From an uncultured Bacilli bacterium (GTDB lineage: Bacteria; Bacillota_I; Bacilli_A; RFN20; CAG-826): DNA of 35,360 nucleotides. The position numbers and the translations under genes were made by a program. Where the stretch lies: assembly GCA_944376605.1 (NCBI GenBank), contig CALWDE010000005.1, forward strand, positions 1 to 35,360, read 5' to 3'. Under the pieces are notes generated by a model. That model made no database searches. It was not told where the DNA came from and worked only from the letters and a program-made list of their open reading frames with translations. Below, piece by piece: positions 1 to 35,360 of this stretch (position 1 is its first letter; the number at the start of each line of letters is the position of its first letter).

Positions 1-68
1 CGAATTGGCACTCCATCAAAAATATGTAGCTTCACCAATCGCAGCTTTTCTTCTAGAGTTAACTTCAT
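1..68 (-). CDS. IS3-like transposase, N-terminal fragment cut by window edge
   Basis: Only 22 codons are inside the window, reading MKLTLEEKLRLVKLHIFDG and a little more. This resembles the first helix of the helix-turn-helix (OrfA-type) subunit of IS3-family transposases, which often begin with MKL(S/T)xEEKLxLVKxH. A strong GGAGGA Shine-Dalgarno at 76-81 lies 7-8 bases before the ATG, so the start is secure. The gene reads out of the window to the left. The 64 bases between this start and tRNA-His include CCCAATTTGGG and may be the end of the IS. Family assignment is from a short stretch only; another small HTH protein is possible. Confidence 0.5.
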   Translation of the reverse strand, partial: MKLTLEEKLRLVKLHIFDGVPI

Positions 69-132
69 AAAAAAATCCTCCATTTCATCTTACCCAATTT
101 GGGCAAAATTATGGGGGAAATTTCACAAGTAA

Positions 133-209
133 TGGGGCGGACGACGAGAGTCGAACCCGCGTATCACCGGTTCACAGCCGGTTGTGTTAACCCCTTCACC
201 ACGTCCGCC
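133..209 (-). tRNA. tRNA-His (anticodon GTG)
   Basis: Read on the minus strand, the sequence folds as a tRNA. The acceptor stem GGCGGAC pairs with GTCCGCC, the D-arm contains GGGGTTAA, the anticodon stem is ACCGG/CCGGT with loop CTGTGAA (anticodon GTG), and the T-arm has GGGTTCGACTC. The extra G at -1 opposite C73, diagnostic of tRNA-His, is encoded at 209. CCA is encoded at 133-135. The gene has its own promoter and is flanked by a possible IS end a few bases beyond its 3' end. Confidence 0.96.
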
Positions 210-219
210 AGCGGGAGAA

Positions 220-248
220 AGTATAGAAGAATTCTCTTAATAGAGCAA
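220..248 (-). promoter_or_regulatory. Promoter of tRNA-His
   Basis: On the minus strand, TTGCTC (243-248) and TATACT (220-225) are separated by exactly 17 bases. Transcription would start near 213, four bases before the mature tRNA 5' end. Seen directly; sigma-A type by consensus. Confidence 0.7.
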
Positions 249-264
249 GAAAAATTGCAAGATA

Positions 265-291
265 AGAAAAGGGAAGGTAATCCCTTCCCTT
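265..291 (-). terminator. Intrinsic terminator after the surface-protein gene
   Basis: A perfect 9-bp stem, AAGGGAAGG (269-277) and CCTTCCCTT (283-291), closes a 5-base loop and is followed on the minus strand by TTTTCTT. It lies between the stop of the surface-protein gene and the tRNA-His promoter, so it ends the surface-protein transcript. Confidence 0.75.
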
Positions 292-321
292 ATCAGTTAT
301 CTTTATCTTTTACTTTAGCAA

Positions 322-2109
322 TTAGATGCTTCTTCTTTTACGATAGAAGTAATAACCACCGCCCAGTAAAGCACAAGAAGCAAGAACAGCAACAGCAATA
401 ATCCACCATGTTTCGTTTTGATTCATGGCAAAGGGCATATAAGCTTGAACTTGTCCTTCTGCATAAGGAAGTTCTCCTAAATAGGTAGCCCATGCTTCAT
501 AACGAGTAACTGCATCCATATGAGAAGCAAAAGCAGTTCTTCCTTCTTCGTTCATTAAGTTCAAATAAGCATCTTTAGCTACTGGGAACTTAGTGACACA
601 TTGATATTCAGTGTCTGCTTCCATGAGATAGCGGTCTAATTCAGCAGCTTGATCTTCACCAGTAGAAGAACGCACATAAAGTTTGGCTGCTATATCTTTG
701 TACTTATTATCTGTTAATTGATAATTTCTAAAATATTCAGGGTCACCAGTACCTAAAGTAATACCTCTATTTTCGTTGTTGTTTCCCCATAAACCATAGC
801 CATAATCACCACCTATGTCTTTGAGAGTTAAATAAACACCAGATGAGAAAGCACTACTGGTGCTTAAATCAGTCCCATCTTTAGAAGCATCAACATAATA
901 TTCTTCTTCCGCGTTGTATAGAGCAATTACTTTGTTACCGTCTTCATCTGTAACATCAGCAATGCGAACTTCAAACTCCAAAGGTCTTACACTAGCATCA
1001 GTGGAATCAAAGGCAATCAATCCATCGCCACCATTTGCCATAAAACTTTCGCTTGTGACATCAAATCTTGTTTTGCCACTCTCAGCGTAAGACGATGCAT
1101 AATAATCAATGTCATTTGCTGTAACGCCAAGTAACACCTTAGATCCAATAACTAAATCGCTTGGAGATTCTAATAATGTATAGCGAATTGCCTCTGGAGC
1201 ATCAGCAACAGAGTAAGTCCATGTTGTTTCTGGCTCTAAAAAGTTTTCGCCATACGACAACACAAACTCAGCGCCTTCTGTCTTATGTTCTTCCGTTAAA
1301 ACTGTTCCAGGGTCGATACCAAATACGAAGTTTTCACTATCTTCTCCCTGCCAGTCTAATAATTTTGAATTTCCTTCTGCGTCATAGCCGTAAACCGTTA
1401 GACCATCAAGGCTAAAAGTATCACCGACATAATAATCTACCTTGGTGGGAGGAGTTCTTACTTCGATTCTGGTAATTTCTCCCATAGGAGCGGACGCACC
1501 CTCATAAAATGTTATTACGCATTTGTTTAGACGGGTATATCCAGACTCAACATGGAAAACAACACCATAGTAGGCTGTAGGAATAGCCGCAAATTCTAAC
1601 GTCATCGTACTATTGGCATTCAATGTTGATCCAGATGCAGCAATCTTAGTCCATTCACTTCCGTCTGCACTTGAAGCAACATAAACCTTTGGTTTTGTAC
1701 CAGAAATACCATTAACCACCACATCGATTTTGGCAACATTATTAATTTCAGATTCTGTTTTAACAAAATACCAACCTTTATTTCCAACAATCGCACTTGA
1801 ATCAATCGCTTGGGCAAGCGATAAATCTTCATTAATAATTCCTACATCATTGGCTGCCTCATTAATACCCGTATACTCCTTTTGACCTAAAGATAGTGTA
1901 AACTTAGTATCACCCACATTGCCTGCAATATGTTCCCATCTTTTGTAACCAGTAGAACTTATATTGGCGTCTGAATACTGCGCAACAATATCTCCTTCTG
2001 CAGCGTCCGCTACAAGAGGAGTCTCTCCTCCAAATGCTAAAAAGGATGCTCCACCAAGGGCGATTACTGCGCCAAGAAGCACCGTCTTTGCTTTACTCCA
2101 AATTCCCAT
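322..2109 (-). CDS. Secreted, membrane-anchored surface protein with Ig-like domain
   Basis: A protein of about 595 residues. The N-terminus is a signal peptide (GIWSKAKTVLLGAVIALGG, cleavage probably after VADA near residue 37). Residues of roughly 40-210 form a beta-rich, discoidin/lectin-like region (VYVASSADGSEWTKIA). Residues of about 210-300 read as a bacterial Ig-like domain (VGDTFSLDGLTVYGYDAEG). The rest is unrecognised. The C-terminus is one membrane helix (WWIIAVAVLASCALLGGGYY) followed by RKRRS, with no LPXTG. I chose the ATG at 2109 because AAGGA sits about 9 bases upstream; the ATG at 2115 would be only 3 bases from it. The protein is probably displayed outside the cell, perhaps binding glycans or host material; that role is inferred from architecture only. 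The gene is monocistronic with its own terminator. Confidence 0.8.
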   Translation of the reverse strand: MGIWSKAKTVLLGAVIALGGASFLAFGGETPLVADAAEGDIVAQYSDANISSTGYKRWEHIAGNVGDTKFTLSLGQKEYTGINEAANDVGIINEDLSLAQAIDSSAIVGNKGWYFVKTESEINNVAKIDVVVNGISGTKPKVYVASSADGSEWTKIAASGSTLNANSTMTLEFAAIPTAYYGVVFHVESGYTRLNKCVITFYEGASAPMGEITRIEVRTPPTKVDYYVGDTFSLDGLTVYGYDAEGNSKLLDWQGEDSENFVFGIDPGTVLTEEHKTEGAEFVLSYGENFLEPETTWTYSVADAPEAIRYTLLESPSDLVIGSKVLLGVTANDIDYYASSYAESGKTRFDVTSESFMANGGDGLIAFDSTDASVRPLEFEVRIADVTDEDGNKVIALYNAEEEYYVDASKDGTDLSTSSAFSSGVYLTLKDIGGDYGYGLWGNNNENRGITLGTGDPEYFRNYQLTDNKYKDIAAKLYVRSSTGEDQAAELDRYLMEADTEYQCVTKFPVAKDAYLNLMNEEGRTAFASHMDAVTRYEAWATYLGELPYAEGQVQAYMPFAMNQNETWWIIAVAVLASCALLGGGYYFYRKRRSI

Positions 2110-2336
2110 AAACATGAATCCTTTCTTGTTTTATTCCGTTTTTGAGGAAGTAACTAGGGATAATCGAAGCGATAATTAGAAAAAAGTGGATAAAAGGCCT
2201 ACTGAGGAACGCCTTATAACCAATACTTTCTTTTCATCACGCCTATAATGTAACAAAAGGCAAGAGGATAAGCAATCTCTAGAAAGTTGGCTTGCTTTGA
2301 AAACGGTTTCTTTGGACATGGAGCACAAGAAAAAAA

Positions 2337-3389
2337 CTAATTATCTTCCTTAAATAGTTCTAAAAAGGGCAGCTCTCTTCTTTTTACCAAAAAAGGCACA
2401 CGGGCATTCGCATTTTCTTTCATCTTTTCATATGCCTCTTTCTTTGTAAGCCAAAGGGTATTGGCAATTAAAGAGTCCCCACGTGACACTTTTTGCGGAA
2501 TGGCATTCTTCTTTAACACTTTTGCGTAGAAATAATGCGTAATATTTTTCCTTCCAATTAAGCGATATTCATCTTCTACAGAACCTAGGTAGATTTGGGG
2601 AGAAACAAGCATTCCTAGCTCCTCTTCGCATTCGCGGATTAAAGCTTCTTCTAACCTTTCTCCCCACTTAATTCCCCCGCCTGGCGTTTCTACATACTGA
2701 TCTTTCCCAAAGATGTCATCTCTTACCACTTCATGTAAGGCAATTTTCTCATCTTCTCTTTCTACGATAGCGCGCGCAATAACACGTGGTTTTGCTTCCC
2801 ATCCTTCCTTTCTTAAAGGATACTCTTCATCCGAATATTTGATTCGGTACTTCCCCAAATAGGAAGAAAAGTATTCCTTTTTAGAAAGAGAATATAGATT
2901 CCCCATCCGAAAACCATATCGATAATTCTTCACAAGAATCTTTTTTGCAAAATGAAAACCAAAAGAAGTAATTAATGCGTTTGAAACAGTATTCTCTTCA
3001 TCCGCGCGCATCAGGCAGTAGTCATACCCTTTTTCAAAAAAGAGATAAAAGAGGCTGCGGCTAAAAGCTTCTCGCATCACTCCTTTTCGCCAATAAGATG
3101 GAGATAAAACATAACCAATCTGGATGCCATGAGGATAGTAAGCGACCACATCAATCGAGCCAATAAGACGCCCGCTTTCTTTTTCGCGAATCCCCATGAC
3201 ATATTCCCCTTTTTTCTCTCTTTCTATTTGAGAAAGAAGAAAATCTCTTCCCTCTTCTTTTGCAGAATAAGGTGCCCAGGTCAAGTAACGCGTTACCTCT
3301 TCATACCTAGCATAAGAAAGATACATATCTTCTAAATCTTCTTCTTTTAAGGGAGAAAGAAGAAAACGTGGGGTTTCTAATTTAGACAT
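2337..3389 (-). CDS. GNAT acetyltransferase fused to NUDIX hydrolase
   Basis: A 350-residue protein with two enzymes in one chain. Residues 1-170 are a RimJ-like GNAT N-acetyltransferase (TPRFLLSPLKEEDLEDM, IGYVLSPSYWRKGVMREA, and DEENTVSNALITSFGFH near the acetyl-CoA end). Residues 195-350 are a NUDIX hydrolase. The full Nudix box G-x5-E-x7-REcxEExGm is present, starting at GGIKWGE and including RECEEELGM, so pyrophosphohydrolase chemistry should be intact. Substrates are not predictable. A nucleotide-type clean-up activity joined to acetylation is the simplest reading. The ATG at 3389 has no Shine-Dalgarno but sits 6 bases after a TATAAT, so the mRNA is probably leaderless. It is divergent from the RNA methyltransferase gene. 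Confidence 0.88.
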   Translation of the reverse strand: MSKLETPRFLLSPLKEEDLEDMYLSYARYEEVTRYLTWAPYSAKEEGRDFLLSQIEREKKGEYVMGIREKESGRLIGSIDVVAYYPHGIQIGYVLSPSYWRKGVMREAFSRSLFYLFFEKGYDYCLMRADEENTVSNALITSFGFHFAKKILVKNYRYGFRMGNLYSLSKKEYFSSYLGKYRIKYSDEEYPLRKEGWEAKPRVIARAIVEREDEKIALHEVVRDDIFGKDQYVETPGGGIKWGERLEEALIRECEEELGMLVSPQIYLGSVEDEYRLIGRKNITHYFYAKVLKKNAIPQKVSRGDSLIANTLWLTKKEAYEKMKENANARVPFLVKRRELPFLELFKEDN

Positions 3390-3409
3390 ATTTCTATTAT
3401 AGTGAGGGA
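3390..3409. promoter_or_regulatory. Overlapping bidirectional leaderless promoter
   Basis: The 20-bp gap between two divergent start codons holds two overlapping -10 elements. On minus, TATAAT (3401-3396) is followed by six bases and the ATG at 3389. On plus, TATAGT (3398-3403) is followed by six bases and the GTG at 3410. Neither gene has a usable Shine-Dalgarno. At that spacing transcription would start at or within a base or two of each start codon. No strong -35 is seen on either side. Confidence 0.5.
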
Positions 3410-4120
3410 GTGAATTACTACGATAAGAAAAGCAAGATTACCTACGCCTTAGGCTTAACTGTGGTCATTGAGGCGCTTAAAAGAAGGATAAAAGAGGCGA
3501 GAAAACTCTATTTATCTCCGTCTTTAAAAGAAGGAGAAGGCAAAAGAGAAGTGCTCTCTCTTGCGCGAAGCGCGAATATTCCAGTCATTCAAAATAATAC
3601 GAAAATCTTTTCTTTAAGCGAGAAAGAAGCATGTTATGCGATTTTAGAATGCGAAAAAAGAGAAGAAGACTTATCTTTATTAAAGAGTCATATCTTACTT
3701 GTTGAGCCTTCTAATCAAGGCAATGTTGGCACCATTATGCGGGCGATGGCCTCTTTCTCTATTCATGATTTAGCGATCATTATTCCCGCGGCGGACGTCC
3801 ACTCCCCTAAAACAATTCGCAGCAGTATGGGCGCTTATTTCTCTCTTCGCATCTCACTTTTCCAAGATTTTTCTTCTTACGCGAAGCAGTTTCCTAATCA
3901 TCACTACTACCCTTTTATGCTGGACGCAGATACTTCACTTTCTTCTCTCAGCTTTATAAAGCCATCCACGCTTATTTTTGGTAACGAAGCAAGAGGTCTC
4001 CCTTCTTCCTATCACGATATTGGCACATCGGTCCGTATCGAAATGGAAAAAGAAGTCGATTCTTTAAATTTAGATAATGCCGCTTCGATTGCGCTTTATC
4101 ATCTCTATACAAAGAGTTAA
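3410..4120 (+). CDS. TrmH/SpoU-family RNA 2'-O-methyltransferase
   Basis: A 236-residue SPOUT-class methyltransferase that would transfer a methyl group from SAM to a ribose 2'-OH in rRNA or tRNA. All three SpoU motifs are visible. Motif 1 is NQGNVGTIMRA near residue 103, motif 2 is LIFGNEARGLP near residue 195, and motif 3 is VDSLNLDNAASIALYHL near the C-terminus. The knot-forming C-terminal domain is complete and the N-terminal part is the short substrate-binding region common in Bacillota TrmH-like proteins. The start is GTG; no ATG is available in frame after the upstream stop, and GTG lies 6 bases after a -10 element. Its stop overlaps the convergent end of the 4117-5103 gene by four bases. 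Confidence 0.88.
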   Translation: MNYYDKKSKITYALGLTVVIEALKRRIKEARKLYLSPSLKEGEGKREVLSLARSANIPVIQNNTKIFSLSEKEACYAILECEKREEDLSLLKSHILLVEPSNQGNVGTIMRAMASFSIHDLAIIIPAADVHSPKTIRSSMGAYFSLRISLFQDFSSYAKQFPNHHYYPFMLDADTSLSSLSFIKPSTLIFGNEARGLPSSYHDIGTSVRIEMEKEVDSLNLDNAASIALYHLYTKS

Positions 4121-5103
4121 TCACGCCAAGCGTGAATAAAAGAAACAATATCTTGTATTTCTCCTGTTCTTACCTTTCTTAAAGAAGGGAATAGTCTTTC
4201 TGTGACAGAAGAGAAGATAGATAAACAGTAATCAAGTAAAGATAACGATATAGGGCTTTCTTCACAAAAAGGTAAGATGATACGGTAGGCAAATAAAGAA
4301 GCGTCTTCTTTATAAGTTACCTTCCCAAGTGCGTAGCCACTATTGCTAACTGCCAAAGCAGAAAATAATAAAGGAGAAAGAGAAGATAACTCTTCTTCTT
4401 TATGCATCATATAAAAAACAACGCCTCTTCTTCCTTTTTCTTCAAATAAGGCCGCGCTCATGGGATAAGTGCCTTTTAAAAAGAAAGAATAGCCAAGTTC
4501 ACTTGAAGAATAAGGATAAGAATGAGCAGAAAAATACTGCTCCATTCTTCGGCGTGTCTCTTCAAAAGAGAAAGAAGCAGAGTAATGTTTTGCCGCGTTT
4601 TCTTCATCTCTTTCTAGGTGTCCTTCTAGCAAAGAAGATAAAAAGGAGGGAGAAAAAGAAAATAAATTACGGTTCTCTTCTTCCTTTTTCATGGCAGGTA
4701 AAAGGTAGTCCCCTACATCTTTTGCATTATCAAGCGCAGCAAGAAAAGTATTTTTCGAAAGAGGTTCTTCTAAGAAAGATACATGCGGTACTTCAAAGGT
4801 TAAATAAATGCTGCTTCCCTTTTTGGAAAAACGAAATCTTCCCCAGCCACAAGAAGCGTTCATCTCATTTAAGAAACGAGTTAATTCACTGGAAGGAGGA
4901 TTTTTTAATTCGATTTCTTTTTTAATCGATAAAAGCAAATAGTGATGAACCTCTTTCATAAAAAGAGAAAAAGTTCTCTTTTGATAAGTAATCTGTAAAT
5001 GCTTTTCATCAATGGGGCGATAAGAAAGATCCAGCGAAGAGAGCAATTTCTTAACTTGTTCTACCGTGTAAGAAGAAAACGTAAACTCCCTCATATCATC
5101 CAT
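4117..5103 (-). CDS. Unknown protein, two probable YbjN-like domains
   Basis: A 328-residue cytosolic protein with no signal peptide or membrane helix, last gene of the rex-led operon. I do not recognise a named family with certainty. Residues of about 12-150 have the pattern of a YbjN/type III chaperone-like domain: a short helix with a SLDLSYRPIDEKHLQI strand pair, then LTRFLNEMNASCGWGRFRF followed by SSIYLTFEVP and a closing helix. A weaker second copy spans about 180-310 (EQYFSAHSYPYSSSE, FSALAVSNSGYALGKVTY, SLSLLDYCLSIFSSVTERL). YbjN-like proteins usually bind partner proteins and have no catalytic residues. It lies 20 bases after the 5124-5588 gene and ends convergently with the methyltransferase gene. 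The fold call is by eye. Confidence 0.55.
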   Translation of the reverse strand: MDDMREFTFSSYTVEQVKKLLSSLDLSYRPIDEKHLQITYQKRTFSLFMKEVHHYLLLSIKKEIELKNPPSSELTRFLNEMNASCGWGRFRFSKKGSSIYLTFEVPHVSFLEEPLSKNTFLAALDNAKDVGDYLLPAMKKEEENRNLFSFSPSFLSSLLEGHLERDEENAAKHYSASFSFEETRRRMEQYFSAHSYPYSSSELGYSFFLKGTYPMSAALFEEKGRRGVVFYMMHKEEELSSLSPLLFSALAVSNSGYALGKVTYKEDASLFAYRIILPFCEESPISLSLLDYCLSIFSSVTERLFPSLRKVRTGEIQDIVSFIHAWRD

Positions 5104-5123
5104 ATCGTAACTTAATGATACGC

Positions 5124-5588
5124 TTAATCTTTTCCTTCCTCTTTTTCTTTTGCTTTCTTTTTATAGATTTTTTCGACGTTATGAAAGGCCTCGTAATGAA
5201 AAGTCACCTCTTCCGCGAAGTCTTCTAAATAAGTAGATAAGGCTTTGGAAGGATCTTTTAAATCGAGCAAAGGAAGGCAAAGTCCATAGCTAACCTTCCC
5301 TTCTTCATCCACAAAAAAGGAACCTTCCATTTGGCTTTTATTCCATTCATTTATGCTGTAAAGAAAAGAGTATCGCATTAAAAGAGAAAAGTCCCCATTT
5401 CTCTCTTTTTTATAAAGAAGAATCGAACCTTCCGGATGAGAAGGGAAACGCACAAAAGCGTGCACTTTCCCGTACTTAGAAAGATAAGAAAAAGAAAGAA
5501 TACGGTTTTTCTTTTCCGTATAGGTAATTTTCTTTTCTTCTAATAAGCTTTTAAAAAGCAAATAAGTCGGCATTACTGGGGAGAGCAT
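5124..5588 (-). CDS. Small unknown protein, probable single YbjN-like domain
   Basis: A 154-residue cytosolic protein with the same pattern as half of its downstream neighbour: LLFKSLLEEKKITYTEKKNRI, a beta strand region, then SFLYSINEWNKSQMEGSFFVDEEGKVSYGLCLPLLDL and a C-terminal helix ending in a Lys/Glu-rich tail. I read it as a distant YbjN-like or chaperone-like domain; no enzymatic motif is seen. Two starts are possible. The ATG at 5588 lies inside the upstream gene with an AAAGGAAGA stretch just before it. The ATG at 5573 shares a base with the upstream stop (TAATG), which would give translational coupling. Existence of the gene is well supported by the tight operon packing; its function is unknown. 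Confidence 0.6.
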   Translation of the reverse strand: MLSPVMPTYLLFKSLLEEKKITYTEKKNRILSFSYLSKYGKVHAFVRFPSHPEGSILLYKKERNGDFSLLMRYSFLYSINEWNKSQMEGSFFVDEEGKVSYGLCLPLLDLKDPSKALSTYLEDFAEEVTFHYEAFHNVEKIYKKKAKEKEEGKD

Positions 5589-6052
5589 TCTTCCTTTACC
5601 TCATGACGAATCGCTTCTACATAAAAAGCAATTTTATCTTTTAACTGCATGTATTTCTCCGCGTAAGAATAAATAACTTTACTTAAAAGAGAAGAAGTAA
5701 GCTGCGCGACAGGAAGAGAATAAGAAAGAGATAAATGAAACGAGGTAGCAGGATCAAGAAGAGAGGCTACTCCGTAGGGCACATACTCTTCTAAAGCCTG
5801 ATTCCAAATCAGTAATCTTTCAAAAGGAGATAAAGTCTTTTCTTCTTGGATTAAGGAGTTGAGAGAAAAGCATAAGAAAATTTCTTCTTCCTTCTCTTCT
5901 AACGTTAAATCCACACAAAAGTTTGGCTCTTTAGAAGAAGCATCATAATGAAAAGGAATCACGAGAACTTCCTCCTCATAAAAGAAGGAAATTTCTTCCT
6001 TTTCGAGCATTTCCTCTATCTTTTTCCAAATCTCAATTTTATTAATGAGCAT
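5573..6052 (-). CDS. Small unknown protein, probable single YbjN-like domain
   Basis: A 159-residue acidic cytosolic protein. Its layout repeats that of its two downstream neighbours: IEEMLEKEEISFFYEEEVLVI at the N-terminus, a Glu-rich hairpin with FLCFSLNSL, then LLIWNQALEEYVPYGVASLL followed by SFHLSLSYSLPVAQL and a helix. No metal-binding or catalytic motif is present. The start ATG overlaps the last 11 bases of the hydrogenase-like gene, and its end overlaps the next gene, so the proteins are probably made together. A YbjN-like partner-binding role, for example for the Fe-S proteins upstream, is inference only. Confidence 0.6.
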   Translation of the reverse strand: MLINKIEIWKKIEEMLEKEEISFFYEEEVLVIPFHYDASSKEPNFCVDLTLEEKEEEIFLCFSLNSLIQEEKTLSPFERLLIWNQALEEYVPYGVASLLDPATSFHLSLSYSLPVAQLTSSLLSKVIYSYAEKYMQLKDKIAFYVEAIRHEVKEECSPQ

Positions 6053-7481
6053 CTTTTTCCATCGCCATTACGGCAGAGATTGCCCCTTCAATCGTCTTTT
6101 CTTTGGATTCGTGGCCGTATTTATCAACGCTTGCAGCGTCTCTTACTTCATGTGTTAAGCAGCATGGCCCTCCAATGCAGCCTCCTGTGCAAGCCATCCC
6201 TTCGATAAAGTTAAAGGAAGGATTGCCGCGCTTTAACTGCATTAAAGCAGTTTTGCACTGCTCTAAACCGCTGCAAATAATGGGTTTTGCTTCAAAAGAG
6301 CTTCCTTGCTCGGTTAACGCTTCTTTCACAGCTTCAGTAAGGCCGCCACTTCTAGCGAAAATTCTGCCAAAGAAGGAAGCATTATCTAATGGTCTTTCTT
6401 CAAGACTCTTTAAATCAATATCTTTCGCGTCAATTAAAGCCTGTAACTCTTCAAAAGTAATCACGCAGTCCACATAAGGACGGGACTTTTCGTCAAACAT
6501 CTCCATCTTTTTGGCAATACAGGGCCCGCAGAAGACAATCTTTGCTTTGGGATCGGTCTTTTTCACATAGCGGGCAATCATTGCCATAGGAGAAAGATTA
6601 TGAGAAATCTTATCGCTGAGCTCAGGGAAGGCTGTTTTAATGTAGCGAACAAAAGCAGGGCAGCAAGAAGAGGTAAGAATGCCTTTTTCTTCGAGTTCTT
6701 TCGCCTCTTCATAAGCGACCATATCCGCGCCTAAAGCCGCTTCAATCACGTTTTGGAAACCAAGAAGTTCAATTCCTTTGATAACCTGTCCAAGTTTCGC
6801 GTAATGGAACTGAGAAGAAACGCTAGGGGCAACAATCATATAAGCGGTGCTTTCCCCTTTTTCTGCCTCTTTTAAAATATCGATACATTTTAAGATATAA
6901 CTCTTATCCATAATTGCCCCGAAAGGACACATATAAGAGCAAGCACCACATCTTGTGCATTTCTCTTCAATAATCGAAGTAATGCCGTCTTCCCTCATCT
7001 TAATCGCATTACATTTACACGCCGCTTCACATGGTCTTTTGTGATTTAAAATCGCTCCAAAAGGACATGCTTTCATACATAATCCGCAGTTCACGCAGCG
7101 CGTTTTATCAATTCTTGCTCTTAAATCAGGACCAAAACTAATGCAGTTGAGGCGGCAAGCAGAAGCGCAGCGATGCGCTAAGCAGCCTCTACAAGCATCC
7201 GTAACAGTCATTCCGCCGATAGGACACTGGTCACAAGCTGCCTCAATGACTTCTAAAATATTGGGGTTATCTTCATGCCCCCCAATGGCGAGTTTCACTC
7301 TTTCGGAAGCGATTGCTCTTTCTTTATAAATGCAGCAACGCATCGTAGGCTTTGGGCCAGGAACAATCTTTTTAGGAATATCGGGAATATCTTCTTGTAA
7401 AGTCCCTTTCATATAAGAAATCGCGACCTCTTTTAAGACGCGGTACTTTAACTCTTGTACTTGGGTATCAAACTTATTCAT
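6042..7481 (-). CDS. [FeFe]-hydrogenase-like protein, group-B type
   Basis: A 479-residue cytosolic Fe-S protein. The N-terminus is Cys-rich (CDQC 83-86, CRGC 97-100, CASAC 105-109). Two [4Fe-4S] ferredoxin motifs follow at C129/132/135/139 and C175/178/181/185. The catalytic-type domain carries the four H-cluster cysteines: TSSCCPAF (C273, C274), GPCIAKKME (C321) and MACTGGCIGG (C431, C435). Compared with canonical hydrogenases, the Met of MPC is Gly and the last loop reads GGPCCL instead of GGGQP. These features fit the monomeric 'group B' [FeFe] enzymes of anaerobic Bacillota, whose activity is poorly known. It follows the phosphatase gene by 14 bases. It may reduce protons with ferredoxin or act in sensing. 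It would need HydEFG maturases, which are not in this window. Confidence 0.85.
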   Translation of the reverse strand: MNKFDTQVQELKYRVLKEVAISYMKGTLQEDIPDIPKKIVPGPKPTMRCCIYKERAIASERVKLAIGGHEDNPNILEVIEAACDQCPIGGMTVTDACRGCLAHRCASACRLNCISFGPDLRARIDKTRCVNCGLCMKACPFGAILNHKRPCEAACKCNAIKMREDGITSIIEEKCTRCGACSYMCPFGAIMDKSYILKCIDILKEAEKGESTAYMIVAPSVSSQFHYAKLGQVIKGIELLGFQNVIEAALGADMVAYEEAKELEEKGILTSSCCPAFVRYIKTAFPELSDKISHNLSPMAMIARYVKKTDPKAKIVFCGPCIAKKMEMFDEKSRPYVDCVITFEELQALIDAKDIDLKSLEERPLDNASFFGRIFARSGGLTEAVKEALTEQGSSFEAKPIICSGLEQCKTALMQLKRGNPSFNFIEGMACTGGCIGGPCCLTHEVRDAASVDKYGHESKEKTIEGAISAVMAMEKDAH

Positions 7482-7495
7482 ATTCTCTCTCCTTC

Positions 7496-8677
7496 CTAAA
7501 AATACGCTACACGGATGTGTTTTCCCATCTTCTTTAATTGCTCGGTTAAATTTTCTACGAGTTGCATCTTAGTAGAAATGCTAATGCCTAGCTTGGGATC
7601 TTGATGAGCAGGATTCACTGCGCAGCCAACAAAGAAGCTGATATCGCTTGCTTCTTCAAAGAGGGCTTTTGCGAGTAAAGAGGCTCCATCTTGCTTATAA
7701 GACCAGTCAAAATACTTTTCATTTTTCCCTAAATAGTCTTCTGCAAGTTTCACGAGTGCATTGAGTGTAATCACTCCTTCTGTTACTAAATCCACTCCTT
7801 CAATGTGCGAGATAGGAGGGATATTAGGCTCGATATAATCGAGAGAAGTTTCCACCTTCTCCCCTAAATATCTTGCTGCTACTTTTGCTGTTGTTCCTCC
7901 TGATACAAGATGCTTCCCTTCTTTCGAAAAGAATAAAGACATCATTTTGGTATCATCCTCTGCATTCGTAGCAGGGCCTACTAAGAGATTAACATTCACT
8001 CTCTTTCTTCTTTTTAAAACCAGAGAAGTCGTGTCATCTCCCGGGCGAGAATTATATAAGACTCGGCAGTGGTCTACGAGTAAGGTAGCAAGATTTTTTG
8101 CGGAAATAGAAGGGTCATATAAAGCGGACATATATTCCCCGATTTCTTTTCTTGTCCAGCCAAAGTTAAGCGTTTCCCCTACTCCTGCATAAACCGCACC
8201 ATCTGACACCATAATTAAAACGTCATTGGGGGCAAGTCTACCTCTTGCGCGGTGAATGGTTTTTCCTCCTACTTCTAACTCATCATAAATAAGAGGAGTT
8301 TCTTTGCCGTAATGTAAGAAGATAGGTTCTGGGTTATCGTAGTTATAAATGGTAAAACTCCAGTCAGGCTTTACTTTGGTAATGGTGAACGTGCTATAGG
8401 CAACATTCCCTCTATTTTTGGCAATCGGTAAGGTGCGGATAAGGCAGTCTACCGCTTCTCTTACCTCCACCCCGCCTTCAATCATTTTGGAAAGCATTTC
8501 TGCAGTAAGGGTAGATAAAATATTCGCCTGAACGCCAGAACCAAGGCCATCTGCTAAAACAAGAGTAGCTTCTTTGGGCTTTGCTTTTACCACGCGAACA
8601 CTATCTCCGCAAAGCTCCTCTCCTTTTTTATTTAAAGAAAGAGTGCCCCACTCTAATTCTGTATCCTCACCGATCAT
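7496..8677 (-). CDS. SpoIIE-type PP2C serine phosphatase linked to hydrogenase
   Basis: A 393-residue protein. Residues 1-222 form a SpoIIE/PP2C phosphatase domain with the metal-binding acidic residues in LADGLGSG (D43), MVSDGAVYAG (D159) and RPGDDTTSLVL (D214, D215). Residues 226-393 are a second conserved-looking domain (VNVNLLVGPATN) that I cannot name. No membrane segment or sensor domain is attached. Its start overlaps the end of the PAS-containing hydrogenase-like gene by 11 bases, suggesting coupled synthesis and a shared signal path: redox or H2 sensed upstream, dephosphorylation of an unknown Ser/Thr phosphoprotein (classically an anti-anti-sigma factor) as output. No STAS-domain partner is in the window. 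From memory, the same neighbours occur in the hfs cluster of Thermoanaerobacterium. Confidence 0.88.
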   Translation of the reverse strand: MIGEDTELEWGTLSLNKKGEELCGDSVRVVKAKPKEATLVLADGLGSGVQANILSTLTAEMLSKMIEGGVEVREAVDCLIRTLPIAKNRGNVAYSTFTITKVKPDWSFTIYNYDNPEPIFLHYGKETPLIYDELEVGGKTIHRARGRLAPNDVLIMVSDGAVYAGVGETLNFGWTRKEIGEYMSALYDPSISAKNLATLLVDHCRVLYNSRPGDDTTSLVLKRRKRVNVNLLVGPATNAEDDTKMMSLFFSKEGKHLVSGGTTAKVAARYLGEKVETSLDYIEPNIPPISHIEGVDLVTEGVITLNALVKLAEDYLGKNEKYFDWSYKQDGASLLAKALFEEASDISFFVGCAVNPAHQDPKLGISISTKMQLVENLTEQLKKMGKHIRVAYF

Positions 8678-10352
8678 TGTCTTCGCCTGGTAAGGCCTCC
8701 TTTAATTTATTTAAAGCGAGCTTTGTTTCCGCCGCGCTTTCCCCAAGCAAAGAAGCAATCTCTTGCACGGTGCGCATATGTTTTTCTACTACCGCATTAA
8801 CAGTCTCCGCGGTGTTTCTTGCTCTCTCTTGTGCTTCATTCCGCGCTTTCTCTTCTCGCGTCACATCACGGAAAACGCCGATTAGTACATGGAATTTCTC
8901 TTCATAAGTAATCGTAGAAATTAAATATTTGTCATACTCTGCCAAATATATTTTTCGATCTTTTAATGGTTGCCCACCAAGAGCAAGCGCGAAAGGTTCC
9001 GGGTCCATAATGGCGTTAATCCCCTTCCCTTTTAAATCACTAGCAGAAGCAGCACCAACTAGACGTGCCATTTCAGGATTAGCAAGTTCCACTTCTAATG
9101 ATTCATTGCATACTAAAATGGCGTTTTCACTTTCTTCAACAATCGTGTCGGAGAAGTTTTGTGCTTTTTCCATAAGGTAGGGTAAACACATTTCTAAAGA
9201 AGCTTTTCCTTCTAGCACGGCGACTGCTTTCGCGCGACAAGTAGGATAGCCGCATGAAGAACAGTTTAATTCATCTTTCTTAGAACGCTTGCCAATTTGG
9301 GTAAGCACTTTTTCAATCTCTTGAGGCGAGAAATGATGTTCTGCCTTCGGATTTTTCGTAAATAAACGCGTAAAAGAAGCGTCGCTTTGAATAGTGAAAT
9401 CTTCTTTTCCCGCTGCTTCGCGAATCGAAATTAAGCCACTATAAGGCGCGTTATGTTTTTTACGCGGAATAGGGCCATTAATGCAAGAGCCAGGGCAGGC
9501 CGACATCTCAATAAAAGTATGATGGAATTTGCCTTGCCGTACCTCTTCTAAAGCTTCCATTGCCTCTTCCATCCCGCCTACCGCGATATATTGCCAGGCC
9601 TCATTCTTATCCATCGTATCAAGAATTCCACCTTCCACCGGGAAAAGTCTTGCTCTACTATGAGCTTTCTTTTCCTCAATGTTTCGCGTCTTTTTTAAGG
9701 TGATTCCCTTCTCTTGAAGCATTTCATCTAGTTCAGCAAAAGTTAAGACAACATCGACATAACTAGGATTACGGTCAATCTCATCTTTTTTGGAAATGCA
9801 AGGACCAATAAAGATAACTTTTGCCTCTTTATGTTCCTTTTTTATCACCTCAGCATGGGCAAGCATAGGGCTTAAAACAGGAGCAAGATTTTCTGTTAAA
9901 TCAGGATAATAACGTTCCACAAGAAGGTTAATAGAATGGCAACAAGTGGAAATATAAACTTCCTTTTTCCCTTCTTTGAGTAACTCTTCATAACGTCTTT
10001 TAATAAGCGTAGCGCCTAAGGCAGTTTCTTCTACCCCCTTGAAACCAAGAGAAAGCAAAGCTTCCTTTAAATCCGCAAAAGAAGAACCTTCATAATAGGC
10101 GTAAAAGGAAGGCGCCAAAGAAGCGTACACTTCCTTTTTCTCCTCCAAAAGAGAATAGGCTTTCGCCTTATCATCACGGATGATTTTGCACTCCTGGGGG
10201 CACACCAAATAACAGTTCCCACATAAAACGCATTCACTCGTAATGATCTTGGCTTGTCCATTTTGAAAAGAAATACTCTTTGTTGGGCAAGCCCGGATGC
10301 ATTTATAACAACTTCGACAGTCGTTTTCTTTGCTTACTAAGGCGTGAGGCAT
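8667..10352 (-). CDS. Sensory [FeFe]-hydrogenase-like protein with FeS and PAS domains (HydS-like)
   Basis: A 561-residue multidomain protein. Residues 12-51 hold two [4Fe-4S] motifs (C12/15/18/22 and C41/44/47/51). Residues of about 70-320 form a hydrogenase-like domain with STCCHS (C137, C138), GPCISKKDE (C185) and SACPGSCINGP (C286, C290). All four H-cluster cysteines are kept, but the Pro of the first motif is His, the Met of MPC is Gly, and the final loop is shortened. Residues 364-389 are a CxxCGYxxC Fe-S domain with a further Cys. Residues of about 400-500 are a PAS domain (ILVCNESLEVELANPEMARL to VFRDVTREE). The tail is a coiled coil. This is the architecture of group C sensory hydrogenases. 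The likely output partner is the overlapping SpoIIE phosphatase gene. Confidence 0.87.
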   Translation of the reverse strand: MPHALVSKENDCRSCYKCIRACPTKSISFQNGQAKIITSECVLCGNCYLVCPQECKIIRDDKAKAYSLLEEKKEVYASLAPSFYAYYEGSSFADLKEALLSLGFKGVEETALGATLIKRRYEELLKEGKKEVYISTCCHSINLLVERYYPDLTENLAPVLSPMLAHAEVIKKEHKEAKVIFIGPCISKKDEIDRNPSYVDVVLTFAELDEMLQEKGITLKKTRNIEEKKAHSRARLFPVEGGILDTMDKNEAWQYIAVGGMEEAMEALEEVRQGKFHHTFIEMSACPGSCINGPIPRKKHNAPYSGLISIREAAGKEDFTIQSDASFTRLFTKNPKAEHHFSPQEIEKVLTQIGKRSKKDELNCSSCGYPTCRAKAVAVLEGKASLEMCLPYLMEKAQNFSDTIVEESENAILVCNESLEVELANPEMARLVGAASASDLKGKGINAIMDPEPFALALGGQPLKDRKIYLAEYDKYLISTITYEEKFHVLIGVFRDVTREEKARNEAQERARNTAETVNAVVEKHMRTVQEIASLLGESAAETKLALNKLKEALPGEDNDR

Positions 10353-10382
10353 ATTCTCCTCCTTTCAAAGAAAGAGATGCCC

Positions 10383-10631
10383 CTAAAGCAGGGGCATCAC
10401 CTTTTCATCAAATAAAGTTGCAACATTTTCCGCGCGAAGTCCAGGGATAATTTCATCCTCAATCTTCACCGCGACTCCGTCATGTCCGCATTGACCAAGG
10501 CAGAAGGCGGCTTTGAGTTCCACCTTCCCCTCGAGTCCGCGCTTCTTCACCTCGTTCCGAAAGGCCTCAATGACCTCATAAGAACCTTTTAAATGGCAAG
10601 AAGAACCAACACAAATGCTAACATTCACCAT
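10383..10631 (-). CDS. Thioredoxin-like [2Fe-2S] ferredoxin (NuoE C-terminal type)
   Basis: An 82-residue protein equal to the C-terminal [2Fe-2S] domain of NuoE/HydC-type subunits. The four ligands are C7 and C12 (ICVGSSC) and C44 and C48 (FCLGQC). The N-terminal helical part of full NuoE is absent, as is usual for the stand-alone form. It probably shuttles electrons to or from the hydrogenase-like proteins encoded next in the operon. Its start is one base past the adhE stop codon, and the PAS gene follows after 30 bases. No NuoF-type NADH subunit is nearby, so a complete bifurcating complex is not encoded here. Confidence 0.88.
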   Translation of the reverse strand: MVNVSICVGSSCHLKGSYEVIEAFRNEVKKRGLEGKVELKAAFCLGQCGHDGVAVKIEDEIIPGLRAENVATLFDEKVMPLL

Positions 10632-10632
10632 A

Positions 10633-13284
10633 CTAGTTCCCCTTATAAGCCTTGCGCATAAGGTCCATCATTTCCGTGACAAGAGGCATACGTGGGTTAC
10701 AAGGAGTGCATTGATCTTCATAAGCAAGATAGGCAATAGTCTCTAAATTCTTCTCCCAAGTATCTTCATCTGGAACAAGGGAGTTGAAATTCATATCAAT
10801 GCCAATCTCTTTCCCAAGATTCATCACCGCTTCTGCAAGCTTTTCTGTGGCATCTTCTGGCGAAGAGGTAGGAATATCTAAGACCTTACAAATCTCTTGA
10901 TACTTCCGGTCACATTGATACTCTTCATATTTTGGCCAAACAGAGAGTTTTGTCGGCATTGTTCCGTTATAACGAATCACGTGAGGAAGAAGAATGGCAC
11001 AGGTGCGTCCATGGACTAAGTGATACTCCGCGCCAATTTTGTGAGCCAAAGAGTGCGTAATGCCAAGGAAGGCATTGGCGAAAGCCATACCTGCAATCGT
11101 TGCAGCGTTATGCATCTTTTCTCTTGCTACTAAGTCATGTTTCCCATCTTTTACCGCTCTTGGTAAATAGGTAAAGACAAGACGAATGGCATTTAAAGCA
11201 AGACCGTCTGTAAAGTCACTTGCCATAACCGAAGTGTACGATTCAATGGCGTGAGTTAAGACGTCCATACCGGTTTCTGCGGTAGATTTTGCTGGTAAAT
11301 TTGTTGTAAATTCTGGGTCAACAATCGCGATAGTTGGCGTTAAAGAGTAGTCAGTTAAAGGATATTTCTTTAAATTTGCTTTATCCGAGATAACCGCGAA
11401 TGGAGTGACCTCACTTCCTGTACCAGAAGTGGTAGGAATGCAGATGAGTTTGCTCTTTCTACCAAGTTCAGGATATTTGAAGGCTCTCTTACGAATATCC
11501 ATGAATTTTTGCTTTAAATCATCGAAGTTAACTTCTGGATGCTCATAGAAAATCCACATACCCTTTGCAGCATCCATTGGTGAACCACCACCAAGGGCAA
11601 TAATGGTGTCTGGTTCGAACTGTTTCATCAAAGCAACACCTCTGCGGATCGTGCTGATATCTGGATCAGGTTCTACTTCACTAAAGAGCTGATAAGTAAC
11701 CTTATTTCTTCTTAAGTTAATTTGCTCAATGATACGGTTTAAGAAGCCAAGCTCAACCATGCTGCGGTCGGTAACAATGAACACCTTGTTCATGTCTTTA
11801 CAAGACTTCAAATATTGAATGCTATTTCTTTCAAAATATATCTTTTGCGGTACTTTGAACCATTGCATGGTGTTTCTCCTTTTCCCAACCTTCTTAATGT
11901 TTAATAAGTTAAATGCCGAAACGTTACCGGCCACTGAGTTATGACCATAAGAGCCACAACCAAGCGTTAAAGAAGGAATAAAGGAGTTATAAACATTACC
12001 GATTCCGCCAAAAGTAGAAGGTGAATTCCAAATGACACGAATTGCTAAGACACGGTCACCAAAAGTATCGGCCATTTCTTGGCTCTTGCAGTGGATGGCA
12101 GCAGAGTGACCAAGTCCGCCAAATTCAAGCATCTTTTGGCAAAGCTTGGTGCCTTCATCAAAGCCGTTAACCTTATAAACGCCAAGAACAGGAGAAAGTT
12201 TTTCTCTGGATAAAGGTTCTTCCGGACCAACTTGATCAAGTTCTACACAAATAATCGAGGTATCTTCTGGGATATCAATGCCGGCATTTTTGGCAAGAAC
12301 AGAAGACTTCATACCTGCAATAGCAGAATTTAAACGAGCATTCTCGACACCTGCTTCACCCTTGACGACTCCAAACATGTATTTTTCGAGTTTTCTTGTC
12401 TCTTCAGGGGTCGCAAAATAGGCGCGATATTTCTTTAATAAAGCTTTGGTTTGCTCATAGACAGGTTCATCAACAAAGATGGCAGATTCAGAAGCGCAAA
12501 TCATGCCGTTATCAAAGTTTTTCGATAAAACAACATCATTTACGGTTTGCTCTAAATCGGCAGAACGGTCAATGTAGCAAGGAACGTTTCCTGCTCCAAC
12601 ACCTAAAGCAGGTTTCCCGCACGAATAAGCAGCTTTCACCATGGAGTTGCCGCCTGTTGCTAAGATCGTAGCAACCCCGCTATGCTGCATAAGTGCAGAA
12701 GTAGCATCCATTGAAGGATGCTCAATCCACTGGATGCAGTTAGCAGGCGCGCCAGCAGCAACAGCAGCATCACGCATCACAATTGCGGCTTGTTTGGAAG
12801 ATTGTTGGGCACCTGGATGGAAAGCGAAAATAATAGGATTTCTCGTCTTCATGCAAATTAAAGACTTGAAAATAACAGTCGAAGTTGGGTTTGTAACAGG
12901 AGTAATACCGGCAACCACGCCAACAGGTTCTGCAATCTCTGTAATACCAGTAATGGGGTTTTCCGAAATTACACCAACCGACTTCATGTGGCGCATGTTG
13001 TTCACAACATATTCACAGGCAAAAAGGTTTTTGGTTGCCTTATCTTCAAAAACACCACGATGAGTTTCATCAATCGCTGCGCGCGCTAATGTGCCGTGGT
13101 GATCTAAACCAGCGACCGACATTTTTGCGACGATATAATCGATCTTTTCTTGATCATAAATAGGGTTTTGTGAAAACTCTTCTAAGGCTTTTTGTGCTTT
13201 TTTAACCAAAGCATCTACTTCTTTTTCAGCAGCCTTCTTTGCTTCTTCGGGGTTAACAGGTTTTGTTTCCTTTTTCTCTGGCAT
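10633..13284 (-). CDS. adhE: Bifunctional acetaldehyde-CoA/alcohol dehydrogenase
   Basis: A full-length 883-residue AdhE that converts acetyl-CoA to acetaldehyde and then ethanol, oxidising two NADH. Residues of about 20-440 are the CoA-acylating aldehyde dehydrogenase with catalytic Cys263 (NGMICASESAI) and the nucleotide-binding segment near GVGAGNVPCYID. Residues of about 465-883 are the iron-dependent alcohol dehydrogenase, with ALGGGSPMDAAKGMW, IPTTSGTGSEVTPFAVI, and the iron-ligand region HSLAHKIGAEYHLVHGR. An unusual Lys/Glu-rich 20-residue leader precedes the first domain. The start ATG has an AAAGGAGGAAAG Shine-Dalgarno. It lies 15 bases after rex, the classical regulator of adhE, and forms spirosomes in homologues. 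Confidence 0.96.
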   Translation of the reverse strand: MPEKKETKPVNPEEAKKAAEKEVDALVKKAQKALEEFSQNPIYDQEKIDYIVAKMSVAGLDHHGTLARAAIDETHRGVFEDKATKNLFACEYVVNNMRHMKSVGVISENPITGITEIAEPVGVVAGITPVTNPTSTVIFKSLICMKTRNPIIFAFHPGAQQSSKQAAIVMRDAAVAAGAPANCIQWIEHPSMDATSALMQHSGVATILATGGNSMVKAAYSCGKPALGVGAGNVPCYIDRSADLEQTVNDVVLSKNFDNGMICASESAIFVDEPVYEQTKALLKKYRAYFATPEETRKLEKYMFGVVKGEAGVENARLNSAIAGMKSSVLAKNAGIDIPEDTSIICVELDQVGPEEPLSREKLSPVLGVYKVNGFDEGTKLCQKMLEFGGLGHSAAIHCKSQEMADTFGDRVLAIRVIWNSPSTFGGIGNVYNSFIPSLTLGCGSYGHNSVAGNVSAFNLLNIKKVGKRRNTMQWFKVPQKIYFERNSIQYLKSCKDMNKVFIVTDRSMVELGFLNRIIEQINLRRNKVTYQLFSEVEPDPDISTIRRGVALMKQFEPDTIIALGGGSPMDAAKGMWIFYEHPEVNFDDLKQKFMDIRKRAFKYPELGRKSKLICIPTTSGTGSEVTPFAVISDKANLKKYPLTDYSLTPTIAIVDPEFTTNLPAKSTAETGMDVLTHAIESYTSVMASDFTDGLALNAIRLVFTYLPRAVKDGKHDLVAREKMHNAATIAGMAFANAFLGITHSLAHKIGAEYHLVHGRTCAILLPHVIRYNGTMPTKLSVWPKYEEYQCDRKYQEICKVLDIPTSSPEDATEKLAEAVMNLGKEIGIDMNFNSLVPDEDTWEKNLETIAYLAYEDQCTPCNPRMPLVTEMMDLMRKAYKGN

Positions 13285-13299
13285 ATGACTTTCCTCCTT

Positions 13300-13932
13300 T
13301 TAATGACGGGAATCCAGGCGATGAGATAAAACCGCAAGGGAGCTAGCAAGATTCACCTCTTCTAGCACAACAGAATCGGGTAAAGAAAGATGAACAGGAG
13401 CAAAGTTCCAAATTCCTCGGCAGCCCGCTTTGATAGCAAGTTCTGCAACATTTTGTGCTGCAGAAGCGGGAGTAGTAATAATGGCTATGCGCGCGCGAAG
13501 TCCTGGAACTAAACGTTCCATATCCGATAAAGGATAAACGTGAACTTCTCCAACCTCTTCTCCAACTTTTTTAGGATCAACATCAAAGGCAGCTTTGATA
13601 TATAGCCCCATGTCGGCAAAGGAAGGATAGCGTAGCAAAGCACTCCCCAAATGTCCTGCGCCAATTAAAATGGCAGGATCAGCTTCGCGGTAACCAAGAA
13701 AAGATTCTAAACTTTCAATTAGTTTAGCTACAGAACGACCTTTTTTTGGTCTCCCAGCCTCATCAGAAATCGCCTGCAAATCTTTCCGGACTTGCTCTTG
13801 GCTATATCCAAGCTCTTCCCCGATAAGAGGAGAAGAAACATACTCAATTCCCTGCTCTTGTAAGGCAGTAAGGAATTTGAGATAGACGGGGTAGCGTCGT
13901 AATTGATTTTTCGAGAACTTTTCTTCCTTCAT
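13300..13932 (-). CDS. rex: Redox-sensing transcriptional repressor Rex
   Basis: A 210-residue protein of normal Rex length. Residues 1-80 are the winged helix (LRRYPVYLKFLTAL, EELGYSQEQVRKDLQAI). Residues 85-210 are the NAD(H)-binding Rossmann domain with GAGHLG at 91-96 and FDVDPKKVG after the second strand. Rex releases DNA when NADH/NAD+ rises, which would derepress adhE and the genes behind it. Here rex is the first gene of the operon it most likely controls, so autoregulation is expected. The start ATG has only a weak GGATAAAG upstream. The final YxxH-type residues are replaced by LSHRLDSRH, within family variation. Confidence 0.95.
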   Translation of the reverse strand: MKEEKFSKNQLRRYPVYLKFLTALQEQGIEYVSSPLIGEELGYSQEQVRKDLQAISDEAGRPKKGRSVAKLIESLESFLGYREADPAILIGAGHLGSALLRYPSFADMGLYIKAAFDVDPKKVGEEVGEVHVYPLSDMERLVPGLRARIAIITTPASAAQNVAELAIKAGCRGIWNFAPVHLSLPDSVVLEEVNLASSLAVLSHRLDSRH

Positions 13933-13947
13933 ACTTTATCCGGCAAA

Positions 13948-13976
13948 AATATAGTAGGCAAAAACAGAAAAAACAA
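13948..13976 (-). promoter_or_regulatory. Promoter of the rex-adhE-hydrogenase operon
   Basis: On the minus strand, TTGTTT (13971-13976) and TATATT (13948-13953) are 17 bases apart, with about 15 bases between the -10 and the rex ATG. No other promoter-like site is obvious in the short gaps up to 4117, so this may drive all nine genes. No textbook Rex box (TTGTTAA-N4-TTAACAA type) overlaps it. Confidence 0.5.
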
Positions 13977-13991
13977 CAATTCAGTTTATTT

Positions 13992-14086
13992 TTACCGATA
14001 TAACGATACCAATAAATGGCACTTTTCACCCATTTTCTTCTACAAATAGAGTTGGAAAGGCAATATCGGTATTTTTATATCGGTAT
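13992..14086. repeat. ATATCGGTAT motif repeats upstream of rex
   Basis: Two exact direct copies of ATATCGGTAT lie at 14063-14072 and 14077-14086, 14 bases apart. An inverted near-copy TTACCGATAT is at 13992-14001 and is followed by CGATACC at 14004-14010. All are upstream of the rex promoter -35 and just after the ZIP stop codon. They look like regulator binding sites, either for Rex with a divergent operator or for another factor. The motif was not noticed elsewhere in the window. Confidence 0.45.
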
Positions 14087-14089
14087 AAA

Positions 14090-14863
14090 CTATCCTAAAG
14101 CAAGGTCTAACACCATCATCAAAGCAAAGCCAAAACAGAACGCTAAAACTAAGGCGTTAGAGTGTTTTTCTTCTTTGGCAGGCATCAAATCTTCAATAAC
14201 AGCATAAATCATCGCTCCTGCTGCAAAAGATAAAGCGTAAGGCAAAATCGGTTCCACATAAGGGGCAATTAATAAGGCAATCACAGCGGCAAGCGGCTCA
14301 ACTATTCCAGAAAGTAATCCAAGCAGTACCGCTTTCCCTTTTCCTTCGCTTTCTCTTAAAGGCAAGGAAGCGATAAGTCCTTCTGGGAAGTTTTGAATCG
14401 CAATACCCACGCTAAGCATTAAAGCGGACATCATACCAATGCTGTTATCGTATAAATAAGGAGAAAGACCTACTCCCACAGCAAGTCCTTCTGGAATGTT
14501 ATGAATGGTTAAAGCTAAGAAAAGCATCCATTCTCGCGACATCACACTTTTCTTACCTTCTGCTTGGTTGTCTTTCGGATGTAAATGAGGAACAAGTTTA
14601 TCGATGCCGAAAAGAAGAGCAACTCCAAAAACAAAGCCAACAAGCACAGGAACCCAGCCAAACCCAGGTAAATCAGCATTTCCTTCTTCCACTGCAGGAG
14701 AAAGAAGAGAAAAGAAGCTTGCCGCGACCATCACTCCCCCAGCAAAGCCGTATAAAATCTTCTCCCATAAGGCGGATAAAGGCTTTTTTAATAAAAAGGC
14801 CCCCATTGCCCCTAATGCCGAGCCGACAAAGGGCACAAGAACAATAATCGCTGCTTCCCACAT
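14090..14863 (-). CDS. ZIP-family divalent metal transporter
   Basis: A 257-residue inner-membrane protein with about eight helices, the GufA/ZupT-like branch of ZIP transporters that import zinc and related metals. The two signature helices are clear: HNIPEGLAVGVGLSP and NFPEGLIASLPLRESEGKG, whose His and Glu residues bind the metal. A His-rich loop between the third and fourth helices (VPHLHPKDNQAEG) is typical. The start is set at ATG 14863 (MWEAAIIVLVPF). The longer reading from TTG at 14902 would run into the terminator region and adds a poor N-terminus. There is no Shine-Dalgarno, but a -10 element lies 6 bases upstream, so translation is probably leaderless. The gene reads towards rex; no terminator is seen between them. 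Confidence 0.88.
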   Translation of the reverse strand: MWEAAIIVLVPFVGSALGAMGAFLLKKPLSALWEKILYGFAGGVMVAASFFSLLSPAVEEGNADLPGFGWVPVLVGFVFGVALLFGIDKLVPHLHPKDNQAEGKKSVMSREWMLFLALTIHNIPEGLAVGVGLSPYLYDNSIGMMSALMLSVGIAIQNFPEGLIASLPLRESEGKGKAVLLGLLSGIVEPLAAVIALLIAPYVEPILPYALSFAAGAMIYAVIEDLMPAKEEKHSNALVLAFCFGFALMMVLDLALG

Positions 14864-14869
14864 ATCTCT

Positions 14870-14899
14870 ATTTAACGCGCAGTAAGAGAAAGAAAGCAA
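14870..14899 (-). promoter_or_regulatory. Promoter of the ZIP gene, probably leaderless
   Basis: On the minus strand, TTGCTT (14894-14899), an 18-base spacer and TTAAAT (14870-14875) are followed by six bases and the ATG. A transcript start at or next to the ATG would fit the absence of a ribosome binding site. Confidence 0.45.
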
Positions 14900-14900
14900 C

Positions 14901-14927
14901 AAAAAAAGCCCTGCAAGAGGGCCTTTT
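14901..14927 (-). terminator. Intrinsic terminator after copA
   Basis: On the minus strand, GCCCT and AGGGC around a 5-base loop, extended by AAAAG/CTTTT with one bulge, are followed by a run of seven T. It lies 15-40 bases past the copA stop and separates copA from the ZIP promoter. Confidence 0.75.
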
Positions 14928-14941
14928 GAGAGAAAAGAAAC

Positions 14942-15142
14942 TTATTCCGCGCTATAGCCTTCTTCCGTAATGGCAGCAATTAAAGTTTCGCGTTTTAAGT
15001 CTTCCCCTTCCACTTCCGCTTTCTCTTCTTCTAGAGAAACGTGTGCTTCTTTTACGCCATTTACTCTAAGTAAAGCATTCGTTACGTGTTTCACACACAT
15101 AGGGCAAGTCATTCCTTTGACTTTTAAAGTAATTTTATCCAT
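14942..15142 (-). CDS. Possible separately translated CopZ-like copper chaperone (internal start in copA)
   Basis: Inside copA, in the same frame, a perfect AAGGAGGTG (15151-15159) sits 8 bases before ATG 15142. Translation from there gives a 66-residue HMA protein: MDKITLKVKGMTCPMC with the CxxC metal site, LRVNGVKEAHVSLEE, and the normal CopZ length. The site is as good as any ribosome binding site in the window and is not needed for copA itself. Either copZ was once a separate downstream gene that became fused in frame, or both a long and a short product are made. Production of the short form is inference. Confidence 0.5.
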   Translation of the reverse strand: MDKITLKVKGMTCPMCVKHVTNALLRVNGVKEAHVSLEEEKAEVEGEDLKRETLIAAITEEGYSAE

Positions 15143-17452
15143 TCTCTTTTCACCTCCTTCCTCTATAAAAGCAATTGGGCAGGCAGTTTCCTTTGGATAA
15201 GAAACTGGCTTCCAAAAGTTGATGGTAAGAGCGTTTAACACAACAAAGACAGAACTGCAGCTCATTGCAATTGCCCCAATCATTGGAGTAAGAGCAACGC
15301 CTCCTAAATAATAGAAAGCACCTGTTGCCAGCACTACACCAACTAAGTTATAGATAAATGCCCAAAATAAACCAAGCTTAATGGTAGTAAGGGTTCGTTT
15401 GGATAAAGAGATAGCGTTATAAACATCAAGTAGTTCATTCCGTAACAAGACAATATCCGCGGATTCTTTTGCAATATCGGATCCTGCACCAATAGCAATG
15501 CCTAAATCGCTAGAAGTTAAAGCAATTGCATCATTCACTCCGTCACCTACCATCGCCACTAAATGATGGTCATCTTGATGTAAACTTTTGACAATAGATG
15601 CTTTCTCTTCTGGTAAAACCTCTGCAATAACGCGGTCAATTCCTACTTCTTTCGCAATAGAGCTTGCCGTAAGCTTGTTATCTCCTGTGAGCATAATCGT
15701 CGTAATTCCCGCCTCTTTTAATAAAGATATGGCCTCTTTCGCGTGTGGTTTGCATTCATCTTTTAGTGCAATTAAAGCCTTATTTTCATGATCAATGCGG
15801 ACAAACAATACTGTTTTTCCTTCTTTTTCCATGAGATTTGCAAGCTTATTGAGGTCTTCTGGTACATTATCTTCAAATAAGCGGCGGTTTCCTACCTCCA
15901 CAAAGTGGCCATTTACAACCCCCTCTAGTCCTACTCCGCTACGCGATGTAAAAGAGGTAACGGGATATGATTCTTTCTTTTGGCGGTAGCTAGTAATAGC
16001 GGAAGCTAGAGGATGCTCAGAACGTTCTTCTAAAGCAGCGACATAAGGATAGGAGTTCTCCCCTTCCTTTAACTCTTTATAGTCGGTAACTTTCATTTTT
16101 CCTTCCGTCAAAGTTCCTGTTTTATCTAAGACTACAGTTTTCACAAAATGAGCTTTTTCTAAGATTTCCGCATTGGAGATTAATAAGCCAGATTGCGCCC
16201 CTTTCCCGCTGGAAACCATAATAGCAACCGGCGTAGCAAGTCCTAGTGCGCAAGGACAAGCAATCACCAAGACGGAAACAGCAAAATTAAAAGCCATTTC
16301 AAAGCTAACTCCCGAAGAAAGCCAGCCAATAAAAGTAGCAAGAGCAATGAGCAAAATCGTAGGAACAAAATAAAGAGAAATCTTATCTACAAGTTTAGAA
16401 ATCGGTGCTTTGCTATCCGCGGCCTCTTTGACTAAGCGAATAATGGTTTGAATAGAAGTATCTTGGCCTACCTTTTCTGCTCTCATATGGATATAGCCAG
16501 AATCTAAAATCGTAGAGCTATAAATTTTTGCCTCTTTCTCTTTATAAACAGGTAATGCCTCTCCTGTAATATTTGCTTCCATAAAGGAACCTTGTCCTTC
16601 CACAATCACGCCATCAACTGGTACAAGCATCCCTTTTTTCACAATTAAGATATCGCCTACATGAACCTCTTCTACTGGGATTTCTTTTTCCGTGTCTTTG
16701 AAAAGTAATAGAGCCTTTTTGGGCGCTAAATCCATTAAATCTTCAATGGCTTTTGTTGTTTTCTTTTTAGAGAGTCCTTCTAGATATTTCCCCAAAGAAA
16801 CTAACGTTAAAATCATGGCAGCACTATCAAAATAAAGATTATGTTGATAATGCTCTAGAGTAGCAAAATCTTGCTGTCCTAAAGCATAAGCCATCATATA
16901 AATGGCAAAAATGCCGTATATAAGAGAAGCAGAAGCACCAAGAGCTATCAAAGAGTCCATATTCGGCTCTAGATGAAATAAGCGCTTAAAGCCACTTACA
17001 AAATAATGGCCAAAGAAAATAAGGGAAGGGAAGGTTAAAAGAAGTTGAGTAAAGGCGTTTACTAAGGCGTTTTCTCTTCCCTCTAAAAAAGAAGGTAAGG
17101 GAATTCCAATCATCTGCCCCATAGAAACGTACATTAATAAAATTAAGAGTAAGACTGCTACTACTAAAATCCAGAAATCTTTTTCTTCGTAAAATCTTTT
17201 TCGCTTTTTTGGCGCCTCTTTTGCAGGGATTTTACCTCTTTCCTCCTCTAAAATCGCGTGATATCCGCCTTTTTCTACTGCAGCAATGATTTGGTTAGTT
17301 CCAACCTCTTTTTCTGCAAATTCTACTTCCATGGAATTAGTAAGAAGAGAGACGCTACAACTTTTAACTCCTTTTAATTTACTTACGGCGCGTTCCACGT
17401 GTGCTTGGCAGCTTGCGCATGTCATTCCCGTAACAGCAAAACGTTTTTTCAT
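14942..17452 (-). CDS. copA: Copper-exporting P1B-type ATPase with C-terminal HMA domain
   Basis: An 836-residue P-type ATPase for Cu(I) export. Domains in order: N-terminal HMA with MTCASC at 10-15, eight membrane helices, the actuator TGE near 296, the CPC copper motif at 399-401, the phosphorylated Asp in DKTGT at 443-447, an SEHPLA motif, GDGVNDA, and a second HMA with MTCPMC at the extreme C-terminus (771-836). A C-terminal HMA is unusual, since these domains are normally N-terminal. The start is ATG 17452, with GGAGGT 7 bases upstream, overlapping the csoR stop as ATGA; a GTG at 17461 is rejected. It is co-transcribed with csoR and therefore copper-induced. A strong internal ribosome binding site precedes the last domain. 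Confidence 0.93.
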   Translation of the reverse strand: MKKRFAVTGMTCASCQAHVERAVSKLKGVKSCSVSLLTNSMEVEFAEKEVGTNQIIAAVEKGGYHAILEEERGKIPAKEAPKKRKRFYEEKDFWILVVAVLLLILLMYVSMGQMIGIPLPSFLEGRENALVNAFTQLLLTFPSLIFFGHYFVSGFKRLFHLEPNMDSLIALGASASLIYGIFAIYMMAYALGQQDFATLEHYQHNLYFDSAAMILTLVSLGKYLEGLSKKKTTKAIEDLMDLAPKKALLLFKDTEKEIPVEEVHVGDILIVKKGMLVPVDGVIVEGQGSFMEANITGEALPVYKEKEAKIYSSTILDSGYIHMRAEKVGQDTSIQTIIRLVKEAADSKAPISKLVDKISLYFVPTILLIALATFIGWLSSGVSFEMAFNFAVSVLVIACPCALGLATPVAIMVSSGKGAQSGLLISNAEILEKAHFVKTVVLDKTGTLTEGKMKVTDYKELKEGENSYPYVAALEERSEHPLASAITSYRQKKESYPVTSFTSRSGVGLEGVVNGHFVEVGNRRLFEDNVPEDLNKLANLMEKEGKTVLFVRIDHENKALIALKDECKPHAKEAISLLKEAGITTIMLTGDNKLTASSIAKEVGIDRVIAEVLPEEKASIVKSLHQDDHHLVAMVGDGVNDAIALTSSDLGIAIGAGSDIAKESADIVLLRNELLDVYNAISLSKRTLTTIKLGLFWAFIYNLVGVVLATGAFYYLGGVALTPMIGAIAMSCSSVFVVLNALTINFWKPVSYPKETACPIAFIEEGGEKRMDKITLKVKGMTCPMCVKHVTNALLRVNGVKEAHVSLEEEKAEVEGEDLKRETLIAAITEEGYSAE

Positions 17453-17739
17453 TTTGCCCACCTCCGAATAAGTTCATAAGCTTCTTCCATAGCATGATCC
17501 CCGTCTTCTTGAACCTCTTTAACCACACAAGTTCTTAGATGACGTTCAAGCATATCTCCACTTAAAGAATGGATAGCTTTTTCTACCGCAGTTAATTGAT
17601 TAACAATATCCGCGCAGTAACACTCTTCCTCCACCATTTTGGAAATTCCCCGTAATTGGCCTTCCATTCTGGCAAGGCGGTGTAAGATTTTTTTCTTTTC
17701 TTCTTCACTTCTTTTGGTATGTCTTTCTGTGCATTTCAT
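17449..17739 (-). CDS. csoR: CsoR-family copper-sensing repressor
   Basis: A 96-residue all-helical repressor of the CsoR/RcnR family. The Cu(I) ligands C-H-C are present: Cys in EECYCADIVNQL, and His and Cys in ERHLRTCVV. The N-terminal basic helix and the RMEGQLRGI motif that contacts DNA are normal. Copper binding would release it from the operator just upstream and allow expression of csoR-copA. The ATG at 17739 is preferred over TTG 17745; a second ATG at 17734 is also possible. No good Shine-Dalgarno is present, and the -10 lies only 8 bases upstream. Its stop overlaps the copA start (ATGA). Confidence 0.92.
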   Translation of the reverse strand: MKCTERHTKRSEEEKKKILHRLARMEGQLRGISKMVEEECYCADIVNQLTAVEKAIHSLSGDMLERHLRTCVVKEVQEDGDHAMEEAYELIRRWAK

Positions 17740-17747
17740 GCGCAAAA

Positions 17748-17774
17748 GATATACCCTCGGGGGGTATATTGCAA
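17748..17774 (-). promoter_or_regulatory. CsoR operator within the csoR-copA promoter
   Basis: A 21-bp inverted repeat, ATATACCC (17749-17756) and GGGTATAT (17762-17769), matches the GC-centred TACCC/GGGTA form of CsoR boxes. On the minus strand, TATATC (17748-17753) is a plausible -10 and TTGCAA (17769-17774) a plausible -35, with a 15-base spacer filled by the operator. Repression would be by blocking polymerase. Confidence 0.8.
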
Positions 17775-17784
17775 GGAAGATGAT

Positions 17785-19122
17785 TTATTCTTCTAAAGGA
17801 ACTCCGTGTAAGTGAGGCAAATGAAGCGCTTTTTCTTCCACTTCAATGACTCCATCATATAAATCTTCCACCTTATGAAGATATAAAGGTAAGCACGCTA
17901 AAGCGTAAACAGGTAAAGAAACAAGAACAGCAAGAAGCGCGCTTAAGGCGTCTCCGCTCATCGCAAATAAAGAAGAGGCAAGTAAGGTTGAAGCAGTAAG
18001 AGGAATTTTATTTAAGACCGCTAAAAAGAAACACGCGGCATATACCGTCCAGAAAGCGGAAGAAGAGGAATCCATTCCCCAATAAGATTCCCCAATTAAA
18101 GTAAAAATACGGCCAATAAGAGCGCCCATTGCTAAAGAAGGAATTACAATTCCACCACTTGCCCCGGCATTCCCGCCTATTAAAGTAATCACAAAACGAA
18201 TTACTAGATAAGAAAGAACAAGATACCATACCTTTTCTTCCATCATTCCTTCTACTAAGCCATGCCCGCTTCCAATCACGGATTCATAAGGGAAAAAGAA
18301 GGCAAATATCATGACCACGACAAAGAATAAAAGCATTCGGAATCTAGCATATTTCCCGTCTCTTCTCATCCGCACATAAGCATTTAGTTTGATAAATAAA
18401 TAGGAAAAAAGATATACCACAAGCGGTACCGCGATAAATAAACAAGGAAGAAGGATAAAACTAAACCAAGAAGGGAAGATAAGTCCTTCAATGGCAAAAA
18501 TCATTTTCATTCCTGCCGTAATATCAATGGCGTAAGCGACTAAGAAAGCAGATAAACACATGATGGCACCTTTCCACAAAAGACGCCAAGAGAAGTGATG
18601 CCAGCCTTCTTCAAAGCCATAAAATAGTCCCGCAAGAGGAGATAAAAATGCGGCAGCAAATCCTGCGGATAAACCCATCGCAATCTCTCCCCGGTTCCCT
18701 ACGTTATGATGATCCATTCTTTGCCCAAGCACTACAATTTGGGCAGAAATAAGCCCGCCTACTCCTTCAGGTCCTAAAGGAATTGCCGTAATCGCGGTAA
18801 CAAAACTGGAAGAGATGACCGCGACAAGACGATGAAGTCCCCCGATTTTTTCTTCTCCTCTGATGGCCATTAAAGCGTGAGGAACCTCAATCCCTTCCGC
18901 GATAGGTTCCGCGCGGATGATGCGATATGCCAAAAGAGCAGCAACAACGGTAATGACAACTTCTGCTCCAATGACAAGAGGGTCACGCGAAGCATGCATT
19001 CCTAACGATAATTCACTAAGAAGAGTGAAAAGAAGACTATAAGCAGAAATAGCAAGACCAATAAATACTCCAAGAAATAAAACGTGAAGAATATCAAGGA
19101 AAACCGCGGTCAACTTATTCAT
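17785..19122 (-). CDS. CLC-type chloride channel or H+/Cl- antiporter
   Basis: A 445-residue membrane protein of the CLC family. Recognisable elements are IPLGPEGVGGLISAQIVVLGQ (the GREGP-type motif with the gating Glu kept), SPLAGLFYGFEEG (the FNxPLAGxxFxxEE motif with the inner proton Glu), and GGNAGASGGIVIPSLAMGALIG (the GxFxP-type motif, here GIVIP). The first selectivity motif GSGIP is replaced by AEGIEVP, so anion preference is uncertain. Retention of both glutamates suggests coupled H+/anion exchange rather than a channel. It ends 45 bases upstream of csoR on the same strand with no clear terminator between, so some read-through into the copper operon is possible. Confidence 0.88.
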   Translation of the reverse strand: MNKLTAVFLDILHVLFLGVFIGLAISAYSLLFTLLSELSLGMHASRDPLVIGAEVVITVVAALLAYRIIRAEPIAEGIEVPHALMAIRGEEKIGGLHRLVAVISSSFVTAITAIPLGPEGVGGLISAQIVVLGQRMDHHNVGNRGEIAMGLSAGFAAAFLSPLAGLFYGFEEGWHHFSWRLLWKGAIMCLSAFLVAYAIDITAGMKMIFAIEGLIFPSWFSFILLPCLFIAVPLVVYLFSYLFIKLNAYVRMRRDGKYARFRMLLFFVVVMIFAFFFPYESVIGSGHGLVEGMMEEKVWYLVLSYLVIRFVITLIGGNAGASGGIVIPSLAMGALIGRIFTLIGESYWGMDSSSSAFWTVYAACFFLAVLNKIPLTASTLLASSLFAMSGDALSALLAVLVSLPVYALACLPLYLHKVEDLYDGVIEVEEKALHLPHLHGVPLEE

Positions 19123-19199
19123 CGTGCATTAGATTACCTTCTTTCTTCTTTACCTTCTAGCAGGAGTGTTGAAAAGACATCCTCGAAATACAAATAGTT

Positions 19200-19208
19200 T
19201 GGTAAACT
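19200..19208 (+). promoter_or_regulatory. Extended -10 promoter of the ABC transporter operon
   Basis: TG-G-TAAACT lies six bases before the ATG at 19215 and there is no Shine-Dalgarno. No good -35 is present at 17 bases, which is common for extended -10 promoters. This would give a leaderless mRNA. Confidence 0.4.
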
Positions 19209-19214
19209 ACCCTC

Positions 19215-19988
19215 ATGGCCATCTTATCTACGGACAATTTACGAAAAACATTCTCCCTGCCAAAAGAAAAGGGTGAACCTCTTTTTGCTAAAAGAAAACG
19301 CCTTGTTGCGGTGAATCAGCTTTCTCTTTCTTTTGAGGAGGGAGAAATTTATGGTCTTTTAGGTCCAAATGGAGCAGGAAAAACTACTGCTTTACGGATG
19401 ATTGCTTCTTTAATTAAGCCAGAAGAGGGCAAAATCTTTTATCAAGGAGAAGATATTGAGAAAAATCTTACTGCTTATCGAAAAGAAATAGGTTTTTTAA
19501 CTTCTGAACTCAAACTTGATGGGTTTTTTACGCCTAATCAAACATTTGATTATTTTGCGCGTTTATACGCGATGGACGAGAAAGAGGCGAAAGAAGAAAA
19601 AGAAATCTTATTTGAACGTTTTCATATTAGTGAATATCGAAATAAAAAAATTGATGAACTTTCTACTGGCATGAAACAAAAGTGTTCTTTGGCTTTATCT
19701 CTAGCGCATAAACCGAAAATTGTCATTTTTGATGAGCCTACCAACGGACTCGATATTGTAGCTTCGCAAGAAGTAGAACAGTTTTTACTCGATTTAAAGA
19801 AAAGTAATCATTTGGTGCTTCTCTCCACACACATTTTTTCTTTGGCAGAAAAGTTATGTGACCGAATTGGCATACTTTTGCATGGAGAACTGAAAAAAGA
19901 AGATACCAAAGAAAAATATAAGGAAGAAGGCGGATTAGAAAAAGTCTTCTTCGCTTTATATGAAAAAGAGGGAGGAGACAATCTATGA
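19215..19988 (+). CDS. ABC transporter ATP-binding protein, NatA-like
   Basis: A 257-residue ABC ATPase. Walker A is GPNGAGKT near residue 50, the Q-loop region is TSELKLDGFFTPNQ, the signature is LSTGMKQK, Walker B is IVIFDEP, and the switch His is in LLSTHIF. The long insertion KEKGEPLFAKRKRLVAV before Walker A is typical of NatA-type exporters. It pairs with the permease whose start overlaps its stop by four bases (ATGA). The complex probably exports Na+ or another small cation, or a peptide; sodium is inferred from similarity to NatAB only. Confidence 0.9.
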   Translation: MAILSTDNLRKTFSLPKEKGEPLFAKRKRLVAVNQLSLSFEEGEIYGLLGPNGAGKTTALRMIASLIKPEEGKIFYQGEDIEKNLTAYRKEIGFLTSELKLDGFFTPNQTFDYFARLYAMDEKEAKEEKEILFERFHISEYRNKKIDELSTGMKQKCSLALSLAHKPKIVIFDEPTNGLDIVASQEVEQFLLDLKKSNHLVLLSTHIFSLAEKLCDRIGILLHGELKKEDTKEKYKEEGGLEKVFFALYEKEGGDNL

Positions 19989-21160
19989 AAGGTCTTGCTA
20001 CCATCTTTAAAAAGGAATGTCTCCGTTATTTTACCGATTACCGGATGCTAATTGCCCTCTTCTTACCTGGTATTTTGATTTTTGTTCTCTATATGTCGAT
20101 GGGAAACATTATGACAAATATTGTTTCTACCCCGGCAATAGAAAATACTGTTTTCCATATTGCCTATACCGACGATTTTGGAGAAGGGGAATATCCTAAA
20201 TTAGTTTCTTTATTAGAAGCAACTTTCACTTCCGGAGGAAGGGGCAATACTTTAAAAACTTATCCTCTTTCGGAAGAGGAATCTCTTTCTGCAAAAGAAG
20301 AAGTGAAAAAGGGCACTTATGATGTCTATTTGGACTACTCCCCTTCTTTTGAAGACGAGTTATTAGGCGAAAAGGTTCAAACACTTAATATTTACTATAA
20401 TGGCGCATCGGAAAAGGCTACTTATTTGTACGAATTAACTTCTAGTCTCGTATCTTTTGCCTATAACGGTTATTTGTTAAATCAAGAAAACGGGTTCCCT
20501 ATCGACAGCAATGTTGCCGAAGAAAATTTCCGCATGGATCAAGTGGCAAGCTTCTTAATTCCTTTATTAACTACAACCTTCCTTTTCTCTCCGATTATTT
20601 CTTTAGCGCCAGAATCTATCGCTGGTGAAAAAGAAAGAGGGACTTTAGCAACTTTACTGATAACTCCTGTATCTAGAAGCGCGATTTCTTGGGGAAAAAT
20701 ACTGGCAATTTCTCTTGCCTCGCTTGCCTCTGCCCTTGTGAGCTTTTTAGGAGTATTCTTCTCCATTCCTTCGATATTACCTGGGTTCCAGTTATCTTTT
20801 GATAGCGCCTTCCCAATCTTAATCCTCTTCTTGTTAAGTGATATTTTGTTTGTAGGAATTGGTATTGCGATTAGTGCCTTTGCTAAAAGTATTAAAGAAG
20901 CGAACTCTTATTTGGGAGGATTACTCACTTTAATGATGGTCGTTTCTCTTCTTTCAAGTATTCTTGATTTTAGCGCTTTACCCTTCGCTTTTATTCCTGT
21001 CTTTAATATTTCTTCTTGTATGTCTCTTATTTTAAAATCTTCTACTTTCCCGTGGCTTTATATGACAATTACGATTGTAGTTACCGCTTTAGCAGCAAGT
21101 CTTGTCGTCTTTTTTTCCAATCGTCTTTTCCGCTCTGAAAAGATTATGTTTCGAAAATAA
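19985..21160 (+). CDS. ABC-2 type permease, NatB-like
   Basis: A 391-residue ABC-2 permease. One N-terminal helix (ALFLPGILIFVLYMSMG) is followed by an extracytoplasmic domain of roughly 150 residues, then a block of five or so helices starting at FLIPLLTTTFLFSPIISLAPE. The conserved ESIAGEKERGTLATLLITPVS segment, typical of NatB and other ABC-2 exporters, is intact. It partners the ATPase encoded immediately upstream with a four-base overlap. Substrate is unproven. A weak stem CCTCT/AGAGG lies downstream, but without a T-run it is not a convincing terminator, so read-through into the lipoprotein gene is possible. Confidence 0.88.
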   Translation: MKGLATIFKKECLRYFTDYRMLIALFLPGILIFVLYMSMGNIMTNIVSTPAIENTVFHIAYTDDFGEGEYPKLVSLLEATFTSGGRGNTLKTYPLSEEESLSAKEEVKKGTYDVYLDYSPSFEDELLGEKVQTLNIYYNGASEKATYLYELTSSLVSFAYNGYLLNQENGFPIDSNVAEENFRMDQVASFLIPLLTTTFLFSPIISLAPESIAGEKERGTLATLLITPVSRSAISWGKILAISLASLASALVSFLGVFFSIPSILPGFQLSFDSAFPILILFLLSDILFVGIGIAISAFAKSIKEANSYLGGLLTLMMVVSLLSSILDFSALPFAFIPVFNISSCMSLILKSSTFPWLYMTITIVVTALAASLVVFFSNRLFRSEKIMFRK

Positions 21161-21238
21161 GCAGTAAATTTTAACAATTTTTTCTTGATATTTTCCTTAT
21201 CACCTCTAAAAAAGAGGCAAAGAAAAGGAGATTTTCTT

Positions 21239-23425
21239 ATGAAACACAAAGCATTCTCCCTTTCCTTACTTGCTGCAGTCTTAGCGCTAGCTGGATGCGG
21301 CGGTGATGGAATCTCTTCTTCTACTTCAGAGCCAAGCTCCTCTGATCTCACCTCATCCCTTCCACCTGATACCAGTAGTAATTCGTCCGCTACAAGTTCC
21401 ACTCCTATTGAGGAAACTTGGGATGAACTCTTCCTGACCGAGATGCGTCTTGCCTTATGCGGTTACACTTTGCCTTATATCGATTTATCCGGATATACAT
21501 GGGATTTTATCGAATATTCTGGTGGTTTATATTCGCTTGAAGTAGAAAACGCTCCCTTCTCTTTGGTAGAAGAATATGCCGCAATTCTTGCTGAGAGCGG
21601 GCTAGAAAGATTAGAAGGCACAGAAAGCTACGAATATAACTATGAGTTTATGTATGAAGGCGCGCACCTTTATCTTCAACTCTATCTCGCAGATGAAACC
21701 TACAACACCATTGGAGAAGGAACTGGCGTTATGTGCGTGGACGCTATGGCAAGAGAAGCAGTCACCGAATACCCTGCCGATACAATTGCTGCCCTTGTTG
21801 CAGCTTTAGCAGGGGATGCAGAAGTGAACTTCCCTGACTTATCTGCCTATCCAAGTGGCGACTACTACATTTATGATGGCACATCAACAGAAGGACTATT
21901 CCAAATTCAGTGGACTGGCATAGAAGATACGGTTACCCCAGCTGATCTTGCCCCTGCCTTTACTGCCGCAGGTTGGACTCTCAGTGATGATTCCACTTAT
22001 CTTGATCCTACTGGCACTTTAATTGCCATCATTGCCCAAGATATTGATGACGGGACGACCTTTGTTCATGTTGAGCTTGCACCTTTAACTTCTGTGCCAA
22101 ACGATGAGTTAAGTGAGTACTTTGGTCTTACCATCGACTTACCAGATTATCCAGGTGATGCAACCTATGAAATCGTAGATTATTCCATCTTTGGTATTTA
22201 TTATCTTTCGGTTGTACCAGTAGAAACTGCCTCTTTAGATGCATGGATTGCCGTATTTGTTGCTGAAGGATGGACAGAAAATGGTGCGGCTTCTGATGGA
22301 TCTCCTTATTTATTAAGCCCAGACGCTACCTATCAAGTTTCCTTAACTCTAGATACTAGTTATGGCGAAATTATCGTGCAGTTCCTTCAACCACAAATTA
22401 ATTATGATGCGTATCCAGCTGCCGAAGTAGCTGAGCTTGTCACTGCTTTAGGAGCAACAGGAGTCACTCTTCCTGATTTAAGCTCTGTTACAACAGAAGG
22501 CGGAATTGTCATCGCGGATATGATCGATGAGGGAGGCTATTTCCAACTCATTTGGTCTGCGCTTGATGGCGATAAAACAGAAGAAATTGCTGCTATTTAT
22601 GAAGAAGCAGGATGGACTTATCGCGCGACAGAAGGAGCTTATGTAGATCCTACTGGCACCGTTTCTGTGATTCCTGCCTATGTTATGGATAGCAACTATG
22701 ACTATGTAACCTTAATTCAAGTTTCTCTTGCTGGCGAAGCGCCTAGCGCTGCATGGCCAGAAGACGGCTTTGCAGAAGAAATTGCAAGCCTTGGATTAAG
22801 CGGCTCTTTACCTGCTATAGAAGGAGCAAGTATTAACGAAGTCTCTGCAGAAGTAGATGATTACAACGGCACTTTATCCATTGCGGTTGCTACTGTTACG
22901 GAAGAAGAGGTTGCTGCCTATGCTAGTGTCTTACTAGAAGCTGGATTTGAAGCAATTACGCTTGGAAGTAGCAGTTTAAGCAATGTCTTCACCGTTTATG
23001 GCGATACTGAAAATAATCTTGGTGTAGAACTTATTTATCAAGACGGCGTGCTTTATATCAGCGTTTTGGATTTAGCTTGGAACTTACTTTATGATGCAGA
23101 TTATCTCTCTACCATCATCGAATACATGGGCGCTACTGTAACGCTTCCTTCTACCTCTTTAGAAGGCACTTACTGCTATATTGATACCAGCATGCTTGAT
23201 TATGGCTATGCTATGGCCATTATGACGATTGCTGGAGGAGACTATACCGAAGCAGTTACTACCGAATTAACAGCAAATGGATGGGTAGTAGATCCAACCA
23301 GCTTCGAAGGCTCTACTAGCTTACTTTATGGCACAACGGAAGAGTACACCTGTGTCTTCTCTCTTAGCTATGACGCGACCAATAACATTACGGAAATCTT
23401 AATTCAGGTTCCGGGTGCTTATTAA
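21239..23425 (+). CDS. Large lipoprotein with about six repeated domains, unknown function
   Basis: A 728-residue secreted lipoprotein. The signal peptide ends in the lipobox LALAGC near residue 20, followed by a Ser/Thr-rich linker of about 35 residues. The rest consists of about six divergent repeats of 100-120 residues. Each has a pattern of LP-D-L, then aromatic strands, then a helix ending in AGW or similar (AAGWTLSDDSTYLDPTGT, EEAGWTYRATEGAYVDPTGT). The composition is very acidic with few Lys or Arg outside the signal. I do not recognise the repeat. The start ATG 21239 has AAAGGAGA upstream; a longer reading from 21185 is rejected because it would bury the signal peptide. A small paralog follows. 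Likely at the outer membrane face; role unknown. Confidence 0.82.
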   Translation: MKHKAFSLSLLAAVLALAGCGGDGISSSTSEPSSSDLTSSLPPDTSSNSSATSSTPIEETWDELFLTEMRLALCGYTLPYIDLSGYTWDFIEYSGGLYSLEVENAPFSLVEEYAAILAESGLERLEGTESYEYNYEFMYEGAHLYLQLYLADETYNTIGEGTGVMCVDAMAREAVTEYPADTIAALVAALAGDAEVNFPDLSAYPSGDYYIYDGTSTEGLFQIQWTGIEDTVTPADLAPAFTAAGWTLSDDSTYLDPTGTLIAIIAQDIDDGTTFVHVELAPLTSVPNDELSEYFGLTIDLPDYPGDATYEIVDYSIFGIYYLSVVPVETASLDAWIAVFVAEGWTENGAASDGSPYLLSPDATYQVSLTLDTSYGEIIVQFLQPQINYDAYPAAEVAELVTALGATGVTLPDLSSVTTEGGIVIADMIDEGGYFQLIWSALDGDKTEEIAAIYEEAGWTYRATEGAYVDPTGTVSVIPAYVMDSNYDYVTLIQVSLAGEAPSAAWPEDGFAEEIASLGLSGSLPAIEGASINEVSAEVDDYNGTLSIAVATVTEEEVAAYASVLLEAGFEAITLGSSSLSNVFTVYGDTENNLGVELIYQDGVLYISVLDLAWNLLYDADYLSTIIEYMGATVTLPSTSLEGTYCYIDTSMLDYGYAMAIMTIAGGDYTEAVTTELTANGWVVDPTSFEGSTSLLYGTTEEYTCVFSLSYDATNNITEILIQVPGAY

Positions 23426-23444
23426 TCCATTCTACTTTGCTTCT

Positions 23445-23473
23445 AACCCCCTTCTTGGGGGTTTTCTTTTTCT
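23445..23473 (+). terminator. Intrinsic terminator between the two lipoprotein genes
   Basis: AACCCCC (23445-23451) pairs with GGGGGTT (23457-23463) around a 5-base loop, followed by TTCTTTTTC. It ends the large lipoprotein transcript. Confidence 0.85.
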
Positions 23474-23531
23474 TTCTTGATGTTCGAAACAAGAAACGAT
23501 AAAAAGTAGATGTAGAAAAGGAGACTTTCTT

Positions 23532-24044
23532 ATGAAAATCAAAGCCTTCTCGATTTCTCTACTTGCTCTCATCCTTACTTTCACAAGTTGTGGAGGAGAG
23601 GCTTCCTCTTCTTCCTCTTCTTCCCTTACAGGAACCTCTTCTTCTTTTTCTTCTGGCTCTCTTATAGAGGAGGAAGGCTGGGATGATCTAGTTACTTCAA
23701 AAATGAAAAGCGCCTTATTTGGCTATGTTCTTCCTTATATTGATTTATCTTCTTATTCATGGGATTTTCAAATTTATGAAGGATATTCTTCTTTAGAAAT
23801 TGAAGGGGCTTCTTATTCTTTATTAGAAGAGTACTCCACCATTTTAGAAGAAGAAAACTTTGAAGTGATTCATAAAGATTTAGCAAGTGTATCTTCCTAT
23901 GAATATATGTATGAAGGGGCACATTTGTTCTTTCAACTCTATCTAGATGATGAAAAAGGTGACTTAGAAGAAGAGAATGTTTTCCGAATGATTCTTTCTT
24001 ATGATGAGAAAAATATGATTACCCAAATTCGTTATTCCTTTTAA
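23532..24044 (+). CDS. Small lipoprotein, single-domain paralog of the upstream gene
   Basis: A 170-residue lipoprotein with lipobox TFTSC, a Ser-rich linker, and one domain. The domain aligns by eye with the first repeat of the 21239 gene: GWDDLVTSKMKSALFGYVLPY against TWDELFLTEMRLALCGYTLPY, and YEYMYEGAHLFFQLYLDDE against YEFMYEGAHLYLQLYLADE. Its last strand (MILSYDEKNMITQI) matches the end of the large protein (FSLSYDATNNITEI), as if the internal repeats had been lost or never gained. The leader region also matches (TTTCTTGATRTT and AAAAGGAGA before ATG). It has its own likely promoter and no known function. Confidence 0.8.
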   Translation: MKIKAFSISLLALILTFTSCGGEASSSSSSSLTGTSSSFSSGSLIEEEGWDDLVTSKMKSALFGYVLPYIDLSSYSWDFQIYEGYSSLEIEGASYSLLEEYSTILEEENFEVIHKDLASVSSYEYMYEGAHLFFQLYLDDEKGDLEEENVFRMILSYDEKNMITQIRYSF

Positions 24045-24147
24045 AAAATATAAAAATATCCCTCTTTTGCGGAGATATTACGTCAATCTCCTTATATAAG
24101 ATACCGTGTTTTCTCTATGCATAAAAAGTGATAGAGATATCTAACTA

Positions 24148-24156
24148 TGTTAGAAT
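24148..24156 (+). promoter_or_regulatory. Extended -10 promoter of pepF
   Basis: TG-T-TAGAAT gives an extended -10. The transcript would start near 24163, leaving a short leader with AAAGGA before ATG 24176. The -35 (TGATAG near 24129) is weak. Confidence 0.4.
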
Positions 24157-24175
24157 GAATCTAGAAAGGATATTT

Positions 24176-25948
24176 ATGAATAAAAACAAATATCAATGGG
24201 ATTTATCTTTCCTTTATCAAAATGAGGAAGAGTTTGAAAAAGACTGTGAAAAATTAAAAGAAGCAACCAAAAAGGCTGCCTCGTATCAAGGAAAACTGCA
24301 CGAGGAAAATGCTTTATGCGAATATTTGCGCTTAGAAAAAGAAATTGAAGTTACCTTAAATAAAGTTTATTCCTACGCGAGCGGGATTGCTGACTTAGAT
24401 AGAAGAAAGGTTGAAAGCAATGCACGTGAAGCGAAAGTGGAAGCGATTTTGCAAGATTTAATCCGCGCGACATCTTTTGCTGATCCAGAATATCTCAAAC
24501 TTGGAAAAGAGTATTTGGATGGAGTAATAAAGCGTCATAGTGAACTGCAAGAATTTGATTTCGCTTTCCAAAAATTATTTGATGGTGCTTCCCATGTTTT
24601 AAGCGCGGATAAAGAAGCAATCTTGGCAAACTACTCCCCTTTATCTAGCGTCGGAGGGGATCTTTATAGCACCTTATCAGTATCTGATTACTTACCAAAA
24701 ACATGCACTTTATCAGACGGAAAAGAGGTTACTGTTACAGTAAGTAACTGGACCACTTTAATGCGCAGCTTAGAAAAAGCCGAAGACCGTAAACTTGTTT
24801 TTGAGACGTTATATCGCTTCTTTGATGAAAGAAAAAATACGTACGCGGCAATGTATAAAGCCTCGCTAGACGCGCAGCTTGCGACAATGAGAAACCGTGG
24901 ATATTCTTCCATTTTAGAAGAACATCTCGATGGAAATAAAATTCCTACAAGCGTTTATGAATCTTTGGTGAAAGCTGCGCATGAAGGCAGTGCTCCTTTA
25001 AAGGAATATTATGAAGTTCGTAGAAAAGCGCTTGGACTTACAAAGCACCGCAGCTATGACCGCTTCTTAGAACTCGCTAAAACCAATAAAGAGTTGACTT
25101 ATGAAGAAGCAAAGGAACTTTTCTATCATTCGATTGAACGATTTGATGAAGATTTCCAAAAGAAAGCACATCAAGCAACTGAAGAGGGAAAGGTCGATGT
25201 TTATCCTGCTGAAGGAAAGCGAAGCGGCGCTTACTCTTCAGGGGGCGGAGGAATTGCGCCTCATATTCTTTTAAATTTCCAAGGTACTTTAGAAGACGCC
25301 TTCACTCTTGCTCATGAAGCAGGGCATAGCACTCACACCTTGTACGCCATGGAAGCACAGCCCATCTTAAAGCAAAATTACACTATTTTTGTGGCAGAAA
25401 TTGCTTCTACCTTTAATGAGCACAATTTACTTGACTACTTACTAAAATCAGGCACCTTATCGAAAGAAGACAAGATTGCGCTTCTACAAAAAGAATGTGA
25501 TGAGATTGCCGCTACCTTCTATCGCCAAACCCTATTTGCAGAATATGAATGGAGAGCGGCACAACTTGCCGAAAAAGGAGAGCCAATTAACTATGAAGTT
25601 CTCTCTTCTATCATGAAAGAACTTTATCGAGATTACTATGGCATCGATATCGAAGAAGAAGTGTATAAGCCGCTTGTCTGGTGCTATATCCCCCACCTTT
25701 TCTACACTCCCTTCTATGTGTATCAATACGCGACAAGTTTTGCGACAAGTTTAGAGCTTTATCGCCGCGTAAAGGAAGGGGTACCTAACTCCTTTGAAAA
25801 ATATAAAGGTTTATTAAAAAGTGGCGGGTCCGCTTATCCAATCGAGCAGGTTAAAAATGCCGGAGTTGATTTAACAAGCAAAGAGCCATTTGAAGCAGTA
25901 ACTAAGAGAATGGCTGAACTTGTTGCAGAGTTAAAAGAACTCCTATAA
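24176..25948 (+). CDS. pepF: Oligoendopeptidase F (M3B metallopeptidase)
   Basis: A 590-residue cytosolic zinc peptidase that cuts short peptides of roughly 6-20 residues. The zinc-binding motif HEAGH is at 380-384 and is followed by the conserved Glu-containing NYTIFVAEIASTFNEHNL segment. The substrate-binding FYVYQYATSFATSLELY region near the C-terminus is intact. Length is normal for PepF. The start at 24176 (MNKNKYQWDLSFLY) is chosen for its AAAGGA spaced 6 bases upstream; a reading from 24128 lacks a ribosome site. It is transcribed alone, with a terminator just downstream. Confidence 0.95.
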   Translation: MNKNKYQWDLSFLYQNEEEFEKDCEKLKEATKKAASYQGKLHEENALCEYLRLEKEIEVTLNKVYSYASGIADLDRRKVESNAREAKVEAILQDLIRATSFADPEYLKLGKEYLDGVIKRHSELQEFDFAFQKLFDGASHVLSADKEAILANYSPLSSVGGDLYSTLSVSDYLPKTCTLSDGKEVTVTVSNWTTLMRSLEKAEDRKLVFETLYRFFDERKNTYAAMYKASLDAQLATMRNRGYSSILEEHLDGNKIPTSVYESLVKAAHEGSAPLKEYYEVRRKALGLTKHRSYDRFLELAKTNKELTYEEAKELFYHSIERFDEDFQKKAHQATEEGKVDVYPAEGKRSGAYSSGGGGIAPHILLNFQGTLEDAFTLAHEAGHSTHTLYAMEAQPILKQNYTIFVAEIASTFNEHNLLDYLLKSGTLSKEDKIALLQKECDEIAATFYRQTLFAEYEWRAAQLAEKGEPINYEVLSSIMKELYRDYYGIDIEEEVYKPLVWCYIPHLFYTPFYVYQYATSFATSLELYRRVKEGVPNSFEKYKGLLKSGGSAYPIEQVKNAGVDLTSKEPFEAVTKRMAELVAELKELL

Positions 25949-25964
25949 TTTTATTTCTCATCTT

Positions 25965-25987
25965 AGCCCCTTTATGGGGCTTTTTTC
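25965..25987 (+). terminator. Intrinsic terminator after pepF
   Basis: AGCCCC (25965-25970) pairs with GGGGCT (25976-25981) and is followed by a TTTTTT run. Confidence 0.85.
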
Positions 25988-26011
25988 TTGCAAAAAGCCA
26001 TTCTTTTTATC

Positions 26012-26035
26012 AAAAAAGAGGGCGAACCCTCTTTT
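26012..26035 (-). terminator. Terminator after the SDR remnant (bidirectional)
   Basis: AAAAGAGGG (26014-26022) pairs with CCCTCTTTT (26027-26035) around CGAA. On the minus strand it is followed by a T-run, so it ends the SDR transcript. It could also back up the pepF terminator. Confidence 0.75.
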
Positions 26036-26057
26036 GTGATTTGGAACGTGAAAACAA

Positions 26058-26547
26058 TTACATCGCCCCTGCGCCGCCATCTACTGCATAAATAGAACCA
26101 GTAACGTAACTAGCATCTTTACTTGCTAAGAAGAGAGCAACATTAGCGACTTCAAACGCTTCTCCCATCCGCTTCATGGGGATAATTGAAGTAATGCCAT
26201 CTTTATGCTTTTTAGCATCTTCCGCGTTTAAATCTGTAACATTCCAAATATTCGTCTCAATTGCGCCAGGCGCAATTGCGTTCACTCTTACAGGTATATG
26301 CGCCAAATCTAAGGCCCATGCTTTGGTTAGATTTTCCACAGCAGCTTTTGCGACGACATAAAAAGACAAGTTTTTTCCTGCATGAGAGGCTCCAAGACTA
26401 GATAAGTTGATGATGTTCCCTTTCGCGTTCACAAGAAGGGGCAACACTTTTATAGTGAGCGCTAGTAAACTTCTTACATCTAGTGAGAAAGCTTTATCAA
26501 AATCCGCAATCGTACTTTCTAAAATAGACTGAAGGGGCCTATTCTTT
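26058..26547 (-). pseudogene. 5'-truncated short-chain dehydrogenase/reductase
   Basis: About 163 codons of the C-terminal two-thirds of an SDR. The catalytic region is present: INLSSLGASHAGKNLSFYVVAK carries the Ser and the YxxxK pair, with IPVRVNAIAPGAIETN and YVTGSIYAVDGG downstream. The N-terminal Rossmann part (TGxxxGIG and NNAG) is missing. SDR-like sequence begins at about NRPLQSILESTIADFDKAF near 26547. The open frame upstream is basic and hydrophobic and lies antisense to the GH31 gene, so it is not SDR. Without the cofactor-binding half it cannot be active. The truncation point coincides with the GH31 promoter, which suggests a deletion or replacement. Confidence 0.75.
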
Positions 26548-26550
26548 CTC

Positions 26551-26579
26551 TTGCTTTTACTTCGCACTTTTTTGAAAAT
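26551..26579 (+). promoter_or_regulatory. Possible promoter of the GH31 gene
   Basis: TTGCTT (26551-26556), 17 bases, GAAAAT (26574-26579). The -35 is fair and the -10 weak. It sits exactly at the broken edge of the SDR remnant. Confidence 0.3.
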
Positions 26580-26601
26580 GAAAGCAAAGAGGAAGAAAGA
26601 G

Positions 26602-28548
26602 ATGTTAAAGCGATATAAAGATACCATTGTCTTTGAATATAAAGGAGAAAAAGTTAAGTTATACGCGGTAAAAGAAGGAGTGATCCGTGTACAGGCAGCT
26701 TGGAAAGAAGAAATAACTAAGGACAATAAAAATCTCCTCTTTTCAAGACCAGTCACCTCTAAAATTAGCAAAGAAGAAAAAGGCTATTCTCTTCAAACAG
26801 GCAGTTTAACTGCCTTTATTTCAGAGATGGGCGAAATTAGTTTTTATCGCGACTCCACTCTCCTTTTAAAAGAAAAGTACCGCTCTTTTGACTATGAATC
26901 TCCTCATTCTCATCCTTTAAAAGAAACTGCTAGAAGTTATGCCGCCAAAGCCTACCCTTATGCAGTAAAGGTAAGTTTTGAAGAAAACGAAAATGAGGCA
27001 ATATACGGTATGGGTGTTTACCAAATGCCTTATCTCAATTTAAAGGGATGTTCTCTCCCTTTAATCCAGAAAAACACACAAATTACTATCCCCTTTTATC
27101 TATCTAGTCTCCATTATGGTTTTTTATGGAATAACTCATCGCTTGGAGAAGCTTCCTTCTTAAAAAATGGTACCACTTTTACTTCCAATACTTACTCACA
27201 AATTGACTATGTCATCGTGGGAGGAGATAGTTACAAAAGTATTATCGATAGTTATACTTCTCTAGTGGGTAAAGCGCCAAAGATGGATCCTTCTTATCTA
27301 GGATTATGGCAGTCGAAACTCCGTTATCGAACGCCAAAAGAAGTGCTCGACGTTGTAAAAGAATATGAAGAAAGAGGAATCTCTTTATCCGTAATCGTCA
27401 TTGACTATTTTCATTGGACTAGACAAGGAGAATGGAAATTTGATGACACATATTGGAGTGAATTAGAAAAGATGTGTTCTCTTCTCCATAAAAAAGGAAT
27501 TAAGGTTGTTGCCTCCATATGGCCTACTGTGGATAAGAAGAGTGTTTATTATCCTTATTTTGAGAAAAACGGATATCTGATTACTCCTTTAAAGGGAACG
27601 CAGTGTTACGACTTCCAGGGTGACTGTCTAATCGCTGATTTTACGAATCCAAAAGCAGCTAAATTTATCGAAAAAATCGTTCATAAAAATTATCAAGAAA
27701 GAGGGATAGATTCCTTATGGTTAGATCAAGCAGAACCAGAATTTACCTCTTATGATATAGATAATTATTTGTATTACATAGGAAAAGGAAGCGACGTCTC
27801 AAATTCTTATCCCTATTATTATCTAAAAGCTTTCTCTGACTTAAAAAATCCATTTCTTATTCGTTCTGCCTGGCTAGGAAGTCAAAAATTAGGCGCACTT
27901 TTATGGTCTGGTGATGTGGAAGGAACCTTCGCTTCCATGAAAGATCAATTCGCATCTGCGTTAAATGCAGGAATAGCAGGTATCGCCTGGTATACAAATG
28001 ATATAGGAGGATTTAACGGAGATATTCGTGATCCTCAATGGCGCGAACTACTTGTGCGCTGGTTCCAATGGATGGTCTTCTCTCCTATTTTAAGAATGCA
28101 CGGAGACCGTTTACCTCACTCAATTCCTTCTTTAGATAAGAAAGAATCAGGGGGAGGATTTACCCATACTGGGCAGCCAAACGAAATCTATTCTTTTGGT
28201 GAAGAAATTTATGAAATCTTGAAAAAATATGTGGGATTAAGAGAAGAGTTAAAACCCTACATCGAGCACCTATATGAGGAAGCTTCTTCTAATGGTTCTC
28301 CCCTTATGCGAACCATGTTCTATGAATTTGAAGATGACCCTATTTGTTATCAAGTAGAAGACCAATATATGTTTGGAGAAAAGTACCTTGTCGCGCCTAT
28401 TTTTCATTATGGAGAAAGAAAGAGAAATGTCTATTTGCCAAAAGGAGAATGGAAGCATCTTCCTTCTCAAAACATATGGAATGGCGGGACGTTTATCGAG
28501 GTTGATGCACCTTTAGAAGAAATCCCTGTCTTTGAAAAAGTTGCATAA
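26602..28548 (+). CDS. Glycoside hydrolase family 31 (alpha-glucosidase/alpha-xylosidase type)
   Basis: A 648-residue cytosolic GH31 enzyme that hydrolyses alpha-linked sugars with retention. The nucleophile Asp375 is in SLWLDQAEPEF and the acid/base Asp438 in LLWSGDVEGTF; the WYTNDIGGF segment and the RMHGDRLPH substrate-site region are also present. WLDxAEPE is typical of the YicI-like alpha-xylosidase/alpha-glucosidase branch rather than lysosomal-type enzymes. The N-terminal beta domain is short, and no signal peptide is seen. The start at 26602 (MLKRYKDTIVFEY) has GAGG 9 bases upstream; the longer reading from 26551 is basic and unlike the family. No sugar transporter is nearby, so the substrate remains open. 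Confidence 0.88.
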   Translation: MLKRYKDTIVFEYKGEKVKLYAVKEGVIRVQAAWKEEITKDNKNLLFSRPVTSKISKEEKGYSLQTGSLTAFISEMGEISFYRDSTLLLKEKYRSFDYESPHSHPLKETARSYAAKAYPYAVKVSFEENENEAIYGMGVYQMPYLNLKGCSLPLIQKNTQITIPFYLSSLHYGFLWNNSSLGEASFLKNGTTFTSNTYSQIDYVIVGGDSYKSIIDSYTSLVGKAPKMDPSYLGLWQSKLRYRTPKEVLDVVKEYEERGISLSVIVIDYFHWTRQGEWKFDDTYWSELEKMCSLLHKKGIKVVASIWPTVDKKSVYYPYFEKNGYLITPLKGTQCYDFQGDCLIADFTNPKAAKFIEKIVHKNYQERGIDSLWLDQAEPEFTSYDIDNYLYYIGKGSDVSNSYPYYYLKAFSDLKNPFLIRSAWLGSQKLGALLWSGDVEGTFASMKDQFASALNAGIAGIAWYTNDIGGFNGDIRDPQWRELLVRWFQWMVFSPILRMHGDRLPHSIPSLDKKESGGGFTHTGQPNEIYSFGEEIYEILKKYVGLREELKPYIEHLYEEASSNGSPLMRTMFYEFEDDPICYQVEDQYMFGEKYLVAPIFHYGERKRNVYLPKGEWKHLPSQNIWNGGTFIEVDAPLEEIPVFEKVA

Positions 28549-28582
28549 TAACTCTGCAAAAATAATATATTTTTTCTATTTT

Positions 28583-28933
28583 TTAGAAGATATTGTCAAA
28601 GAGAGAGTTCTTTCCTTTTTGCAAAATAAGAAAATAAATAAAAGAAAATTCGAATATCCCGTACCCTGTGGCTCTCGAATTCTTGAGTACCATTTTGGTA
28701 ACGGCAGCCTTTAAAATAGACTCTTGTGCTCCCATGCCAATTCCCCACATTGCAATGTCTATGAAAAGCATCAACAATCATGGTTGCACTATAAATTAAA
28801 GGTAATGTTTCTGCGGTAATAAAACTGTTTGCTTCACTAACAAAAGTATTACTAATATGCATCCCCAAGTTGGAATAGCCGATAAAACCAAAAGCAAAAA
28901 GATTGTTGCTTTAGAAAAATATATTTCTTTCAT
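28583..28933 (-). pseudogene. Degraded MFS transporter remnant
   Basis: The minus strand holds MFS-like fragments in different frames. One is FAFGFIGYSNLGMHISNTF to LPLIYSATMIVDAF. The other is IAMWGIGMGAQESILKAAV to SRATGYGIFEFSF, the conserved GxGAQESxLKAxVAxxxxxxxRATAYGIF stretch of a Bacillota MFS family. A start-like ATGAAAGAA follows the marR stop by a few bases, but that frame stops after about 45 codons. Only about 350 of some 1200 expected bases remain, with at least two frame changes and an internal deletion. It was probably the third gene of the DUF368-marR operon, an efflux pump controlled by the MarR protein. No other feature was seen between the GH31 stop and marR. Confidence 0.6.
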
Positions 28934-28938
28934 GGAGT

Positions 28939-29403
28939 CTATTCGTTATTTTTGATTTCCTCTGCAATATGAGGAAAACCAGCTTTACTCTCGTTTTTAG
29001 AGAGCAGATAAATTCGTGAAAGTAGAGAAGAAAATATTTCTTTCTCGCCTTCATTAAAAGCAGAAAACAAATACTCGTAATAAAGGTTTTCTACCCCTCT
29101 TTTGGAAAGTTTTAACTCTTCCGCTTTTGGGGTGGCGAAAAGAAGAGAAGCGCGAAGATCTTTCTCGCTTTTTTCTTTTCTAATATATCCTTTTTTCTCT
29201 AGGCGCTGCGCAATACGGGTTGAAGCGGCCTTATCGATACCAAGTATTTTGCAAATATCGCTTTGTCTAATACCTTTATACTTTCTTACCACATGAAGAA
29301 AATCAAATTCAGAGGTTCCAATTCCTTCCTCTTTCAGGGTTCGCGCAGCAAGTTTATTGGCTTCTCTAGCAATTTTACTAATGAAAAATCCTGGCTCTGA
29401 CAT
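28939..29403 (-). CDS. MarR-family transcriptional regulator
   Basis: A 154-residue MarR-type winged-helix regulator. The recognition region is IRQSDICKILGIDKAASTRIAQRLEKKGYIRKEKSEKD, including the wing with the conserved basic residues, flanked by dimerisation helices. MarR proteins generally repress their own operon and respond to phenolic or other small ligands. It overlaps the end of the DUF368 gene by one base and precedes a ruined MFS gene. The palindrome in front of the operon is the natural operator. Ligand unknown. Confidence 0.88.
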   Translation of the reverse strand: MSEPGFFISKIAREANKLAARTLKEEGIGTSEFDFLHVVRKYKGIRQSDICKILGIDKAASTRIAQRLEKKGYIRKEKSEKDLRASLLFATPKAEELKLSKRGVENLYYEYLFSAFNEGEKEIFSSLLSRIYLLSKNESKAGFPHIAEEIKNNE

Positions 29404-30389
29404 TATTCTTTTTGAACCTCTTTCTTCTCTTTTTTCTTCATATAAAAGATAAGAAGGAATGTAATAAAGAAACCGACAATAAATAAAGGAATTCCTACGC
29501 CTAAATCAAGCGTTAAATTTCCTGTACCATTTTGATAAGACTGATAAACAGTAATAATTTCGGTGTTCATAAACATGGCAACAATCGAGCCATAGGTTAG
29601 GCCTGTTAATAGATGGAAAGTAGAAAAACGCTTCTTACTTAAGAAATGATTCATACCTTTAGAAAAGAAGAAGAGTCCAATTAAAAAACCAATCGCTAAG
29701 CAAACATAAACAAGGAACCACATCGGATTTTCGCCCCAAATAGTTAAGCTAACCGAATTCATAATCGGTGTGAAAATTCCAAAACACATCAGAAGCGCTG
29801 TAGCGGATAAGCCTGGAACAATTTGTGTTAAAGAAATTACCGCTCCTAAAAGCAGAGCAATCAAATAGGTATACCAAGGGAAACTGTTCCCGCTAAATAA
29901 AGCAGTCAGTGAAAATACTTCTTGTCCGTAATAAAAAACTAAACCAATAGCAATTGGAAAAAGGAAACCGATACCTAAAAGAAGGTAATCGTACCATTTT
30001 CGTTCACTGCCTTTTTCTTTTCTAATCTCATCATGCACTTCACTAGCTCCCCCAAGCATTAAGCCTGCAAAAAGAGAAACACAAATGAAAGTATAAGAAT
30101 CTACAAAACTTTGAACTGCAAAAAATCCGCCAACAAAGCCGATAATTGCGCCGATAACGATCGGTAATAAGAATAAAATAGATTTTTTAAAACGCTTAAA
30201 GATTTTCGCAATTGCATCCATCATCTTGTCATAAAGTTTGAAGATCATGGAAATGGTGGAACCAGATACACCTGGAACAATAATTGCTAATCCAACAAAA
30301 AAGCCGTTAATAAGTGCAAGAAGACGTTCTTTGTTATTTTGATAAGCTGGTACTTCTACTTCAGTTACCTCATTCTTTTGCTCGTCCAT
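29403..30389 (-). CDS. DUF368 membrane protein, PopT-type polyprenyl-phosphate transporter
   Basis: A 328-residue integral membrane protein with about nine helices. The DUF368 signature appears twice in opposite halves: VGLAIIVPGVSGSTISMIF and SLTQIVPGLSATALLMCFG. Members of this family (PopT) have been reported to flip undecaprenyl phosphate from the outer to the inner face of the membrane for reuse in wall synthesis; transfer of that role here is by family. The N-terminus is a charged 15-residue tail, and the C-terminus is Lys/Glu-rich. The start ATG has AGGAGA at good spacing. It is the first gene of an operon with marR, an unusual regulator for this function. Confidence 0.88.
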   Translation of the reverse strand: MDEQKNEVTEVEVPAYQNNKERLLALINGFFVGLAIIVPGVSGSTISMIFKLYDKMMDAIAKIFKRFKKSILFLLPIVIGAIIGFVGGFFAVQSFVDSYTFICVSLFAGLMLGGASEVHDEIRKEKGSERKWYDYLLLGIGFLFPIAIGLVFYYGQEVFSLTALFSGNSFPWYTYLIALLLGAVISLTQIVPGLSATALLMCFGIFTPIMNSVSLTIWGENPMWFLVYVCLAIGFLIGLFFFSKGMNHFLSKKRFSTFHLLTGLTYGSIVAMFMNTEIITVYQSYQNGTGNLTLDLGVGIPLFIVGFFITFLLIFYMKKKEKKEVQKE

Positions 30390-30405
30390 TCGATTCTCCT
30401 GCCTA

Positions 30406-30425
30406 ATTTTAGTTGATATATCAAC
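30406..30425 (-). promoter_or_regulatory. Palindromic operator and -10 of the DUF368-marR operon
   Basis: GTTGATATATCAAC (30412-30425) is a perfect 14-bp palindrome of the kind bound by MarR dimers. On the minus strand it is directly followed by TAAAAT (30406-30411), a plausible -10. Binding of the encoded MarR protein here would block the promoter. Autoregulation is inferred. Confidence 0.6.
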
Positions 30426-30584
30426 CTTACAAATAATAGGCTGGCATAGTAAACATGCAAGTAGTTTTCAGCAAAACACATTTTTCAGAAAGCATCTAAA
30501 CCATGATCTGTTTTGTATTTATGGCACAGGGATATACAAGTTAGCAAAAAGGTCACCGCCATTAAAAAGTTGTGAGTTAGTGTA

Positions 30585-30612
30585 CAAAAAATGCCGCCAT
30601 AAGGGCGGCATT
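30585..30612 (-). terminator. Intrinsic terminator after the XRE regulator
   Basis: AATGCCGCC (30590-30598) pairs with GGCGGCATT (30604-30612), a 9-bp GC-rich stem with a 5-base loop, followed on the minus strand by TTTTTT. The rest of the interval between this and the DUF368 promoter shows nothing I can name. Confidence 0.85.
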
Positions 30613-30669
30613 GTGGTTTGGAACTAAAGCAATAACTCTGCAAAAGTGGTATGAAATGATAGAAAACTG

Positions 30670-31134
30670 CTATTCTACCCAAATTTCAATGTGGTCGCCG
30701 TCTTTATCATTCACTTCAAGTAACTTACCAAATGCGCCAGATTCTGCAGCCTCAAAAAGTAAATCAAAATCGATATCCTTAAGTTTATCGCTGACGCCAC
30801 TTCCTAGATGAAGACCTGTTTTACTAAAACCTTTTACAAGAAGATAAGGCAGATTTAAATTGACATCATCGCCATCACTAGAGCTCACTTTGATGTTTAC
30901 CTTTTTCGGCTTTCTCTTCTCTTGATACCCAACATCTTCAATGCCTAATAACTCATTCACAGTGCAGGATAAAGCGTCCGCTAACGGGATTAAGCAATCG
31001 ATATCAGGATGCGCCTCATCTCTTTCATACTTGGAAATGCTTTGGGGCGTGAGAGAGAGTTTATTTGCGAGTTCTTCTTGCGTTAAACCTGCTTTCTTTC
31101 GAAGAGCAATAAGATTTTCACTAAATTTGGGCAT
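30670..31134 (-). CDS. XRE-family regulator with C-terminal SHOCT-like domain
   Basis: A 154-residue protein. Residues 1-65 are a Cro/CI helix-turn-helix (LRKKAGLTQEELANKLSLTPQSISKYERDE). Residues of about 75-154 resemble the SHOCT-like/YvlB-type tail: VNIKVSSSDGDDVNLNLPYLLVKG, then DIDFDLLFEAAESGAFGKLLEV and DKDGDHIEIWVE. Such proteins often control membrane or envelope-stress genes, and here a target is not obvious. A strong AGGAGGAAC Shine-Dalgarno precedes the ATG. It is a single-gene unit with a clear terminator. Confidence 0.85.
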   Translation of the reverse strand: MPKFSENLIALRKKAGLTQEELANKLSLTPQSISKYERDEAHPDIDCLIPLADALSCTVNELLGIEDVGYQEKRKPKKVNIKVSSSDGDDVNLNLPYLLVKGFSKTGLHLGSGVSDKLKDIDFDLLFEAAESGAFGKLLEVNDKDGDHIEIWVE

Positions 31135-31213
31135 AAGTTGTTCCTCCTAGCTATATTGAAAGGCAAAACGAGGAAGAAAGAGATGACGCAAAGAGGAAAT
31201 TGCTACACCTTTT

Positions 31214-31239
31214 GTTGATTCCTCTCAACTACTAGTTGA
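31214..31239. promoter_or_regulatory. Cluster of GTTGA/TCAAC half-sites upstream of the XRE gene
   Basis: TCAACTA-C-TAGTTGA (31225-31239) is a perfect inverted repeat. A further GTTGA at 31214-31218 faces TCAAC at 31225-31229. The site lies about 90 bases upstream of the XRE start and just after the SDR stop. It may be an operator. It is unlikely to be a terminator for the SDR gene, because no T-run follows on that strand. Confidence 0.35.
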
Positions 31240-31262
31240 ATTTTTAGGCGAAATAAAATCTT

Positions 31263-32141
31263 TTAATGCTTTGCCATCATTTTCTTCGCCATCATCAAAA
31301 TGAGGCGGTTTGTAGCAGGAACTTTCTCAATATCTTTCTTAAGTTTTAACTCTTTTAAAGCGTTATCTGCGAAGTCCACGCACAAATCAACACCAGATAT
31401 AAAAGATGCCATTTCGGAATTTAAGAAGACGATAGGGGAAGCCATTTCTTCGCTTCTTGCAAGACGAAGGGCAAGACCAGCTTCCTTCAATAACGCCTCT
31501 GCTCCCCCGGCCATTTTTTCAAATTCATCTTTCATACCAGTATCGGTTGAGCCAGGCATCACATTATTGACGCGGATGCCTTTCTTACCAAGTTTACAAG
31601 CAAGTTCTGCGCTATATTGCGAAAGGCAACGTTTCGAATAAATATAAGCAAAAGTCGAGGGGGAAGCTTTTACAAGTCCGTCGATAAGGCGATTCACCTC
31701 ATCCCAGTTAGAAGCATGAACAACTTTGTTTTGTTCTTTCATATATGTTTTCCAGTGTAAACCTGCTGTGCTAGAGACAAAGACAACGCTTCCGCCGCTC
31801 TCCATTCTCTTCTCCAAATACTCTTCTGTGAGATATTTATTCGCTGTGAAGTTGCAGTTAAAAGTCGTGCGGTAATCTGTTTTGGAACCGGATAATCCTG
31901 CAATTCCAAAGAAGCAGTCAATATGAGAAGGAACCTTCTTCATTGCTTCATCAATATTCTCTTTCTTCGATAAATCACAAGTTATGAACTCCGTTATCCC
32001 CTCAACTGGGCAAGGATTTAAATCAAAAGCGTAAACTTTCGCCCCAAGATCAACAAGCATTTCAACGGTTGCTTTTCCCATTCCGCTTGAAGCACCAGTC
32101 ACAAGACAAACTTTATCTTGATATCCAAAATAATCTTTCAT
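31263..32141 (-). CDS. Short-chain dehydrogenase, hydroxysteroid-dehydrogenase-like
   Basis: A complete 292-residue SDR. The cofactor motif TGASSGMG begins near residue 15. FDLNP after the second strand, with its Asp, points to NAD(H) preference. The active site has FVSSTAG and YIYSK. An inserted helical region between these (YMKEQNKVVHASNWDEVNRL) and the late GSTDTGMKDEF segment resemble SDRs annotated as 3-alpha-hydroxysteroid dehydrogenase or carbonyl reductase in gut bacteria. A role in bile acid or other ketone reduction is possible but not shown. The start has AAGGGAGAG upstream. It has its own leader with TATAAC, separate from the antiporter gene. Confidence 0.85.
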   Translation of the reverse strand: MKDYFGYQDKVCLVTGASSGMGKATVEMLVDLGAKVYAFDLNPCPVEGITEFITCDLSKKENIDEAMKKVPSHIDCFFGIAGLSGSKTDYRTTFNCNFTANKYLTEEYLEKRMESGGSVVFVSSTAGLHWKTYMKEQNKVVHASNWDEVNRLIDGLVKASPSTFAYIYSKRCLSQYSAELACKLGKKGIRVNNVMPGSTDTGMKDEFEKMAGGAEALLKEAGLALRLARSEEMASPIVFLNSEMASFISGVDLCVDFADNALKELKLKKDIEKVPATNRLILMMAKKMMAKH

Positions 32142-32234
32142 AAAACTCTCCCTTTTGCTAAGAAAGTTATATCACGTTTTCTTTTATCCAAAAAGTTAAG
32201 AAATAGACAAGATACCATGTGTTTTTGGAATGAT

Positions 32235-33644
32235 TTATTTATATTTATCATTTCTCTGCCGGGCAATTTGGAAACGATATCCCCCTCTTCGCTCTTTTCG
32301 CCAGTCATGAGAGAGTGGGGCAGGTTCCTCAAGCGTTTTCTCTTCTTCTGCGCTTTTTACTGGAGGCTCTTCTGGTACAGGTAACACAGGTAAAGAAAAC
32401 ATCGTTTCTTCCTTTTTCTTTTTACCGCTTTCTAAAGCCTCTTTTGAGATAGCTCCACTTTTTACTAACGCAGTTTTTGCTAAAACTGGCCCGATCATTT
32501 CATAAAGGACGGAAGAACAAAGAATAATGGATAAAAAGGTATCGCCAATAGAAGAAGGAAGCATTCTTTGCCCCATAAAGGCTAGTCCAATGGCTACACC
32601 CGCTTGAGGAGCTAAAGCGAAACCTAAATAAATTCTTGTTTTCTTCTCACTTTTTGTAATTAACGCACCAAAATAAGCGCCAAAATATTTACCAATCAGA
32701 CGAACAGCGAAATAAATCACACCCACTAAACCAATTGTCATGAAAGAAGAAAAGTCCATATTCATTCCACTCATCACAAAGAAAAGCAACATGATTGGTG
32801 GACTAAAATGATCCACATAGCGGAATATTTTCTCGTCTTTTGCAAAATTGACATAACTAGCGCCAAACACCATGCAGGAGAGTAAAGGAGAAATGTTTAA
32901 TAAAATACAAGCGCCGCTAATAAGAGAAATAAAAGCTACTGCAAGAATAAGACGAGAGTTTGGAGAACGTCCTTTCATGAGAACTTTTAATAGAAGCCCT
33001 GCTAAAAATCCGATCACCAAGAACAAAAGGTTATAGCCAATCGGAAGTAAAATCTCACTAATATTGACGCTTCCCTTTTCTAGTGCTTCTACTAAAGAAG
33101 AAGCGAAAGTAAAAGCTAATAGACATACCACATCATCAAGAGCAACAACAGAGAGAAGTGTTTCTACGAACTCCCCTTTCGCATTGAACTCTTTAATTGT
33201 CATAAGTGTAGAAGCTGGCGCGGTCGCCGTAGCTATCGCCCCAAGAAGCAAAGCAAAATTCCACCCTAGAGAAGGAAAGCATACCCCTATAACAACCGTA
33301 ACAAGGATGCCAGCGAGCAAGGCTTCCATTAAAGTAATAAGGATTACCCGTCCTCCTGTCGCTTTGATGACTTCTTTTTTAAAGAATTTCCCCACGCCAA
33401 AAGCAATAAAGCCAAGCGCTAAATCGCTAAGAAAAGACATATTAGAAAGAATGGTTGGTGAAACAAGATCTAAAACAAAAGGACCAATAAGGATTCCGCT
33501 TAAAATATATCCAGTTACATTTGGTAACTTCAGTAATTTTGTAATACGAGAAAAAAGGAAGCCTGCAAGAAACATAATCGCAATCGCAATTAAGATGGTT
33601 GCCCCACCAAGCCCCTCATAATATTCATATAGTTTTAAGGACAT
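32235..33644 (-). CDS. CPA2-family cation/proton antiporter
   Basis: A 469-residue membrane protein with 12-13 helices, of the KefB/NapA-like CPA2 group that exchanges Na+ or K+ for H+. The first helices include LPNVTGYILSGILIGP, the conserved GxLLGP-type entry. The ion-binding pair Asp-Asp in VVALDDVVCLL is typical of electrogenic exchangers. The C-terminal 70 residues form a Pro/Glu/Lys-rich soluble tail without an NAD-binding RCK domain. The start ATG has AAAGGAGAAAT upstream. It is divergent from a LysR regulator 120 bases away, the usual layout for a regulated antiporter. Which cation is moved is not decided by sequence. Confidence 0.9.
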   Translation of the reverse strand: MSLKLYEYYEGLGGATILIAIAIMFLAGFLFSRITKLLKLPNVTGYILSGILIGPFVLDLVSPTILSNMSFLSDLALGFIAFGVGKFFKKEVIKATGGRVILITLMEALLAGILVTVVIGVCFPSLGWNFALLLGAIATATAPASTLMTIKEFNAKGEFVETLLSVVALDDVVCLLAFTFASSLVEALEKGSVNISEILLPIGYNLLFLVIGFLAGLLLKVLMKGRSPNSRLILAVAFISLISGACILLNISPLLSCMVFGASYVNFAKDEKIFRYVDHFSPPIMLLFFVMSGMNMDFSSFMTIGLVGVIYFAVRLIGKYFGAYFGALITKSEKKTRIYLGFALAPQAGVAIGLAFMGQRMLPSSIGDTFLSIILCSSVLYEMIGPVLAKTALVKSGAISKEALESGKKKKEETMFSLPVLPVPEEPPVKSAEEEKTLEEPAPLSHDWRKERRGGYRFQIARQRNDKYK

Positions 33645-33698
33645 AGATTTCTCCTTTCGCTCTTTCTTTTTGAAAATTGCTTCCCTATCATAGAGATA

Positions 33699-33717
33699 TA
33701 AGTAATAAGGAAACTTA
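33699..33717. promoter_or_regulatory. LysR-type box between antiporter and regulator
   Basis: TAAGT-N9-ACTTA is an interrupted inverted repeat of T-N(11)-A type in the 120-bp divergent region. The LysR protein would bind here to control both directions. The -10 TATGAT for the antiporter lies next to it on the minus strand. Confidence 0.4.
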
Positions 33718-33764
33718 ATCTTTCTATATGGATATATAAAGGTTTCTTATGTTGGAGGGTATTT

Positions 33765-34649
33765 ATGATTGATGCAAAACTACTAACTGTACTTAAAGTA
33801 AACGATCTTGGTAGTTATACAGAGGCTGCCAAAGAGCTAAATCTTACCCAGCCTGCTGTAAGTCTTCATTTAAAAAGCCTAGAAAAAGAACTCGGAATTA
33901 AAATATTTAACCGAACCGCAACTGGGATAAAACCCACAAAAGACGGGGAAATTCTTATCAAATATGCAAAAAGAATTGCCTCCATGTATAAAGAGTTAGA
34001 CTTAAAACTAAAAGATCGAGAAACGAATAAAAGAAGTTATTTAATCGGAATTACTCATACTTCAGAGAGTAACTTAATTATCGAAGTACTCTCTACTTAT
34101 GCCTATCATCACCCAGAAGTGAAAATAAAAATTAAAACAGATTCCATAAAAAAACTTTATGAGAAACTCTCTTCTTATGAGATTGATTTAGCTTTTATTG
34201 ATGGTAAAGCAAGTAAAAAATATTCTTCTATTCTCCTAGATACGGATACTTTAGTTGCTGTGCTTAACAAAAATCATCCTTTAGCAAAAAATGGTATTAT
34301 TCAAATTGAAGAGTTAAAAAGAGAAAAAATGATTCTTCGTTCTTCCTCAAGTGAGACAAGAACCCTTTTCCAAAGCGCAATTAATAATGAAGGATTGTCA
34401 CTCGATGATTTCAATGTCATTATGGAAATCGATAATATCGCCACAATTAAAGACCTTATTTCCGAAAATCCTTTTGTTTCTGTTTTGCCTAAAAGTGCTT
34501 GTTACCTCCACGCGAAAGATTTGGCAATTGTCCCAATTGAAAACCTCCATATGAGCAGAGAAATTAATATTGTCTTCCCAAAAGACTTCTCTGACCGTGC
34601 TTTTTTAGAAGAGATTACTTCTTCCTATCAAAAGAAAATCGAACGGTAG
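33765..34649 (+). CDS. LysR-family transcriptional regulator
   Basis: A 294-residue LTTR. Residues 1-60 are the winged helix (GSYTEAAKELNLTQPAVSLHLKSLEKELG). A linker helix follows, and residues of about 92-294 form the periplasmic-binding-like effector domain (YLIGITHTSESNLIIEVLS, IDLAFIDG, VSVLPKSACY). Length is normal. GGAGGG precedes the ATG by 7 bases. Divergence from the antiporter suggests it activates that gene in response to Na+ or pH, like NhaR, but the effector is unknown. Confidence 0.92.
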   Translation: MIDAKLLTVLKVNDLGSYTEAAKELNLTQPAVSLHLKSLEKELGIKIFNRTATGIKPTKDGEILIKYAKRIASMYKELDLKLKDRETNKRSYLIGITHTSESNLIIEVLSTYAYHHPEVKIKIKTDSIKKLYEKLSSYEIDLAFIDGKASKKYSSILLDTDTLVAVLNKNHPLAKNGIIQIEELKREKMILRSSSSETRTLFQSAINNEGLSLDDFNVIMEIDNIATIKDLISENPFVSVLPKSACYLHAKDLAIVPIENLHMSREINIVFPKDFSDRAFLEEITSSYQKKIER

Positions 34650-34709
34650 TTTTTGCATTTTCAAGAATTTCGTACGCGTTTTGCCAAGATATTCAAACTT
34701 TTGTCCCTC

Positions 34710-34798
34710 AAAAGTTCCAAAATCGCAATACTTCTAACCTTAAAAAGTTCCAAAATCGCAACACTCTTATCTGCAAAAAGTTCCAAAATCGCAATACT
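34710..34798. repeat. Three 33-bp tandem repeats with 23-bp conserved core
   Basis: The core AAGTTCCAAAATCGCAA is found with its G at 34714, 34747 and 34780, an exact 33-base period. Each copy has a conserved stretch of about 23 bases and 10 variable bases. Because the unit is a multiple of three, open frames on both strands give 11-residue repeats (LKSSKIAILLT on plus, SIAILELFKVR on minus). Neither strand offers a good start and ribosome site. The area from the LysR stop to 35172 has no gene that I can support; this array and the CAATTTGG pair are its only clear structures. Confidence 0.75.
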
Positions 34799-34887
34799 AG
34801 GCTTAATCTCTATCCCAAAAATGAAGGAAAAATAGTTATTGATATGTTTGTTCTTATAAAAAAATTAAATGAATTAACAAATGTTTT

Positions 34888-34922
34888 CGGCAATTTGGCG
34901 AAAAACCAACCGGCAATTTGGC
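34888..34922. repeat. Direct repeat pair CGGCAATTTGGC
   Basis: Two exact copies of CGGCAATTTGGC lie at 34888-34899 and 34911-34922, a 23-base period. The first is also framed by the inverted bases TTTTCG and CGAAAA. A related CCCAATTTGGGC occurs near position 93-104 beside the transposase fragment. Function unknown; could be a mobile-element end or a protein-binding site. Confidence 0.6.
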
Positions 34923-35172
34923 AAAGTATCCTACCTATAAAATATATGTTTTTTATCTCTATTCTCTGCAACAAAGAGTCCTAGAAACCTTCCTTTCCGC
35001 AAAAAGATATAGAAATTAAAGTTTTTTTAAAAAACAAATTAGTTATCTAGGTTCTTTTTTCTATAGTGATTTCGACTGTTTTTCCAATATCTATCGAATG
35101 GTTTTCTCTTTTTTTATCAAGGCTTAGATTATAAAGGCGAAAGATAACAAACTTATTTTTAGGTATCCATTA

Positions 35173-35360
35173 TCATCTTGTCGGCTGGTTATTTATACCT
35201 TTTGCCTGTTTTAAGTCAAGCAACCAAAGAGCGATTGCCACGGCTGTCGTCAGTATGATCCCGACAACCAATATCCAGTTCAGTTTTAAGACGAATGACG
35301 ACAACATCACATTGACAAAACCGTGGAAGAGCATACACAGCGGCAGACATTTTGAACGCT
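35173..35360 (-). CDS. C-terminal fragment of a membrane protein, probably CPBP-family protease
   Basis: The minus strand holds an open frame of 62 codons that enters from the right edge and stops at 35173. It reads CLPLCMLFHGFVNVMLSSF followed by a second helix WILVVGIILTTAVAIALWLL and a short basic tail. The His in a small-residue helix, followed by Asn three residues on, resembles the last conserved motif of CPBP intramembrane metalloproteases (Abi/CAAX type), often linked to bacteriocin immunity. The codons (CTG, GTC, ACG) and base composition look more GC-rich than the rest of the window, which suggests transfer. Family is tentative. Confidence 0.5.
   Translation of the reverse strand, partial: RSKCLPLCMLFHGFVNVMLSSFVLKLNWILVVGIILTTAVAIALWLLDLKQAKGINNQPTR

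Follow-up and report, generated by a model that had tools for sequence, protein, structure and literature searches.

Comparative evidence for an internal translation start in C-terminally HMA-fused copA genes that would yield a free CopZ-like chaperone

Introduction

The copper chaperone derived from copA in Escherichia coli is the N-terminal domain of the encoded protein. Work of 2017 under the names of Drees and Meydan reportedly describes E. coli copA, or CopA(Z), as one gene for both a copper pump and a copper chaperone. The chaperone is produced by ribosomal frameshifting (PMC7558416), and the title of a study cited there (Drees 2017) indicates that differential transcript formation contributes as well. 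A different principle operates in the SctQ family of type III secretion proteins (Spa33, SpaO and YscQ), where an in-frame internal ribosome-binding site (RBS) gives rise to a separate C-terminal domain (PMC7926512).

The copA gene analysed here, from a 35,360-nucleotide stretch of DNA of an uncultured Bacilli bacterium (hereafter, the window), shares features with both systems. As for CopA(Z), a single gene would give rise to both a P1B ATPase and a free chaperone that corresponds to one HMA domain of the pump, but whereas E. coli relies on frameshifting and the N-terminal domain, the window gene presents a C-terminal domain with its own Shine–Dalgarno (SD) sequence and ATG. As in SctQ, an in-frame internal RBS would give the C-terminal domain of the protein itself, this type of initiation being established for SctQ and predicted here; the proteins are however unrelated, and in SctQ the short form serves the long form as a structural partner. 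The copA-copZ operons of Bacillota encode the same two proteins in the same order, and the SD of copZ is frequently located at the copA end or within it, but there a stop codon stands between the genes, whereas in the window gene the frames are continuous and the start falls within copA. No earlier report of internal initiation in copA was found in the open-licence literature.

The copA locus

The features of the locus are collected in Table 1. CopA has the heavy-metal P-type ATPase core and the CPC membrane motif (in ACPCALG) of the copper subfamily, is encoded next to a CsoR-type repressor gene, and scores 560.6 bits against TIGR01511 (cut-off 397) and 605.9 bits against TIGR01525 (cut-off 346). 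The likely start codon is ATG 17452, with an SD pairing of -14.5 kcal/mol compared with -0.8 kcal/mol for GTG 17461, which is the start of the mechanically called open reading frame (ORF) and an unlikely candidate. The csoR stop and the copA start overlap as ATGA, and the final csoR codons contain the SD of copA. Directly downstream of copA, past a terminator-like hairpin (of a kind whose count in the region is not higher than in shuffled sequence), lies a gene for a ZIP-family metal transporter (window 14090-14902, minus strand).

Table 1. Features of the copA locus in window coordinates
Feature	Position	Strand	Description
CsoR-type metal-sensing repressor gene (csoR)	17449..17745	minus	Pfam PF02583, 7.7e-27
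copA	14942..17452	minus	P1B-type copper ATPase; HMA domain at N-terminal and C-terminal ends (profile matches, sequence)
Linker from last transmembrane helix to C-terminal HMA	15143..15193	minus	contains internal RBS; pLDDT <50, tail residues 54-68
Internal SD, AAGGAGGTG	15151..15159	minus	within copA; anti-SD pairing -18.2 kcal/mol
Nested in-frame ORF	14942..15142	minus	66-aa CopZ-like HMA domain, CPMC motif; start ATG 15142
Intrinsic-terminator-like hairpin	14903..14927	minus	directly 3' of shared copA/nested copZ stop; consensus match

The nested CopZ-like domain and its internal RBS

The nested ORF is complete, runs from MDKITLKVKGMTCPMC to EEGYSAE, and ends at the copA stop codon (14944-14942). 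It matches Pfam HMA with 4.7e-15 and the solved CopZ structures 2qif and 1cpz, and its best NCBIfam match is CopZ_AFE_1862 (NF047957), where the 82.1 bits fall slightly below the 85-bit cut-off; the full CopA scores 115.5 bits against the same model, above the cut-off, with residues 777-839, i.e., the C-terminal HMA domain, as the best stretch. In the AlphaFold2 model, a disordered linker is followed by an HMA-like fold whose first strand begins one residue past the internal Met, which places this Met exactly at the predicted linker/HMA boundary. The sequence, the Pfam and structure matches and the predicted fold all agree with a CopZ, i.e., a stand-alone HMA fold of about 60-70 residues with a GMxCxxC motif.

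Immediately 5' of the C-terminal HMA domain, the DNA reads GAGGAAGGAGGTGAAAAGAGAATGGATAAA, comprising the full SD, an 8-nt spacer (AAAAGAGA) and ATG 15142-15140 in the copA frame; an SD together with a start codon at a domain boundary within the ORF is the hallmark of internal in-frame initiation. The minus-strand sequence bears out the preliminary description, which had placed AAGGAGGTG 8 bases 5' of an in-frame ATG that opens a complete 66-residue CopZ-like domain, apart from its end coordinate of 15158, since the SD in fact reaches 15159. Among the 46 in-frame ATG, GTG and TTG codons of the copA ORF, pairing with the anti-SD is strongest at this internal ATG (-18.2 kcal/mol), followed by the gene's own start at 17452, and the matching anti-SD is present in the 16S 3' end GGATCACCTCCT found in the window genome. 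When the eight codons at this site are recoded synonymously, only about 1% of the variants reach equal pairing. Folding of the RNA at the internal start is not better than that of shuffled sequences (z 0.94), and a special RNA structure at this site was rejected on this basis. A frameshift origin of the E. coli type was also rejected: copA of the window has no slippery site that is soon followed by a stop in the -1 frame, and the sole slippery heptamer near the N-terminal HMA domain, AAAAAAG at codon 81, leads into a -1 frame that stays open for 72 codons.

We propose that ribosomes make two copper proteins from the csoR-copA mRNA. Initiation at 17452 would yield the complete CopA pump, which carries an HMA domain at either end, while other ribosomes would initiate at the internal SD and ATG 15142, yielding a free 66-residue CopZ-like chaperone that is identical to the C-terminal domain of the pump and could carry Cu(I) to it. 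Since the same arrangement is found in scores of distantly related pump genes (see below), a dual product from two initiation sites on one mRNA is very probable, and CsoR-type copper control probably extends to both proteins. As a variant of this mechanism, the internal RBS may serve a distinct short transcript whose 5' end lies within copA. We consider this rather unlikely: the contribution of differential transcripts to the E. coli chaperone, as suggested by the Drees (2017) title (in PMC7558416), provides a precedent, but an internal promoter was rejected because a scan for the sigma-70 consensus identified no promoter-like site on the same strand in the 1.6 kb that precede the internal ATG.

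Unfused relatives and origin of the fusion

In relatives with unfused genes, some of them from the window's own genus, copZ is positioned immediately 3' of copA, with a start that mostly falls at -4 to +20 nt relative to the copA stop and a comparably strong SD at or inside the copA end. In one such example, AAAGGAGAATGAATATG, the SD is supplied by the final copA codons AAA GGA GAA, and in L026 an in-frame TAA is located a short way 5' of the copZ ATG. The preliminary description had predicted relatives in which a separate copZ with a similar leader follows copA directly, and these loci provide them. The fused state most likely originated from a copA-copZ pair, with the copZ RBS at or inside the copA end, that lost the intervening stop codon; where the copA and copZ frames differ, an indel would be an alternative route. 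Selection would then have retained the internal start, as we propose, because it became the sole source of free chaperone, and the locus would represent a clear case of an operon that has become a nested gene. In a FastTree phylogeny of 187 CopA cores, in which some branches are long and the direction of change is not inferred, there are at least nine changes between fused and unfused states, and the fused state with start covers deep clades.

Comparative survey of fused copA genes

Family, order, class and phylum searches, together with named genomes (twelve Peptoniphilus records, one Lachnospiraceae and two Erysipelotrichaceae MAGs, and Candidatus Avacholeplasma), yielded about 158 distinct fused CopA tails, with Clostridia covered by the 16 named loci alone. 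An ATG occupies the same domain boundary, 5-15 codons 5' of GMxCxxC, in 136 of these genes and is absent in 22, of which four have a GTG nearby; the search profile was made from start-bearing sequences, Met column included, and start-less fusions may be under-sampled in these counts. In most of the fused genes an SD is recognisable by eye, encoded as KGG, KEE, KGE, KRR etc. The mean anti-SD pairing for all 136 is -10.5 kcal/mol, compared with -1.9 kcal/mol at 2945 other in-frame ATGs in the same genes and -6.0 kcal/mol for synonymous recodings. After dereplication at <70% identity, 82 lineages remain with a mean of -10.4 kcal/mol, against -1.9 kcal/mol at 1722 other in-frame ATGs (p 1e-49) and -5.5 kcal/mol for synonymous recodings, and in 80 of the 82 the pairing is stronger than the lineage's own synonymous mean (Wilcoxon 6e-15). 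Along the sequence, the pairing signal is greatest at SD spacing, for windows whose ends lie 1-7 nt 5' of the ATG, with no signal left by 13 nt, and the internal sites are more unpaired than other ATGs (0.69 vs 0.45).

The 82 lineages have a mean pairwise core identity of 49% and a linker identity of 18%, and their SD sequences occupy different codon registers (NNG-GAG-GNN in 52, GGA-GGN in 24 and NGG-AGG in 5). It is the nucleotide motif that is retained, while amino acids and codon register vary. This bears on the possibility that the fusion brought the old copZ leader and ATG along, and that these are now functionless linker codons. Unfused copA-copZ pairs with an overlapping SD make the copZ leader an obvious source, and the preliminary description had suggested a fossil of a recent fusion, but neutral decay should have removed SD and ATG across lineages as diverged as these. 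Retention in several registers, beyond what the protein sequence requires, and at a strength exceeding that of synonymous recodings, leaves the recent-fossil reading unsupported and makes a functionless leader very improbable, whereas the other part of the earlier proposal, internal initiation leading to a free CopZ-like product, receives strong support from the comparative evidence.

Equally little probability attaches to a constraint at the protein level, by which a Lys/Glu-rich linker and a Met at the domain edge are structurally wanted and the resemblance to an SD is accidental. Codons for K and E (AAG GAG) do produce SD-like DNA, and the synonymous mean is already -5.5 kcal/mol, but about 5 kcal/mol comes from synonymous choice, the linker solutions differ, the signal is limited to SD spacing, and Met is missing at penultimate C-terminal HMA domains and in start-less genes. 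Slowing of elongation by SD-like codons is a proposed and debated effect, and a pause of this kind that aids membrane insertion or folding of the C-terminal domain, with no initiation, is hardly credible here, as it would not need the fixed-spacing ATG that is yet present in most genes, and start-less genes usually also lack the SD and may carry a separate copZ.

Returning to internal initiation, we think it likely that a previously undescribed dual-product copA is widespread in many Bacilli and some Clostridia-type Firmicutes, with a chaperone that has no gene of its own and would be made only by internal initiation, as a second solution that is independent of E. coli frameshifting at the other protein end. 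Pump and chaperone from one gene would then have arisen twice, by different translational tricks and at opposite ends of CopA; the free chaperone would be explained for genomes without any copZ, and automatic annotation would probably overlook one protein in many genomes. Genes that are fused with start, fused without start and unfused form a natural series for asking why the amounts of pump and chaperone are linked.

Natural controls and exceptions

Fifteen CopA proteins (L060, L079, L231 and those of twelve Peptoniphilus loci) combine two C-terminal HMA domains with an internal start, and in all of these the ATG with SD precedes the last HMA domain only, never the penultimate one. In the Peptoniphilus loci (L103, L105-L108, L111-L117), the SD before the last HMA domain is mostly AAAGGAGAAGAT, which is followed by the ATG. 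A close relative of the window gene, L006, has GTG, itself a start codon, in the place of ATG, rather than a different Val codon, and keeps the SD AAAGGAGGTG.

A separate copZ is located directly 3' of the fused copA in four genes (L168, L170, L180 and L194), and the boundary ATG is found in none of them, the codon in L180 being GTG. No adjacent separate copZ occurs in the 119 genes with ATG and strong SD, and comparison with the four start-less cases gives a Fisher p of 0.003 when related genes are counted as independent. The start-bearing fused gene of G311, whose SD is weak, has another HMA ORF close behind it, which was detected by Pfam search and is uncounted in the adjacency scan. Some 5 kb 3' of two further start-less genes, L058 and L061, there is in each case a separate HMA ORF of 100 aa.

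In the window genome, CopA was the only HMA protein found, and in eight other start-bearing genomes (G049, G057, G065, G081, G133, G232, G391 and G446) CopA was likewise the only HMA ORF. Without an internal start, these genomes would therefore have no free HMA chaperone. Distant small HMA ORFs are also present in some start-bearing genomes. In G307 and G230 the fused CopA lacks the start, and no second HMA ORF was found in either genome; a free CopZ is therefore not indispensable everywhere. The fused genes L192 and L193 (G484 and G307, respectively) have ATT at the start position and lack the SD, and G307 possibly represents a loss of free CopZ. In family f20 of the same class, a clade (L195, L196, L197, L203 and L241) lacks the internal start and carries two or three HMA domains at the C-terminal end. 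A frameshift or an assembly error divides the copA homologue L078 (G041:C2:722200-726800) into two ORFs (474 and 376 aa), and the internal copZ start is undamaged in the second ORF.
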